Source: Bacteroidota bacterium (GTDB taxonomy: Bacteria; Bacteroidota; Ignavibacteria; Palsa-1295). From it: 64,000 nt of DNA. The translations under genes were made by a program, and so were the position numbers. The first letter of the stretch is position 1; each line of letters starts with the position of its first letter. The notes beneath the pieces are model-generated. The model was not told the origin of the DNA, made no database searches, and was given only the letters and a program-made list of their open reading frames with translations. Positions 1 through 64,000 of this stretch are shown piece by piece. The stretch lies in the NCBI GenBank assembly GCA_021324735.1, contig JAJPIO010000014.1:62001-126000 (forward strand), read 5' to 3'.

Positions 1-382
1 AAAAGGCTTTGCTGATTTCCGTGGTGGCAACGCTCGTGCGTGGCTGCTTACGATCGTGCGCAATACGGCATATAACTATCTGCGCGATAGGAAGCAGATG
101 GACGAGTTGCCACCTGAGGATGAACTTGTGAGCCTGAATTTGTACAACGATACTCCTGAGGTAATATTTATTCGAGAAGCCAGTGCGAAACAGCTTCGAG
201 AGGAGATAGAACGATTGCCGGCTGAATATCGGGAGGCAATCGTGCTAAGGGAAATGGAAGAGATGTCGTATAAGGAAATCGCTGCGGTTCAACGGGTACC
301 GGTCGGTACGGTAATGTCGAGGCTGGCGCGTGCCCGCTCAATATTGCGTGAACGGCTTAGTGATCTGAAGGAGGCATTATGA
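1..382 (+). CDS. ECF sigma factor, 5' end outside the window
   Basis: The reading frame is open from the first bases of the window (codons in phase with position 2), so the gene starts upstream and only the last 127 codons are here. The first residues, GFRGGNARAWLLTIVRN, are the end of sigma region 2 of an extracytoplasmic-function sigma-70 factor. LPAEYREAIVLREMEEMSYKEIA followed by VPVGTVMSRLARAR is the region 4 helix-turn-helix that contacts the -35 element. The GTG at 56 lies inside region 2 and is not the start. The stop overlaps the next gene's start (ATGA), which is the usual sigma/anti-sigma arrangement. The product directs RNA polymerase to a regulon that cannot be read from this window. 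Confidence 0.93.
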   Translation, partial: KGFADFRGGNARAWLLTIVRNTAYNYLRDRKQMDELPPEDELVSLNLYNDTPEVIFIREASAKQLREEIERLPAEYREAIVLREMEEMSYKEIAAVQRVPVGTVMSRLARARSILRERLSDLKEAL

Positions 383-1128
383 ATCAACACGGATCAGACA
401 TACTCATTCATGCCTACCTCGATAATGAGCTGGATACATCCAGTGCGCTCACATTGCTCGAACACGCATCGGAATGTGCGGCCTGCAAATCGCGCATCGA
501 GCACTATGCAAGATTGAAGAATGGTATCTCTAAGGAGCTGCCGCAGTATAGCACACCAGTTCAACTTCGAGACAAGATCCTTGGCTTTGCTCAACCTAAA
601 CGATCGTTTAACTGGCCCAAGGTTATTCTTCGCTGGGGTGTGCCTCTTTCAACTGCATTGGCTCTCGGTCTGGTGATAGGGGTAATGATCTCTGGAGAGC
701 ATGTGCAGCATGCAAGTACGAATGACCTGGTCTGGAATCACATTCATGCATTAAAGAGTGGCCGCTTAATGGATGTTGCCTCGAGCGATAAACATACCGT
801 CAAGCCATGGTTCGCCGGAAAAACAGATTTCTCGCCGTTTGTCGTAGATTTGGCTTCGCAAGGATTTCCCCTGTTAGGAGCGCGCGCTGAATACATCGAT
901 GGACATGATGTTGCAGCGTTGGTTTATACAAATGGGAAACATTATATCGAGTTGTATGAGTGGCCGAAAGAGCAGGGAAGTTCAAAAATGGCTACATATG
1001 TGTATAGAGGCTACAACACCACCTCATTTATAGCTAACGCGATGCAGTGCATTGCGATAACGGATGCTAGCAAGGAAGAGGTGGAGAAATTTCGTCTGGC
1101 GCTGATTTCGACAACAAACGAGAAGTAA
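379..1128 (+). CDS. Zinc-finger anti-sigma factor (membrane-anchored)
   Basis: A 249-residue protein whose start overlaps the sigma factor stop by four bases; AAGGAGG lies just upstream. Near the N-terminus, H-x3-C-x2-C (HASECAAC) preceded by HAYLDNELD is the zf-HC2 anti-sigma signature, which binds zinc and holds the sigma factor. A single hydrophobic span (WGVPLSTALALGLVIGVMI, about residues 84-102) would anchor it in the inner membrane. The C-terminal about 140 residues would be outside the cytoplasm and resemble no sensor domain I can name. Role inferred: sequester the upstream ECF factor until an envelope signal releases it. Confidence 0.88.
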   Translation: MNQHGSDILIHAYLDNELDTSSALTLLEHASECAACKSRIEHYARLKNGISKELPQYSTPVQLRDKILGFAQPKRSFNWPKVILRWGVPLSTALALGLVIGVMISGEHVQHASTNDLVWNHIHALKSGRLMDVASSDKHTVKPWFAGKTDFSPFVVDLASQGFPLLGARAEYIDGHDVAALVYTNGKHYIELYEWPKEQGSSKMATYVYRGYNTTSFIANAMQCIAITDASKEEVEKFRLALISTTNEK

Positions 1129-1131
1129 GGT

Positions 1132-1923
1132 CTATTTTGTAATACCCTTATAAACGAAATGTGAGCCATCAAACTCATAGCGAAGCGACGATGAAGTTGC
1201 ATAATCGGAAGACTCGATTACTTTGGGCACAAGTAATTCATTCCCTTTGACTTCAATTTGACGTCGGTGGGGAAACGGGTTCTTGTATATTAGAGAAATG
1301 GAATTGTGAAGTTTTCCCGACTTGGATTTGAAGGCGCGGAAATTAGTATTAAGTTTATTCCTATCGATTGAATAGGCGTCTACTGATTCGTTCAGATATC
1401 CTTCATCTGCAATGTAGTGAAACCGAGGTAAGTAAATCATCCTACCGGCTGAATCTCCAACAGAAAAAATCGTATCACATCGACCAATTGCCAATTGCCA
1501 GCCATCACTTATTGTATCAGCAGGAAGCAAGAGCTTTGTCTTTATACCGATTGGAGTTTTGAACTCAGCCACAGCCCAATAATAACGAAAAACGTGTCCA
1601 CCCAGTTGATCGTCCCAGTTCCATATTCGAAGCTGCCTATTGGATGACGTCACTATTCGCATGCCCTCGAATTTGAAGTCGTTCAATAAGGATTGAGGGT
1701 GCCGTGGAAGCTCTTTTAGAAGGAAGCGAATCAATTGATGATTCCATGCTTCCAGCGAATCAGGATTTGATTCTGGATCGATCTTCTTCATAAAAAACTC
1801 CATGCGGTGCGTAAACGAAGATGTATTTTGAGCTCTTAAATTGAGTACAAAAGCATCTTGTGTCGAAAGCACAAAGAAAAGGATCAACCAAAGTCTGCGA
1901 GCCCAAAATCCATGAACGACCAT
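1132..1923 (-). CDS. Exported protein of unknown function
   Basis: Starts 17 bases after the gyrB stop on the same strand, so it probably shares the gyrB transcript. It meets the anti-sigma gene tail to tail with a 3-base gap. ATG at 1923 is preferred to the GTG one codon upstream. The N-terminus (ARRLWLILFFVLSTQDAFVLNLRAQ) is a signal peptide with a plausible cleavage after RAQ. About 240 mature residues follow with no recognisable family; there is no lipobox and no T9SS tail. Likely periplasmic. Function not assigned. Confidence 0.7.
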   Translation of the reverse strand: MVVHGFWARRLWLILFFVLSTQDAFVLNLRAQNTSSFTHRMEFFMKKIDPESNPDSLEAWNHQLIRFLLKELPRHPQSLLNDFKFEGMRIVTSSNRQLRIWNWDDQLGGHVFRYYWAVAEFKTPIGIKTKLLLPADTISDGWQLAIGRCDTIFSVGDSAGRMIYLPRFHYIADEGYLNESVDAYSIDRNKLNTNFRAFKSKSGKLHNSISLIYKNPFPHRRQIEVKGNELLVPKVIESSDYATSSSLRYEFDGSHFVYKGITK

Positions 1924-1940
1924 CACTCGAGACGCGGTTA

Positions 1941-4192
<2,252 letters not shown>

Positions 4193-5950
4193 TCAATGGA
4201 TTATTTGAAGTTTCATCGCATCGCCCGAAGAAGGGACCAATAGCTGATATACTCCCGCGGGAAGATCATCCAATTCGATAAGAGAATGGTTCGAATCCAC
4301 GTTCGCTTTGCGAACGATGCGGCCGAGCATGTCAACAATTTCGAATGCAACCGACGAGCTACCCGAGTAGGACGCATGAATCACATTCGAAGCGGGATTG
4401 GGCCAGATATTTAACCGAGGATTGTTATTAGAATGAACCAGCATCGGGGGCGGTGGGGCATCGGCATCATACGCAAGCACGTCGATGTCGATCGTGTCGA
4501 TATCCCGTGGCCAGCGCCATTTTGTAAGGTAGCTGTGATGGACAGGCTCACTGAAGAACATGGTGATTGGAAAGTCGAACGGATCGATCGATTCCGGTAG
4601 CACCATCGTGGGAAACTTCCATCCCGAGATGGAATCTCCGAAGTGAGAGTCATCAAAAAACGGGGCATAAAATAGATGTGAAAGACTGTCGTTATTTCCC
4701 ATGTAAAATCGGAAGCTATTCGGGAATGTAGAGGTAGAGAAGATGATACCTGCCGGATGGACTCCATGCATGAGCAGCGGCGGATTCGACGGATAATTCG
4801 GGCAATACACATTAATCCAACCGCCAAGAGTGATGATAAAGGTTGTGTCGGTACAACGCTGATCGGGATCGGCCGGCTCGATCTTGCCCATCAGCGTTGC
4901 ACCACGATAATAGCTGGAAAGGTCCTTCCGATTATCGTTATCCAGCAGCCGTATAACGAAGTTCGCACTATCGTAGGGAGCGATCGTCGTAGGGCGTTGC
5001 AGTAGCACAAAACTATTGGTATCCGGACCGCTCCACTCGAGAGTATCGAGGCGAACGGCCACGCCGGAAGTATTCCGAAAGGTAAACGTTCGGTCGGCAT
5101 GACCTAAGAACGGCGCAAGCCACCGGCCGGTATCGTAGGAGCGGAGAGTAAACGTATTATGATACCAGGTGTACGTCTCCATTGGAATCGTATCGATGAC
5201 CCTAAGGGAGCAGCTTGCATAGGTGCAAAACAAGGTATCGTAAATGTGGTACTTAGGTGCGCCGTAGAACTCGAGCGTATCATACCACCATTTCATTGCG
5301 GGTTGTGCCGCATCTTTTGGAATCCGAAAGCGGTCAGTGTATTCACCGGATATTCGGAATTGCATATCAGTGACGAGCCCATCGTAACGGTAATTCACTG
5401 ATTGAAAACCAATCACACTCCAGTCGCCAATTTTAGACGCATAAGAATTCCAATTCTTCCAATGCCCAACTTCGACTCCTGCGTTTACCTCATACCGATT
5501 GACTGTTATTGGTTGCCAGGGAACCGGGCACGGTCCGGCGCCGATCATCGGACAAAAATAGACAGAATCGACGTTGGTGCGGGCGTCAGTTATCTCCCAT
5601 CGGCTTCTCACTTTTTCGGTATCAACTGTCGAATCGCTGTTGGTATAGGTAGCCGCAAGCCGAAGATCCGGCGTATGAGAGTGTGGGGGAATTCGAAACC
5701 ATCGGCAGTTGATAGAATCGAAATAAGAGTATGTTGTGAGGGAATCATCAAATTGCCACTTGTTATCGGGCAAATAATTAATTCTAACCACGAGCGTGTC
5801 TGCGGTCAGGTTGGTGAAGTCGATGAAAAAGGGCACCGCTCCTCCCGCAGTGTTTGGGATCTCCTCTTGAGTAATCGCTACGACCGGCTGAGCGGAGAGC
5901 CGAGCAGTGGCCAACAATAAGGCCGTTAATAACAACAAGCATCTATGCAT
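4193..5950 (-). CDS. T9SS-secreted surface protein
   Basis: An extracellular protein of about 585 residues. ATG at 5950 gives a clean signal peptide (MHRCLLLLTALLLATARLSAQ); an ORF extension to 5983 adds eleven residues that only lengthen it. The body is rich in aromatic and beta-type sequence and contains several cysteines, with no enzyme motif seen. The last about 70 residues (starting NIWPNPASNVIHASYS, then VAFEIVDMLGRIVRKANV, LPAGVYQLLV) are a type A T9SS C-terminal sorting domain, so the protein should cross the outer membrane and have the tail removed. A middle stretch (VRLDTLEWSGPDTNSFVLL) resembles Ig-like choice-of-anchor modules. Ligand unknown. Confidence 0.82.
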   Translation of the reverse strand: MHRCLLLLTALLLATARLSAQPVVAITQEEIPNTAGGAVPFFIDFTNLTADTLVVRINYLPDNKWQFDDSLTTYSYFDSINCRWFRIPPHSHTPDLRLAATYTNSDSTVDTEKVRSRWEITDARTNVDSVYFCPMIGAGPCPVPWQPITVNRYEVNAGVEVGHWKNWNSYASKIGDWSVIGFQSVNYRYDGLVTDMQFRISGEYTDRFRIPKDAAQPAMKWWYDTLEFYGAPKYHIYDTLFCTYASCSLRVIDTIPMETYTWYHNTFTLRSYDTGRWLAPFLGHADRTFTFRNTSGVAVRLDTLEWSGPDTNSFVLLQRPTTIAPYDSANFVIRLLDNDNRKDLSSYYRGATLMGKIEPADPDQRCTDTTFIITLGGWINVYCPNYPSNPPLLMHGVHPAGIIFSTSTFPNSFRFYMGNNDSLSHLFYAPFFDDSHFGDSISGWKFPTMVLPESIDPFDFPITMFFSEPVHHSYLTKWRWPRDIDTIDIDVLAYDADAPPPPMLVHSNNNPRLNIWPNPASNVIHASYSGSSSVAFEIVDMLGRIVRKANVDSNHSLIELDDLPAGVYQLLVPSSGDAMKLQIIH

Positions 5951-6117
5951 GCGAAGGAAGATCATTTCAAACCCCAATACCATTTGCTAGGAACGAAGCA
6001 GGCCACGGCGAGAAATTTACGGCTTGATCAAGCCAGTCGACACGCAAATTAACCTTATACAGCCGGGCTGGCATGAACGAGCAACATTCAGGTGTTGAGT
6101 GACGTTCGAGTTTTACC

Positions 6118-6609
6118 ATGTGGAAAAGAACTATGACACGTAAAGATGAACTTCTTGCCTCCTATGATGACGCTCTGAATTACGAATGTGAATCGATCGA
6201 ACTTGCGCTTAGTGGCATTACGGAAGAAGAGGCAGCCTTTCAACATCTTGTCTATCGGGACGAGCCGTTAGAGGAGGGCTATCCGCCTTCCGGGACGATC
6301 CTGTGGCAGTTGGTGCATTTAGGATACTGCTATAAGCGGTACCGGTCGATCATCGAAAATCGCCCAACTGATCCTCCGCAGCCAGCGGCCCCCTTTGCAA
6401 ATACGTTCGCACAAGCAAAGGAAAATCTCTTAACATATCGCAAAGAATTGCGCGAGACGGTCGCCTCTCTTTCCGAAGCTCAACTGGACGAACAGCTTTT
6501 TCTGGGTCACTCTGTTATTGAGCATGTGCGGATGAGCATTCGTCACGATGCCTGGCACATGGCGCAGGTATCGGTTGCACGGCGATTGTATCGAAATCGG
6601 AACAAGTAG
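6118..6609 (+). CDS. DinB-family putative metal-dependent enzyme
   Basis: A 163-residue four-helix-bundle protein of the DinB/YfiT superfamily, many of whose members are thiol transferases or metal-dependent hydrolases of unknown substrate. Histidines that could form the metal site are in WQLVHLGYCYKRY and HDAWHMAQVS, the latter being the usual C-terminal H-x3-H motif. ATG at 6118 is used; ATG at 6133 (MTRKDELL) would be equally compatible with the fold. Followed after 32 bases by the DUF2156 gene on the same strand, so probably co-transcribed. Confidence 0.75.
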   Translation: MWKRTMTRKDELLASYDDALNYECESIELALSGITEEEAAFQHLVYRDEPLEEGYPPSGTILWQLVHLGYCYKRYRSIIENRPTDPPQPAAPFANTFAQAKENLLTYRKELRETVASLSEAQLDEQLFLGHSVIEHVRMSIRHDAWHMAQVSVARRLYRNRNK

Positions 6610-6641
6610 CTTTTTCTTTCGATCGCTCGCGTTATCATTCT

Positions 6642-7697
6642 GTGAGGGACGAGCACCGGGTCAGAGAACTAATATTGCGTTATGGCTGGAATAGCACCTG
6701 CTACCAGCTTCTAAATCCAGGATTCGAATACTGGTTTAGCGGCGAATTTGACGCCGTTGTAGGATTCGTACAGTATGCACGAACACGGATCGTGGCTGGC
6801 GCGCCGGTTTGTCCCTTCGATCAACTTTCCAATGTTGAGCTCGAGTTCGAGCGCGATGCATTGCGCTCGGGATTACAGGTATGCTATTTTGCAAGCGAAG
6901 CACGGCTCGAAAGTATCATTGCTAAGCAGCCGGGATATTCCGTGATCCGCTTAGGAGCGCAGCCGGTATGGCATCCTCAGTATCTTACACGGAACATGCA
7001 CGAGAAGTCCTCTTTGCGCGGGCAGTTAAATCGTGCCTGGAATAAGGGCGTTGTGGTAGAAGAATGGCCGGCATCGCGCGCAGCCAATAATGCAACGCTT
7101 CATGCGGTATTACGGCGGTGGCTTTCAACACGAGGTTTACCCAGCCTTCACTTTCTGGTAGAGCCCGAGACTCTTTCGAATCAGCAGGATAGGCGAATCT
7201 TTGTCGCTACACAAGGGGATCAGGTCATCGGATTTCTAAATCTATCACCGGTCCCGGAACGTCAAGGCTGGCTCGCTGAGCAATTCGTACGCGATACTGA
7301 TGCGCCGAACGGCACCGTCGAATTAATGCTCGAAGCGGCAGCGAACGCGATCGCTCTCGATGGATACGAATACTTTACTCTTGGTCTCTCACCACTGACC
7401 CAACATGCAGGGCCTGCGACGCTACCAGAGCGCGTACCGCCATTCATTCGGTTTTTACTTCGCTGGGCTCGCGCTCATGGTAAACGCTTCTATAACTTTG
7501 AAGGACTGGAGTTCTTCAAGACGAAGTTTGAGCCAGAGCATTGGGAAAATATCTATGCGATCTCTAATGAGCCGAAATTCTCTTTGCGATCGCTCTATGC
7601 GATCGCATGTGCATTTACCACGGGAAAGCCGCTGCAAACCGTAATGGCAGGATTTGGTAAAGCGCTCCAAACTGAAGTGGTACGAATGTTCAAATAA
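6642..7697 (+). CDS. DUF2156 protein, related to the MprF catalytic domain
   Basis: A 351-residue protein with a GTG start. It has the double-GNAT layout of DUF2156, the domain that in MprF transfers lysine from tRNA to phosphatidylglycerol. Recognisable parts are the early RYGWNSTCYQLLNPGFEYWF, the mid-protein RIFVATQGDQVIGFLNLSPV, and the C-terminal YNFEGLEFFKTKFEPEHWENIY, which matches the conserved end of the family. There is no N-terminal membrane region, so it is a soluble stand-alone form. The substrate could be a lipid, peptide or other amine; aminoacyl transfer is an inference from the family. Confidence 0.75.
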   Translation: MRDEHRVRELILRYGWNSTCYQLLNPGFEYWFSGEFDAVVGFVQYARTRIVAGAPVCPFDQLSNVELEFERDALRSGLQVCYFASEARLESIIAKQPGYSVIRLGAQPVWHPQYLTRNMHEKSSLRGQLNRAWNKGVVVEEWPASRAANNATLHAVLRRWLSTRGLPSLHFLVEPETLSNQQDRRIFVATQGDQVIGFLNLSPVPERQGWLAEQFVRDTDAPNGTVELMLEAAANAIALDGYEYFTLGLSPLTQHAGPATLPERVPPFIRFLLRWARAHGKRFYNFEGLEFFKTKFEPEHWENIYAISNEPKFSLRSLYAIACAFTTGKPLQTVMAGFGKALQTEVVRMFK

Positions 7698-7707
7698 AAG
7701 AAGGCCT

Positions 7708-8700
7708 CTAAACATCAAACCACTGTATATTATATATCTGGCCCGAGGTTATTTGAATATCATCGCCTTGTGTGTCCGTGCCGGAGACATGAAAACTCCC
7801 GGTCAACCGATGATGAATGGTATCGACACTTGAGATAATAAGTTGCCCGGTTGCTCCGCTTTCGGTGCTGATCGAAATGTTGGGACCGGTAAGCGAATAG
7901 ACGCTATAGGAAGCCGATGCAGCGCTTGCACCGAGGGGGCCATTAAGCACATACAAACCAGGTTTTAAACTTAGAATAGTAAACGATAACTGACGAGAGT
8001 CGCCGGTGGTATTATCCGCAGCAATAATGTTCAATTGGGTCGACCCCCTCGTGATAAAGGCGGAAGCCTTTTGCGGTTGTTGGCTGGACGAATTAAAAAA
8101 GACTCCGCTTATCGACGCTGTTATACTTCCCTGGCCATAACTTCCAACATAGATCGGAATGTCGTTAAAATAGCCGGTCGAGATCTGTATGCTCTTTGAA
8201 GGGCCCGATTTTAGAGTTGCGGTGAATGTAAATGTACCCGAGATCAGGTTGTTTATCGTGTCGAATTTGGTAATTGTCAGTGAACCTACCGTTGATTGAT
8301 ACTCGAGACTATCCTGACTATACGTGGCAGAAGCAGCAGTAGGATCATTACTGTTACCGATCGTATACGTTCGTGGGGTCGCTGAAAAGGAGGGAAGGCC
8401 AAGTAAAATATAATAAGAATGGAAATCTGAAATGCTTGCGGTAAAATAAGTCAAATTGATGATCATGCTTGGAGGAAGTCCCTGCCCAAAACCATAAATG
8501 GAGGCTGCTGCGGTACTTCCGAGAGGGTAGTTGTTACGATCCACCCAACTGCCACTTGCATTAAATCCAAATTCCCCTTCAGTGGGATTTGCAGGAATTC
8601 CTCCATTCCCCGTATCGGTACTAACCGGGTTAGTGTTTTTTGAGCAGCCCATGAATAGGGCGATTGCCGCTAATACTGTGACGAATTTCGATCTATACAT
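7708..8700 (-). CDS. Lipoprotein with duplicated domain (paralogue A)
   Basis: ATG at 8700 starts MYRSKFVTVLAAIALFMGCSKN, a lipoprotein signal with lipobox cysteine; a GTG at 8709 is possible but unnecessary. The mature part contains a module used twice: GSLTITKFDTINNLISGTF with ISTGYFNDIPIY, then GQLIISSVDTIHHRLTGSF with ITSGQIYNIQWF. The same module pair makes up the gene at 9384-10292, so the two genes are paralogues. The pattern resembles the Bacteroidota lipoprotein families annotated as DUF6252-like; this match is from memory. Likely anchored in the outer membrane; function unknown. It meets the DUF2156 gene tail to tail. Confidence 0.78.
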   Translation of the reverse strand: MYRSKFVTVLAAIALFMGCSKNTNPVSTDTGNGGIPANPTEGEFGFNASGSWVDRNNYPLGSTAAASIYGFGQGLPPSMIINLTYFTASISDFHSYYILLGLPSFSATPRTYTIGNSNDPTAASATYSQDSLEYQSTVGSLTITKFDTINNLISGTFTFTATLKSGPSKSIQISTGYFNDIPIYVGSYGQGSITASISGVFFNSSSQQPQKASAFITRGSTQLNIIAADNTTGDSRQLSFTILSLKPGLYVLNGPLGASAASASYSVYSLTGPNISISTESGATGQLIISSVDTIHHRLTGSFHVSGTDTQGDDIQITSGQIYNIQWFDV

Positions 8701-8761
8701 GGCATTCACAACACGTTGTTTCGAATGAACCCATCGTTATGAGTTTAGATTCTCAGCAAGC

Positions 8762-9301
8762 ATGAATATACAAAAGCAGACCTTCGCCGATCTTCGCAGT
8801 CAGGATTTTGAGGACGTGATCTTTTCGGGCTGTACTCTCATAAGCACTGAAGCTCGCGAGGCAAAGTTTATCGACTGTGCCTTTCAGGAGTGCATCATTA
8901 GCTCCGTAAAATTCGATGGTGCCGTATTGCAAGTCGAATTCAAGAATAGCAAGATCGAAGGAGTCAATTTCTTCACTGCCAAGCGAGAAATCCTGAGTCT
9001 TTCGTTCGAGGGATGTCTTGTCCGCTACTCATCCTTCGCAGAATTGAAATTAAAAGAGACAAGGTTCAAGAGTTGCGTTTTTCAGCATGTCGATTTTGCC
9101 GATGCCGACCTCAGCGGATCGGATTTTTCCGATTCAAAATTCGAGGAGTGCAAATTTCGAAATACCAACCTATCAAAAGCCAATTTTCAACGTGCGATAG
9201 GATACACGATCGATCCCACGCTCAATAAGGTAAAGGGCGCAAAATTCGATGTGCCAGAAGTATTGGCACTTCTGGCACCATTTGGTATCGTGATTGAATA
9301 A
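8762..9301 (+). CDS. Pentapeptide-repeat protein
   Basis: A 179-residue protein built mostly from pentapeptide repeats (A/C-D/N-L/F-X-X), clear in FADADLSGSDFSDSKFEECK and FRNTNLSKANFQRA. These fold as a right-handed quadrilateral beta helix. The C-terminus (DVPEVLALLAPFGIVIE) is a non-repeat cap seen in other pentapeptide proteins. There is no signal peptide, so it is cytoplasmic. Some family members (Qnr, MfpA) mimic DNA and bind gyrase, but this one is shorter than Qnr and nothing here proves that role. It sits divergently from, and between, two paralogous lipoprotein genes. Confidence 0.82.
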   Translation: MNIQKQTFADLRSQDFEDVIFSGCTLISTEAREAKFIDCAFQECIISSVKFDGAVLQVEFKNSKIEGVNFFTAKREILSLSFEGCLVRYSSFAELKLKETRFKSCVFQHVDFADADLSGSDFSDSKFEECKFRNTNLSKANFQRAIGYTIDPTLNKVKGAKFDVPEVLALLAPFGIVIE

Positions 9302-9383
9302 TTGATAAAATAAGAATAGCGGGACATGAGGCCCTTATAATGTGTCGCAAAAAAAACTCGCTCCCGTTGGCAATGGAATATTG

Positions 9384-10292
9384 TTAGAGGACAAACCACT
9401 GAACATTATTTATTACCCCATCGGTAATTTGAAAGAGTTGGCCACTGAACTGATCAATTCCTGAGAAGTGAAAGGTCGCCGAAAACCTTCGAGTGACCGG
9501 ATCCACTTGTGTGATTGTAATTTGCCCTGAGCCCTGTGCATCTATAGTCATCTCAACTGGCTGTGGAGCACTTCCCGTTGTATAATATTCACCATAGGCT
9601 TCACCGGATGATTCCGGACCGAACGAATATGTACCCAAGTTCCGATTTGGAATACTGATTATTAAATGTTGCTCAAAAAGGCGAGGATCATCGTAACTTG
9701 TCTCAATTGCTAACCCGTTGGTTCCTTTCGAAGTGATCGCAGTAAGACTTCCTGCATTAAATTGGGTGGCACCATTCAGAGTCGTGGTAAGATAACCTTG
9801 GTTATAACTGCCAAGATAAATAGGGAGATCGACAAAATATCCATTTGTAACTCTAAGCGTATCGGTTTGCCCAAGTTGAACGCCCTTAAAATTAAACAGA
9901 CCCGAGACAGTGTTATTGATGGGGTCAAGACTAGTGATTGTAATCGTTCCGGAATAAATGCCAGAAACGCCATAGGACGCTTCTGCAGAATCACTTGAGA
10001 TGCTTCTCGTTGAAGGTAAAGTGGTAACTCCTCTTATCGTTAGAGAAATCTGCTCAAAGTTTGAATCAGAAAGCTGAATCGAAATTGTTGTAGGACTCCA
10101 GGAATCAGCGATTGCTTTTGCCCCTGCCCAAATTGAGTTGGTGCGCTGATAGGATTTGCCATTAAGAATAAACCCAAAATCACCCGGGGTTGAACTTAAG
10201 GGTATTAAGCTATTCCAATCTGAAGGGTTAGAATTCTTGCTGCACCCTGGAATTAAGGCAGTGAGCACCAGCGCATAAAGAATTCGCTTCAT
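9384..10292 (-). CDS. Lipoprotein with duplicated domain (paralogue B)
   Basis: Starts MKRILYALVLTALIPGCSKNSN, a lipoprotein signal with Cys at about residue 17; the upstream start at 10301 adds three residues. The mature protein repeats the same module twice: GTITITSLDPINNTVSGLF with VTNGYFVDLPIYLGSYNQG, then GQITITQVDPVTRRFSATF with ITDGVINNVQWF. Paralogue A has ISTGYFNDIPIYVGSYGQG and ends IYNIQWF, so the two come from one ancestor. Outer-membrane or periplasmic anchoring is expected. Function unknown. Confidence 0.78.
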   Translation of the reverse strand: MKRILYALVLTALIPGCSKNSNPSDWNSLIPLSSTPGDFGFILNGKSYQRTNSIWAGAKAIADSWSPTTISIQLSDSNFEQISLTIRGVTTLPSTRSISSDSAEASYGVSGIYSGTITITSLDPINNTVSGLFNFKGVQLGQTDTLRVTNGYFVDLPIYLGSYNQGYLTTTLNGATQFNAGSLTAITSKGTNGLAIETSYDDPRLFEQHLIISIPNRNLGTYSFGPESSGEAYGEYYTTGSAPQPVEMTIDAQGSGQITITQVDPVTRRFSATFHFSGIDQFSGQLFQITDGVINNVQWFVL

Positions 10293-10349
10293 AGGCAACA
10301 ATCAACTTACTGTTACCCAACTTGCTTTTCCCGGATTTGATTCGCAAGG

Positions 10350-10967
10350 CTATTCCAGCGCAAACGGCGGATATTCATCCGTGGTAAGCAAGAATGCGTA
10401 GGCCGAAACTCTCAGCGACCAGCGCATCACTCCGACCACAAACTTGAAGAGCGATCTCGGGTATTTACCTGTGAACAAGATCGCAAACCATGCGATCGTA
10501 ATACACACGACCGCGGCGATCGAGAGAGCCCAAAGAATGATATAGTGTGGTATTGCTAAGAACCACTTCACCAGTGGCATCCACGGACTGAGCTTTTCAA
10601 CGTCCGGGTATTCGACATTGAGGTGTACTGCCTGTTCCTCTTCAAAGGCTGGATACTCGTCTCTTAAAAGCGTAAGGTAGGATGAAACCCTCATACTGAA
10701 TCGGGTGAGAGCAAGATTCCAATCGAACCACCAATGCGGATATTTATGGCGGAAGAGAAGAGCGAGCGCGGTCGGCAAAAAAAGCAGGCCGCCTGCTCCC
10801 AGGAATATATTGGCCCAGCCAAGCCGCAATGTTGGGCCGGAAACCAAGGCCAGTACGATCGCGACCGGAACAATTACGATCGGGCGCAAAAAGGTGGTCA
10901 GTCTATTCAAAAGATGATCGGGATAATCGATCTCGATCGTTGCAGGGTACGGAACGGTTGTTTTCAT
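10350..10967 (-). CDS. DUF4389 membrane protein
   Basis: A 205-residue protein with N-terminal YPATIEIDYPDHLLNRLTTFLR and C-terminal FVVGVMRWSLRVSAYAFLLTTDEYPPF, which are the two diagnostic ends of DUF4389. Two or three hydrophobic segments (PIVIVPVAIVLALVSG, IFLGAGGLLFLPTALALLF, IILWALSIAAVVCITIAWFAILF) place it in the inner membrane. The motif YLTLLRDEYPAF in the middle echoes the C-terminal DEYPPF, so the protein is an internal duplication. Twelve bases downstream of the next membrane protein gene, so probably one operon. Biochemical role unknown. Confidence 0.8.
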   Translation of the reverse strand: MKTTVPYPATIEIDYPDHLLNRLTTFLRPIVIVPVAIVLALVSGPTLRLGWANIFLGAGGLLFLPTALALLFRHKYPHWWFDWNLALTRFSMRVSSYLTLLRDEYPAFEEEQAVHLNVEYPDVEKLSPWMPLVKWFLAIPHYIILWALSIAAVVCITIAWFAILFTGKYPRSLFKFVVGVMRWSLRVSAYAFLLTTDEYPPFALE

Positions 10968-10979
10968 GGCAATTTAAAG

Positions 10980-11459
10980 CTAATCTTCATTTGCTTGCTG
11001 ATCTTGGATAGGCACTCCGGCGCCCGCGATCTCCGTGTGATGGATCTGTCCTCCCATGTACGCCGTAACGCCGAACAGGCTCGAACTTACGGCTGCAAGC
11101 GCCAGTAACGCGACCACAAATGACTTAGCGATCTCGTTGCTCGCATGCATTCGGTAAAGTGCAAAGGCTGCGATAATGCCAAGTAGTGCAGAGCAGGCAA
11201 GCGCAATACTCGCTATCTCTTCATGGGCATCGATCGCGCCGGACGCTACGCCAGCCACATGTTCAACGATCTCTTCAGCCGGCTCGCCGGTAAGGTAAGC
11301 CGGAACAGCGAAGGCGGCACCGGCGATCAGTGTGTAAAGGCCGATCCGCAGTGTGGTTGCTCGCAGGCCCAGTCTCGATAACGTGATCAGGATAAGGCCG
11401 AAGGCAGTCGTAAAAATTGGAATGTGGTTGAGTACCAAATGAATGTGTGCGGAGTTCAT
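10980..11459 (-). CDS. DUF2231-like membrane protein
   Basis: A 159-residue protein of four predicted membrane helices (PIFTTAFGLILITLSRL, IGLYTLIAGAAFAVPAYLTG, ALACSALLGIIAAFALYRM, FVVALLALAAVSSSLFGVTAY). The start, AHIHLVLNHIPIF, with paired histidines before the first helix, and the acidic/histidine patch EEIVEHVAGV are seen in DUF2231-type predicted membrane proteins, some of which are suspected to bind haem or metal. It precedes the DUF4389 gene by 12 bases on the same strand. Family assignment is moderate; function is not known. Confidence 0.6.
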   Translation of the reverse strand: MNSAHIHLVLNHIPIFTTAFGLILITLSRLGLRATTLRIGLYTLIAGAAFAVPAYLTGEPAEEIVEHVAGVASGAIDAHEEIASIALACSALLGIIAAFALYRMHASNEIAKSFVVALLALAAVSSSLFGVTAYMGGQIHHTEIAGAGVPIQDQQANED

Positions 11460-11576
11460 CGTTGACGGCGATTAAGTAATAGATAATTGTGGATCAGTAA
11501 TGGCTGACGGAGTTAAGAAGAGCTACGCATGAATCTCTGCACAGGTTACACGATCGTGCTTATCTATACAGAGTCT

Positions 11577-12206
11577 CTATTTAGAACTGTACGCGTCGCG
11601 TACTTGGATGCTTCCATTTATTGTCTGAGCGATATTATCAGCGATCTGCTGTAGCGCGGTTTCTGTCGCACGCGCCAGAACATCCGCCGCCTGATCGCAA
11701 TCGGCTGTAGTATTAGAAAGGCCAATTCCGCTGGAGGTAAAGCTGAAGAAGGTCTTGCCATTTGCATCGATCACTTGTGTGGTCACGCCAGCTTGAAACG
11801 TTGCTTTACAGGCGGGATTACTAAAGATGATCGGATGAAATGTGAGGTCGGCGTCGGCACTGGTGAGAATAGGTATTAGCAGAATGTGAATGTCTTCGGC
11901 TTTCATTTCGAGCGGGCTTGGCCGCCGTGACAAGACCACTACGTCCTGACAGGCTGTTTCAACGCCTGTTCGTATGGCAGTGGCAAGGGAATGTCCCAGG
12001 TCCATTTTATAATGATGACCACCGCAGGGATCTCCGATCGAAGCAACTTCGAGGATACGATCGGCAATATTCGGCGAGATATAAATGGCAGTGCGGCCAG
12101 AAAGACGATCGGAATAGGTAACGGTGGTTTGAGTGTGCCGGAGATTAACAGTGTGCGAACAGGCCGTAAAGATTACAGCTAAACCCAGCAAGAATAGTTT
12201 ACGCAT
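11577..12206 (-). CDS. Lipoprotein of unknown function
   Basis: ATG at 12206 is fixed by a perfect AGGAGG (12216-12221, minus strand) nine bases upstream; the longer reading frame to 12245 is not needed. The start MRKLFLLGLAVIFTACSHT is a short lipoprotein signal. About 190 mature residues follow, including two Cys-containing stretches (GDPCGGHHYK, TTADCDQAADVL). The second half resembles periplasmic YajG/LptE-like proteins in general shape only (a central beta part then the helix ATETALQQIADNIAQTI). No family can be named. Confidence 0.72.
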   Translation of the reverse strand: MRKLFLLGLAVIFTACSHTVNLRHTQTTVTYSDRLSGRTAIYISPNIADRILEVASIGDPCGGHHYKMDLGHSLATAIRTGVETACQDVVVLSRRPSPLEMKAEDIHILLIPILTSADADLTFHPIIFSNPACKATFQAGVTTQVIDANGKTFFSFTSSGIGLSNTTADCDQAADVLARATETALQQIADNIAQTINGSIQVRDAYSSK

Positions 12207-12215
12207 AAATTCTGA

Positions 12216-12221
12216 CCTCCT
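12216..12221 (-). promoter_or_regulatory. Shine-Dalgarno AGGAGG
   Basis: Reads AGGAGG on the minus strand, nine bases before ATG 12206. It decides the start of the lipoprotein gene and shows that this genome uses canonical SD sites for some genes. Confidence 0.85.
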
Positions 12222-12382
12222 GGAATAGGCCCTAAAGCGTCTCAATTTTGACGGCTGTGAGAGATCAGCCGGACGGAGAATGCGTTGCGCTATTTTATTC
12301 CAAGAAGCGAGCCAGAAAGCAAATTAGACCGTGGTGTTAATTCGCTTAAAAAATCTCTCCGGAGGCTCGGAGAAATGTGTGC

Positions 12383-12931
12383 TTATGCATGCTCAAAGTC
12401 TTCCGAGACACCAATACCATATTCTTGTGATTTTAAGAACTCGATACTATCCCAGAACTCCGATTCTTCTGTATTCTCGTTACTCGGGAGAAGAGCGTTA
12501 TACGTAAGTCCTGCTGCTGCGGCGTAAAGCGCATGGTGAAGAATGTCGATCGCAATTTCTTCTGTGCTCCACTCGGTAATTGGCTTCGCGGCATCGGCAG
12601 CCGGTAATATAGCAAGGGCAGCACCCCAGACGGTCGCGAAGTGCGCTATGCTTGCCGGTGTCTGTTGCATTCCGAGAAGATCGGTAACGGTAAGAAAGAG
12701 TCCCCACGACATTCCGTAATCCCAGTGGATCGCGTTCGAGAAGCGCTTCATGCCTTCCTGATTTCTTGGTTTAACACCCAGCACTTTACCGCCGACTTTA
12801 CCGGGAGTCGTACTTGCCGGTCGCTTGCGAAGCTTCATTTCAATTGTACTGGAAATTGTGATAGCGGCTGTACCGGCAAGCCCGGCAATAAGCCCTCGAC
12901 CAATGGCGGCAAGAATGCGTTGAGTATTCAT
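12383..12931 (-). CDS. Small integral membrane protein
   Basis: A 182-residue protein with a glycine-rich first helix (GRGLIAGLAGTAAITISSTIE) followed by a cytoplasmic basic loop (MKLRKRPASTTPGKVGGK), then three more hydrophobic stretches (MSWGLFLTVTDLLGM, AHFATVWGAALAILPAADAA, ILHHALYAAAAGLTYNALL). The layout resembles the DUF1440/YagU type of inner-membrane protein, but the match is weak. The acidic tail after the last helix is likely cytoplasmic. Stands alone between a lipoprotein and a TPR gene. Function unknown. Confidence 0.65.
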   Translation of the reverse strand: MNTQRILAAIGRGLIAGLAGTAAITISSTIEMKLRKRPASTTPGKVGGKVLGVKPRNQEGMKRFSNAIHWDYGMSWGLFLTVTDLLGMQQTPASIAHFATVWGAALAILPAADAAKPITEWSTEEIAIDILHHALYAAAAGLTYNALLPSNENTEESEFWDSIEFLKSQEYGIGVSEDFEHA

Positions 12932-13078
12932 GCCTGAACCTGGCTCAAAGTTCAGGCCAGTGAGTGGGCAGAGAAGCTTCTAAAGCTCTACCATTTTCTA
13001 TCGTTAACCAGCTTTGAATTGAATAGAGAAAGGAAGACTCGAAAATCATCAACTCGTTCTGCATAGGGTCTTTAAACG

Positions 13079-14299
13079 TTACCGCTTATACGGATTTTGA
13101 ATATATCGTTCTGCATCCGCATGGTCGCGATTATGGTCGGGCAAATTTAGCACACGGTTATACATTTCGAGAGCTTCTTTTCGGTTACCCCGTACATCAT
13201 ACGCTTGTCCCATGTATAATTCAGCATCGGTGACCCACCAATCCTGTGGCCCATCCCCATTGACCTTCCTGCTGAGCAGATCGGAATTATAGAGATAGTA
13301 GAGGGCCGTATCCATATTGCCGTTCGCTTTTTTAATCTGTGCAGCGCCGATAAAAAACATGGCTTCGCGAGCTTGTTTGATCGTATAGCCATCGCGGTGC
13401 TGCTTGGCACGATCGAGCATTACGCGATACATCGAATCATATTGTGCGACATTATTTTCCGTGTACGCAGCGAATCCGAGATAATGTAAAAAGATCACAT
13501 TATTCGGATATCGGCTTGCCAGTTCTTGTGCAAGCTGGTACGCACGAGCATAGTTCTTTTCGTAAACGTAATAGATATGAATGAGCTCGAACTTCGCTTC
13601 TACGCTCGCATAAGCAGCATGCGCGGCGGAAATTTCGAGCATCTGTAATCCCATTGCTTTATTGCCGGTAGGGAAGGCGGCGGAAATGATAGGTGCTAAG
13701 GTCGGGTGCGCCTCTTTCTCGGCCTCGACGTAGTAATTATTGAGTCCTCGGCCAAAAAGTATATCGGGATTATCCGGAATAATATCTTCGAGTTCATTCA
13801 AATACTGCACCCCTGCCTTTGCATCGCGGACGATAAGCATGACAAGGTCCAGCATATCAGCCGTTGCGCGATATTCGTAAAGACGTGCTCTCATACCGAT
13901 GGATACGCCCTTATAAAACAATCCGGCAATATCTTTCGGATTTTTCTCTAACATGGCATCGGCGCGATCTTCTGCCTTTTGTAGCCACTGTTTATACTCC
14001 GCGTCGTAAGTGGTATTGTCAGGATTCGTGATCGCGCGCCAGAACATCACGTCGGCCCGGAAAAAATAGCCGGCAGGATGTTCGGGATGTTCGGTAATGA
14101 CCGAATCGAATATCTTTTCGGCCGCCGAAAAATCCATGTTGTAGATCACATCGATGCCGCGATGTATCTGCTGATCGATCTCACCTGGCTGTAAATTCCA
14201 TTGGGCTCTTGCATTATGAGAAAAGGAAAGTAACACGATTAGAGCAAGCCCGACGGGCAAGGCGATTCGCCGTTCGATCCTAAAAATAACTGCGTTCAT
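13079..14299 (-). CDS. Exported TPR-repeat protein
   Basis: ATG at 14299 gives the signal peptide MNAVIFRIERRIALPVGLALIVLLSFSHNARAQ with a likely cut after RAQ. The mature protein of about 370 residues is helical and contains degenerate tetratricopeptide repeats: FSAAEKIFDSVITEHPEHPA near the N-terminus, ARAYQLAQELASRYPNN in the middle and MGQAYDVRGNRKEALEMYN near the end. Such periplasmic TPR proteins usually scaffold other proteins. There is no T9SS tail or lipobox. The neighbours do not suggest a partner. Confidence 0.72.
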   Translation of the reverse strand: MNAVIFRIERRIALPVGLALIVLLSFSHNARAQWNLQPGEIDQQIHRGIDVIYNMDFSAAEKIFDSVITEHPEHPAGYFFRADVMFWRAITNPDNTTYDAEYKQWLQKAEDRADAMLEKNPKDIAGLFYKGVSIGMRARLYEYRATADMLDLVMLIVRDAKAGVQYLNELEDIIPDNPDILFGRGLNNYYVEAEKEAHPTLAPIISAAFPTGNKAMGLQMLEISAAHAAYASVEAKFELIHIYYVYEKNYARAYQLAQELASRYPNNVIFLHYLGFAAYTENNVAQYDSMYRVMLDRAKQHRDGYTIKQAREAMFFIGAAQIKKANGNMDTALYYLYNSDLLSRKVNGDGPQDWWVTDAELYMGQAYDVRGNRKEALEMYNRVLNLPDHNRDHADAERYIQNPYKR

Positions 14300-14388
14300 C
14301 CTGTTACTTATAGGCATTCCGCAAGATAAATGTTTCGGTGAGCTTCGCGGGTGATGAGAAAATCATGAGTAGCGGTCTCTAAATAAGT

Positions 14389-14419
14389 AGGCCGCCTCAA
14401 CAGTATGTTGGGGCGGCCT
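14389..14419 (-). terminator. Terminator after the HU gene
   Basis: A 13-bp stem with one G-U pair (arms 14389-14401 and 14407-14419, loop of five) lies 31 bases beyond the HU stop on the minus strand. The T-run after it is weak (ACTTATTT), so termination may be partial. Confidence 0.65.
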
Positions 14420-14449
14420 GTAATGCGTAGAGAATTACGCGATCAAAAT

Positions 14450-14749
14450 TTATTTGCTGCCGAGGATCGCATCCTTCGCGTGCTTTGCAACGCGGAAACG
14501 AACGACCTTACGGGCCGGGATCTTGATCGGCTCACCCGTCTGCGGATTGCGGCCCATGCGCGCTTTCCGATCGGAGAGAACGAGCTTTCCAAGACCAGGA
14601 ATCGTAAAGCCTTTCTTGGCCTCCTTGTATGCCAGCGTGTTCAGGGTGTCCAAAACACCATTGATCTGACGCTTCGTCAATTGGTTCTTATTGGCCAAAT
14701 GGTCCACGATCGCGGCCTTGGTCATTTGCTTTGCAGTTGCTTTCGCCAT
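14450..14749 (-). CDS. HU-family DNA-binding protein
   Basis: A 99-residue histone-like protein of the HU/IHF family. The N-terminal helices (KAAIVDHLANKNQLTKRQINGVLDTL), the beta-arm start FTIPGLGKLVLSDRKARMGRNPQTGEPI with the RNPQTGE tip, and the C-terminal VVRFRVAKHAKDAI are all canonical. It binds and bends DNA and organises the nucleoid, probably as a homodimer. There is no SD at its ATG. A small SD-led ORF (14788-14961) lies 38 bases upstream on the same strand and could be co-transcribed. Confidence 0.95.
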   Translation of the reverse strand: MAKATAKQMTKAAIVDHLANKNQLTKRQINGVLDTLNTLAYKEAKKGFTIPGLGKLVLSDRKARMGRNPQTGEPIKIPARKVVRFRVAKHAKDAILGSK

Positions 14750-14787
14750 AGAATGAATCGAATAAAATAAGTTGGAAAAAACGTGGT

Positions 14788-14961
14788 TCAGAACAGTGCC
14801 GTGGTACTACCGGGGCGGCTTTGGGCCGCACGAGCATCGCACAGCAGACCGGCGGTCAAGCGATTGACACCGCCCAAGAGCAGTGTTCCTCCGGCCCCGA
14901 TGGTGCTGCTGTGCTGTTCCACACACTCAGTCTTCGTAAAATCAGCATCCGATGCTATCAC
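14788..14961 (-). CDS. Probable small protein (57 aa) before HU
   Basis: A GTG start at 14961 is preceded by a perfect AGGAGG eight bases upstream (a TTG at 14964 is the alternative). The frame runs 57 codons to a TGA, 38 bases before HU. The protein begins VIASDADFTKTECVEQHSST, has a glycine-rich middle (IGAGGTLLLGGVNR), two cysteines and an RP-rich tail. I recognise no family. The same stretch is strongly self-complementary on the minus strand: GAACAG with CTGTTC, GCACAGCAG with CTGCTGTGC, and GGCGG-TCAA with TTGACCGCC. A structured RNA, or an RNA that both folds and codes, is therefore an alternative. Confidence 0.5.
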   Translation of the reverse strand: MIASDADFTKTECVEQHSSTIGAGGTLLLGGVNRLTAGLLCDARAAQSRPGSTTALF

Positions 14962-14969
14962 CAATGTTG

Positions 14970-14975
14970 CCTCCT
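14970..14975 (-). promoter_or_regulatory. Shine-Dalgarno AGGAGG of the small gene
   Basis: Minus strand ACAGGAGGCAACA, eight bases before the GTG at 14961 and five before a TTG. This is the main evidence that 14788-14961 is translated. Confidence 0.6.
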
Positions 14976-15144
14976 GTAGTCATTCAAACCAACCTCGGTC
15001 ATAGCCGTTGCGGCGTTCCGACAATTGCTTGGCGGAGTAGGCTCGCAGCACCGTCATACGAATTTACAACAATTTTTGACCCGATGCAAGAAATGCGAGG
15101 CAGGGGTTAGCCTGTATTTACAAGGGTTTCGTCAACTTTCTATA

Positions 15145-16560
15145 TTAATAGAAAGGCAGGTGCTTCGAGCCGTCTTTCGATACACCCGGCTGAAAACTGG
15201 CTCGTACGAGGATCGCTTTATCCGCAGTTACGAATCCTCCGTTCACTTGATGGATAAAAATGCGTGCCCATTGATAGCCTCGTAGTGGGACAATATCGTC
15301 CGTCATCATAAGGTAAACGATAACTCCTGTTGAAGTTGCAACCGTAGGTAGGGTAACTGACTTTATCGTGAACTTCGACGGGTCTGCCAACGGTGCCGCG
15401 TAGTATACTGAATCAAGCGCAGCTGCTGTATCAATGCGAGCGTTACCTGTTCCATCATTCAGGAAACCGACACCGGTATTTGCAACACTTAATGTTGCAG
15501 TATTGCCATTCACGGATAAAATGACTTGAGCGTCACTGGTAGAATCTACCACGGATATGTTCTGTCCTAATGGACCAAAGTATAATGAATGTCGGCAAAG
15601 CCCAAGGCCCGATCCACCATTTAGGAGAGTACGAACGCTGCTATCGGCAGGAAGAGAATCAGCAACACCATTCGGGGCAACGAAAGCCGATCCCGCCCAT
15701 ACGATCGAACTCGTATCACTTCCACCATAGAAAAACGTTGAATCATTTCGCTCGGATTTTATCCAAAATTGGTAAGGATAATAAGGCTGGAATCCCGCTT
15801 GTTGTTGGGCGATTGGTGCGGCAACTGGTATTTGATATTCATTAGGAATTGCGGTGCCATGAACGATAGTTGGGAGTGGTGAAGCTTGCCACTGAGTATT
15901 AGTAACTGTTGTATCGCGATAGTAAATTATGTATCGCATAAAACCAATATTTGTATCAGTTGGCGGATTGTCCCATTTTAGATCGATTATATTGTTGCCG
16001 GTACCATTGGCACCACTTGCTCCACAGGTGGCTCGTAAATTTGTTGGATTTAAGAGCGGCCGTGGATCGAAATCATTGGAGAAGCCGGTAGAATCGATGC
16101 TGAGGGAATCGGTACTTTTTACGCCACGCACAAACACGGTATAGCGTCCCAATCCCATGTTAGGGAAAGTGTATGTGGTATCAAGATGCCCCGGTGGCGA
16201 TGGCACACGCACCGAAATAATATACCTCAAACCGATGGTGTCGACTCCACCACGATTAGTTGTATCTACTTTAGAAGACCAAAGCGATACGTAATATCCT
16301 TTGAAATTCAGTTGTGTATCACTTACCGAGCGGTGCCACCGAACCACCATGTCGCCGGTCGGTACGCTGCCAACCATTCGATAATTTGTTGCCTGAAAGT
16401 TGGGGCTGAGTGGTGCGATAATTAAACTCGGGCGAACCTCGAGGATCGGGCCTGGATCGGATAAACAGCCTGCAAAAATTATTAAAGGTAAAACGACTAC
16501 AAGCGAGGAGATCGCAACGAGAACCGGAGTGCCTTTACTTCGGAGAGGGGATAAAATCAT
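15145..16560 (-). CDS. Lipoprotein with fibronectin type III-like domains
   Basis: ATG at 16560 (a GTG lies one codon upstream) with GAGGTG just before it. The N-terminus has a basic segment then SSLVVVLPLIIFAGCLSD, a lipoprotein signal. Residues about 60-160 and 165-280 look like two fibronectin type III modules: VRWHRSVSDTQLNFKGYYVS then TYTFPNMGLGRYTVFVRGVK, and IIDLKWDNPPTDTNIGFMRY then PYYPYQFWIKSER. The last 150 residues are beta-rich with a hydrophobic VIVYLMMTDDIVPLRGYQW near the end. Likely a surface or periplasmic lipoprotein; partner unknown. Confidence 0.75.
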   Translation of the reverse strand: MILSPLRSKGTPVLVAISSLVVVLPLIIFAGCLSDPGPILEVRPSLIIAPLSPNFQATNYRMVGSVPTGDMVVRWHRSVSDTQLNFKGYYVSLWSSKVDTTNRGGVDTIGLRYIISVRVPSPPGHLDTTYTFPNMGLGRYTVFVRGVKSTDSLSIDSTGFSNDFDPRPLLNPTNLRATCGASGANGTGNNIIDLKWDNPPTDTNIGFMRYIIYYRDTTVTNTQWQASPLPTIVHGTAIPNEYQIPVAAPIAQQQAGFQPYYPYQFWIKSERNDSTFFYGGSDTSSIVWAGSAFVAPNGVADSLPADSSVRTLLNGGSGLGLCRHSLYFGPLGQNISVVDSTSDAQVILSVNGNTATLSVANTGVGFLNDGTGNARIDTAAALDSVYYAAPLADPSKFTIKSVTLPTVATSTGVIVYLMMTDDIVPLRGYQWARIFIHQVNGGFVTADKAILVRASFQPGVSKDGSKHLPFY

Positions 16561-16637
16561 CACACCTCAGAACGACAAATCAAGGGCAATGTTCCGAGGC
16601 GATAAAATTCTGACCGTCTAAAAACGGCTGTAGCATA

Positions 16638-16690
16638 GGCGTCCCGACGGTCTCTCCGACCGTTAAATCGGAAAATAGCGGCGGGACGCC
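16638..16690. repeat. Nested palindrome, REP-like
   Basis: Outer arms GGCGTCCCG (16638-16646) and CGGGACGCC (16682-16690) enclose a perfect inner hairpin ACGGTC-TCTCC-GACCGT (16647-16663) and the string AAATCGGAAAAT, which is also next to the gyrB leader hairpin. It lies between two minus-strand genes with no room for coding. Confidence 0.65.
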
Positions 16691-16701
16691 AGTGCTAAAG
16701 C

Positions 16702-16938
16702 TTATGCCGGGATGAGCCGGCGCATTCCGCTGCGACGGCGGGTCGAGGTCGATCCTGCCATATCGCGAACGCTACGGACCGCTGTAACAACAAGCGGCGC
16801 TGCGACAACCGCCAGTTCGACCAAGCGAACGGTGGTGTCGAACACCCGCTGTGCTTTCGGATCGCTGACATATTTATGAAACAGCTTGTCCGTTAGCGGG
16901 TCCTTTAAGAAACTGTGGATGAGTTGTAAGGTTATCAT
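16702..16938 (-). CDS. Small membrane-associated protein
   Basis: A 78-residue ORF beginning MITLQLIHSFLKDPLTDKLF, with one hydrophobic helix (LVELAVVAAPLVVTAV, about residues 39-54) and a basic serine/arginine tail (STSTRRRSGMRRLIPA). No SD and no family that I recognise. Composition is protein-like and it fills the gap between a terminator and the palindrome at 16638-16690. It could be a small membrane protein; chance ORF cannot be excluded. Confidence 0.45.
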   Translation of the reverse strand: MITLQLIHSFLKDPLTDKLFHKYVSDPKAQRVFDTTVRLVELAVVAAPLVVTAVRSVRDMAGSTSTRRRSGMRRLIPA

Positions 16939-17044
16939 AATGATCGAAATTCGTTTTCTACTAGTCGCTGATATAGCTGTGTTCGTGCATTTAGTGTACC
17001 AAAAGCAAAGGCCTTTCTGGGCCGCGAAATAGACGAAAATTAAA

Positions 17045-17070
17045 AAGCCTCCTCTTGGAAGAGGAGGCTT
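17045..17070 (-). terminator. Intrinsic terminator
   Basis: Arms AAGCCTCCTCTT and AAGAGGAGGCTT (12 bp) separated by two bases; read on the minus strand it is followed by TTTTTA. It lies 26 bases past the stop of the lipoprotein gene 17096-18034. Confidence 0.9.
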
Positions 17071-17095
17071 TAGATGATAATACTCTAATAGAGAG

Positions 17096-18034
17096 TTACT
17101 CTACGGGGATACGGGGTCCACGGACGTGAATTCCATTTGTCGGAATTGGACGAGCGGCATACGGCATACCAGCCATCGTCTGATAAGAAACGTCGACCGT
17201 GATGAATTTATGATTGCTGGCATCAGTGCTATAGAGCATTCCATTTGCCTGCTGCTTAATCGCAATTTTTGCATAGTTACCTTCTGGAGTCCGAGCAATA
17301 AGGATCTTATCGCCAGTAACGGCGGTGTTCGGAATAAAGAACGCTGTGCGACCGGGTAGAGTCGTTCCGTTCGTTGAAATGTAACTTGAAAGATTACCTG
17401 CTAAGTACGCGTTGTCAAGACCGCCACTGACGTATGCCGTTACTGAGTCAAGCTTCGTGTGGCGTAAAGTAGTATCCCACACCAACGCTGATTCGAAAAC
17501 GAGGCCCGAAGGATTTCTGGGGTCATTAAAGGTAGTGTCCAAAAGGAAATCGGCAAATAGCGTGTTCGTGCCTGTGAAGCTTAATGATCTTGCCAGACCG
17601 CCGCTACCATTAAGTTGAAGTCCGCTGTTGGCTCCGGCCTGAAGATCGTCGACTGGGAAAAGATTGATACTGCTGGAGCGCACTGCTGTCATCCAGGTAA
17701 TTGCGGATGAACGGCCACCACTCGATGCCACTACGATGGAATACATGTGACCTTGCACGCCCGTGAAATCCATCTGGGTGGCGGTCGAAGTTGTTACGGT
17801 CGGAGTCGTAGTGCTCGCTGTTTGATCGTTGACAATAAGGGTGTCCGGACCAGTATCATCGGAAGAGCGGGTCCACATTACCCCAATGACGTTATTGGCT
17901 TTGGAGGTCGCCATCACGTTCGATGGTGCTCCGCTGGTAGTAGTTGTCGCGGTTTCCTGCGTACAGCTCGCGAGCGAAAAGCCGAGCGAGGCAGCCAGGA
18001 TAAAGGCAGATAGTTTCAAAGTGAAGTTCTTCAT
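17096..18034 (-). CDS. Lipoprotein of unknown function
   Basis: A 312-residue protein with a textbook lipoprotein signal (LSAFILAASLGFSLASCTQE) followed by a threonine/serine-rich linker (TATTTTSGAPS). A fibronectin III-like module may follow (NVMATSKANNVIGVMWTRS to GHMYSIVVASSGG). The rest is beta-rich with no enzyme motif. The gene is bounded by its own terminator. The upstream region (18057-18185) carries a short string that resembles part of the region before HU. Function unknown. Confidence 0.75.
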   Translation of the reverse strand: MKNFTLKLSAFILAASLGFSLASCTQETATTTTSGAPSNVMATSKANNVIGVMWTRSSDDTGPDTLIVNDQTASTTTPTVTTSTATQMDFTGVQGHMYSIVVASSGGRSSAITWMTAVRSSSINLFPVDDLQAGANSGLQLNGSGGLARSLSFTGTNTLFADFLLDTTFNDPRNPSGLVFESALVWDTTLRHTKLDSVTAYVSGGLDNAYLAGNLSSYISTNGTTLPGRTAFFIPNTAVTGDKILIARTPEGNYAKIAIKQQANGMLYSTDASNHKFITVDVSYQTMAGMPYAARPIPTNGIHVRGPRIPVE

Positions 18035-18258
18035 AGGTCGTTTAGTAATTGGAGAAAAATCGGCGATGGTTCGAAGCGCTTCCCGCTACGAACACCTTGT
18101 TCAGCGGACCGGCATAGCACAAAAGACCCGGCCTGAGCTGGCAACGGTTGACTTATCAATAAAATCCGTGCCGTGGCGTTTCTAAGGGAATTAGCACTTG
18201 CTTAGTTTCGCGTCCGGCACTCTGGCAAATAGCAATTAGAAACCTAATGACATAAAAA

Positions 18259-18285
18259 AAGCGCCGCTGAGTTCCAGCGGCGCTT
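18259..18285 (-). terminator. Intrinsic terminator
   Basis: Arms AAGCGCCGCTG and CAGCGGCGCTT with a five-base loop, T-run on the minus strand. It follows the DUF1573-cytochrome gene by 18 bases; the flanking A-run would also allow + strand termination. Confidence 0.92.
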
Positions 18286-18303
18286 AAAAAATCAACGTTC
18301 GGA

Positions 18304-19212
18304 TTACTTGTGAGTATTATTTGCCGAACCTGAAGTAGAGCTCGCCATACCTTTAACTTGTTTGGCTTCTAGAGAGCCCGTCGTGCCAGACGCACCCGGT
18401 TTGATCGACTTGATCATATTGTTACGCTCTGCTTCCTTCTTAAAGGCACCCATGTACTCGACGAGCGAGGCGATCTCTTCGTCGCTCAGCGGGCCTTTGT
18501 TACGCGTGTGAAACGCCGGCATACCGGTATTCTGGATACCATCTGCAATGATCGTCTGCCACTGCTTCGGCGTATGCTTCATCATTGCTTCGCTGGCTAA
18601 CTCCGGACCTGGCTTGCCGTCGGTCTTGAGACCATGGCAGATCGCGCAGTCCGCTTCGTAAAGACGTGCACCAAGTTCGCCTTTGCCTTTATCGACGTGG
18701 CACTTCGCACAGTCACCCTGGAAAAGGCCATCCAAGTGCATCATGGTCTTATGAGCCAGCTTCGATTTTACAACGCGGCCCTGAATACGGACCATCGCTT
18801 CCGGTTTGGTCGGGTCATTCGAGGAGATCGTAACACTCTTAATGATGGGACCTTCGGGCTTGTTATTCGCATCGAAGGTAACCGTAAGTCGACTGACCTG
18901 TCCCGGCGCAAGGCGGGAGTTGTCATTGACGGCGGCTGTACATCCGCAGGACGGGCGTGTGCCCGTGATAACGAGCGTATCTGTACCGGTATTGCCGACC
19001 ATAAATACGTGAACGGCTTTCGTACCTTGCTCGATGTCGTGGAAGTCGTAGTTATCCTCTTCCAGCTTGATTCGAGGTCCTTTTTTGGTCGTATCGACCG
19101 GGACCATCTTCTTGTTAGTGACGGTAGAAGTGGTGTTGGGCGCGAAGCCGTAAACGACGACAAGGACCGCAAGAAGTAACGCTGGGAGTGCGTAGGCAAT
19201 GCGAGATTTCAT
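18304..19212 (-). CDS. DUF1573 domain fused to a two-haem cytochrome c
   Basis: ATG at 19212 starts MKSRIAYALPALLLAVLVVVYGFA, a membrane anchor or signal peptide. Residues about 35-150 are DUF1573 (YDFHDIEQGTKAVHVFMVGN, then RPSCGCTAAV and IISSNDP-type strands), an Ig-like fold. It is followed by a cytochrome c region with two haem attachment sites 18 residues apart (CAKCH and CAICH) and a likely axial methionine in GMPAFH. It should act in electron transfer on the outer face of the cytoplasmic membrane. The tail (KPGASGTTGSLEAKQ) is low complexity. DUF1573 alone is common in this phylum; joined to a cytochrome it is less so. Confidence 0.85.
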   Translation of the reverse strand: MKSRIAYALPALLLAVLVVVYGFAPNTTSTVTNKKMVPVDTTKKGPRIKLEEDNYDFHDIEQGTKAVHVFMVGNTGTDTLVITGTRPSCGCTAAVNDNSRLAPGQVSRLTVTFDANNKPEGPIIKSVTISSNDPTKPEAMVRIQGRVVKSKLAHKTMMHLDGLFQGDCAKCHVDKGKGELGARLYEADCAICHGLKTDGKPGPELASEAMMKHTPKQWQTIIADGIQNTGMPAFHTRNKGPLSDEEIASLVEYMGAFKKEAERNNMIKSIKPGASGTTGSLEAKQVKGMASSTSGSANNTHK

Positions 19213-19593
19213 ATCCTGATCAGAAAACGTGATTTTGTGAATAACCACCGCATGGGCTGTGAATAACAGAAGTTATTCAACATGCTGGCGAAATTTCGAC
19301 GTTTTAAGTACCCCAATTTCTTCGGATGGGTTCCGATATTACTAAGATATAGGAAGTGTCCCTTTAATTCATTGAAACAGTTGGATAATTTGACGGGTGC
19401 AGAAATTCCTTTATGCACTCAAAGAAGCGAGCGTAAATAATCTTTACGTGAATTTTAGAATCGGTAAGAAGAAGTGCCTTAATCGAGCTATTTCAGCCCT
19501 TTTTAACACGTGGCAGGGAATATGGAATTTCTATTTGCGGAAGTATATCGACGTAAAGAAGGTCGAGCGGTACTTTATTGCAAATAGGCCACA
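19213..19593. other. Divergent intergenic region
   Basis: This 381-base AT-rich gap separates the cytochrome gene (minus) and the por operon (plus) and must hold both promoters. No convincing ORF, RNA gene or strong palindrome is visible; no -10/-35 pair stands out enough to assign. Confidence 0.4.
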
Positions 19594-20190
19594 ATGTTTG
19601 AAATACGAATTCATGGCCGAGGCGGCCAGGGCGTAGTAACGGCGGCTGAACTTCTCTCGGTCGCCGCATTCCGCGAGGGCAAGCACGCGCAGGCATTCCC
19701 CAGTTTTGGCTCGGAGCGTACCGGTGCACCCGTTGCAGCGTTTTGTCGTATCGCCGACGAGGCTATCCGCCTTCGCGAGCCGATCTCGAAGCCGAACGCA
19801 GTGATCGTGCAGGACCCGACATTACTGCACTCTTTCGATCTGTTCTCGGGTCTTGCCGCTGATGGATACGTCCTCATAAATTCTGGTAAGAGTGTAGAAG
19901 CGCTCGGTCTCACAGGTCTAAAACAAAAACTTCCTCAGGGCCATATTCTTGCAATTCCAGCGACCGAACTTGCTCGCACGCACATTGGTCGACCCATTCC
20001 TAACGTGGTCATGCTCAGCGGTTTTGCCGCAATGACGGGTCTCATTGTACCATCAGCCCTGTGTGGTGCGATCAAAGAGAAGTTTAACTTATCGATCGCC
20101 GAAAAGAATATCGCCGCTGCCAATGCAGCATTCGAGTTAGTGACAACATTGATAGCTTCAAACCAGGGGAGTCTCATCGAACAATGCTAA
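19594..20190 (+). CDS. porG: 2-oxoacid:ferredoxin oxidoreductase, gamma subunit
   Basis: A 198-residue gamma subunit. The start MFEIRIHGRGGQGVVTAAELL and FPSFGSERTGAPVAAFCRI are diagnostic of the family. The complex oxidises pyruvate or another 2-oxoacid to acyl-CoA and CO2, reducing ferredoxin, or runs in reverse. First gene of a four-gene operon; its stop overlaps the next start by seven bases. Substrate (pyruvate, 2-oxoglutarate or a branched-chain acid) is not certain from this subunit. Confidence 0.93.
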   Translation: MFEIRIHGRGGQGVVTAAELLSVAAFREGKHAQAFPSFGSERTGAPVAAFCRIADEAIRLREPISKPNAVIVQDPTLLHSFDLFSGLAADGYVLINSGKSVEALGLTGLKQKLPQGHILAIPATELARTHIGRPIPNVVMLSGFAAMTGLIVPSALCGAIKEKFNLSIAEKNIAAANAAFELVTTLIASNQGSLIEQC

Positions 20191-21407
20191 AGCAAATCGA
20201 AGGTTCTCGTGCTGTGGCGGAAGGAGTCGCATTATGCCGGCCGCAAGTGATCTGTGCCTATCCGATCACCCCGCAGACACATATCGTGGAAGAACTGGGT
20301 GCACTGGTAAAGACCGGCGAGTTGCATGGCTGCGAGTTCATCAATGTCGAGTCGGAGTTCGCGGCGCTCTCTGTCGCGATCGGTGCTTCGGCTGCCGGTG
20401 CGCGTGCCTATACGGCAACATCCAGCCAGGGACTCCTCTATATGACGGAAGCTGTCTACAATGCATCCGGCATGGGGCTTCCGATCGTGATGACGCTCGG
20501 CAATCGCGCGATAGGGGCTCCTATCAACATTTGGAACGACCACTCCGATGCGATGGCAATTCGTGATGCCGGTTGGATCATGCTTTTTGCCGAGACCAAC
20601 CAGGAAGCGATCGATCTTCACATTCAGGCCTTCCGGCTCGCGGAAGAACTATCTACACCGGTGATGGTCTGTGTGGATGGCTTCATTCTCACTCATGCTT
20701 ATGAACAGGTAGAGATGCCGTCGCAAAAGGAAGTAGATCACTTTCTTCCTCCCTTTGAACCCGCACAAATCCTGGACCCGAATAAGCCGATCACCTTAGG
20801 CGCTCTGGTAGGACCGGAAGCATTTGCTGAAGTTCGCTATCTTGCCCATCGTAAGCAACTTACAGCAATGGAGCGCATACCAGCGCTTGCGCACGAATTC
20901 GCAATGAACTTTGCCCGAGATTCCGGCGGGCTTTTCCATCCATACAAAACGGAAAAAGCGAAGACGATTATCGTTGCAATGGGCTCGGTCTGCGGGACCA
21001 TCAAGGATGTTGCTGACGACATGCGAGAGGCAGGACATTCCGTTGGGGTCATCGCACTCACAACATTCCGACCGTTCCCGTTTGCGCAGCTTCGCGACGC
21101 TCTCAAAGGTGCCACGAAGATCATTGTGATAGAGAAGAGCCTTACGGCCGGTATGGGTGGCCCCTTAGCGGCAGAAATAAAATTGGCACTTGGTAAATCG
21201 AAGCAAACGCTGTATTCGGTGATCGCTGGTCTGGGTGGCCGACCGATTACTAAAGATTCCATTCGTGGCATCGTCGAACGAGTTGCGCACGACGAACTGC
21301 CGGATACGACATTCCTCGATCTCAATTGGGATGTCGTAAATGAGGCCGTTGGCGGAGCACATACGCAACTTATAGAGAAGCATACCAATCACAAGCCGAA
21401 ATCGTAA
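20184..21407 (+). CDS. porA: 2-oxoacid:ferredoxin oxidoreductase, alpha subunit
   Basis: A 407-residue alpha subunit. AYPITPQTHIVEELG is the conserved N-terminal YPITP motif that contacts the substrate and thiamine diphosphate. GARAYTATSSQGLLYMTE and SVCGTIKDVADDMREAGHSVGVIALTTFRPFP (transketolase C-terminal domain, about residues 265-300) follow. The length and separate alpha, beta and gamma genes fit the archaeal-type four-subunit pyruvate enzyme rather than the single-chain form. It works with the genes on either side, to which it is coupled by overlap and a 12-base gap. Confidence 0.93.
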   Translation: MLKQIEGSRAVAEGVALCRPQVICAYPITPQTHIVEELGALVKTGELHGCEFINVESEFAALSVAIGASAAGARAYTATSSQGLLYMTEAVYNASGMGLPIVMTLGNRAIGAPINIWNDHSDAMAIRDAGWIMLFAETNQEAIDLHIQAFRLAEELSTPVMVCVDGFILTHAYEQVEMPSQKEVDHFLPPFEPAQILDPNKPITLGALVGPEAFAEVRYLAHRKQLTAMERIPALAHEFAMNFARDSGGLFHPYKTEKAKTIIVAMGSVCGTIKDVADDMREAGHSVGVIALTTFRPFPFAQLRDALKGATKIIVIEKSLTAGMGGPLAAEIKLALGKSKQTLYSVIAGLGGRPITKDSIRGIVERVAHDELPDTTFLDLNWDVVNEAVGGAHTQLIEKHTNHKPKS

Positions 21408-21419
21408 GGTAGGGAATCC

Positions 21420-22430
21420 ATGCAGGAAGGTACGCAGCGAGTAAAGTTTTATCAGACCGGTACCCTTACGGTGGGTAACCGGCTTTTGGATGTAGAGTTA
21501 CGGACCGTTCAGGCAACGACCGATCGTAGTAACGCGATCACTTCTGGTCACCGGGCGTGCCAGGGATGCGGGGAAGCATTGGGTGCCCGATATGCACTCG
21601 ATGCCGCGATGCGTGCTTCGAATGGTAACATGATAGCAGTCAATGCGACAGGGTGCCTGGAGGTGTTTAGTACTCCCTATCCCGAAACATCATGGACCCT
21701 GCCATGGCTGCACTCCCTCTTTGGAAATGCTGCAGCCGTTGCTTCCGGAGTTGCGGCGGCACTTCGGACGCAGGGAAGACACGACATTCGAGTAGTTGCT
21801 CAGGGTGGTGATGGTGGCACAACCGATATTGGTTTCGCATGTCTTTCGGGTATGTTCGAGCGTAACGACGATGTGCTTTACATCTGCTACGATAATCAGG
21901 GCTATATGAATACGGGCGTTCAACGTTCAAGCGCCACTCCTCCGACCGCCCGTACTGCCACAACGCCAGCAATAGGTGGCGAACCGGGCAACATCTTCGG
22001 TACTGGCAAGGATGTGCCGCGCATTGCAATGGCACACGAAATTCCGTACGTAGCGACTGCAAGCGTTGCTGACCTGCACGATCTTGAAGCGAAAGTTACG
22101 AAAGCCATGTCCATGCATGGTGCTCGATATATACACGTATTTGTACCTTGCCCGCTCGGTTGGGGAGCACCCACAAATTCGACAATTAGAGTGGCGCGTC
22201 TCGCCTCCGAAAGTGCTCTCTTTCCTCTATTTGAGGCGGAGCACGGTGAAGTAATAGCATCCAGCCCGATTCGAAAGCAAGTGCCCGTCGAAGATTATTT
22301 GAAGACACAAAATCGCTTCGCTCATCTTTTCAAACCCGAGCGTGACGAAGAGCGTATCGCTGTATTGCAGCAAATGGCCGATCGGAACATCAAGCGTTAT
22401 GACTTACTCCGTGAGGAGGTGAAGGCATGA
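21420..22430 (+). CDS. porB: 2-oxoacid:ferredoxin oxidoreductase, beta subunit
   Basis: A 336-residue thiamine-diphosphate-binding subunit. GHRACQGCGEALGARYAL has the CxxC that starts the beta-subunit Fe-S site, with further cysteines in NATGCLEVF and FVPCPLGWG. GGDGGTTDIGFACLSG through YDNQGYMNTGVQRSSATP is the ThDP/Mg motif; SSATPPTART is typical of pyruvate-type enzymes. The stop overlaps the next start (ATGA), with a strong GAGGAGGTGAAGG as ribosome site for the next gene. Pyruvate is therefore the favoured substrate, by inference. Confidence 0.93.
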   Translation: MQEGTQRVKFYQTGTLTVGNRLLDVELRTVQATTDRSNAITSGHRACQGCGEALGARYALDAAMRASNGNMIAVNATGCLEVFSTPYPETSWTLPWLHSLFGNAAAVASGVAAALRTQGRHDIRVVAQGGDGGTTDIGFACLSGMFERNDDVLYICYDNQGYMNTGVQRSSATPPTARTATTPAIGGEPGNIFGTGKDVPRIAMAHEIPYVATASVADLHDLEAKVTKAMSMHGARYIHVFVPCPLGWGAPTNSTIRVARLASESALFPLFEAEHGEVIASSPIRKQVPVEDYLKTQNRFAHLFKPERDEERIAVLQQMADRNIKRYDLLREEVKA

Positions 22431-24058
22431 GTGCACAATTCGCGTCCACTCTCGAAGTCGGTACAAGCTTAAAGAACCATACAGGTTCGTGGCGGACCGA
22501 GCGTCCGGTGTATGTCGATCGCCTTCCACCGTGCAACAATGCGTGCCCCGCTGGTGAGAACACTCAAGGCTGGCTCTATCAAGCGGAAGAAGGCAATTAT
22601 CGCGCTGCGTGGGAAGAGATCATGGAGAATAATCCCTTCCCAGCGATCATGGGGCGAGCCTGTTACCATCCGTGTGAGAGTTCGTGCAATCGCGCGTCGC
22701 TTGATTCGGCGGTGAATATTCACGCGGTCGAGCGCTTTCTTGGGGATCGGGCGATAGAAATGAAGTGGTCGGCAAAGACACCCGCATCGAAGAGCGGCAA
22801 ACGAGTCCTTGTTGTGGGTGCCGGTCCGAGTGGTCTCTCGGCCGCCTATCATCTTGCACGCTTTGGCCATGATGTAACGATCGTGGAAGCTGGCCCGGCG
22901 ATTGGTGGAATGATGCGCTTTGGAATTCCTGCGTACCGATTGCCCCGAAATGTGATCGACGCGGAAGTGAAGCGCATTCTCGATCTCGGCGTAAAAGTCC
23001 GATTGAACGAGAAGGTCGAGGATATTCCGGCTATGATGGGCAGTGAAGGCTTTGATGCGTGCTTTGTCGCGATCGGTGCTCATTTGGCCAAGCGCGTTAA
23101 TATTCCGGCGCCGGATGCTGGTCGAATTCTGGACGCAATAGGGCTTTTACGTGATCTCGAATCAGAGGTGCCAACAGCACCACAAATTGGCCGTCGAGTG
23201 ATCGTTTATGGTGGCGGAAATACTGCTCTCGACGTAGCTCGATCGGTCAAGCGATTAGGACAAGAAGCAATAATTGTCTATCGCCGCACCCGCGAAAAGA
23301 TGCCAGCCCATGACTTCGAAGTACAGGAAGCTCTTGAAGAAGGCGTGCAATTTCATTGGCTACGAACAGTCACTCACATGACCGGTGAGTCGATCACTGT
23401 CGAGAAGATGGCACTCGATAAAGATGGCTATCCTCAACCGACCGGTGAGTTCGAGACGATCGAAGGTGATGCCTTAGTGCTTGCGGTTGGGCAGAACGTC
23501 GACACGCATGTGCTCGACAGTATTCCTGGAGTCGAGCACGATAAGGATGGTGTCGTCAAGGTAAATCCGAGCATGATGACTGGACATCCCGGCGTCTTTG
23601 CCGGTGGTGATATGGTGCCGAGTGAGCGGACGATCACGGTCGCGATCGGCCACGGTAAGAAGGCTGCTAGAAACATCGACGCCTATTTAAGGGGTACAGA
23701 ATATGTACCATCGCCAAAGCATGCTTTGGCGACTGCCGAACGATTAAACACGTGGTATTATAGCGATGCCGATAAGCAGGTCCAGCCAATGCTTGACGAT
23801 CTTCGCAGACGCAATACGTTCGACGAAGTGGTTGGCGGTCTCGACGAATCGAACGCGCTATTCGAAGCGCGGCGCTGTATGTCTTGCGGTAACTGCTTCG
23901 AGTGCGACAATTGCTTCGGCGTTTGCCCGGATAACGCGGTGATCAAGTTGGGACCTGGCAATCGCTTCCAATTCAATTACGATTACTGTAAAGGCTGCGG
24001 TGTTTGTGCAGCCGAGTGTCCGTGCGGCGCTATCGAGATGGTAGCAGAGGAGATTTAG
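22427..24058 (+). CDS. GltD-like NAD(P)H:ferredoxin subunit fused to a PorD-type ferredoxin
   Basis: A 543-residue fusion. Residues about 35-120 have the cysteine motifs of the glutamate-synthase small-subunit N-terminus (CNNACPAGENTQGW, CYHPCESSCNRA). Then come an FAD site (VLVVGAGPSGLSAAYHLARFG), a second nucleotide site (VIVYGGGNTALDVARSVKRLG) and a second FAD contact (GVFAGGDMVPSERTITVAIG). The C-terminal 70 residues are a ferredoxin with cysteine runs CMSCGNCFECDNCFGVCP and [18 protein letters not shown], the usual PorD delta subunit. It probably passes electrons between the oxidoreductase and NAD(P)H. The last gene of the operon, its 3' end overlaps the convergent channel gene by 29 bases. 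Confidence 0.9.
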   Translation: MSAQFASTLEVGTSLKNHTGSWRTERPVYVDRLPPCNNACPAGENTQGWLYQAEEGNYRAAWEEIMENNPFPAIMGRACYHPCESSCNRASLDSAVNIHAVERFLGDRAIEMKWSAKTPASKSGKRVLVVGAGPSGLSAAYHLARFGHDVTIVEAGPAIGGMMRFGIPAYRLPRNVIDAEVKRILDLGVKVRLNEKVEDIPAMMGSEGFDACFVAIGAHLAKRVNIPAPDAGRILDAIGLLRDLESEVPTAPQIGRRVIVYGGGNTALDVARSVKRLGQEAIIVYRRTREKMPAHDFEVQEALEEGVQFHWLRTVTHMTGESITVEKMALDKDGYPQPTGEFETIEGDALVLAVGQNVDTHVLDSIPGVEHDKDGVVKVNPSMMTGHPGVFAGGDMVPSERTITVAIGHGKKAARNIDAYLRGTEYVPSPKHALATAERLNTWYYSDADKQVQPMLDDLRRRNTFDEVVGGLDESNALFEARRCMSCGNCFECDNCFGVCPDNAVIKLGPGNRFQFNYDYCKGCGVCAAECPCGAIEMVAEEI

Positions 24059-24660
24059 CAGGCTTTTTTGGCGGTATTGCAAAAAAGATCGCGAGACCAA
24101 ATGTGACTGCCATTGCTGCGATCACATTGATGAAGGATAAAATAAATGCTGCCAGGTAAAGTGGAGGACCAAAGCGGTAAGAACTGGTAATGCCGCGCAC
24201 AATAGATTCGTCAACCGATTCTCCGATCAGCCGGCGGTTCTTCGACGCGTGTCTCCATAAGAATTGAAATGCTAAAGCAATAATGAAGAACGTCCCGGAA
24301 TAAAGTGCAGAGGCAGCATTCTCTGCGCTCTTACCAATATATTCCGCAACCATCGAAGTTGGAAATGGTACAAACGTTATAAGCAAGAGTAGGAACAAGT
24401 TGATTAGGAATAACCAATGATCGGATCTGTGAATGACCGTAAAAAGATAATGATGTGACATCCACATGATACCAATGGTCGCAAAGCTCGTTAAATAAGC
24501 TGCGAAAATTGGCCATTCGGAAGCGAGTGCTTGTAGAAGCGGAATGTTGCCATTCAAACTATGTGGTACTTTGAGATCAAGTACCAATAGTGTCATCGCG
24601 ATTGCAAAGACGCCATCGGAAAATGCTTCAATTCGGGATGTCTCGCGAGCCAAGTGTTCC

Positions 24661-24674
<14 letters not shown>
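24030..24674 (-). CDS. TMEM175-family potassium channel-like protein
   Basis: A 214-residue membrane protein with [22 protein letters not shown], the RxxxFSDG signature of helix 1 in TMEM175 (DUF1211), which lines the pore of these K+ channels. About five further hydrophobic stretches follow ([39 protein letters not shown] and others). Bacterial members carry one such six-helix unit and assemble as tetramers. The start overlaps the 3' end of the acetyl-CoA synthetase gene by 14 bases, so it is likely translationally coupled to it. The 3' end overlaps the por operon on the other strand. Confidence 0.85.
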
Positions 24675-26697
<2,023 letters not shown>

Positions 26698-26801
26698 GAG
26701 ACAAAATTACGTAACTGGATTACTATAAGGTCTAATATTAAATCTTTCACTCCCGAAAAGATATAGCGAATGGCATCACTCCGCTATGTTGTTTAGAGTA
26801 T

Positions 26802-27698
26802 GTGCCAGTACATAATATCAGCGCGGCCGAACTCTTCAGTCAGGCGGCTGCCGAGGCTCTTTCGGCGATCAAAAAAAACCGTCCTGCTGCTCTTCATCTC
26901 GAAGACGAACCGATCCATCAAATGCGCGTAGCCACTCGGCGCGTCCGAGCGGCATTAGATACTTATTCTTCTCTCTTCGATGAGGATTGGGCTGATGAGT
27001 TAGGAACCGAGTTGCGCTGGCTTGCGCATACTCTTGGTGCCGCTCGCGATCTCGATGTGCTTCGTGCCCGACTTAGGGACTCGGCCAAGGCAAAAGATCG
27101 TATATCGCTGCGACCACTTCAACGCATTCTCGCGCAGCATCATCGTGATGCGCAGTCAGCCATGATCGGCGATCTGCGAAGCGAACGCTATCACATGTTG
27201 ATCGAGCGTTTAAATGCCGCAGCTCTCTCACCCCAGGTTACTGTCGAAGCAGAAAAACCCACCTTGGAGGTAATGCTACCACTGCTTCTTAAGGCGTGGA
27301 AAAAAGTGAGACGTGCCGGCGGTATGCTTGATTCGAACAGCGATTCGACGAAATATCATAAGGTCCGCAAAATGGGAAAACGGATACGTTATTCTACCGA
27401 GCCTTTGGCAGAACTACTTATGGACGCGGATCGTGACAATGCAAATGGTTTTGTCAAAAAACTAAAGAAACTGCAGGATATATTAGGCGAGCTTCAAGAT
27501 GCCGTTGTGGCAAAACAGTGGGTTGAATCTATAATTGAGCTTGAAGGGAGAAGGGGAAAGGAGTTTAAAGCAGCAGCTAAGCGGCTGATGCAAACTCAGT
27601 TGAAGGCAGTGAAGAAAGCAATTAAAAAATATCCGAGGGCATGGGATAAAGCTATTTTAAAAAAGAAGTGGAAGTGGATGACCTCCACTTCCACTTGA
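26802..27698 (+). CDS. CHAD-domain protein
   Basis: A 298-residue CHAD protein with GTG start (GTG CCA GTA CAT). The conserved helical signature is QMRVATRRVRAALDTYSSLF near the N-terminus, with LGAARDLDVLRARL, and KVRKMGKRIRYSTEPL in the second half. CHAD domains are basic four-helix bundles that bind polyphosphate. The gene's position 1.2 kb from the phosphate regulon fits, though it is not in that operon. Its last 11 codons lie inside a perfect 13-bp inverted repeat that serves as the terminator of osmC on the other strand. Confidence 0.9.
   Translation: MPVHNISAAELFSQAAAEALSAIKKNRPAALHLEDEPIHQMRVATRRVRAALDTYSSLFDEDWADELGTELRWLAHTLGAARDLDVLRARLRDSAKAKDRISLRPLQRILAQHHRDAQSAMIGDLRSERYHMLIERLNAAALSPQVTVEAEKPTLEVMLPLLLKAWKKVRRAGGMLDSNSDSTKYHKVRKMGKRIRYSTEPLAELLMDADRDNANGFVKKLKKLQDILGELQDAVVAKQWVESIIELEGRRGKEFKAAAKRLMQTQLKAVKKAIKKYPRAWDKAILKKKWKWMTSTST
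27666..27696 (-). terminator. Terminator of osmC inside the CHAD gene end
   Basis: Arms AAGTGGAAGTGGA and TCCACTTCCACTT (13 bp, perfect) with a five-base loop. Read on the minus strand it is followed by CTTTTTTAAAA, a good T-tract; on the plus strand there is none. It lies 17 bases past the osmC stop. Confidence 0.88.
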
Positions 27699-27712
27699 CA
27701 TAAAGCCTGTGC

Positions 27713-28132
27713 TTACGCCAACTTGGCGTTCACATTGATCTTCACGCCGGCGAGTGCGCGCGAAACCGGGCACGCCGATTTTGTACCGTTCGCGATCTCC
27801 TGAAACTTGGTGTCGTCAATACCAGGGACTTTGGCCTGCACGTCAAGGTCGATCGTTTCAACGGTCCACTTGCCGGATGCATTATCGAAATGCGCTTTGG
27901 CATTCGAGCGAACCTGCTCCGGTGCAAATCCAGCTTTTTCAAGATCGGCACTGAGAGCCATCGAATAACAACCGGCAAGAGCGCCGGCTAATAATTCTTC
28001 CGGACTCGACCCTTGTCCGCCTTCCATACGTGAGCTAAAGCTAAATGGAAGTTTGCCGGTGCTAAGTGTCATTTCGCCTTTGCCGCTTTTTAGGATGCCA
28101 TTCCATTCTGCTGTTGCTGTGGAGTTTCTCAT
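27713..28132 (-). CDS. osmC: OsmC/Ohr family peroxiredoxin-like protein
   Basis: A 139-residue protein with the OsmC fold. The start MRNSTATAEWNGILKSGKGEMTLSTG matches OsmC rather than Ohr. PEELLAGALAGCYSMALSADL holds the first catalytic cysteine and NGTKSACPVSRAL the second. Family members reduce organic hydroperoxides via these two cysteines. Monocistronic by the look of its terminator and the gap upstream. Confidence 0.92.
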   Translation of the reverse strand: MRNSTATAEWNGILKSGKGEMTLSTGKLPFSFSSRMEGGQGSSPEELLAGALAGCYSMALSADLEKAGFAPEQVRSNAKAHFDNASGKWTVETIDLDVQAKVPGIDDTKFQEIANGTKSACPVSRALAGVKINVNAKLA

Positions 28133-28237
28133 AAAATGTAATTCCGATGAAAGTATGTGGTAATATCATCCAAGGCACCGCCTTGGATGCTGTTTTAATT
28201 CACAAATTTACGAAGAATATTTAGGGTAGGAGTAGAG

Positions 28238-28909
28238 CTATATTCCAGCGGCAGCAATAGTCTTATGACGCATCAGCTTTGCTTCTGCAATAAAGATGAC
28301 GTCTTCGGCTATGTTGGTCGCATGGTCCGCCAGTCGTTCGACGTGACGTAATACTGCCATCAGATGTGCCGCCGGTTCGATCAGAACGGGATCGGACTTC
28401 ATGGCATCGATCAGGTTATAGAATATTTGTCGGTTCAACTGATCGACCTCGTCTTCTTCAGCGAATACTTTTCGAGCTTCGTCCGCATCGGTATGAATAA
28501 AGGCGTTGAGTACCTGGGTGAGCATGCGGCGAGAGGTAGCGATCATCTCCATGCCTCCCACCTTACTAATGAGATCCGTATAGCTCTCTAACGCTTCGAC
28601 ACGTTCTGCAATATTGACCGCGATATCGCCGATGCGCTCAAAATCATTGTTCATCCGCATGGCAGCGAGAAGAAGCCGTAGATCCACGGCGACGGGCTGA
28701 GTAAGGGCAAAAATGCGCTGGCACTGGCCGTCGATCGTCAGATCGAGTTCGTTTACACGCTGTTCGCGTTCTACAACGAATTTTGAAAGCTCGAGATTGG
28801 ATTCTTTGAGCGCGCGGATCGCTGTTTCAACCTGCTCATCGACCAGCGATCCCATCCGAATAAGCTGCGAACGCAGGGTGTCGAGTTCGTCTTCGAAGTG
28901 TCTGTGCAT
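28238..28909 (-). CDS. phoU: Phosphate signalling regulator PhoU
   Basis: ATG at 28909 starts MHRHFEDELDTLRSQLIRMG, as in other PhoU proteins; the reading frame extends further upstream but that part is inside or next to pstB. About 223 residues of two similar three-helix bundles, with the metal-binding motifs MNNDFERIGDIAVNIAERVE and RHVERLADHATNIAEDVIF. PhoU links the Pst transporter to the PhoR kinase and dampens the response when phosphate is ample. It follows pstB by 46 bases on the same strand. Confidence 0.93.
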   Translation of the reverse strand: MHRHFEDELDTLRSQLIRMGSLVDEQVETAIRALKESNLELSKFVVEREQRVNELDLTIDGQCQRIFALTQPVAVDLRLLLAAMRMNNDFERIGDIAVNIAERVEALESYTDLISKVGGMEMIATSRRMLTQVLNAFIHTDADEARKVFAEEDEVDQLNRQIFYNLIDAMKSDPVLIEPAAHLMAVLRHVERLADHATNIAEDVIFIAEAKLMRHKTIAAAGI

Positions 28910-28955
28910 GAAAAATGAAGTGGAAATGGGATAGGAACGTTCGCGTAACATCCGT

Positions 28956-29801
28956 TTATCCGAATCTTCCGGTGATATAGTCTTCGGTCTGTTTCTTTTT
29001 GGGGTTCGTAAAAATATCTCGTGTTTCGCCGGCTTCAATAAGTTCTCCCATATAGAAGAACGCCGTCACATCGCTAACACGTGCAGCCTGCTGCATATTA
29101 TGCGTAACGATAATGATCGTATAATTTTTTTTCAGCTCGAAGATCAATTCTTCGATCTTGGCCGTCGAGATTGGGTCGAGGGCACTTGCTGGCTCATCCA
29201 TGAGCAATATTTCCGGTTCAACGGCCAACGCGCGAGCAATACAAAGGCGTTGCTGTTGTCCGCCCGAGAGGCCCATTGCACTATGGTGTAAACGGTCTTT
29301 TACCTCCTCCCATAATGCTGCTTGTCTCAAGCTGCGTTCGACGATATCGTTGAGTGTCGATTTTTGTTTTGTACCGAGCACTTTCGGTCCGTATGCAACA
29401 TTTTCCCAAATCGATTTTGGGAAAGGGTTGGATTTTTGAAACACCATGCCGACCCGTTTGCGTAATTCGACCACATCCAGACCTTTCTGGTAAATATCGA
29501 TACCATCGATCGTGACTTCGCCCGTGATCCGAACGCCAGTGATGAGATCGTTCATCCGATTCAGCGTTCGGAGATACGTCGATTTTCCACATCCGGAAGG
29601 GCCGATGAACGCTGTGACCTCTCGTTCTCGAATATCGAGGGAAATGCTACGTAGGGCTTGCTTGGAACCGTAATAAAGGTTAAGATCTCGAGTAAGAACT
29701 TTCGTGGGTGCGCGTTCTACTACCTCCCCGTGCGACGTTATTACTTCGGGTGCACGCAAAACAGTCGGCGCCTCACGCGATGGAATTTCCGCTATTTTCA
29801 A
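28956..29801 (-). CDS. pstB: Phosphate ABC transporter ATP-binding protein
   Basis: A 281-residue ABC ATPase. Walker [13 protein letters not shown] signature [16 protein letters not shown], Walker [14 protein letters not shown] and the H-loop [13 protein letters not shown] are present, and [22 protein letters not shown] is typical of PstB. It energises high-affinity phosphate import; the pstSCA genes are not in this window. The N-terminus is about 30 residues longer than usual ([15 protein letters not shown]), so a start at an internal codon is possible. It leads the leftward pstB-phoU operon from the shared phosphate control region. Confidence 0.94.
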
Positions 29802-29877
29802 GGGTTAGCTATTTAGTGTTCACAATTCACGCTGCTCTTCGAACAGCCAGCGACGGTATTTAGTCGGTCAAGGTTCG

Positions 29878-29959
29878 ATTATATCATTGTTACCAAATTG
29901 TTAAGCAAATTTTCGTCCTGTTACGCGCCAGTTAAGAAAGCGTAAATCCGCTGTATAAT
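29878..29959. promoter_or_regulatory. Divergent phosphate promoters with doubled Pho-box-like motif
   Basis: TATAAT occurs on the plus strand at 29954-29959 (toward phoB) and on the minus strand at 29883-29878 (toward pstB). Between them the motif TGTTAC-N6-GTTAAG occurs twice in the same orientation, at 29888-29905 and 29919-29936, exactly 31 bases apart. Within each copy the TGTTA/GTTA elements are spaced 11 bases, the spacing PhoB needs between half sites. Each copy covers a -35 position. Binding by the adjacent phoB product is inference. Confidence 0.65.
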
Positions 29960-30010
29960 ACGCACTTTGCCATAAAATGGTCTGTTAATGCCCCCGACTC
30001 ACTCAAATAC

Positions 30011-30709
30011 ATGAGCAAGACCATTCTCATCGCCGATGACGAGCAGGATATTCGAGACCTGATCTCGTATAATCTATCAAAAGAAGGCTTTACTGTGGAG
30101 TCTGCCGCAAACGGTAAAGAGGTACTTCAAAAGCTTGAACAATCGCCCGCTGATCTTATCATCCTGGACATAATGATGCCAGAAATGGATGGATTCGAAG
30201 CCTGTAAAGCGATTCGGGCTAATCCGAAAACGGCAAACATTCCAATTCTATTCTTGACTGCTCGAGCTGGTGAAGTAGACCAGATCGTCTCGCTCGAGCT
30301 GGGAGCCGATGATTACGTTCAAAAACCGGTGTCTCCACGAGTATTGGTGGCACGTGTTAAGTCGTTGCTTCGGCGGTTCGATCGTTCCGAGCAGAAGCCT
30401 GCAACCGCCGCTGCCGAGCAGATAAATTCTGATGGTGTGAAGGTCGATCGTTCTTCTTATAAAGTGTTCGTGAACGATAAAGAGGTCTTTTTCCCGCGCA
30501 AGGAATTTGAATTGCTCTACTTCCTTGCTTCCCATCCTGGACGTATTTATAAGCGCGAGGCGCTACTTGACGAAGTATGGGGACGTGATACCTTCGTGGT
30601 CGAACGTACCGTTGACGTACATATATTCAAGGTTCGGGAGAAACTGGGTGATTACGGCAAGCGGATTGAAACCGTGAAGGGTGTTGGTTATCGGTACGTG
30701 TTAGAATAA
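30011..30709 (+). CDS. phoB: Phosphate response regulator PhoB-like
   Basis: A 232-residue OmpR/PhoB-family regulator. The receiver domain has the acidic pair in IADDEQDIRD, phospho-acceptor Asp in LIILDIMMPEMDGFEA and the lysine in YVQKPVSP. The C-terminal winged helix (FFPRKEFELLYFLASHPGRIYKREALLDEVWG, then ERTVDVHIFKVREKLG) binds direct repeats. Its place beside phoR and opposite pstB-phoU supports PhoB. There is no SD at the ATG. Confidence 0.9.
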   Translation: MSKTILIADDEQDIRDLISYNLSKEGFTVESAANGKEVLQKLEQSPADLIILDIMMPEMDGFEACKAIRANPKTANIPILFLTARAGEVDQIVSLELGADDYVQKPVSPRVLVARVKSLLRRFDRSEQKPATAAAEQINSDGVKVDRSSYKVFVNDKEVFFPRKEFELLYFLASHPGRIYKREALLDEVWGRDTFVVERTVDVHIFKVREKLGDYGKRIETVKGVGYRYVLE

Positions 30710-30718
30710 GCGTTACCG

Positions 30719-31777
30719 ATGCCATCTTTACGGGTTCGCGCTACTGTTCTTCCTGTTGTTTTTTCGTTCGTCATACTTGCGATCGCTGATGTAAGTATAG
30801 CCTTTCTGCGTCCGGAGCTTTCTGTCCCGGCCCTTTATCTCTCGGTTCTTCTTCTGGTTGTGTTCACGGCCATTAGCTTATGGTATGCAGCCCGCTTGAT
30901 CCGGCCGATTAACGATCTCATGCCAACCGTCGATAGTAAAGGGCATTTGGAATTTCGAAGCACAACGAAAAAAACTACCGCTCCCGAAGAACTGCAAGCG
31001 CTGGCTAAAGTGATCGATCAGATCATCGAGAAGCAGCGATTAGATGATGCTCAGCGCGAGAAACTGGAACGGGTTCGCAGCGAATTCCTCGCCAATGTTT
31101 CGCATGAGCTTCGTACACCGATCTTTGCAGTCCAGGGATTTATTGAAACCTTGTTAGATGGTGCAGTCGACGATCCGAAAGTAAACCGAGATTTTTTAGA
31201 GCGAGCACGAGTCCAGGCCGAGCGGCTTAATAATCTGCTCAATGACCTGATCGACATATCGCGTATCGAATCCGGCGAGATGCGCATGAGCTTTCGCATG
31301 TTCGATATTCAGCCGTTCCTTCGGGAGTTCACGAGTGAAATGCAGCCACAAGCCCGGACGAAAGATATCGAGTTGTATTTTACGGGTAACGTACTGCCTC
31401 ATCATGAGGCGAGCGTATATGCTGATAAAGAACGTATCAAGCAGGTCCTCATTAATCTGGTCGATAACGCAATAAAATATTCTGGAAACGGCGGGGCAAT
31501 AAAGATCGAGCTTCTCAACGGCGAACCAACTCGTAATGAAGTTACTGTACGAGTGATCGATACTGGTATTGGAATCCCAGCCGAACACATACCGCGTCTT
31601 TTCGAGCGGTTTTATCGGGTCGATAAAGGGCGTGCCCGTTCCAGTCCGGGCGGTACCGGGCTTGGTCTTGCGATCGTCAAGCATATTACCGAGGCTCACC
31701 ATGGGAAGATCAGTGTGACAAGCGAGGTCGGGAAGGGAAGTACGTTCCAATTTACTCTTTGTAAGGAGCCGTTTTAG
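30719..31777 (+). CDS. phoR: Phosphate sensor histidine kinase PhoR-like
   Basis: A 352-residue sensor kinase nine bases after phoB. Two N-terminal membrane helices (LPVVFSFVILAIADVSIAFL and LYLSVLLLVVFTAISLWYAA) with almost no periplasmic loop between them, as in PhoR, which senses through the Pst-PhoU complex. The phospho-acceptor is His in NVSHELRTPIFAVQGFIETL. The ATPase has the N box (INLVDNAIKYS), the G1 box (VIDTGIGIPAEHIPRLFERFYRVD) and G2 (GGTGLGLAIVKHI). No PAS domain is evident, which is shorter than E. coli PhoR. Confidence 0.9.
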   Translation: MPSLRVRATVLPVVFSFVILAIADVSIAFLRPELSVPALYLSVLLLVVFTAISLWYAARLIRPINDLMPTVDSKGHLEFRSTTKKTTAPEELQALAKVIDQIIEKQRLDDAQREKLERVRSEFLANVSHELRTPIFAVQGFIETLLDGAVDDPKVNRDFLERARVQAERLNNLLNDLIDISRIESGEMRMSFRMFDIQPFLREFTSEMQPQARTKDIELYFTGNVLPHHEASVYADKERIKQVLINLVDNAIKYSGNGGAIKIELLNGEPTRNEVTVRVIDTGIGIPAEHIPRLFERFYRVDKGRARSSPGGTGLGLAIVKHITEAHHGKISVTSEVGKGSTFQFTLCKEPF

Positions 31778-31821
31778 TCGGGGCTTGTGTTGGCTTTTTC
31801 CTCAACCGGATTGTAATATCA

Positions 31822-32553
31822 ATGGCACGATCAACCCGCCGCTTCCAAGCGCCTGACGAACCCGCTCCATTCTTTGAGGGATTTTCTCCCGAGACATTCA
31901 AATTTCTTCATGGTCTAAAGAAGAATAATAACAAGGAGTGGTTCGAACAGCATCGCGACGACTACGAACTGTATCTTCGTAATCCATCAAAGGCTTTGGC
32001 CGAAACAATAGGGCAGTACTTCCGAAATAATAGGATGCCGGTCGTAGGGAATGCTAAGGTCTCACTCTTTCGTATCAATCGAGACATCCGATTTAGTCCG
32101 GATAAATCACCATATAAAACGCATATCGGTCTGGTATTCCCATTCGAAGGATCGAAAAAAGAAGAATGGTGCGGCTATTATCTTAGCTTTGAGCCAGCCA
32201 AGACGGGAAAAGGCATGACCGTATTTGCTGGAGGAGGAGTATACATGCCATTGCCGCCTCACTTGAAGCGCATTCGGGCGAAGATCGCCAAGGAGTATGA
32301 AGAGCTAAATAAGATCGTTCGCTCGCCAAAGTTCAAAAAGATCTATCCGGATGGGCTTACCGGGGAATCGCTCAAGCGTATTCCGCAGGGCTACAGCGAA
32401 GACCATCCAGCCGCGAATTACCTAAAAATGAAAAGCATTCTCTTCGGGGTCGATCTTACGGAGAAGGACTTGCTTACCGAACGGCTGCCGGAGATCGTCG
32501 GTGAAAGATTTAAGGCTGCATTGCCTATTATAGAATTCTTAGGGCAGGCTTAG
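31822..32553 (+). CDS. DUF2461 family protein
   Basis: A 243-residue protein of the TIGR02453/DUF2461 family. FSPETFKFLHGLKKNNNKEWFEQHRDDYE is the family's N-terminal signature; RINRDIRFSPDKSPYKTHIGLVF and YYLSFEPAKTGKGMTVFAGGGVYMP follow. Soluble, no catalytic motif known. It lies between phoR and secD on the same strand with 44- and 127-base gaps, so it may not be in either operon. Confidence 0.9.
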   Translation: MARSTRRFQAPDEPAPFFEGFSPETFKFLHGLKKNNNKEWFEQHRDDYELYLRNPSKALAETIGQYFRNNRMPVVGNAKVSLFRINRDIRFSPDKSPYKTHIGLVFPFEGSKKEEWCGYYLSFEPAKTGKGMTVFAGGGVYMPLPPHLKRIRAKIAKEYEELNKIVRSPKFKKIYPDGLTGESLKRIPQGYSEDHPAANYLKMKSILFGVDLTEKDLLTERLPEIVGERFKAALPIIEFLGQA

Positions 32554-32680
32554 GGAACATTAGCACCCTCCAAAGTTTTACCGCTCAGGCATTTTGGGAG
32601 GGCAGCCCTTCCGTGTGGGGCAGGAATGATAATTCTGCCTTAAAATCCTCGAAATTCACAGAGTTTACATACTTCCTTAC

Positions 32681-34681
32681 GTGAAAAAGAATCGCGCAAA
32701 GATCATCATTATTCTGCTCTTTATTGCAGGAGCAATATATGCGCTGTATCCAACGTATCGCTCGCAGGAAATGAAGAGCGAGCTCGACAAATTTGGAGCG
32801 AGCTCTCAGGATTCCATCAAGCGAGTGCAATGGATGAATTCCAACGGCGAAGATTACAAATCGGCCAATGCGAAGGCTATTAAACTGGGCCTTGACTTGC
32901 GCGGCGGTATTTACGTCACGATGGAAGTGGACGTCATGAAATTCATTGACGAGCAGGCACTTCAGAAGGACGACATCTTCCAGCAGGTCGAGAATGCTAC
33001 CGAGAAGGACGAGGCCACGAGCGATAATCCCATCGTTCCGATCTTCGTCCAACACTTTAATGAGATCGCTAAGCCGAAGGGCAAGTCGCTTGCTAACTAT
33101 TTCTATTTCAGCGATGCGAAGAACGGTGATGACGCCAGCATTCAGGCGTCGCTTCAAAAGGGTGTCGATGAAGCGGTCGATCGTGCCATCGAAATTATTC
33201 GTAATCGAATCGACCAATTCGGTCTGACCGAGCCGACGATCCAAAAGCAAGGCTCGCGCCGTATTATTATCGAACTTCCAGGGGTCGGCGATCCAACGCA
33301 GGTCCACCAGCTATTGCAGGGGACGGCTCAGCTCGAGTTTCGTCTGTTGAAAGAAAGTGCTATTGTTCAGCAGGTCCTTGATCGCATTGATAAGCATCTG
33401 CTGGGTGATTCATCGCTGGCCAAACTCGCAAAGGCAGATACTGCTAAAGCCGATACTTCAAAGACTGCCGCAGCTACTTCCACCGATACGACAAAGAAAG
33501 CAACTGCAGCAACGAAGGACAGCAGTGGCAAGCCTACCGCTGCCGCTAATCCGATGGATTCCGCTCGTGTTGCTGATTCGATCGCGGAAATCGGCATGAC
33601 ACAAGACCAAAAGGCTGCGCACTATGCGAAGATGCATCCATTTACTGTGCTGCTTGCTAAAGGTCAAACGCAAAATGGTGACATCTACGTGACCGAGGCC
33701 GACCGTAATCTCATTAAGAGCATTCTTAATCGTCCTGATGTCAAACGTTTGTATGGCGACGAAATGAGCTTCATGTTCAGCCGTCCTATTCCAACCGGTA
33801 AGAATGATAACGTTTATCAGGTTTATTTCTTAAACAGCCAGCCGGAACTGACGGGTAAGGTCATTACCGATGCGCGTGCTGACATCGACCAGCAGAGCGG
33901 CAAGCCGGAAGTTTCGATGCAGATGGATGACGACGGAGCTCGCGTTTGGCGCCGTGTGACACGTGCGAATATTAACAAACGCGTTGCGATCGTGCTTGAT
34001 AGTGTTGTCTATTCTGCACCGAACGTCATGGGTGAGATCCCGAATGGAAATTCGCAGATCACCGGTATTGGCGACATGAATGAGGCGAACCTGCTCAAGA
34101 TCGTACTGAAAGCTGGTGCACTTCCAGCTCCTGTTAAGATCATTCAGGAGTCGGTGGTTGGCCCATCGCTCGGTGCTGACTCGATCGCCAAAGGTACCTG
34201 GAGCATTATCTGGAGCTTGATAGTCGTGCTCATCTTCATGGCGTTCTATTATATGACCGGTGGTGTCGTTGCAGATCTCGCCGTATTGATCAATATGCTA
34301 TTTATCGGCGCTGTATTAGCGACGTTTGGTGCAACGTTAACCTTGCCGGGTATGGCAGGTGCTGTACTTACGGTCGGTATCGCCGTCGATGCGAACGTGC
34401 TTATTTACGAGCGTATCCGAGAGGAGTTGGCGCTGGGTAAATCGCTGAAGCTGGCAATGGACGATGGGTACCACCGAGCCTTTGCTCCGATCTTCGATGG
34501 TCACTTGACCGCATTCTTTTCGGGTGTTATTCTATATGCGTTCGGTACCGGTACGGTGCAAGGCTTCGCTGTCACACTTATGATCGGTGTTGCCGCATCG
34601 CTCTTTACAGCTATCGTTATCACACGAGTCATTTTCGACATATTGCTCGAACGCAATCCCGAGATCATCAAATTTGGATAA
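32681..34681 (+). CDS. secD: Protein translocase subunit SecD
   Basis: A 666-residue SecD with GTG start. It has one N-terminal helix, a large periplasmic domain and five C-terminal helices. The motif GLDLRGGIYVTMEVD (about residues 67-81) and, in the membrane part, GIAVDANVLIYERIREELALGKSLKLAMDDGY mark SecD. It uses the proton gradient with SecF to pull exported proteins through SecYEG. Residues about 247-300 are a low-complexity insert rich in Ala, Thr, Lys and Asp inside the periplasmic region, which is unusual. Confidence 0.95.
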   Translation: MKKNRAKIIIILLFIAGAIYALYPTYRSQEMKSELDKFGASSQDSIKRVQWMNSNGEDYKSANAKAIKLGLDLRGGIYVTMEVDVMKFIDEQALQKDDIFQQVENATEKDEATSDNPIVPIFVQHFNEIAKPKGKSLANYFYFSDAKNGDDASIQASLQKGVDEAVDRAIEIIRNRIDQFGLTEPTIQKQGSRRIIIELPGVGDPTQVHQLLQGTAQLEFRLLKESAIVQQVLDRIDKHLLGDSSLAKLAKADTAKADTSKTAAATSTDTTKKATAATKDSSGKPTAAANPMDSARVADSIAEIGMTQDQKAAHYAKMHPFTVLLAKGQTQNGDIYVTEADRNLIKSILNRPDVKRLYGDEMSFMFSRPIPTGKNDNVYQVYFLNSQPELTGKVITDARADIDQQSGKPEVSMQMDDDGARVWRRVTRANINKRVAIVLDSVVYSAPNVMGEIPNGNSQITGIGDMNEANLLKIVLKAGALPAPVKIIQESVVGPSLGADSIAKGTWSIIWSLIVVLIFMAFYYMTGGVVADLAVLINMLFIGAVLATFGATLTLPGMAGAVLTVGIAVDANVLIYERIREELALGKSLKLAMDDGYHRAFAPIFDGHLTAFFSGVILYAFGTGTVQGFAVTLMIGVAASLFTAIVITRVIFDILLERNPEIIKFG

Positions 34682-34716
34682 GTGCTAAGGCATGGGCCTT
34701 TAATTCAATAAGGATC

Positions 34717-34744
34717 AACTCAGGACTTAGAACTCAGGACTTAG
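34717..34744 (+). repeat. 14-bp tandem duplication between secD and secF
   Basis: AACTCAGGACTTAG occurs twice back to back, followed by a third partial GACTTT. It fills the spacer between secD and secF. It may be neutral; there is no SD in it. Confidence 0.75.
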
Positions 34745-34755
34745 GACTTTAAAGC

Positions 34756-35742
34756 ATGAGATTTTTTAGAAAAACCAATATAGACTTCATCGGCAAGCGC
34801 CGGACGTGGTACTATGTATCGACTTTTATCACGCTTGCTGGTATTATTTGGGCGCTCTTTCGTGGCGTCGAATACGGAATCGACTTCGCTGGCGGTACCG
34901 AAGTTCAACTTCAGTTTCAGAAGAACGTAGGTATTGAAGAGGTGCGTAGTGCCCTCGATAAAGCTTCCATCCGTGGTGCCGAAGTAAAGTACTATGGTAA
35001 GGACGAATCCGGTGTGCTTATTCGTGTTCGAGAAGGTGCTCAGGGAGCACAGGCTGGTTCGGAAGCAACCAAGAAGGTGCTAAGCGCTATCGATCAGGGA
35101 TTTCCGACCAACAAAGCGCAGCTTCTGCAGGAGCAGCATATCGGACCGAAGATCGGTGCCGAGCTTCGGCAAAAAGCCATCCTGGCGGTCTTATTCACCT
35201 GTATCGTCATTCTTATCTATCTTGCATTCCGATTCCGCTTTGTTTATGGTCTCGGGGCAGTTATAGCCATTGTACACGATGTGCTGGTCGCCTTTGCATT
35301 TGCGGTTATCTGCAATGGTTTAGTACCGTGGCTTAACCTCGAAATGAATTCAACGCTGCTCGCCGCCTTTCTTACCATCGTGGGTTTCTCGGTAAATGAT
35401 ACCGTTATTATCTTCGATCGCATTCGCGAGGATCAACGTAAGTACAAAGGTCAGGGACTGAAGGAGATCATGAACCGGGCAATCAATGAAACGTTGCCTC
35501 GTACGATCATTACCTCCGGCACAGTCTTTTTGACCTTGCTCGTCCTCTTTATATGGGGTGGTGAAGTGCTCCGTGGCTTTGCATTCACGATGCTCATCGG
35601 TGTTATCACCGGTACCTATTCCTCGATCTTCGTAGCGTCGGCGATCGCGTACGATTGGCTCGAGCGAGATAAATCGAAGACAACCCCGGCAGCGGTCGGT
35701 TCACGACAGCGTCGATCGAGTAGAGTGCCTGCCACTGTTTAA
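34756..35742 (+). CDS. secF: Protein translocase subunit SecF
   Basis: A 328-residue SecF, 74 bases after secD. The N-terminal helix is followed by GVEYGIDFAGGTEVQLQF (the FAGGT motif), a periplasmic loop, then five helices with VIAIVHDVLVAFAFAVI and IVGFSVNDTVIIFDRIREDQRKYKG, the latter the SecF counterpart of the proton-path segment. Together with SecD it forms the translocation motor. The C-terminal tail is short and basic (SRQRRSSRVPATV). A strong terminator follows. Confidence 0.95.
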   Translation: MRFFRKTNIDFIGKRRTWYYVSTFITLAGIIWALFRGVEYGIDFAGGTEVQLQFQKNVGIEEVRSALDKASIRGAEVKYYGKDESGVLIRVREGAQGAQAGSEATKKVLSAIDQGFPTNKAQLLQEQHIGPKIGAELRQKAILAVLFTCIVILIYLAFRFRFVYGLGAVIAIVHDVLVAFAFAVICNGLVPWLNLEMNSTLLAAFLTIVGFSVNDTVIIFDRIREDQRKYKGQGLKEIMNRAINETLPRTIITSGTVFLTLLVLFIWGGEVLRGFAFTMLIGVITGTYSSIFVASAIAYDWLERDKSKTTPAAVGSRQRRSSRVPATV

Positions 35743-35751
35743 GTCTTTAGT

Positions 35752-35783
35752 TAACTGCCTCGTTCGAGGCAGTTACTGTTTTA
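35752..35783 (+). terminator. Intrinsic terminator after secF
   Basis: Arms TAACTGCCTCG and CGAGGCAGTTA (11 bp, perfect, 35752-35775) then CTGTTTTAT. It ends the secDF transcript. Confidence 0.88.
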
Positions 35784-35857
35784 TGCGGAGTCATCTTTTA
35801 CCTTATCTGGTTTTCTTAAGCGTTGAATCGTTCTAAACGAGCGCATATCAGAGCATT

Positions 35858-36166
35858 ATGACCTCAACCTTCGAACAGTTACCCAGTAAACTGAGGGTGG
35901 TACTTAGCGGCGACCTTATCGGTGGTGCCGATGCAATGAAGTTTGCCGTGACAATGCGCGAATGGTTAGCGAAGGATAAGTTTGACCGCGTTGAGATTGA
36001 TGCCGCGAAGGTTGGCTTTGTGAATAGCTCCGGATTAGGGATGCTGATTGCGGCACGTCAATCTGCACAGGAGCATGGAGCTGAATTTATTCTGCACTCC
36101 CCAGGTGAGCAGCTCAAAAACCTCCTCAATATCACGAAACTGACCGAAATCCTCGGTGCCGCTTAA
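35858..36166 (+). CDS. STAS-domain anti-sigma-factor antagonist-like protein
   Basis: A 102-residue STAS protein. KLRVVLSGDLIGGADAMKF and RVEIDAAKVGFVNSSGLGMLIAA match the SpoIIAA/RsbV fold, including the serine in NSSGLG that the partner kinase phosphorylates. No kinase or phosphatase gene is adjacent, so the regulated sigma or other target is not known. The upstream terminator of secF and downstream gap suggest a single-gene unit. Confidence 0.88.
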   Translation: MTSTFEQLPSKLRVVLSGDLIGGADAMKFAVTMREWLAKDKFDRVEIDAAKVGFVNSSGLGMLIAARQSAQEHGAEFILHSPGEQLKNLLNITKLTEILGAA

Positions 36167-36343
36167 ATTCGCAGGTTGCCTTCATTTCTTTCAATAAGAT
36201 AAAGGAGCAACTTTTTATTCATTTGCGGGTTATTACACAACGCTAAAAACGGGGGGCCGTCCGTTCCAGGCATCGTTTTTCACGATTTCCAAGGTCCGGT
36301 AGTGTTATCCCACCTTTCAGGTTTTAATCTATTCCTTGAACAC

Positions 36344-37564
36344 ATGAAACGTGTTGCTACAATTGTACTTGCATTTTGCTTAGTTACGATTGGGTACAGG
36401 GCTTCCGCGCAGGTCATGCGGTCGGAGATTCTTGGCCCATCGTTAGCCACCCATACGACCTCGGTGCCGGTCATGCGACCCCACAGTTCAGAAATTTCAC
36501 CCGTATTCCTTTCTGGATCAAAAGGTGCTGCACCCCTGGCTTCTACAGTTAAAGAGGCCGACTCCAATTATACGGATACCACAAGCGCAGATAACGGTGG
36601 AAATGGTTGGTATTTATTCAACTTATTTGGTGACACCACTGAATCGGTTACTCTTAACCAGAAAGATACAACCATTACCCTGTACTTTTGCGGGGCCGGT
36701 GAGCGTTTCACCACGTCGTTGAAGAGCGCTCGCATCGACAGTGTTGCATTTACATTTGTGCCTTTCAGTTTTAATTCGACGGATAGCCTTACTGTAAAAG
36801 TTGTACCAATTTGGGATAGACCAACGACCACTGGTCAGGTTTTGCCATTTATCAATTATTATGGTCAGAATCCTGTAACGGGGCAAACGGTGCCGACGTG
36901 GACAATGGCAACGGCAAAATTCCCGGCAGATTCTATTACCTCCGGCCCAACGTTCAATACCCTAACGGCCCGGTTTGGCGCTGGTGGTAAGTCCCTCTTA
37001 AACAATAAATCGTTTGCAGTCGTGGTGCAAGTGGATGGTCCAGGCCGAGGGACAGACACGATTGGTTGGCAGGCTGAGGCACTGCTTAACGGTTATGATC
37101 CTAATTATGCAATAGATACGAATGCCAATAGAAGCTATTTCTTAGAGCTTACTAATGATAATTTCGTCGAAAGTCAGGGATGGGCCGTTGATGTTCCTCA
37201 AGTACAAAACGGTTCTCGTACAGGACAGGCATACTTTGGAAATTTCATCATGATCGCGTATGTACATGGTACGTCATCGGGGGTAACTAATTCCGATCTT
37301 CCAGGCTACAGTCTCGCGAATGTTTATCCAAATCCGGTCAGCGGTTCGACGACCTTCTCTTATGAGTTGGGAAAAATTGGACCTGTTTCTCTGAAAGTTT
37401 ATAACTCGATTGGCGAAGAAGTTGCGACGGTCGTTAATTCGACACAGGGAACTGGTGCTCAAAACGCAACTTTTGACGCATCGAAACTGGCTAATGGTAT
37501 GTATTATTATACACTCCGTTCAGGGGATTTCGTTGCTACTCAAAGTATGATCGTTAGCCACTAA
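36344..37564 (+). CDS. T9SS-secreted protein
   Basis: ATG at 36344 gives signal peptide MKRVATIVLAFCLVTIGYRASAQ; the GTG at 36302 adds 14 residues with no purpose. The mature protein (about 385 residues) has no recognised domain in its first 300. The tail (NVYPNPVSGSTTFSYELG, then PVSLKVYNSIGEEVATVVNS, KLANGMYYYTLRSG) is a type A sorting domain, so it is exported by T9SS. The gene is closed by a good terminator and faces comF. Confidence 0.82.
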   Translation: MKRVATIVLAFCLVTIGYRASAQVMRSEILGPSLATHTTSVPVMRPHSSEISPVFLSGSKGAAPLASTVKEADSNYTDTTSADNGGNGWYLFNLFGDTTESVTLNQKDTTITLYFCGAGERFTTSLKSARIDSVAFTFVPFSFNSTDSLTVKVVPIWDRPTTTGQVLPFINYYGQNPVTGQTVPTWTMATAKFPADSITSGPTFNTLTARFGAGGKSLLNNKSFAVVVQVDGPGRGTDTIGWQAEALLNGYDPNYAIDTNANRSYFLELTNDNFVESQGWAVDVPQVQNGSRTGQAYFGNFIMIAYVHGTSSGVTNSDLPGYSLANVYPNPVSGSTTFSYELGKIGPVSLKVYNSIGEEVATVVNSTQGTGAQNATFDASKLANGMYYYTLRSGDFVATQSMIVSH

Positions 37565-37584
37565 GAGGGCCAAATTCATTGTTC

Positions 37585-37612
37585 AAAGCGCCGGCAAGTC
37601 CGGCGCTTTTTA
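37585..37612 (+). terminator. Intrinsic terminator
   Basis: AAAGCGCCGG-CAAGT-CCGGCGCTTTTT, a 10-bp stem and a T-run 21 bases after the T9SS gene stop. The right arm touches the comF 3' end, so it may also stop leftward transcription. Confidence 0.92.
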
Positions 37613-38308
37613 TTTGTCTTCAGGCTTTTCGGCAACAGCGAGCGTAAGCACGCTGATGCTTTTTGGATTGGCTACTGTGATAGTCTCCGCAATACTTGCG
37701 ATGGTCGAGCCGGTCGTCATGACGTCATCAACAATAAGAATATTCTTCTCTTTCAAATAGTGACTGCTGGAGCGAGTTAATCCGAATGCACCGCGCACAT
37801 TTTCGATGCGCTCTGAAATATTAAGGTGCGTTTGAGAAGGTGTTGCTCTCACACGCCTGACAGCGCGCAAAACCACCGCAGAAGAGTTTCTTGCAAGCCC
37901 TTCAGCAAGCATCTCCGCCTGATTGTACCCTCGCTCTGCCTGCCGCGTTCGATGAAGCGGAACCGGCACGATGACGTCGATAGAACCTGGCATTAAGTCG
38001 CTAATAGATTCTCCGAGGGACCGTGCAAGTCGCCGCATTCCGGAATATTTAAAGTTGTGGATTAAGGATTGTATCGGTTCTTCGGGAATAAAAAAATGAG
38101 CCGAATCACAATGTTCGAAGGCAAGATGAGGAGCAATTATTGCCAACTGTCCTTCTATGTACTCCTTACTAGGTCGCTCGTTTTCATTTAAAAGCTTAAA
38201 GCAATCCCCGCATATATATCTATTGAGCAGACCGATTGGCCGCTTTGTCGAGCGGCTAATGGAAGCATTACAGTGAAGGCATTTTTCAGGTAAGAATACG
38301 CTAAACAT
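37610..38308 (-). CDS. comF: ComF-family phosphoribosyltransferase-like protein
   Basis: A 232-residue ComF-like protein. The start is at 38308, where the ATG overlaps the uvrB stop (ATGTTTAG); the ORF to 38377 is inside uvrB. An N-terminal zinc site (CLHC and, later, CGDC) precedes a type I PRTase domain with [17 protein letters not shown] and the PRPP-binding loop [17 protein letters not shown]. ComF acts in natural transformation as a DNA uptake accessory, perhaps an ssDNA handling protein. Confidence 0.87.
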
Positions 38309-40352
38309 TTCGTCCGGTCGTCGCAAGGACTTTTTCCAATGCCGCAACCTCATCACGAATATCAGCGGCCTTTTCAAATTCCATTTCTTTTGCGGCGACT
38401 TTCATTTCGAGCTTCATTTGCTCGATCAATTCTCCTAATTGGGCAGGGGAGAGGTGTTTTAGTACGGCCTGAGGCGTAAGATGACGTCGTTCACGTTTCT
38501 TTTCCTCGGCTTCCTGTTTACGTGCTTCCTGCTTCTTCGACATGTCCGCTATCGAGGTCGATTGCATGATCTCTTCCACGGACTTCTTGATCGTCTGAGG
38601 TACAATACCATGCTCCTCGTTATAGGCCTGCTGAATGGCACGACGGCGTTCGGTCTCGTCCATGACTGCCTTCATCGAATCCGTAATTTTGTCTGCGTAG
38701 AAGATAACGAGCCCTTCGGCATTACGCGCTGTACGCCCGGCTGTTTGCATCAGCGACTTCTCACTTCGGAGAAACCCTTCCTTGTCGGCGTCGAGGACCG
38801 CAATTAGCGAGACTTCTGGCAAGTCCAATCCTTCACGAAGTAAGTTGACGCCAACCAAAACATCAAATTCTGCCGTTCGAAGATCGCGAAGGATCTCGAC
38901 ACGCTCCAAGGCATCGATATCGCTGTGCAAGTACCGAATTCGTACGCCCACATTGGAGTAATAATCCGTGAGATCTTCAGCCATTCGCTTCGTCAGCGTG
39001 GTGATGAGAACTCGTTCCTGTGCCCGGACTCGCTTTCGAATTTCGGCCAGCAGGTCGTCGATCTGATTTTTGACGGGACGCACCTCAATCTTAGGATCGA
39101 GCAGCCCAGTTGGTCGAATGATCTGCTCGACGATTACCCCTTTTGATTCTCCGAATTCGAATTCCGAGGGGGTCGCACTCACGTATACAACCTGATCGAG
39201 CATCGACTGAAATTCGCCGAAGTTCAGTGGGCGATTATCAATAGCACTCGGAAGACGGAAGCCGTGAGCGACAAGTACTTCTTTGCGAGCCCTGTCTCCT
39301 GCGAACATTCCACGCACCTGAGGGATCGTTTGGTGCGATTCATCAATGATCGTTAAAAACTTGTCGGGAAAATAATCAAGCAGGGTGCTCGGACGCTCTC
39401 CGGCTTTACGACCGGAAAGATGGCGTGAATAATTCTCCACTCCCGAACAATAACCCAGTTCTCTTAGCATTTCAAGATCGAACCGCGTTCGCTGTTCGAG
39501 GCGCTGAGCCTCAAGAAGTTTTCCTTGTTTTCGAAAGAGGGCCAGTTGCTCATCTAGTTCTTGCTCGATCGCAAGGATTGCTCGATCCAGTCCTTCCGCA
39601 CTGGTAACGAAGTGCTTGGCTGGATATATTGTTGCTTTTATTGTCGATCGAAGGACCTTACCGTTGATCCGATTGATCTCAGAAATACGTTCGATCGTGT
39701 CACCAAAAAATTCAATACGATAACCCTCTTCATCTTCGTAAGCCGGGATCACATCGACCACATCTCCGCGTACACGGAAAGTGCCACGTTGGAATTCGAT
39801 ATCATTACGCGAATAATGGATTTCGGAGAGAGCCCGAAGAAGGTCATTGCGTTTTACTTCTTGCCCGACTTGAACACGCAGCATCTGCCGCGCATATTCA
39901 TCGGGAGAGCCAATGCCATAAATGCAACTTACAGATGCAACGATAATGACGTCCGTTCTGCCGTCGAGCAACGCACTGGTCGCTTTTAGCCTAAGCCTAT
40001 CGATCTCGTCGTTGACAGCAAAGTCCTTTTCGATGTAGGTGTCCGTGGTAGGAATGTAGGCTTCCGGTTGATAGTAGTCGTAATAGGAAATGAAGAACTC
40101 GACCGCATTATTGGGGAAGAACTGTTTGAATTCACCATAGAGCTGGGCAGCCAACGTCTTATTATGGCTGATGACCAGCGTGGGACGGTCGATCGCAGCA
40201 ATAACATTCGACATGGTAAACGTCTTGCCGGAGCCGGTCACGCCGAGCAACACCTGAGCGGGATCTCCCCGCTCGATTCCTTCAATAAGCTGCTGAATTG
40301 CCTGCGGCTGATCGCCAGAAGGTTTATATTCCGATACGAGTTGAAACGCCAC
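38301..40352 (-). CDS. uvrB: Excinuclease ABC subunit B
   Basis: A 683-residue UvrB. Walker [18 protein letters not shown], beta-hairpin region [42 protein letters not shown], helicase motif [33 protein letters not shown] and QTAGRTARN are present. The C-terminal UVR motif ([30 protein letters not shown]) binds UvrC. It carries the damage-verifying helicase activity of nucleotide excision repair. It overlaps comF downstream by eight bases. Confidence 0.97.
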
Positions 40353-40372
40353 TTTTATCTGCTATAAATAGA

Positions 40373-40972
40373 TTAACCATGCATAACAGGTTCATGGGCC
40401 AAATTAGTAACAATATCCGCTTCTATTATTTCGAACTCATGCAGGCGATTTGCTACTTCCTCCGCTGAGAAATATTGTCGAGTGAGTGTCAGAAATGTGG
40501 TTCGATGACGCGCTTCACTTTCGAGCAAAGAACGATAAAATTTTCGTAGGTCTGGGTCATCTACCGTTTCTGATAAAAGCTTGAACCGTTCACAGGAGCG
40601 GGCCTCGATAAGTGAGGACACGATCAGCGTATCGAGAAGGCGCAACGGCTCCATCTTACGAATATGTTCGTGAAGCTGCTGAGCGTAACGATCGCCTGGG
40701 TCGCGATCGAGCGTAATCGCACGTTCCTTCATCTTATCCAGCACCATTCGAAAATGGCTCATTTCTTCTTCCGCTAATTCGGCCATAGCTTCGACCAATT
40801 CTGTACGTTCTGGATAGCGATTGAGCAGCGAGATCGCCATGGTTGCTGCTTTTTTCTCGCAATGGGCATGGTCGCGAAGAACCGATGCAGGATCGCTATT
40901 TGCGGCAATTCGCCACTCATCGCTTGTGGCAGTTCGTAATCCAAGCATTATCCTGCGTCCGTCTTGATCCAT
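40373..40972 (-). CDS. miaE: MiaE-like tRNA hydroxylase
   Basis: A 199-residue ferritin-like di-iron protein similar to MiaE, which hydroxylates ms2i6A37 of tRNA. Candidate iron ligands are in DHAHCEKKAATM, AELAEEEMSHFRMVL, SSLIEARSCERFKLL and LESEARHRTTFL. The substrate-making enzymes MiaA/MiaB are not in this window. The other possibility is another rubrerythrin-type protein, but spacing and length match MiaE. It precedes uvrB in the same direction by 20 bases. Confidence 0.82.
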   Translation of the reverse strand: MDQDGRRIMLGLRTATSDEWRIAANSDPASVLRDHAHCEKKAATMAISLLNRYPERTELVEAMAELAEEEMSHFRMVLDKMKERAITLDRDPGDRYAQQLHEHIRKMEPLRLLDTLIVSSLIEARSCERFKLLSETVDDPDLRKFYRSLLESEARHRTTFLTLTRQYFSAEEVANRLHEFEIIEADIVTNLAHEPVMHG

Positions 40973-41039
40973 TTTACCGATTTATGTCGCTTTGTAAAAT
41001 ATCCCTGCACAAGAGATGAAAAGCAGGTGTTAGTTCACC

Positions 41040-41882
41040 ATGCATTTAACGATTATACAGTTCACAGGATTTCTTTTCGCTGGTGCGTTGGCAGCAGGAT
41101 TTCTGGGGGCACTTACTGGTCTGGGTGGAGGAGTAGTCATTGTGCCACTACTTACTATCGTGTTTGGCGTCGATATTCGGTACGCCATCGGGGCATCCCT
41201 TATTACGGTAATAGCAACCTCCTCCGGAGCAGCATCCGCCTATGTTCGGGAAGGATATTCTAATATTCGAATTGGTATGCTACTCGAGATCGCGACCACC
41301 ATCGGTGCGCTCGTCGGAGCGTACCTGGGTGGAATATTATCGCCAAGTTTTATCGCCATCATTTTCGGACTCGTTCTTGTATATTCTGCTTATCTTTCGA
41401 GCCGGCCTCGTGCCGAACATGCACCTGCTCATACATCCGATTCACTCGCGCTTCGCCTGAAGCTTCCCTCGAGCTACCCGGTAAAAGGGGAAATGGTCGA
41501 CTATGGTGTACATAATGTTCCTGCCGGTTTTGGACTTATGGGGCTCGCAGGTGTTCTTTCCGGACTGCTTGGCATCGGGTCGGGGGCAGTCAAGGTCCTC
41601 GCCATGGACCACGCCATGAAGTTGCCGTTCAAAGTATCCACCACCACGAGTAACTTTATGATCGGTGTTACAGCAGCAGCAAGTGCCGGCGTCTATCTTC
41701 ACCGAGGATATATTGACCCTCTTCTTGCAATGCCAGTCGTATTAGGAGTTTTGGCAGGTTCGCTTACGGGTGCAAAAGTTTTGGGACGTAGTTCGCCAAA
41801 GTTACTTCGCATCGTTTTTAGCATCGTTATCTTCGTTCTTGCAATAGAAATGATATACAATGGCGCAACTGGCAGGATCTAA
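41040..41882 (+). CDS. TauE/SafE family membrane exporter
   Basis: A 280-residue membrane protein with the two-half layout of TauE/SafE (about eight helices). GALTGLGGGVVIVPLLTIVFG is the first-half motif and AGVLSGLLGIGSGAVKVLAM the second; LRIVFSIVIFVLAIEMIYNG ends it. Family members export sulfite, sulfoacetate or related anions. The downstream DUF1634 gene, often paired with TauE/SafE, overlaps it by 23 bases, so the two likely form one complex or unit. Confidence 0.9.
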   Translation: MHLTIIQFTGFLFAGALAAGFLGALTGLGGGVVIVPLLTIVFGVDIRYAIGASLITVIATSSGAASAYVREGYSNIRIGMLLEIATTIGALVGAYLGGILSPSFIAIIFGLVLVYSAYLSSRPRAEHAPAHTSDSLALRLKLPSSYPVKGEMVDYGVHNVPAGFGLMGLAGVLSGLLGIGSGAVKVLAMDHAMKLPFKVSTTTSNFMIGVTAAASAGVYLHRGYIDPLLAMPVVLGVLAGSLTGAKVLGRSSPKLLRIVFSIVIFVLAIEMIYNGATGRI

Positions 41883-42255
41883 AACGAGTGAACATCGTGA
41901 GCATGCGATCGAACAGTTTATTGGTAATCTGCTTCGGGTCTGCGTGATCGCTACGGTTGTGATTGTCGTGGTGGGCGGCATTCTTTTTCTGCCCTCCATT
42001 TTATGGACGGCTCCGTCATACTCGAAATTTGTCGGAGAACCAGCCGCTTTTCGATCTGTGGCCGGTATCCTTGGCCAGGCACTGACAGGTGATGGCCGCG
42101 CGATCGTTCAAACCGGAATGTTGCTGCTGGTTCTGACGCCGATCCTGCGCGTTGCGTTTTCGGTCTTTGCTTTCCTTTACGAGAAAGACTATCTCTATGT
42201 AGTCCTCACCCTTGTTGTTCTCGGCCTCCTGATGTTCTCATTGTTAGCTGGATAA
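41860..42255 (+). CDS. DUF1634 membrane protein
   Basis: A 131-residue three-helix membrane protein. EQFIGNLLRVCVIATVVIVVVGGILFL is the first helix and GMLLLVLTPILRVAFSVFAFLYEKDYLYVVLTLVVLGLLMFSL the rest; the latter string is the DUF1634 hallmark. It starts inside the 3' end of the TauE/SafE gene and depends on it for translation. Function known only by this association. Confidence 0.87.
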   Translation: MAQLAGSKTSEHREHAIEQFIGNLLRVCVIATVVIVVVGGILFLPSILWTAPSYSKFVGEPAAFRSVAGILGQALTGDGRAIVQTGMLLLVLTPILRVAFSVFAFLYEKDYLYVVLTLVVLGLLMFSLLAG

Positions 42256-42258
42256 TGT

Positions 42259-42777
42259 CTATCGCGGTTTAGCATTTCGCATTCGGATCATCGAAAATTC
42301 GAGTGAGGATTTCGCAATCACGTCATGCAATTCCCAAAGCCGTGGTATCAGTCTTAATTCGACATCCGATTTCCAAAGCTCCAAGAGTAGATCGCTAATA
42401 GCTCTTATCGAAGACGGCTCTACGCTCGTTTGCGAGACGTAATATCCGGCATTGTCATCCTGAAGCTGAAAATTTCTGGGCGGCAGTTCATACAGATATA
42501 ATGTTGTTGCACGGACTATTTCCAGCCAATCCCACTCGATGGCGATAACGCGGCTTGCAGTGGAGTGCTCGAGAAATCTGACTCGATCTCTTTCGGTAGT
42601 CGCGTTGGACGCCGCAAAGCAAATTCGAGGACAGCCTCGTGGAAGCAGATAATTAGGAAGATGCTTCTCATCCACAGCCCATACCACATCACCATACTCT
42701 ACTGGATTATTGAGAGCAGGTCGAGGATCGAACCGCTCGATGTTTGCCCGATCGCTAACGTGAAAGAGCCGGAGCAT
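42259..42777 (-). CDS. DUF6886 family protein
   Basis: A 172-residue protein: LFHVSDRANIERFDPRPA, VVWAVDEKHLPNYLLPRGCPRICF and the following beta-rich half agree with the family I know as DUF6886. It begins LFHVS and may have an ADP-ribosyltransferase-like or related fold, but that is not established. The start ATG overlaps the nitronate monooxygenase stop as TAATG, so it is translationally coupled to it. Confidence 0.75.
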   Translation of the reverse strand: MLRLFHVSDRANIERFDPRPALNNPVEYGDVVWAVDEKHLPNYLLPRGCPRICFAASNATTERDRVRFLEHSTASRVIAIEWDWLEIVRATTLYLYELPPRNFQLQDDNAGYYVSQTSVEPSSIRAISDLLLELWKSDVELRLIPRLWELHDVIAKSSLEFSMIRMRNAKPR

Positions 42778-43769
42778 TAACTTATTTGCTTTAACCGTCT
42801 CTCTGCTCCGTGATATTCTGCGATCAGCTTATCCATCACTTGCTGGGCAGTGAGAATTTCTTTTACCAGTCCGGACGATTGGCCCATTTCCAACTCGCCT
42901 TCTTCGAGGTTGCCTTCAAAGATACCCTGCATTTCTCGCTTACGCCCGAGAAGTTCAAGCTCCTGCTCCTTCGTGGCACCATGCAGTTGTGCTTCGAATG
43001 CTTCCAGTGCAAACCGATTCTTCTTTACTCGCACCGGTGCCACTTTTTTTAGCACCAGTACAGTCGAATTATCGTCCGACTCCATCACTGCTTGTTTGTA
43101 GGATGGGTGGCAACTTGCCTCTACCGTTGCAGCGAATCGCGTTCCGATCTGAACCGCTTCTGCGCCTAAGGCAAGTGCTGCTAATACCTGCCGGCCGTCT
43201 GCAATACCACCTGCGGCAATGACCGGGATCTTTACCGCATCGACAACCTGAGGTACAAGGCACAGTGTGGTGATCTCGTCGATGCCGTTGTGGCCGCCAG
43301 CTTCGAATCCTTCTGCAACCACTGCATCACAACCAGCTTCCTGTGCCTTCACAGCGTGCTTAACGCTTGCAATGACGTGAGCGAGAAAACATCCAGCATC
43401 CTTAAATTTTTGTGCATGGATCTTCGGATTTCCGGCGCTCGTAAATACGATCTTGATACCCTCTTCCAAGGTAACTTGTATAAGGGCCTCCACATCGCCT
43501 CGCGAGAAGGGGATATTCACACCAATTGCCTCTGCAACTTCCGTTGCTTTCGCATTACGGATATGCTCGCGAAGCAGATCGGGCTTCATCGAACCCGCGC
43601 CGATAAGCCCTAATGCACCGGCCCGTGCTGCAGCTACTGCAAGCTTCCAACCCGACGTCCAGACCATGCCGGCCTGGACGATCGGATATTTAATTCCAAG
43701 TTGTTGCGAGAGACGAGTTTGCATGGAATTCGTTAACGAGGATGCATTAACGAGTATTCCATGCCGCAT
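42777..43769 (-). CDS. Nitronate monooxygenase / 2-nitropropane dioxygenase family enzyme
   Basis: A 330-residue FMN-dependent TIM barrel. LGIKYPIVQAGMVWTSGWKLAVAAARAGALGLIG is the N-terminal motif, CDAVVAEGFEAGGHNG the FMN loop with its histidine, and VIAAGGIADGRQVLAALALGAEAVQIGTRF the phosphate-binding region. Such enzymes oxidise nitronates or act as enoyl-ACP reductase-like (FabK) proteins; the sequence does not choose between these. The start at 43769 overlaps the upstream stop as TAATG; an internal ATG at 43724 (MQTRLSQQLG) is where the family usually begins. Confidence 0.87.
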   Translation of the reverse strand: MRHGILVNASSLTNSMQTRLSQQLGIKYPIVQAGMVWTSGWKLAVAAARAGALGLIGAGSMKPDLLREHIRNAKATEVAEAIGVNIPFSRGDVEALIQVTLEEGIKIVFTSAGNPKIHAQKFKDAGCFLAHVIASVKHAVKAQEAGCDAVVAEGFEAGGHNGIDEITTLCLVPQVVDAVKIPVIAAGGIADGRQVLAALALGAEAVQIGTRFAATVEASCHPSYKQAVMESDDNSTVLVLKKVAPVRVKKNRFALEAFEAQLHGATKEQELELLGRKREMQGIFEGNLEEGELEMGQSSGLVKEILTAQQVMDKLIAEYHGAERRLKQIS

Positions 43770-46594
43770 TACGATTTCTCTGGCAGCAATACTACCTGCA
43801 CATAATTGCCGGTATTCAGGTATTGCTTTGCAGCGTCAAGCACATCTTTTTCCGATACCGCTTCGATCTCTTGCTTGCTTTTCAACACTGCTTTTGGATC
43901 GTCATCATTTTGAACCCAATTGACCAAGTGGCTCAACCAATACTGATTTTCCTTAAGATTCGTCTCGAGTTCGGTCTTCGAGGTCTCTTTTACCTTGTTT
44001 ACGTATACCGGCGCTATTCCTGCGGTCGTGATCGTATCGATTTGCTTCATTACTTCCGTAACGAGTTCATCGGTGCGTTTGGGATCGCAGCCGAAAGAGA
44101 TCGTAACTCGATACTGCTCTTTCGGGTACTTCAGTGTGGTAGGACGAACGCCGATACCATACACACCGCTCTTACCTTCGCGTAGATCTTCGCGCAACTT
44201 GATCGCAAGAGCCTGGGTCATGAAGGAAAGCTTATTGCGGTTCTCACGTGTATATTTGAACGGACCACTGAAGATCAACTGCACCGAGCTCTTTTGATCG
44301 ACGCCTTTATGGATGACCTTCTTAATGACCCCTTTCGGAGGCTCGATGCCATTATCTCGCCACGTTTCATGCTGTTGCGCTGAGGGCAAACTGGCCAAAT
44401 ATGTTTCGACCATCGGACGTACGGTCTTCAGATCGAAGCTGCCCACAATTACATAAGTAAAATTACCAGCATCGGCGAAGCGATTACGGTAATAATCATA
44501 TCCTTTGTGAATGTCGATCGTTTTAAGGCGCTCGGCAGTCATCGGCATGTTACGGGGGTTATACTGACTCATCGTTACTTGCACCGTGTCCAGAAAGGCC
44601 GCTTGCGGGCTCTTGCCACGATTCTGGAACATTGCTGCCATTCGAGAGATCATGCCGCTCGCCAGGGCTGAATCGTAGCGAGGTGCAGTGTGGTGCAGAT
44701 ATACAAGCTGAAAGAGTGTTTCAAGGTCTTTCTTCGAGGATTGCCCATTAAAGCCTTCCGATAGATCTGCAATGAATGGATTTAGCCGTATATCTTTTCC
44801 TGTGAGTTGCTTTTGGAGAGATATGGCATCCAGCTCTCCGAGACCTCCAGCGGATGCTACTGTGGATCCGAAACCTGCGCTGAGAGCCTCATTGTCTGCA
44901 GCCAGCGACGAACCGCCAGGAGCGATCGCCCGAAATATGATCTCATCATCTTTGAAATCGGTAGGTTTGAGAATGACTCGGGCACCGTTCGATAGCTTCC
45001 ACTCTGTTACTCCGATCTCTGGCATTGCCGATTCGCTTACGATCTTACCTGGCTTTGGTGTTTTAGAGATCAGAGGCATATTCGAGCTTTTATCGTCATA
45101 GGCTGCCAGCTTTGCCGTCTGAGCCTGGGTAAGCGCGTCTCGGAACATTGCCTCCGTTGGCGTTGAAGCCGCTCCTTCCGGACCTCCGTACGCCAGGACA
45201 GTACTTGCATGGTCGAGGCGCTCATGTGCGATATCATTGACCTCACTTAAGGTAATGGTCGGTAGATATTTATGATAAATTTCGATCTCATAAGAAATGC
45301 CGGGCGCTGGTTCATGGTCCAAAACATGTCGAACCAACTCATCGGCAAGATCTGAAGAGTTAGTTTTATCACGTTCCTTGTAAGCACTTTCCATCTGTAC
45401 AAGAATGGCTTTTTTTGCTCGATCAAGTTCACTTTCGCTAAAACCGTTATCCTTGGTCCGATATACTTCACGAAGCAATCCAGAAATAGCTGCTGGTATG
45501 GAATCGGGTTTCGGGAAAGCAAAGACTACATAATCTCGCGTTGTCGGTGTTTGACGACGGTCGAACCCAAAAGCATTCGCGATCGGAAGTTCGCCACGAG
45601 TTGTCATGTCGCTAATTCGCTGGCTGAACATTTCATCGTAGAGACTACGGATAATATCTTCGCGATAATCAGCTACGGTTACTTCCTCATGACCCGGATG
45701 CTTGAAGTGCAGCGTGATCCGTGGGTTGGTCATTTCCTTGTCCGTATTTACAGCAACCAAGATCTGCGAATGCGGAGGAATATCATACTCGGTTCTCGGG
45801 CGCTCGTTTGCAGGATTGGTCAATGGGCTAAACTCAGCTTTGATCATTGACTCGACCTGAGCAGGATCGAAATCGCCCACAGCTATTACCGACATCAGAT
45901 CCGGACGATACCAGTCCATATAGAACTGTTTAATACGATCTTGATGTGCTGTATCGATGATCTCCTTCTTGCCGATCGTTTTACGATCGGCGTAATGTGA
46001 GCCGTACATCACGACTGGCAACTCTTTGTCGCCGATTCGCTGGTTTGCGCCAAGTCCTAAGCGCCATTCTTCGCCAACGACCCCGCGCTCCTTTTCGACC
46101 TCCAGCGAATCGAAGGTAACATTATGAGCCCATTCGCACAGGATGTCGACACCGGTATCGAGCAAGCCCGGCTTATCGGTCTGAAGCTCGAGCATGTAGA
46201 CCGTTTCGTCGAAAGACGTGTAGGCGTTGAGGTGAGCGCCGAAACGAATACCATGCGATTCCAAAAAGCTTGGAAGATCGTTGTGCGGAAACTTCTTCGT
46301 TCCATTAAAGGCCATGTGCTCATTCAGGTGAGCAATTCCTTGCTGATCATCATCTTCCAAAATAGAACCTGCTCGAACTACAAGACGCAGTTCTGCTCGA
46401 TGTTCCGGCTTGCTATTCTTCAGAATATAATAATGCAGGCCATTTGGAAGCGTACCCGAAACAACCTTCGGATTAAGCGGCAATTTTGCACCAGGATCGT
46501 TCACATCCTGCGAATGCACATCTTGCGCATGAAGAACGATCGGGAAAATAGCTGCTAAACAAATGACAAGGACGGCACAACGAAGCTTGCTCAT
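43769..46594 (-). CDS. M16 family zinc metallopeptidase (two-domain)
   Basis: ATG at 46594 gives a signal peptide (MSKLRCAVLVICLAAIFPIVLHAQ); the frame open to 46708 adds nothing convincing. About 941 residues with a duplicated M16 architecture. The N-terminal half carries the inverted zinc motif HLNEH (in GIAHLNEHMAFNGTKKF) and a glutamate about 70 residues on (VEKERGVVGEEW). The C-terminal half lacks this motif, as normal for M16B/C. Probably a periplasmic or outer-membrane protease of the PqqL/pitrilysin type. The downstream gene is coupled through TAATG. Confidence 0.92.
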   Translation of the reverse strand: MSKLRCAVLVICLAAIFPIVLHAQDVHSQDVNDPGAKLPLNPKVVSGTLPNGLHYYILKNSKPEHRAELRLVVRAGSILEDDDQQGIAHLNEHMAFNGTKKFPHNDLPSFLESHGIRFGAHLNAYTSFDETVYMLELQTDKPGLLDTGVDILCEWAHNVTFDSLEVEKERGVVGEEWRLGLGANQRIGDKELPVVMYGSHYADRKTIGKKEIIDTAHQDRIKQFYMDWYRPDLMSVIAVGDFDPAQVESMIKAEFSPLTNPANERPRTEYDIPPHSQILVAVNTDKEMTNPRITLHFKHPGHEEVTVADYREDIIRSLYDEMFSQRISDMTTRGELPIANAFGFDRRQTPTTRDYVVFAFPKPDSIPAAISGLLREVYRTKDNGFSESELDRAKKAILVQMESAYKERDKTNSSDLADELVRHVLDHEPAPGISYEIEIYHKYLPTITLSEVNDIAHERLDHASTVLAYGGPEGAASTPTEAMFRDALTQAQTAKLAAYDDKSSNMPLISKTPKPGKIVSESAMPEIGVTEWKLSNGARVILKPTDFKDDEIIFRAIAPGGSSLAADNEALSAGFGSTVASAGGLGELDAISLQKQLTGKDIRLNPFIADLSEGFNGQSSKKDLETLFQLVYLHHTAPRYDSALASGMISRMAAMFQNRGKSPQAAFLDTVQVTMSQYNPRNMPMTAERLKTIDIHKGYDYYRNRFADAGNFTYVIVGSFDLKTVRPMVETYLASLPSAQQHETWRDNGIEPPKGVIKKVIHKGVDQKSSVQLIFSGPFKYTRENRNKLSFMTQALAIKLREDLREGKSGVYGIGVRPTTLKYPKEQYRVTISFGCDPKRTDELVTEVMKQIDTITTAGIAPVYVNKVKETSKTELETNLKENQYWLSHLVNWVQNDDDPKAVLKSKQEIEAVSEKDVLDAAKQYLNTGNYVQVVLLPEKS

Positions 46595-46761
46595 AACCGT
46601 TAACTGTAAAATGAGAGTATTTGACAAATTACAAGAATACTTGTAAGAGCAATTAGACCTCATTTGGTTGCGGCAAAAAATCGTCCTAAGTGCCGCAATC
46701 TGTTTCAACGGTTATTCTGCACTTTCAGCGGTTATTTTTGCGCCCAAAAGACAGAAACAAG

Positions 46762-47031
46762 TCAGTATTTCGCCCGAAGGGTCTCGCAAAGTTCTTCGAG
46801 TCGCGACTGTAACCGGGCATCTGCCACTGCGAATGGCTCTCGAAGTGGATCAACCCGGCGGTAGGTAACTTCACCCATCGTCGTCGTACCAAAATCCTTG
46901 CGGACTCCTCCCAGCTTTTGTCCGAAGCCGATAGCGATATGTGCTACGTCATGATCGACCGATATCGGCTTAGGCAGGACTTCCATTGCGCATTCGTTCG
47001 TAAACTGCGGATTCTCAATAGTATTCTTCAT
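46762..47031 (-). CDS. Small protein encoded after lexA
   Basis: An 89-residue ORF starting 14 bases after the lexA stop on the same strand, so likely in the lexA transcript. Parts: VLPKPISVDHDVAHIAIGFG, GTTTMGEVTYRRVDPLREPF and a helical end ADARLQSRLEELCETLRAKY. No family that I recognise and no membrane segment. It is a candidate SOS-regulated gene if lexA is autoregulated. ORF composition looks coding; function unknown. Confidence 0.6.
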   Translation of the reverse strand: MKNTIENPQFTNECAMEVLPKPISVDHDVAHIAIGFGQKLGGVRKDFGTTTMGEVTYRRVDPLREPFAVADARLQSRLEELCETLRAKY

Positions 47032-47045
47032 AAGAGTAGGGATAA

Positions 47046-47723
47046 TCAGTGGAACTTCAGTTGAAATACGCCGGGGCGTTTTTCATCGAGTGAGCGCAGG
47101 ACGCTCGTGACCTTACCTAAAATTTGAAAATCGACGTCCTCCGTAATGTAGATCGGTTTATACCGTGCATTAGCCGGTTCAAGGAAGTAGCCTTTCTTCG
47201 ATCGGCGGAAGGTTTTTACCGTTGCCGTATCATCGAGGCGGGCGACGACGATATCGCCGTCATCAGCGGTCGGCTGCTGGCGGACGATCACGAGATCGCC
47301 ATCCATAATGCCTTTGTCCTTCATGCTCTCGCCTTGCACGCGGAGGCCGAATACTTTTTTCGAAAGATCCATCGGTTTGAAGGAGAGCCATCCTTCGACG
47401 TTCTCCACTGCGAGGATCGGCTGACCCGCCGTTACTCGGCCAATGACCGGGATCGCGTTCGAATGCCGTTCGCCACCGATCGAGACAGAGGGGCGTGCTA
47501 CCATGATCGCGCGTGAAAGCCCAGCGCCACCACGGACGAGAAATCCCTTCTTTAAGAGAGCGTCGAGGTGCTTGCGCACACCAAAGGTAGAACTCACTCC
47601 GAGGAAATCGCCGATCTCCGCGATCGACGGTGGGTAACCGGAAATTTCGAGATATTCTTCAATGTAATCGAGTACACGGCGCTGCTGCGGCGGCAAGCTG
47701 TCACGTTCAGGTATTTTAGCCAT
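47046..47723 (-). CDS. lexA: SOS repressor LexA
   Basis: A 225-residue LexA. The N-terminal winged helix is present (PQQRRVLDYIEEYLEISGYPPSIAEIGDFLGVSS). The self-cleavage Ala-Gly is in IGRVTAGQPILAVEN, the catalytic serine in VQGESMKDKGIMDGDLVIV and the lysine in DTATVKTFRR. It represses DNA-damage genes and cuts itself on contact with RecA filament. AAAGGA lies seven bases before the ATG. Leftward partner: an 89-residue unknown. Confidence 0.94.
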   Translation of the reverse strand: MAKIPERDSLPPQQRRVLDYIEEYLEISGYPPSIAEIGDFLGVSSTFGVRKHLDALLKKGFLVRGGAGLSRAIMVARPSVSIGGERHSNAIPVIGRVTAGQPILAVENVEGWLSFKPMDLSKKVFGLRVQGESMKDKGIMDGDLVIVRQQPTADDGDIVVARLDDTATVKTFRRSKKGYFLEPANARYKPIYITEDVDFQILGKVTSVLRSLDEKRPGVFQLKFH

Positions 47724-47753
47724 TTTAAGTCCTTTCGAATTCGCTTGTGAAGC

Positions 47754-47854
47754 GGTACCTGTTTTTGTTTTACGTTTAATTTAATGAACTATGCCGTTTT
47801 TATGTCAAATTCGCAAGTCGGCAAGTCATGGTACTCTTTAGAACAGGTACTCTT
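47754..47854 (-). promoter_or_regulatory. lexA promoter with candidate operators
   Basis: On the minus strand TTGACA (47808-47803) is 17 bases before ATTAAA (47785-47780). AACAGGTACC (minus, 47763-47754) lies just after the expected start of transcription. GGTACTCTT occurs twice upstream at 47830-47838 and 47846-47854, the second as part of GAACAGGTAC, which is the operator-like string in the other orientation. No classical CTGT-N8-ACAG or GAAC-N4-GTTC site is seen. That LexA binds the GGTAC sites is inference. Confidence 0.45.
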
Positions 47855-48004
47855 CACAGCAGGTGCCCATCAAAGCACTCGCCAAGATACAAAATTAAAA
47901 GGGACGTGTCAAGAGGTACGAGAAAAAATATTTAAAATAATTTAGGATGGGATACTTGCCAACCGCTCTTAGTCAAATCGAGATACCATTGCGTAGAGTA
48001 TCAA

Positions 48005-49711
48005 TCATTTTACTTCGGCGATCACTTCATTGAGTTGCTCACGGTACAACGGGTTCGATTTCACCCAATCGATGTCGTGCCACTGTTCGATGAGTTCGCG
48101 ATAGGCAAATCCTTCTTCGACACTCCGTCTTAGTACCGTCAGAGCTGATTCGGGTTGTGGCGGCTCGACGGCTGTTGCGTAATAGCTTGCAATATTATAT
48201 AACGAACCGGGATCCAGGTGCTTCTTTTGTAGCAATGTTTGTATCATTCCTTCGGCTTCCGCTGGCTTGCCCGCATAATGCAGCAAAAAGCTGTACCACA
48301 CACGGGCGGTTTCATCATCGGGCAGGAGCCGTAGATGCTTCTCGAAATGCGGGAGGGCGATGCGCGACCATTTTTCGGCGTCTTTACGGTTGTTAGAGCT
48401 TTCTGCTACAACAAAGAGATTAAAGTACGACGTAAGGTCGCCTGGTTTGAGTTCAAGTGCTCGCTCGAAACAAGAAATCGCTTCTTCCGATCGAAGCGTC
48501 TCCATGTAAAAATAGCCGAGCGAGAAGTGGCTCCAGTATTCGTCGGGCATTCGACGGATATATTCTTTGGCAGCCTCTTCCGCTTCAGCAAGCTTGCCTT
48601 GAAGCCGGTAAATACTCGAGAAGACACCATAGACGCGATGGAATTGAGGGGAGATCTCGAGCGCGTGTTTTGCCAGTTGTTCGGCCTCGTGAAGATATTC
48701 GGGGTTTCGATCATACACTCGAAATAGCTCACATAGGATATATGCTTTGCTGCGCTTTGCCTCGGCAAAGCGATCATCCAGCTCAATCGCTTTCGTTAAG
48801 AGCTCAATAGCATGATGCATCCCTTCCATGGTCTGTCGCTCGGCATAGGAAACTGCCTGCTTTGAAAGTGCATACGCTTCTTCGTTCTCCGTTCCTCGCT
48901 CTTTGAGTTTTTGCCGCTCTTTATTGGTAAGATGAAGCTTCAATCCATCGACAACATTTTGCGAGACCTGTTCCTGAATGTCGAAGATGTCCTTCATTTC
49001 GCCACGCAAGGATGCGTGCCATAGGTGCTCGTGCATTGCAATGTCGAGTAGTGTTACGGAGATCTTGATCTGTTCACCAAACTTCCTGACCTGGCCCTCG
49101 ATAAAATACTGGACGTCCAGCTCGCGAGCCAAGTCTGCAGTCTTCACTTTATGTTCGCGAAATAACTTCGATGTATTCCAATCAATAAGCCGAAGAGCTT
49201 TGATATTGGAAAGTGCGCCAACCAACTCGCTGGTTAAACCATCAGCAAACCATTCATTGTCTTTAGATGGAGAAAGGTCTTCGAACGGCAAGATCATCAA
49301 GGATTTACGCGCGTCCTTTACAAGAACCCGTTCAACCCCATGTTTATGAGAACGCAAGATTCCATCAAGATCAGAAATGGCAACGCGTTGCAATCCGGCA
49401 AGCGGATATTCGAACGCAGAAGGAAGTTCAACGGAATCAAGAGTTACCGGCAAAATTCGCTTTCGCTTTTCTAAGGCCAGTGACAATTCCTTTAGGACGT
49501 GCTCTGATTCAACGGACGCATTTGAGAGGAGTATTATGAACGTGGAACAGTTTCGAATACCATTGACGATCTCTTGTGCCCATTGTTCTGCTCCGATAAT
49601 TCCTTGCTTATCGATCCAGCACGATAAACCTTCGGAGGTGAGCCTTTCCGCCAGTTGCTCTGCCTGAGCAGCATCCTTTCGGGAATAAGAGATAAAGATG
49701 TCATGCGGCAT
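48005..49711 (-). CDS. TIR-domain protein with TolB-like and TPR domains
   Basis: A 568-residue protein. Residues 1-130: TIR domain (HDIFISYSRKDAAQAEQLAERL, CWIDKQGIIGAEQW, STFIILLSNASVESEHVLKELSLAL, where the glutamate of KEL is the usual NADase position). About 135-255: a TolB/FlgO-like domain (LMILPFEDLSPSKDNEWFADGLTSELVGAL, YFIEGQVRKFGEQIKISVTLLD). About 260-560: TPR repeats. In bacteria such proteins act as signalling or defence NADases or scaffolds; this layout is common in Bacteroidota and the function is not settled. The 281-base spacer to lexA lies at its 3' end. Confidence 0.85.
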   Translation of the reverse strand: MPHDIFISYSRKDAAQAEQLAERLTSEGLSCWIDKQGIIGAEQWAQEIVNGIRNCSTFIILLSNASVESEHVLKELSLALEKRKRILPVTLDSVELPSAFEYPLAGLQRVAISDLDGILRSHKHGVERVLVKDARKSLMILPFEDLSPSKDNEWFADGLTSELVGALSNIKALRLIDWNTSKLFREHKVKTADLARELDVQYFIEGQVRKFGEQIKISVTLLDIAMHEHLWHASLRGEMKDIFDIQEQVSQNVVDGLKLHLTNKERQKLKERGTENEEAYALSKQAVSYAERQTMEGMHHAIELLTKAIELDDRFAEAKRSKAYILCELFRVYDRNPEYLHEAEQLAKHALEISPQFHRVYGVFSSIYRLQGKLAEAEEAAKEYIRRMPDEYWSHFSLGYFYMETLRSEEAISCFERALELKPGDLTSYFNLFVVAESSNNRKDAEKWSRIALPHFEKHLRLLPDDETARVWYSFLLHYAGKPAEAEGMIQTLLQKKHLDPGSLYNIASYYATAVEPPQPESALTVLRRSVEEGFAYRELIEQWHDIDWVKSNPLYREQLNEVIAEVK

Positions 49712-49774
49712 TTTGTCTCGAACGATTCAAATACTCATCTTCGGCTTTGCGGTCATAACTCATAAAAAGAAACA

Positions 49775-50413
49775 CTATCTCGCGATAATGACTCGCCTCC
49801 AAATAACGAACTGCTCTCCACTATTGGACTCGCCGACAATTCGGACCCAATAAGAGCCTGTTGGAAAGCTCGTAGCTTCCCACGTCCAGATAGTCGCCTT
49901 CGAAGAAGCGATCCTTTTTCCGAGCAGATCGTAAATTCCGATCTCTACCGTGCGAACGCCGCTCGAGAAGATGTTGACATTCTCCGTCGCGGGGTTCGGC
50001 GTAATATTAAACGAGACATTGCTGGGAAGCGAATTCGTGACACCAGATGATGACACCGTGCCGACCAACTCGACTGTTCTATTGCAAGGGCACGTCATTG
50101 TTCCCTTAAATGTGCCACTGGAATTTGCGCCGGGTTTGAAGGTTATTGTAAAAGTCCCCGAATCAAATGAAAAAGAAGTGATGGGACTAACGCTAAATAC
50201 ATCCGATCCGGCGGTAATGGTAAAGGATCCTCCTGCAACTAGGCCGGTCACCTTCCACGTCTGGGTTTGCGAGCCTCCGGGCGAGGCTGTAAATATCGTC
50301 GATCCAGAAAATTCAACCGGGCAGGCTGTTGCCGTTCGATCAACAATGGATATTGAGCACAGCAGCATCAAATAAGCCGCAACACGCAGAAAAGAATAGC
50401 AATACGTTTTCAT
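49775..50413 (-). CDS. T9SS-secreted small protein
   Basis: ATG at 50413 gives MKTYCYSFLRVAAYLMLLCSISIVDRTATA as signal peptide. The mature part is only about 180 residues: one beta-sandwich of about 95 residues (VEFSGSTIFTASPGGSQTQTWKV to GTFKGTMTCPCNRTVELVG), which resembles the HYDIN/ASH type of Ig-like domain, then the T9SS tail FNITPNPATENVNIF, VEIGIYDLLGKRIASSKA, FPTGSYWVRI. Surface or secreted; function unknown. Confidence 0.78.
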   Translation of the reverse strand: MKTYCYSFLRVAAYLMLLCSISIVDRTATACPVEFSGSTIFTASPGGSQTQTWKVTGLVAGGSFTITAGSDVFSVSPITSFSFDSGTFTITFKPGANSSGTFKGTMTCPCNRTVELVGTVSSSGVTNSLPSNVSFNITPNPATENVNIFSSGVRTVEIGIYDLLGKRIASSKATIWTWEATSFPTGSYWVRIVGESNSGEQFVIWRRVIIAR

Positions 50414-50579
50414 GTTTTTTTTGCGACAAGAGTGAATTGAAAACACCAAGAATTTCTTTGGCCGAACGTGGCCTTCTGATACAAAGTTACTTTGAAGAGC
50501 AGTTGAAAGAACGGCTCAGCTTGCGGGTTGCCGATTCTGTAAGGAATAGAGAGATTGTGTATTTATTATTGCCTGCATT

Positions 50580-50819
50580 TCAGGCATGTTGCTTCGTCCG
50601 GAATATTCCAACTAATGCTACGATAGCCCAGGTGCCTTCCAATATGACGAATGGAATAAAACCGATGATGAGCGATGCATAACAAGCAAGTCCGGCACCT
50701 ACCACATTTAAAATCCCGTATGCCACACTCTCCTGAGATAACAATTTGAAGAGGTTCATAAAGTAGGCGATAAGTAAGAACATAACTCCAATGGAGCCGA
50801 TAATATCGGATGTGGTCAT
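50580..50819 (-). CDS. CBU_0592-like small membrane protein
   Basis: ATG at 50819 (the ORF to 50861 adds 14 residues). A 79-residue three-helix protein: IIGSIGVMFLLIAYFMNLFKLL, AYGILNVVGAGLACYASLIIG and PFVILEGTWAIVALVGIF. This is the pattern of the CBU_0592-type family; the role is not known. The gap upstream (50862-50975) separates it from the divergent dehydrogenase gene. Confidence 0.7.
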   Translation of the reverse strand: MTTSDIIGSIGVMFLLIAYFMNLFKLLSQESVAYGILNVVGAGLACYASLIIGFIPFVILEGTWAIVALVGIFRTKQHA

Positions 50820-50975
50820 TGCCTTTTGTGAGAATATGTAATGAAGAGGGCCACGATACAACGGGCGAGTGTTACCTTATATCCTCATAATCAGGTCAAT
50901 AGGTTTCGAACGCCGCGCAAATAAAAGTAGCTCTTCCAGAGGATTCTACCAACGGTCTTGTCATGTTGATAATGT

Positions 50976-53885
50976 ATGGCTGATTTTCAAATCTCTCACA
51001 GTGGAAGAGCTGCCCTTGAATCTGACCTTCGCAAACGATTGGAAGGAGAGGTTCGCTTCGATGAAGGTTCGCGTGCTTTGTATGCGGCGGATGCATCGAA
51101 CTACCGACAAATACCGATCGGTGTCGTAATACCGAAGACCGTTGATGATGTGATCGCTACGGTCGCAACGGCAAGGGAACACGGCGTACCGATGCTTAGT
51201 CGTGGTGGCGGAACGAGTATTGCCGGGCAGTGCGTGAATGTCGCTCTCCTTATGGACTTTTCGAAATATCTTAATAAGATTATCGAAATTGATCCTGATA
51301 AGCGTCTTGCTCGGGTTCAGCCCGGGCTTGTGCTCGACGATCTTCGAACGGAGGCCGAAAAACATGGTCTCACCTTTGGTCCTGATCCCGCCACACACCG
51401 CTGGTGTACGCTGGGCGGAATGATCGGTAATAATTCGTGCGGCGTGCATTCCGTTATGGCTGGCAGAACGGTCGATAATGTGCATGGACTACATGTGCTT
51501 CAATATGATGGTACACTTCTGAACGTCGGGTTGGATTTTGTTGAAGGTGGACGACCAGAGTTGGTGGAAAAACTGCGGACATTGGTGAATACGAATGCGG
51601 ATGAGATCCGTCGCACGTTCCCGCAGATTCCTCGCCGCGTTTCAGGGTATAGCATCGATCAACTACTTCCTGAGAATGGCTTCCACGTTGCTCGTTCCTT
51701 AGTTGGCTCAGAAGGGACGCTCATTACACTTTTGGAAGCGACCGTAAACCTTTTGCCGAGTCCTCCGAAGCGAGTATTACTCGTTGCAGGTTATGACGAT
51801 ATTTCTCAAGCGGGTGATGCGGTGCCAGCACTGCTTGTCGCGAAAGGTCAGCCGAATGGAGCACTGATCGGTTTGGAAGGCCTTGACCGCAAGTTCATTG
51901 CCGATATGAGGAAAAAGCATCTTCACGAGAAGCAACTCAACTTTATGCCGAAAGGTGAAGGCTGGTTGCTTGCCGAGTTTGGTGCTGATTCTACAGCCGC
52001 TGCGAAAGATGCTGCTGAGCGCATGGCTGACGAACTGCGCAAGAACAGTCCTCTTCTCGATTACAAAGTTTATGACGATCCTCAAGATCAAAAAGCTATC
52101 TGGACGGTACGTGATTCCGGTCTTGGCGCAACCGCTCGTATCCCCGGTGAGAAGGATAATTGGGAAGGCTGGGAAGATGCAGCCGTACCACCAGAGAAAG
52201 TTGGACCGTATTTGCGTGACTTCCGAAAGCTGCTCGACAAATTTCAATACCATGGTTCGGTGTACGGCCATATAGGTGATGGCTGTGTACATACACGCCT
52301 CGACTGGGACCCCAAAAGTAAAGAAGGCATCGATAAGTGGGTGCGGTTCGTCAATGAAGCGGCCAATCTGGTGCTGAGTTATGGCGGTTCACTTTCAGGT
52401 GAGCACGGCGATGGTCAATCGCGCGCGGAGTTGCTTCCAAAGATGTTTGGACCGAAGATCATACAGGCCTTCGAAGAATTCAAAACGATCTGGGATCCGG
52501 ATTGGAAAATGAATCCCGGCAAGATCGTGCGGCCCTATCGCATCGACGAGAACCTTCGTTATGGCGCCAATTACAATCCAATCCCGCTACAGACATACTT
52601 TCAATATCCTGAGGATAACGGCAGCTTTGCTCGCGCAACGGAGCGGTGCGTTGGTGCAGGCGTATGTCGCAAAGAGCATGATGGTATCATGTGCCCGAGC
52701 TATATGGCCACGCGGGAGGAGCAACACGTAACACGCGGTCGCACGCATCTCTTATTCGAAATGATGCGCGGTGGCATTACCGAAGGATGGCAAAGCGATG
52801 CGATCCGCGATGCACTCGATCTCTGCCTTGCATGCAAAGGATGTCGAAGCGAATGTCCGGTCCGTGTGGACGTTGCTACGTACAAGGCAGAATTTCTCGC
52901 TCATTACTATGAGAATAAGCCACGTCCTCGCGCTGCGCATACAATGGGTAAGATATACAATGCAGCAAAATTTGCATCGCGCGTTCCTTCCATTGTTAAT
53001 TGGCTGACGCACGCTCCGATCTTTAGTGATATCGCAAAGCGGATTGGCGGCATTCATCCGAAACGAGAAATCCCACGCTTCGCGAAGCAAAGCTTTAAGA
53101 AATGGTATCGTTCGCGGGCTGCATCCGCAGAGAAGACATCAAGAAATAAAACTGCGGCGAATGCGAAAGAAGTCATTCTCTGGGCGGATACTTTCAATAA
53201 TTACTTCCGTCCCGACACCGCTAAAGCCGCACTGGAAGTGCTTGAAGATGCGGGCTTTAAAGTAAAAGTGATCGGGCGTTCCGTCTGTTGCGGAAGGCCG
53301 CTCTACGATTGGGGGATGCTCAAAGAAGCTCGCGAGCATTTAGAGGAAATATTGAAGGTCCTGAAAAACGATATCATACAGGGAACGCCAATAGTTGTGC
53401 TCGAGCCCAGCTGTGCTTCGGTCTTCAAGGATGAACTTCATAACCTAATGCCCACGCGTGAAGACGCAAAGAAGTTGGCCGAGCATACGTATTTGCTGTT
53501 ACAATTTCTTGAGAAATTTGCCCCGGACTATGCTCCGAAAATCAATAAAGATGCAGTTATGCATTTACATTGCCATCATCGCTCCGTTTTTGGTGATGGC
53601 GAAGGATCGACGTTGCTGGATCATGCAGGAATAAACGCGGACGTCGTCAATGCTGGCTGCTGTGGTATGGCTGGCGCATTTGGATTCGAAGAGGAGCATT
53701 ATGATATCTCTCTTCAGATCGGCGAGCGGCGGTTGCTTCCCAAAGTACGCGAAACGCCTACCGATCACCTCATAATCGCCGATGGCTTTAGCTGCCGTGA
53801 ACAGATCGAGCAAACCACCGGACGCAAGACGCTGCATTTCGCGGAAGTGCTGAGGTTGAATAAGAATGAAAAAGCCTCGCATTGA
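50976..53885 (+). CDS. FAD-linked oxidase with Fe-S and CCG domains (GlcD-GlcF-like)
   Basis: A 969-residue fusion. The FAD_binding_4 domain (PKTVDDVIATVATAREHGVPMLSRGGGTSIAGQ, WCTLGGMIGNNSCGVHSVMAGRTVDNV) and FAD-oxidase C-terminal domain (GEHGDGQSRAELLPKMFG) fill about residues 1-540. Two cysteine clusters (CVGAGVC..C, then CLACKGCRSECPVR) mark a GlcF-type 2x[4Fe-4S] region, and two CCG motifs (VCCGRPLYDWG, GCCGMAGAFGFEEE) end it. Such proteins oxidise D-lactate, glycolate or a related 2-hydroxy acid and pass electrons to quinone. D-lactate is the first guess. Its 3' end overlaps the M24 gene by 20 bases. Confidence 0.9.
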   Translation: MADFQISHSGRAALESDLRKRLEGEVRFDEGSRALYAADASNYRQIPIGVVIPKTVDDVIATVATAREHGVPMLSRGGGTSIAGQCVNVALLMDFSKYLNKIIEIDPDKRLARVQPGLVLDDLRTEAEKHGLTFGPDPATHRWCTLGGMIGNNSCGVHSVMAGRTVDNVHGLHVLQYDGTLLNVGLDFVEGGRPELVEKLRTLVNTNADEIRRTFPQIPRRVSGYSIDQLLPENGFHVARSLVGSEGTLITLLEATVNLLPSPPKRVLLVAGYDDISQAGDAVPALLVAKGQPNGALIGLEGLDRKFIADMRKKHLHEKQLNFMPKGEGWLLAEFGADSTAAAKDAAERMADELRKNSPLLDYKVYDDPQDQKAIWTVRDSGLGATARIPGEKDNWEGWEDAAVPPEKVGPYLRDFRKLLDKFQYHGSVYGHIGDGCVHTRLDWDPKSKEGIDKWVRFVNEAANLVLSYGGSLSGEHGDGQSRAELLPKMFGPKIIQAFEEFKTIWDPDWKMNPGKIVRPYRIDENLRYGANYNPIPLQTYFQYPEDNGSFARATERCVGAGVCRKEHDGIMCPSYMATREEQHVTRGRTHLLFEMMRGGITEGWQSDAIRDALDLCLACKGCRSECPVRVDVATYKAEFLAHYYENKPRPRAAHTMGKIYNAAKFASRVPSIVNWLTHAPIFSDIAKRIGGIHPKREIPRFAKQSFKKWYRSRAASAEKTSRNKTAANAKEVILWADTFNNYFRPDTAKAALEVLEDAGFKVKVIGRSVCCGRPLYDWGMLKEAREHLEEILKVLKNDIIQGTPIVVLEPSCASVFKDELHNLMPTREDAKKLAEHTYLLLQFLEKFAPDYAPKINKDAVMHLHCHHRSVFGDGEGSTLLDHAGINADVVNAGCCGMAGAFGFEEEHYDISLQIGERRLLPKVRETPTDHLIIADGFSCREQIEQTTGRKTLHFAEVLRLNKNEKASH

Positions 53886-55071
53886 TACAGAGCGGCACGA
53901 GCGACTGATCGAGGCAATGCGCCGGGCAAAGCTCGATGCTCTTGTCTTGGCTTTGCCAAAGAATGTGCTTCTCGCCACCGGATATTATCCCGTGGTCGGT
54001 ACCTCTATTGCGATCGTCACAAAAGAGGGGAAGGCAATGCTTATTGCGCCGGAAGATGAAGCTTCGTTTTACGACGGCTGCGATGCTGATAAAATTTTCT
54101 CTTTTCAAGGTACTCTCGAACAGCCTACGACCCTCTTACAAGATATTAGCGGAGCCTTGAAGCAAGCCATAAACATTGCTGGACTTTCTGGAAGGATTGG
54201 AATTGAATTCGATCCTGCGTCGCAGGAAGCGTCCTACATCGCTGCTAATATTTATGGCGCCGGATTGACTTCCTTGCTGAACGAGCTTACTCCGAATGCT
54301 ACCTTCATTCCCGCCGATGATCTTCTCGATCGAGAACGATCTATTTTCACGTCGAAGGAACAGCAGCGGCTTAAGCTCGCTGTTGCGATCGCTGAACGCG
54401 CTTACCTCGGTGGGGCTTCGAAACTCGAAGCGGGAATGACCGAGATCGAAGCGGCGCAATATTTTCAAGTGCCGCTTTCGACCTACGCCATTGCGGTCGA
54501 TACTGTTAAGCGAGCGGAAGGTAAGGTGTCGTGTATGAGCGGCATTAACTCGGGTACCGCCTATGGCGCTTTCGCTATGAGCAGCCGCAAAACGATCGGC
54601 ACGCAGGACCTCATCCTCACTCATTGTAACTCCCATGCCGATGGCTACTGGACCGATATCACCCGCACGTTCTTCCGAGGAGAGCCGCCTGAGCGAATCC
54701 TGCGCATGTACGAGGCGCTCCTTGCCGCTAGCCGCATGGGCATCAATGCGGTTAAACCGGGGGTGAAAGCGAGCCACGTCGATAGCGTCGTTCGCGAGTC
54801 GCTTACCGCTGCGGGCTTTGGCGATCGATTCAAACATGGCACGGGACATGGCGTCGGCTTTTCGGCGATCGATCATCGCGCAATACCCCGGCTTCGTCCC
54901 AACTCGCCCGACGTCCTCCAAACCGGTATGGTGATGAACATCGAGCCGGGCATTTACTTTGAGGACTTCGGTGGCATGCGCCACTGCGATATGATCCTCG
55001 TTACGCCGGAAGGCTGTGAACTCCTGACGCCCTTTCAACACTCGATCGATACGCTTATTCAATACCAGTAA
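53866..55071 (+). CDS. M24 (Xaa-Pro peptidase/creatinase-like) family protein
   Basis: A 401-residue pita-bread fold protein, translationally coupled to the dehydrogenase. The N-terminal domain (MRRAKLDALVLALPKNVLLATGYYPV) and C-terminal catalytic domain are those of Xaa-Pro peptidases. Metal-site check against aminopeptidase P: Asp264 (in DGYWTDITRTFF), the histidine of HGTGHGVG and the glutamate of MNIEPGIY are kept. The first Asp is His253 and the last Glu is Cys374 (GMRHCDM). It could have altered metal use, be a hydrolase of another type, or be inactive. Substrate unknown. Confidence 0.87.
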   Translation: MKKPRIDTERHERLIEAMRRAKLDALVLALPKNVLLATGYYPVVGTSIAIVTKEGKAMLIAPEDEASFYDGCDADKIFSFQGTLEQPTTLLQDISGALKQAINIAGLSGRIGIEFDPASQEASYIAANIYGAGLTSLLNELTPNATFIPADDLLDRERSIFTSKEQQRLKLAVAIAERAYLGGASKLEAGMTEIEAAQYFQVPLSTYAIAVDTVKRAEGKVSCMSGINSGTAYGAFAMSSRKTIGTQDLILTHCNSHADGYWTDITRTFFRGEPPERILRMYEALLAASRMGINAVKPGVKASHVDSVVRESLTAAGFGDRFKHGTGHGVGFSAIDHRAIPRLRPNSPDVLQTGMVMNIEPGIYFEDFGGMRHCDMILVTPEGCELLTPFQHSIDTLIQYQ

Positions 55072-55076
55072 CCTAT

Positions 55077-55100
55077 GAGGGCCGCCTTGGGGCAGCCCTC
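55077..55100. terminator. Hairpin between convergent genes
   Basis: Arms GAGGGCCGCC and GGCAGCCCTC (one mismatched or G-U position) with loop TTGG, between the M24 stop (55071) and the cytochrome stop (55113). T-rich sequence follows on the plus strand at 55110. It can serve both genes. Confidence 0.7.
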
Positions 55101-55112
55101 TTCGAAATACTT

Positions 55113-55841
55113 TTATTTCTTCCCATGCTTTGCCGGCGGAGGAGGTACCGGCGGAGCGCCACCTTGCTGTGCCGGTGGCATTACTCCCGGCGGTAGATTC
55201 CCCGGCGCTGCGGGCGGCGGACCACCAGCCATTGCACCACCCATGACCGGATCCGGCACCTGATTCGAGATCGGCGGGATCGACTTCAGGTACATGAACA
55301 CGCTCGCGAGGTCATCATCCGTGAGCTTGCCGACCCAATTCCATGGCATCGGAGGAAGGATCGGGCGACCCTTGCCCATGTGCTTACCGGTGCGTAGCGC
55401 GCTAACGAACATGTCCTGCGTCCACGAGCCGATACCCGTGAGCGAATCCGGGGTAAGGTTAGCCGAGAAGCTCACGCCCCAGGGTCCCGAGAAGGCGGTC
55501 ATGCTCATCGAGCCGGCCCACGCCCACGGCGGTGCCACTTGCGCCGGACGATCGATCTTCATTGCGGCCGGATGACCCGAAAGCATCCGGGACATATCCG
55601 GCTCGGGGCCTTGCGCGCCCATCTTCCAGGGCGTATGGCAATCGTTACAACCGATCGCCGTGACGAGATACTTACCACGATCGATCGACGGAGCGCCGCT
55701 CGTCGCCGAGGCGGAAGTACCGGTCGAATCGGTGGAGGTCGTGCTGCCGCTCTTCGGGCCGCAGCTCGCTACGAGGAGCACTGCAAGCGCTGCCGAAGCG
55801 AGGCCTGCGAGTGTATATTTATTCGAGAACAAGTTCTTCAT
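55113..55841 (-). CDS. Monohaem cytochrome c lipoprotein
   Basis: ATG at 55841 gives MKNLFSNKYTLAGLASAALAVLLVASCGPK, a lipoprotein signal, then a Ser/Thr linker. One haem site (IGCNDCHTPWKM) follows RGKYLVTA; LTDDDLASVFMYLKSIPPI is the helix that ends a class I cytochrome c and MTAFSGPWG may hold the axial methionine. The last 40 residues are rich in Pro, Gly and Ala (GGPPPAAPGNLPPGVMPP). An electron carrier anchored in the membrane; the partner is not known. The shape matches many diheme-oxidase-like caps in the phylum. Confidence 0.85.
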   Translation of the reverse strand: MKNLFSNKYTLAGLASAALAVLLVASCGPKSGSTTSTDSTGTSASATSGAPSIDRGKYLVTAIGCNDCHTPWKMGAQGPEPDMSRMLSGHPAAMKIDRPAQVAPPWAWAGSMSMTAFSGPWGVSFSANLTPDSLTGIGSWTQDMFVSALRTGKHMGKGRPILPPMPWNWVGKLTDDDLASVFMYLKSIPPISNQVPDPVMGGAMAGGPPPAAPGNLPPGVMPPAQQGGAPPVPPPPAKHGKK

Positions 55842-56205
55842 GTGAGTTCTTTTTGCATTCTTATTAGTGAAAAGCACAACCTACGCGTGCACCCAGAGCT
55901 CGGGGCGCTCAAGAACAGCGTAAAGGCTCTTCAAATATAGCACATTCTGACGCACTCTTCAGGGAATTCGGACTGTGAGATGTGCTCCGTACGTGTTGAT
56001 GCTTTTCTGTGTTTGTTCTTTTAATATTCATAATTGCTATGGAATTTGAAGCGCATTCGGCAAGTATGAATTTTTTGCTCGCTTTTCTTTTGGTTTGGTC
56101 TTGAAGTCCCATGTTCGCGCGTAACACGCTGCCTCACATTTTTCCGTTTGGGTAAACAAATGGGCACCTATGCGGGAGTTCCGAGTCTGGAATTAAAATA
56201 GGAAA
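55842..56205. other. Intergenic region left of the repeat cluster
   Basis: AT-rich, no plausible gene, RNA gene or terminator in about 360 bases. It carries the promoter of the cytochrome gene at its left end and leads into the repeat cluster. Confidence 0.4.
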
Positions 56206-56465
56206 AGTCCGGAGGACGGCCGATGCATAGCGAAGGCATTTAGGCCTGGAAATCGAAGGACGAGAAAAAGGAGAGTCCGACAGGACGCAAGAAGCATAGC
56301 GAAGGCCTTTAGGCCTGGAAATCGGAAGACAAAAAAAAGAGAGTCCGGTAGGACGACAGATTTCTCCGCACGACGTTTCTGTCGTCCTCCGGACTCTTCC
56401 GCGAAAAAATATTGCCATCTATCCAGCCATAAATGGCTTCGCTATGCATCGGTCGTCCTCCGGAC
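56206..56465. repeat. 68-bp tandem repeats with inverted arms (REP-like cluster)
   Basis: Two 68-bp units, 56206-56273 and 56274-56341, align without gaps and share about three quarters of positions (AGTCCG...AGGACG start, GCATAGCGAAGGC middle, TTTAGGCCTGGAAATCG). A third copy begins at 56342 and ends after 18 bases. It is then mirrored by an inverted arm (56379-56395). A second inverted arm at 56434-56465 is the reverse complement of the first 32 bases of unit 1 with few changes. The whole could fold as nested cruciforms. It lies next to the accessory two-gene cassette. Confidence 0.85.
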
Positions 56466-56675
56466 TAACTGGTGTTGTCCAGCCTCCATGGAGGACTTAT
56501 GAAGTGATAAAGATTTTAACTCCGTTGCCACAGCCTTTTGCGCCTTCGTTTAACAAACGCACCGAAGATAATAACGCGAAAGTGGAAGTATCACGAGGAG
56601 TTACAATAATTTGCTCGAGCGGGAATGGTAGGAGAGGCTGCAGTTGAGGTGTTGATTATTACCGCGGTTTGGAGA
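56466..56675. other. Gap between repeats and cassette
   Basis: About 210 bases with a 12-bp palindrome CCTCCATGGAGG and no gene that I can support. It includes the downstream end of the cassette; no good terminator is visible. Confidence 0.35.
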
Positions 56676-57761
56676 CTATTTCTGTAGAACTTGACGTACG
56701 ACTGCCAGTAGAAGCGGCTCACAACATTCTACAATAAACTGCTCATCTGAAGCTTCAAGGAGAAATTCTCCAATTTTGTTATGTGCAATCGAAGACCTAA
56801 TTCGATAAATGGTATATGCAGATAGTTTTTGCACCAAAAACAGGTGCTCGGCAGCTCTTTCGGGGGAGCGATCTTTGGCTATTAGCTTGTGCGTTGCCAT
56901 GCTAGTTTCACTGAAGTCTCCTGCATTGATCATTGCCTCGAATACACCGGGTTTTTTGCCGAGTGGATTGCTATCCTTATCAAACTCAATCAACACCTGT
57001 TTCGCAAGAATTGCATTCAAACCTAGTTTGTTTAGTGAATCAACAAGCGGCTTGACATCAGTACAGGTCTTCTTAATTATTGTAAGCAGCCGTTCATAAT
57101 CTTGGGATTTTAACTGCGATAGAATTCTGCTAATCCCGCGCAAGTCGCTTCCTAATGACTTTATCTCATCAACTAGGACATAATCGGTCAATAGCTCGAC
57201 CAGGTGGTAGTATTTCAAAAAACGATGGAAAGCGTCAGAGGAAGTAATAGCAAGCGTACTTGCCTGAGAATGGAAAGGGGTCGGAATTTCTAACTCTGTT
57301 GCTTGAATAGAAATTGGATTGCTCAAGTATGTCTGTTGTGCGGCATCCGCAATGAAACCGCCCCAAACAGCCGATCCAGGTTTATATTTTCGAAGGAATA
57401 AATCTACTTGGTTTAGCGGAAGCAGCAGGTGATGTGTCTGGAAGAAGTAATCCTGGTTAATCATACTTACATCCACTTCAGTTAAGTAAGCATGATACGC
57501 GTTCTCCGTACAACTCGATGAAATAACCTGCTGAGATTTGCATGTGAGTAGCGTTGCACTTAGGTCATTATCCTCCGCGGTAATTGCTATTTCCAAACTC
57601 TTATCATAGTTACATGACACGTGGAAAATAGGCAACGCAACTTTGCCATCGTACACAATTTCGTCACTTGGGCCTGGCGAGAGTTTGTTGGGATCTATTG
57701 CAGTTCCAGCAATCTCTAGGTTACCTTCATCTAGCGCTCGTCTTAGTTCAGAAAACTGCAT
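56676..57761 (-). CDS. HEPN-motif protein of an accessory two-gene cassette
   Basis: A 361-residue protein, four bases after the previous gene's stop. Two parts are seen. Residues 1-160 are beta-rich and unlike anything I know. Residues about 176-361 are helical and include FHRFLKYYHLVELLTDYVL and, near the end, IYRIRSSIAHNKIGEF. The latter has R322-x4-H327, the metal-independent RNase motif of HEPN domains, in the YRxR..IAHN context of ApeA-like and related HEPN proteins. HEPN proteins often act as toxins or antiviral RNases. The gene has lower GC than its neighbours. Activity is inferred from the motif only. Confidence 0.6.
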   Translation of the reverse strand: MQFSELRRALDEGNLEIAGTAIDPNKLSPGPSDEIVYDGKVALPIFHVSCNYDKSLEIAITAEDNDLSATLLTCKSQQVISSSCTENAYHAYLTEVDVSMINQDYFFQTHHLLLPLNQVDLFLRKYKPGSAVWGGFIADAAQQTYLSNPISIQATELEIPTPFHSQASTLAITSSDAFHRFLKYYHLVELLTDYVLVDEIKSLGSDLRGISRILSQLKSQDYERLLTIIKKTCTDVKPLVDSLNKLGLNAILAKQVLIEFDKDSNPLGKKPGVFEAMINAGDFSETSMATHKLIAKDRSPERAAEHLFLVQKLSAYTIYRIRSSIAHNKIGEFLLEASDEQFIVECCEPLLLAVVRQVLQK

Positions 57762-57765
57762 CTTC

Positions 57766-58902
57766 CTATTGGGCTTCGGTCAACCAGAATTCTTTCAGTG
57801 GCTTTTCTCCAGATTCTCTAAAGTACTCTCGAAATGAATCGAACAGAAGTCGCCTTGTAGCGTTGCCCACGTTCACTTTCCTAACATTAAATCCTTTTGC
57901 CACATTGGAGTATACTTCAAAACCAAGCGGATCTGGCTCGGTAACAGCGCCGAGTTGATCGTGTAATTTATCTAAAGCAGCATTTATTCGTCCCTCTCTC
58001 TCAGGAGAGGAATGTTTAAATTCAGCTACCGCTGCAAAAAACGATTGCAGTACATTGTCGCTACCAAGCCACTCGAGAATATCGGCCGCTCCGGGACTTG
58101 GCTGTCTCGAATAGGCCAACTGTGCTGCTTTGTCTATCTGGACAAATCTCTTTAGGTACTCGATGAAGTCCTTAAATCGGTCATCCCACTCCTCTTCGTT
58201 GGCCGAAAGGACTTCTTCCTCCTTCATTTGTTGCGCAACAACGTTATCCTTCTTTATCTCTTGGCTCTTGTTCAAAAAGCATTGATACGCATCAACAATC
58301 CTATCGAAGGCAAATTTGCCGGGCGAGGTTCTGCGCCCTCCATCACGTTCAGTAAAAATAACAAGATCTTGTACTCTATCTTGAAGCACATCCTTGTAGG
58401 TGTTGAAGATGACCTCGATTTGATGCCGCAATGACATTGGTTTTTGGCCGGCATTGAGGATTATTATCCGATAAATTAGATTGTTGAATTTTGTTTCGAG
58501 CCAGAATTCCAATAACAGAGTTTGCTCAATACCTGCCAGCCTACCTTCTGCTTTTAATTCCCTGAGGATGAAGGTCCGTTGTAATCCATCCAGAATATTA
58601 ATCTTTACACCACTCTTAAGAAAGTCTGTTATTCGATCGGCATCGAAAGGTTCAAGCGCCGGCACAATATTGCTGACGCTCGCAGGATCAACAGCTAGTG
58701 TGATTGGCGGCAACAGCGCACCATTTGCAATGTCGTTCTTCATTCTTCCGTATCCTTTATGCTTCTCGCGTTTTCTCTGTATATCAAAAGTATTGAAGTC
58801 TTCTCGAATCAATTCGAGATAGTCTTCGATCTTCATCTGCGCGTATATGACCGGCGTATCAACACGAATATCGCGGGCATGGCCAATTATTGTAAGGTCC
58901 AT
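57766..58902 (-). CDS. DGQHR/DndB-like protein of an accessory two-gene cassette
   Basis: A 378-residue soluble protein. INILDGLQRTFIL (motif DGLQRT, residues 105-110) and ILNAGQKPMSLRHQ (about residues 149-161), with LLPPITLAV before, are the pattern of the ParB-like DGQHR/DndB/DUF262 superfamily. In DUF262 proteins this is a nucleotide-binding core; in DndB it regulates phosphorothioation. The C-terminal half is helical, with DILEWLGSDNVLQSFFAAVAEF. No nuclease motif is clear. It leads the cassette. GC is lower than in the flanking transporter and cytochrome genes, suggesting acquisition. Exact family not certain. Confidence 0.6.
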   Translation of the reverse strand: MDLTIIGHARDIRVDTPVIYAQMKIEDYLELIREDFNTFDIQRKREKHKGYGRMKNDIANGALLPPITLAVDPASVSNIVPALEPFDADRITDFLKSGVKINILDGLQRTFILRELKAEGRLAGIEQTLLLEFWLETKFNNLIYRIIILNAGQKPMSLRHQIEVIFNTYKDVLQDRVQDLVIFTERDGGRRTSPGKFAFDRIVDAYQCFLNKSQEIKKDNVVAQQMKEEEVLSANEEEWDDRFKDFIEYLKRFVQIDKAAQLAYSRQPSPGAADILEWLGSDNVLQSFFAAVAEFKHSSPEREGRINAALDKLHDQLGAVTEPDPLGFEVYSNVAKGFNVRKVNVGNATRRLLFDSFREYFRESGEKPLKEFWLTEAQ

Positions 58903-58920
58903 AATTCTATGCAGGTTTTA

Positions 58921-58944
58921 GATGTGTCTCTAAAGACAAACATC
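58921..58944 (-). other. Hairpin in the leader of the accessory cassette
   Basis: GATGT-GTCT-CTAA-AGAC-AA-ACATC: a 9-bp stem with a two-base bulge, 19 bases upstream of the cassette's first ATG on its own strand. It may affect expression of the cassette. The remaining 200 bases to the transporter gene hold both promoters. Confidence 0.45.
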
Positions 58945-59170
58945 CCCCTCATGGCATAAGTCCCACCGCCGTGGGCCGGTAACGAGTTGCTGTAAATACC
59001 AGATGTCCATATGTATGGTGCGATTGTTCGATATATTGAAATAGTAGCAATTTGTCGGCAGAAAGTGTAAGGATTCAAAAGACAGACTGACTAGCGCTCT
59101 GGGTCTAGAGGTAGGCTGGCACCGGCTTTTGCATTTGTGGGGACGTTCTGCTTCGTAAATTGCGTCCTGC

Positions 59171-60511
59171 GTGACCACTCTTGCTGAAGTTTTCCTCGTA
59201 TTAATCCTGGTTCTGCTCAACGCCTTTTTTGTGACGGCTGAGTATGCCGCCGTAAAATTGCGTCTGGGTCAGATCGACGACCTCATCCACGATAAAGATC
59301 CGCGCGCGCTTGCCGCCAAGCGCGTGCAGGAGAATATCGATACATTCCTCTCGGCTACGCAGGTCGGCATTACGCTCGCCAGCCTGGCCTTAGGCTGGAT
59401 CGGCGAGCCGCTGATGGCCCGGCTGTTCGAGCCGGTCTTTAGCGTTTTTGCCTTTTCGCCGAATATCACGTTCGGTATCAGCTTCGGCATCGGCTTCCTG
59501 ATCCTGACCTCGCTTCATATCGTCCTGGGCGAGCAGGTCCCGAAGATCCTTGCGATCAATTACGAAGTAGATGTTGCGCTCGCGACCGCGCGTCCGCTCC
59601 ATTACTATTTCATGGTCTTTCGCCCCCTTATCTGGGGACTGAATAAAATGGTGGGCTTTGCCCTTAAAACCTTCGGACTTCCCAAAGCTTCCGAAGAGGG
59701 GGGCCACACGCGCGAAGAGCTGATCGGCGTGATACTCGAAGGGACGAAGCACGGCGTCGTCGAGCGCCGCGAGCGTACGATGCTCGAATCGCTCTTCGAA
59801 TTTCGCGAGAAGACCGTGCGCGAGATCATGGTGCACCGCTCGGAAGTCATTGCGATCGACCTCGATCTCGAGCCGCGCGAAATTCTTCGCATCATCGAAG
59901 AGGAGGGATATTCCCGTTTGCCGGTCTATCGCCACTCGCTGGATGAGATCGAAGGCGTGCTGCATGTAAAGGATATGCTTCCGGCGCTTTCGCAGCTCGA
60001 GCGAATGAGCGTGCCGAGCCATGAGACCGAGAAAGAATTCTTTGCACTGCTCGGGCGCAAGCTTCGTCCCGCAAAATTTGTGAGCGAGACGCAGCCCTTG
60101 CCCGATCTGCTCGTCGAATTTCAAAAGAACCGCGTGCACATGGGGATCGTCGTGAGCGAGCACGGGGGAGTGGAAGGCATTGTCACTCTGGAAGACATCC
60201 TGGAAGAGTTGGTCGGCGAGATACGCGATGAGTCGGACGTCGGCGAAATGCCGGACGTCATCGAAGCCGGCAATATTATCTATGTCGATCCGACGATGAC
60301 CGTCGCCGATTTCAACGCGCGCTTCGAAGGACGCCTGCCTGCCCTCGAAGAGAGCGGCGATTACCAAACGGTCTCCGGTTACGTGCAAAAACAAGCCGGA
60401 CGAATTCCCAACATCGGCGACACGATCGAAGCCAACGGCTTACGCTTTACCGTCACCCGTAAAAAGCGGCATAAGCTCGAACAACTACGAATTGACGTAA
60501 TTAAAAAATAA
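59171..60511 (+). CDS. CNNM/CorC-type transporter (hemolysin-related)
   Basis: A 446-residue protein with GTG start. Residues 1-190: DUF21 membrane domain (EVFLVLILVLLNAFFVTAEYAAVKLRLGQI, TQVGITLASLALGWIGEPLM). Residues about 210-340: paired CBS domains (VREIMVHRSEVIAIDLD, YSRLPVYRHSLDEIEGVLHVKDML, MGIVVSEHGGVEGIVTLEDILEELVGEI). C-terminal about 85: CorC/HlyC domain (NIIYVDPTMTVADFNARFEG, YQTVSGYVQKQAGRIPNIGDTIE). The family mediates Mg2+/Co2+ efflux; it does not lyse cells despite its old name. The gene is GC-rich, unlike the cassette next door. Confidence 0.94.
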   Translation: MTTLAEVFLVLILVLLNAFFVTAEYAAVKLRLGQIDDLIHDKDPRALAAKRVQENIDTFLSATQVGITLASLALGWIGEPLMARLFEPVFSVFAFSPNITFGISFGIGFLILTSLHIVLGEQVPKILAINYEVDVALATARPLHYYFMVFRPLIWGLNKMVGFALKTFGLPKASEEGGHTREELIGVILEGTKHGVVERRERTMLESLFEFREKTVREIMVHRSEVIAIDLDLEPREILRIIEEEGYSRLPVYRHSLDEIEGVLHVKDMLPALSQLERMSVPSHETEKEFFALLGRKLRPAKFVSETQPLPDLLVEFQKNRVHMGIVVSEHGGVEGIVTLEDILEELVGEIRDESDVGEMPDVIEAGNIIYVDPTMTVADFNARFEGRLPALEESGDYQTVSGYVQKQAGRIPNIGDTIEANGLRFTVTRKKRHKLEQLRIDVIKK

Positions 60512-60557
60512 GAATTAAGAAAGAATAGAAAAGGCCGGACGCGACAGAATAGAATCT

Positions 60558-60638
60558 GTCCCGAAGGGACCTAAGGTAATAGCCGGGGACGTAAGTCCCC
60601 GGAAGGAGAGTAATCAGTTGGATCAGCCCCGAAGGGGC
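60558..60638. repeat. Palindromic REP units left of the transposase gene
   Basis: Three palindromes in a row: GTCCCGAAGGGAC (60558-60570), CCGGGGACGTAAGTCCCCGG (60583-60602) and GCCCCGAAGGGGC (60626-60638). The first two are separated by CTAAGGTAATAG. Their mirror image appears on the other side of the transposase gene, so the gene sits between inverted pairs. Confidence 0.85.
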
Positions 60639-60649
60639 GAAAGAATCTC

Positions 60650-61093
60650 TCAGGCAAAAAAACGGTCATCAAATTCAATCGCACACATTTTAAACACCTC
60701 TCTCATTTCCTCTTCGTATGTTTTCTTACGATGATGAGCTTTCTGATTTCGTATATATCGCTCGGCTGAAGGAAGTGCAGTGTGGCTTACGCTAAACGCG
60801 CCATAGCCATCCTGCCACCGGAAATTTGCAAGAAGAGAGTCTCTTATCCACTTCGATGAGTTCGTTTTGATCGTTCGTACGACGTCTCTTATCGACTGCT
60901 CACGTCCCAACGAACACAGAAGGTGAATGTGGTCTGCTGTGCCGCCGGCCAGGAGCAATTTATTTTTTTCGGTTCTTAAGATTCCGCCGATATATGCATA
61001 GAGCCGTTCCTCCCATTCGGGAAGAATGATCGGTTGGCGTTCTTTAGTGCTCCAGATCAGGTGGTAATAGAGTGCTGCGTAGGAGGATGGCAT
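60650..61093 (-). CDS. REP-associated tyrosine transposase (IS200/IS605-like TnpA)
   Basis: A 147-residue Y1 transposase. The start AALYYHLIWSTKERQP is typical of IS200-like TnpA. LLLAGGTADHIHLLCSL holds the HUH-type metal motif (HIH), and the nucleophile tyrosine is in ERYIRNQKAHHRK. Length fits RAYT/IS200 enzymes. It is flanked by mirror-image palindromes that match the REP units these proteins act on. Likely domesticated or mobile; whether active cannot be read. Confidence 0.92.
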   Translation of the reverse strand: MPSSYAALYYHLIWSTKERQPIILPEWEERLYAYIGGILRTEKNKLLLAGGTADHIHLLCSLGREQSIRDVVRTIKTNSSKWIRDSLLANFRWQDGYGAFSVSHTALPSAERYIRNQKAHHRKKTYEEEMREVFKMCAIEFDDRFFA

Positions 61094-61123
61094 GGTAGGC
61101 TGTTCGGGAGGACCTTTTCTTTC

Positions 61124-61207
61124 GTCCCTTCGGGACTCTTAAACGTTGGGAGGTATATCGAACCGGGGGCTTACGCCCCCGGCTATTACCTTGTGTCCCT
61201 TCGGGAC
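61124..61207. repeat. Palindromic REP units right of the transposase gene
   Basis: GTCCCTTCGGGAC (61124-61136), CCGGGGGCTTACGCCCCCGG (61163-61182), CTATTACCTTGT spacer and GTCCCTTCGGGAC (61195-61207). The last two with their spacer are the reverse complement of the left-hand pair, with a few substitutions. Confidence 0.85.
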
Positions 61208-61251
61208 AATTCTTAGCTCCTAATTCTTATTTATTAATTCTTAATTACTAA

Positions 61252-62319
61252 TTACCTGACGATCACCAATTTCCGCATTTCGGTCATGTTCGGGGATGTA
61301 ATGCGGACGAAATAGGTGCCTGCGTCGAGCGAGCGCGGATCGATCGGCACGACGTTGATGCCGGCATCGGCGCGGCCATCCATGAGCATGCGGACGTTAT
61401 GTCCGAGCGCGTCCATCATCTCGATCCGCACCGGCTCGCTATTCGTCATGCTGTAGAAGAGTTGCGTCGGCTCGTTCGAAACCGGGTTTTGCGAGAATCG
61501 AATGCTGAGCGGATCCTCAGAATTGCTTGCTACGGAGTTATTGCCACCAGAAGCAACGAAATAAGAAGCGCTAACCGGTTGCTGATTGCCATTAGCCGAA
61601 ACATCGGCTCCGAATCCTTCGCGTGTTACCCAACGGAATATGTAGGACGTATCATGAATGTTGTTGCCGAGGAAGGAAGTCGTAGAGAGCTGGTTGGTCC
61701 GAATTCGGAGCGTTTGATGGGTGCCGCCGGTTGGTAGAATAAGCGTACCCCAACTATCGACCACCGATTGTGAGTTGATCGTCATCGACATTCCGGGCGG
61801 AAAATTCGGGGAGTTTATGGTAGGGGTACTATTCCATGTCTGTTGATACTCTAGCGGAAATTTAACATCCTGAAGAGGCGGCGTAAAGCTCAGGATCTTC
61901 ATTGCGGTCTGGCCGGTCTGGCCGACGATGCCGAGATCGTAGACTCCACTACTATTGATCTTTACATAGACGTAGGAGATCGTATCACCCGTCGCGTTTG
62001 CACTTTTTAGTACATGCGTAGCGGTCGCAAAGTCCGGATCGGTATTAAGCGGAGCCTGGCTCGGGCTAATGATCGTTGCCGATGCATTCGTCGCCTCTTG
62101 CGTGTAGGTCTTGCCGGTGAAATCCCACGTTTGGTTTACGCCATTCGTCGCCAAAACATTAACGAATTGCGATGGGGTGCTGGCAAGGAATGACGTGACA
62201 GTCCCGACTTCAGTAAATGAATTAATGTAGTCTCCCGAGCTTAGGGTAATTTGCGCATTCGAAGCTGCGCTTACGCCCATAAAGCCGAGAAATACTAAAA
62301 GTGTAGCAAGGTATTTCAT
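61252..62319 (-). CDS. T9SS-secreted protein
   Basis: ATG at 62319 (MKYLATLLVFLGFMGVSAASNAQ) gives a good signal peptide; the reading frame to 62466 has no likely start. The mature part (about 330 residues) is beta-rich with no known domain. The tail SIRFSQNPVSNEPTQLFYSM, PVRIEMMDALGHNVRMLMDG, LDAGTYFVRI is a T9SS sorting domain that closely matches the tail of the next gene (VHIALIDALGRNVRTLYDG), so the two tails share recent ancestry. Confidence 0.8.
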   Translation of the reverse strand: MKYLATLLVFLGFMGVSAASNAQITLSSGDYINSFTEVGTVTSFLASTPSQFVNVLATNGVNQTWDFTGKTYTQEATNASATIISPSQAPLNTDPDFATATHVLKSANATGDTISYVYVKINSSGVYDLGIVGQTGQTAMKILSFTPPLQDVKFPLEYQQTWNSTPTINSPNFPPGMSMTINSQSVVDSWGTLILPTGGTHQTLRIRTNQLSTTSFLGNNIHDTSYIFRWVTREGFGADVSANGNQQPVSASYFVASGGNNSVASNSEDPLSIRFSQNPVSNEPTQLFYSMTNSEPVRIEMMDALGHNVRMLMDGRADAGINVVPIDPRSLDAGTYFVRITSPNMTEMRKLVIVR

Positions 62320-62457
62320 ATTAACGGTTTTGTTTTCGGTGAGTATTTTCGCTGAGCATGACGGTAGGCTCAGCAGAGCAAATTGTGAACTCAAATATAA
62401 CGCTTTTATAACGGAAGTGCTTGCATCGGAACCTGCATACGTATGCGTAATAATGCA

Positions 62458-62483
62458 AAACCCCACACATTGTGCGGGGCTTT
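62458..62483 (-). terminator. Terminator after the BNR/sortilin-type T9SS gene
   Basis: AAGCCCCGCACAATGTGTGG type stem on the minus strand (GCCCC-x-CACA / TGTG-x-GGGG) followed by TTTTGC. It lies about 43 bases past the stop of the 62526-63803 gene and separates it from the next T9SS gene. Confidence 0.78.
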
Positions 62484-62525
62484 GAAGATCTAATGTTTTA
62501 TAGAATCAGTGTGCGATCGCAGGCT

Positions 62526-63803
62526 TTAGTGCTGGACCGCAAGCTTTTCCGTCGCTACGCCTTCCGACGTGGTAAGCTCGACGATATAGGAGCCGTTCGT
62601 GAACTGCGCCGGATCGATCTCGACCGAATTAAAGCCCGTGTTTGCCAACCCATCATACAGCGTCCGAACATTGCGGCCGAGTGCATCGATGAGCGCGATG
62701 TGCACGCTGCTGCTGTTTTTTAGCGTGAATGTAAGCTCCGTCGTTGTTGCGGCAGGATTGCTTGTCAGTGAAGCCTGGAGGGCTCCGTTTGCCCGATCGC
62801 TGTTTACAGATGCAAGCTGCGAGAGCGGGCGATACCATGCACCTTTACCGAACGTGCCAACCACCAGGTTATTACCCGAGATAGCGGCGGTCGTTACCCA
62901 ACTACCGGAGCTAGAACTGCTGGCTAATCCCTGATTGACTTGCCGCCACGATGCGCCGCCATTGTTCGAGAACGAAACTCCGCTATCGGATGCAATCACC
63001 AATGTGTTATTGGATGCAGTGAAATATTGTGGATTGGCGAGATTTAGGCTCGTGCTCGTCATTTTCGTCCACGTATTACCATTGTCGGTAGAGGCGTAGA
63101 CGTCATACGTAGCACCATTAGTGATGAGCGCGTAAAGGGTATTGCCGGAGGAGGCTAATCGAGCGGCTAAGCCAAGCGATGCTGAACTGCTCGCAAGAAG
63201 CGACCAGTGGGCACCCATATCAGTAGAACGATAGACACCAACAAACGGCACGATCGCAAAAAGCGTATTTCCGATCGCTGTCATATCCGTAACGCTCATT
63301 CCATTTCCGTTTAAGGACATTCCGACAGTATCCGGCGTCCAAGCGGTGCCCGGCTGCGACTGTTGGTAGACGCCGGCGCCTGTTCCGGCAAAAACAGTAG
63401 AGCCAACAGTAAGCATCGAGGTGGTAAATGCCTGAGCCGGAATGCCGGTGTTATCGGGATTCCACGTATGACCGAAATCAGCAGAGTAATAGAAGCCGGA
63501 CGAACTGGAAGAACCGACAATTGCAGTCGTTCCAATAACTCCGGCAGTGGATACTTGTATCGGCACGTTGGAGCTCAACAGCGTCCAGGTCTGGCCATTA
63601 TTGGTCGAGAGCCAGACGGAGTCGGGTTTCGAAAATCCTCCGCCAGCTACCATTCCGAGTGAGGAGGAGCCTAGCGCCGAAACGATCGTGTTGCCGATAC
63701 CGCTGGCCTGAACCCATTGGGAATACGCATCACCACGATAGAGACCAATAGACGCGACGGACAGAGCAATGCCAAAAATGAGATTTCTTATCAATGATTT
63801 CAT
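62526..63803 (-). CDS. T9SS-secreted protein with BNR/sortilin-like repeats
   Basis: A 425-residue protein with signal peptide MKSLIRNLIFGIALSVASIGLYRGDAYSQ. It has repeated Ser-x-Asp/Asn-x-Gly-x-x-Trp motifs (STNNGQTWTLL, SADFGHTWNPD, STDMGAHWSLL, STDNGNTWTKM, SNNGGASWRQV), which mark a beta-propeller of the BNR/VPS10 (sortilin) type, about residues 40-330. The end (SLTSNPAATTTELTFTL, VHIALIDALGRNVRTLYDG, FTNGSYIVEL) is a T9SS sorting domain. Probably a surface-exposed binding protein, not an enzyme. Confidence 0.88.
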   Translation of the reverse strand: MKSLIRNLIFGIALSVASIGLYRGDAYSQWVQASGIGNTIVSALGSSSLGMVAGGGFSKPDSVWLSTNNGQTWTLLSSNVPIQVSTAGVIGTTAIVGSSSSSGFYYSADFGHTWNPDNTGIPAQAFTTSMLTVGSTVFAGTGAGVYQQSQPGTAWTPDTVGMSLNGNGMSVTDMTAIGNTLFAIVPFVGVYRSTDMGAHWSLLASSSASLGLAARLASSGNTLYALITNGATYDVYASTDNGNTWTKMTSTSLNLANPQYFTASNNTLVIASDSGVSFSNNGGASWRQVNQGLASSSSSGSWVTTAAISGNNLVVGTFGKGAWYRPLSQLASVNSDRANGALQASLTSNPAATTTELTFTLKNSSSVHIALIDALGRNVRTLYDGLANTGFNSVEIDPAQFTNGSYIVELTTSEGVATEKLAVQH

Positions 63804-63929
63804 GTGAGATTAGGATTTAGAGCTAAAAAATTGACGACAATCCGTACAAATATAGCATTTTCAGACGCAGTTGCAATAGGTACGTCCTTGCCCTTCCATG
63901 AATTATTTGTTACCGGGGCCTAGCAAGCA

Positions 63930-64000
63930 TCAACGGTCTATAAAAATTCTTTGTGATACCGAATAGGTGGGTGTTGTGATCCGAGCAAAATAAACGCCAC
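63930..64000 (-). CDS. 3' end of another T9SS cargo gene, cut by the window edge
   Basis: On the minus strand the last codons read GVYFARITTPTYSVSQRIFI then DR and a TGA at 63932-63930. GVYFARI followed by a hydrophobic strand is the typical end of a T9SS sorting domain. Only 23 codons are in the window; the body is outside. It shows three T9SS cargo genes in a row. Confidence 0.72.
   Translation of the reverse strand, partial: GVYFARITTPTYSVSQRIFIDR

Follow-up and report, generated by a model that had tools for sequence, protein, structure and literature searches.

Two arrays of 11-bp half-sites between the divergent pstB-phoU and phoBR genes as a probable shared Pho regulon operator in a Bacteroidota bacterium

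The 209-bp intergenic stretch between pstB-phoU (- strand) and phoBR (+ strand) in the window (the whole 64-kb stretch of DNA that was analysed) carries two arrays of tandem half-sites, and it very probably acts as a common Pho-regulon operator for both gene pairs, in which array 1 would activate pstB-phoU and array 2 would autoregulate phoBR through phosphorylated PhoB (PhoB~P) bound to half-sites spaced by 11 bp. An earlier note on this DNA had proposed a lineage-specific Pho box made of a doubled 18-base frame. From that reading, a Pho-box-type array with an 11-bp period, common to pst and phoB promoters, was retained, while the motif frame and the lineage specificity were given up.

The genes flanking the interval were identified with NCBIfam models. 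The ATPase gene of the phosphate ABC transporter, pstB (28956..29801, - strand, TTG start as listed), reached 421 bits with TIGR00972 (cut-off 343), and phoU, located 3' of pstB (28238..28909, - strand, start placed at MHRHFEDEL from relatives), reached 194 bits with TIGR02135 (cut-off 130). On the + strand, PhoB models were the top models for the phoB-type response regulator (30011..30709), and PnpS and PhoR those for the phoR-type sensor kinase (30719..31777), so that a cognate PhoB and PhoR pair is present in the genome, although both proteins scored below the curated cut-offs of these models. Among solved structures, E. coli PhoB was the nearest to the DNA-binding domain of the window's PhoB, and the nearest named PhoB (L041) was 57% identical to the latter, which suggests a class resembling the Ignavibacteria.

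The frame TGTTAC-N6-GTTAAG, described in the earlier note as occurring twice in the same orientation 31 bp apart, is indeed present in two exact copies, TGTTACCAAATTGTTAAG at 29888-29905 (+ strand), which forms the core of array 1, and TGTTACGCGCCAGTTAAG at 29919-29936 (+ strand), which takes in the two leading half-sites of array 2. The 18-mer is not the true unit, which is shorter, namely a half-site RTTA every 11 bp, and the half-site spacing that had been likened to PhoB/PhoP sites was confirmed in the form of tandem direct half-sites with an 11-bp period. Array 1 (29867..29905, + strand, antisense to pstB) comprises four half-sites, at 29867 (GTCAAG, a weaker one), 29878 (ATTATA), 29889 (GTTACC) and 29900 (GTTAAG), the best three of which scored 28.8, the top value in 384 kb of genome. 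Array 2 (29920..29947, + strand, score 18.9) comprises three, at 29920 (GTTACG), 29931 (GTTAAG) and 29942 (GTAAAT); it runs in the direction of phoB and overlaps the probable -35 region of that gene. Three pairs of RTTA at exactly 11 bp were counted in the 209-bp stretch, a number attained by none of 2000 shuffles, and this period is strong evidence for a pattern beyond chance. Triple arrays scoring at least 16 were found only three times in 384 kb (the window plus 16 background stretches), twice at pstB/phoB. The third (window 62387-62412, - strand) falls on the 5' end of an ORF of 404 aa whose C-terminal end is of secretion type, and may be a chance occurrence. Two divergent TATAAT boxes had also been pointed out, and both are present: the one on the phoB side (29954-29959, + strand), 17 bp after GTTAAG, is a candidate -10 element of phoB whose hexamer is not conserved in relatives, and the one on the pstB side (29878-29883, - strand) falls on a half-site that takes the form RTTAT or RTTAA in relatives, and is not kept there as TATAAT.

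Alignment of the region showed that both arrays are kept at the same place in 7/7 same-genus genomes. What is conserved is a series of RTTA words every 11 bp, with GTTATCTCTGT-GTTACCAAATT-GTTA as the typical form in array 1 and GTTAAGAAATCGTAAAA in array 2; the distance from RTTA at 29878 to GTTAAG at 29931 was 53 bp in five of the seven genomes, and 52 and 54 bp in the other two. The two copies of the 18-base frame are not equivalent sites, as the number of half-sites differs (four in array 1, three in array 2), and the best-kept part of array 2 among same-genus relatives lies one half-site downstream of the frame. Arrays upstream of phoB were also found in three other genera of the family, and arrays adjoin phoB in 10/10 family genomes compared. 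In nine of these ten, a conserved GCAC element follows a phoB half-site (RTTA, GCTA or GATA) at 30 or 31 bp, a fixed distance which ties the phoB array to the promoter. In most same-genus relatives array 2 has a degenerate first half-site (GTTACG in the window), as would be expected if only array 1 worked, as the operator of pstB, and array 2 were a decayed remnant that leaves phoB without autoregulation. Such a loss is nevertheless unlikely, given that GTTAAGAAATCGTAAAA is kept in the genus, that the constant distance between first half-site and GCAC extends to two other genera, and that in genome G008 the phoB array is present although phoB has no divergent gene beside it.

The same half-sites were found at other phosphate promoters of the genome. 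Its pst cluster (contig C14) consists of pstS2-pstC-pstA followed by a porin-like gene, so labelled from its position and its sequence (no Pfam match was obtained), and pstS1, and it holds three sites (G000, L168 5068, 7184 and 8429). The array at 7184 is an extra one in the pstS2-pstC gap of the pst operon, with equivalents in L173 (upstream of pstC), L176 and L178. A unit matrix built solely from sequences upstream of phoB (10 genomes, 47 half-sites) was applied to 26 pst-locus regions of the genus and family outside the training set, regions before neighbouring genes being taken in: with three half-sites, 16 of the 26 beat all 155 control upstream regions. Of the ten that did not rise above all controls, nine precede neighbouring or doubtful genes, and one is the pstS promoter of G001 (p 0.058). 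In a count made independently of the matrix in the 26 pst intergenic regions (4636 bp), RTTA pairs numbered 39 at a distance of 11 bp, 17 at 22 bp and 6 at 33 bp, and no other distance between 4 and 45 bp had more than seven; shuffled versions of these regions contained a mean of 0.92 pairs at 11 bp and a maximum of 7 (500 shuffles). A sequence-only profile (24 sites) searched against the whole genome returned eight matches, the top four being phoB/pstB and the three pst sites, all of which belonged to its training set. With the strict three-half-site RTTAH pattern, 24 matches were obtained in seven genomes vs. 10 for the reversed control, including seven at phoB (one per genome) and five at pst, and about half of the 24 are at background level. 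This pattern took the place of the looser GTTA-N7-GTTA-N7-GTTA, which, with one mismatch allowed, was outnumbered by its reversed control in 7/7 genomes and was kept only for leads.

Several further arrays were recorded in these searches. The fifth-best profile match (G000:C3:93829-93849, L256; E 0.085) lies before two tandem outer-membrane-protein-like genes. Among those matches of the strict pattern that are near background, antisense three-half-site arrays precede genes for secreted-type proteins in L127 (1501), L142 (1526) and L209 (G005:C19:99673-99698); these proteins have the common start LIHYW(N/D)FN, the one of L127 with a Por sorting domain, and their genes are possible members of the Pho regulon in three of the seven same-genus genomes. 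Another array of this near-background group (L210 1490-1531; G000:C3:13237-13262) is placed about 110 bp before a gene of 315 aa with a Metallophos domain, antisense to it. Two adjacent Metallophos-domain genes (L167 2543-5637, G000:C19) follow a 511-aa lipoprotein-like gene and a receptor-like gene, with a GTTA array at 5612, downstream of the pair and before a 197-aa gene. Upstream of the phosphatase cluster of contig C19 (L183), no array scoring at least 13 was detected within 14 kb. In two other genera, arrays stand directly before DUF47/PhoU_div-type genes (L181 4864 and L182 4235), the L182 copy of which matched PF01865.

TTAA-cored boxes serve other members of the OmpR family, e.g. PmrA, and the arrays could in principle be bound by another OmpR/PhoB-family regulator with a similar half-site, the phosphate genes being its targets. 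The genome carries further regulators of PhoB's family which could use such a half-site, head-to-tail binding is common to OmpR-family members according to the literature, and the low model scores of PhoB and PhoR would agree with this explanation. Its probability is nonetheless very low, since the arrays stand beside phoB itself throughout the family genomes compared, and the best genome-wide profile matches are all phosphate loci. We regard PhoB as the most plausible ligand of the arrays. In E. coli PhoB, Arg201 and Arg219 are reported to make base-specific hydrogen bonds (PMC3973317), and the corresponding positions are both occupied by Lys in the window's PhoB. Lys was found at both positions in 49/50 rows (L011-L057, L060, L062 and L063), L031 having Arg/Lys; further Bacteroidota rows, perhaps paralogues, showed Arg/Leu (L071) and Arg/Trp (L106). 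The replacement of Arg by Lys at both positions is consistent with a shift from TGTCA to TGTTA, though no proof of it.

The exact 18-mer frame has two matches in the whole 3.55-Mb genome, both in the pstB/phoB interval, and the whole-genome search found none at other phosphate genes, an absence which, by the terms of the earlier note, would refute its proposal. Allowing up to one mismatch, 13 matches were obtained in the genome vs. 22 for the reversed control pattern, and the literal 18-mer was dropped as a motif in favour of the half-site because of this lack of enrichment. Matches in the window with up to two mismatches were close to expectation (4 vs. 2.84), hence only the exact pair is worth attention. 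Moreover, when the 209-bp interval was dinucleotide-shuffled 2000 times, some doubled 6-N6-6 frame was seen in five of the shuffles, and seven doubled frames within 60 bp were counted along the + strand of the whole 64 kb, so that a doubled frame alone is weak evidence. This recurrence and the lack of enrichment are what a chance repeat in promoter DNA would produce, but such an origin is scarcely credible for the arrays, whose 11-bp period was never reached in the shuffles and is conserved in relatives.

Outside the family, the half-site was traced at pst genes across the class. Upstream of pstS in 30 loci of other families, 27 RTTA pairs at 11 bp were antisense and none was sense, and GTTAA was the top 5-mer at 11 bp on the antisense strand; 13 of the 30 loci scored at least 16, all of them antisense, and 17 were below 16. 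Among pstC loci of the whole phylum, 4/29 scored at least 18 (L262, L269, L272 and L276), again all antisense, in a comparison that has little power, as the 600 bp searched probably hold pstS coding sequence in most of the other loci. Upstream regions of phoB outside the family mostly showed no clear array in the class (L021-L040); arrays were found in a few Bacteroidota, such as L049, L045 and L062, and in one Chloroflexi (L061), a set too small and too AT-rich to build on. The Pho box is not a lineage-specific one, since its half-site is class-wide at pstS and matches published cyanobacterial and Bacteroidota PhoP boxes. A search of the open literature returned no paper on a Pho box of Ignavibacteria, Kapabacteria or Chlorobi, which may still exist in print.

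The consensus of the Bacillus subtilis PhoP box is TT(A/T/C)ACA, and the coding strand carries TTAACA units at 11-bp spacing that resemble it, although the B. subtilis regulator is of another clade. On the pst coding strand the window motif reads TTAAC-N6-TTAAC. The cyanobacterial Pho box bound by SphR is made of CTTAACCT repeats with a 3-bp linker (PMC1906773), and it shares with the window motif a TTAAC core before pst operons, an 11-bp period and three or more units (PMC1906773), yet it belongs to a different phylum, and the unit in the window is RTTA(C/A) plus an A-rich spacer. Within the Bacteroidota, the PhoPR-type regulator PhoP of Riemerella anatipestifer has the in-vitro motif TTTAACA, published together with 583 peaks and a comparison of the motif with ArcA (PMC9603813); the feature in common is the TTAACA core. 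In Bacteroides fragilis, PhoB is reported to bind its own pstC promoter (PMC3547664). The Pho box of E. coli, a TGTCA tract with two half-sites per site, is likewise an 11-bp direct repeat, and a single base separates TGTTA from TGTCA (PMC4415409, PMC6194859). The Pho box array, whose most likely ligand is the bacterium's own phosphate regulator, is a known kind of switch, which related bacteria also have before their phosphate-uptake genes.

The orientation of the arrays differed between the two groups of genes. At pst genes of the genus and family, 32 antisense vs. 7 sense RTTA pairs were counted, an antisense pair occurring in 21 of the 26 pst regions and a sense pair in 6, while at phoB 22 pairs were sense and none antisense (10/10 genomes). 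In the window both arrays are on one strand, so that array 1 has the pst polarity with respect to pstB, and array 2 the phoB polarity. Activating Pho boxes of E. coli read in the direction of the gene, as a TGTCA tract; unlike these, the pst arrays described here mostly read against the gene. It is conceivable, though rather doubtful, that a polarity code is at work, in which PhoB arrays against the gene activate pst operons and arrays running with the gene at phoB act otherwise, e.g. in autorepression. A parallel is found in the E. coli phoB promoter, where an activating box is accompanied by an antisense-strand site for autorepression (PMC6194859). If such a code were true, a single run of PhoB~P would turn pstB on and at the same time limit phoB.

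Under the shared-operator reading, phosphate limitation would lead PhoR to phosphorylate PhoB, and PhoB~P would bind head to tail on the 11-bp half-sites (RTTA plus A-rich spacer), a mode of binding on 11-bp units known for PhoB (PMC4415409). Array 1, placed over the pstB promoter in the polarity prevailing at other pst promoters, would then activate pstB-phoU, and array 2, over the -35 region of phoB, would autoregulate phoBR. Autoregulation of either sign is possible, considering that positive autoregulation of phoBR or phoPR is the stated rule in E. coli and B. subtilis (PMC6232261), vs. the autorepression site of E. coli phoB (PMC6194859). The contrast in polarity between phoB and pst arrays could reveal how a single regulator separates activation from autoregulation. 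For this little-studied, Bacteroidota-related class, the results provide a Pho-box model, with RTTA every 11 bp and a mostly antisense orientation at pst, which is usable for predicting phosphate regulons from genomes.
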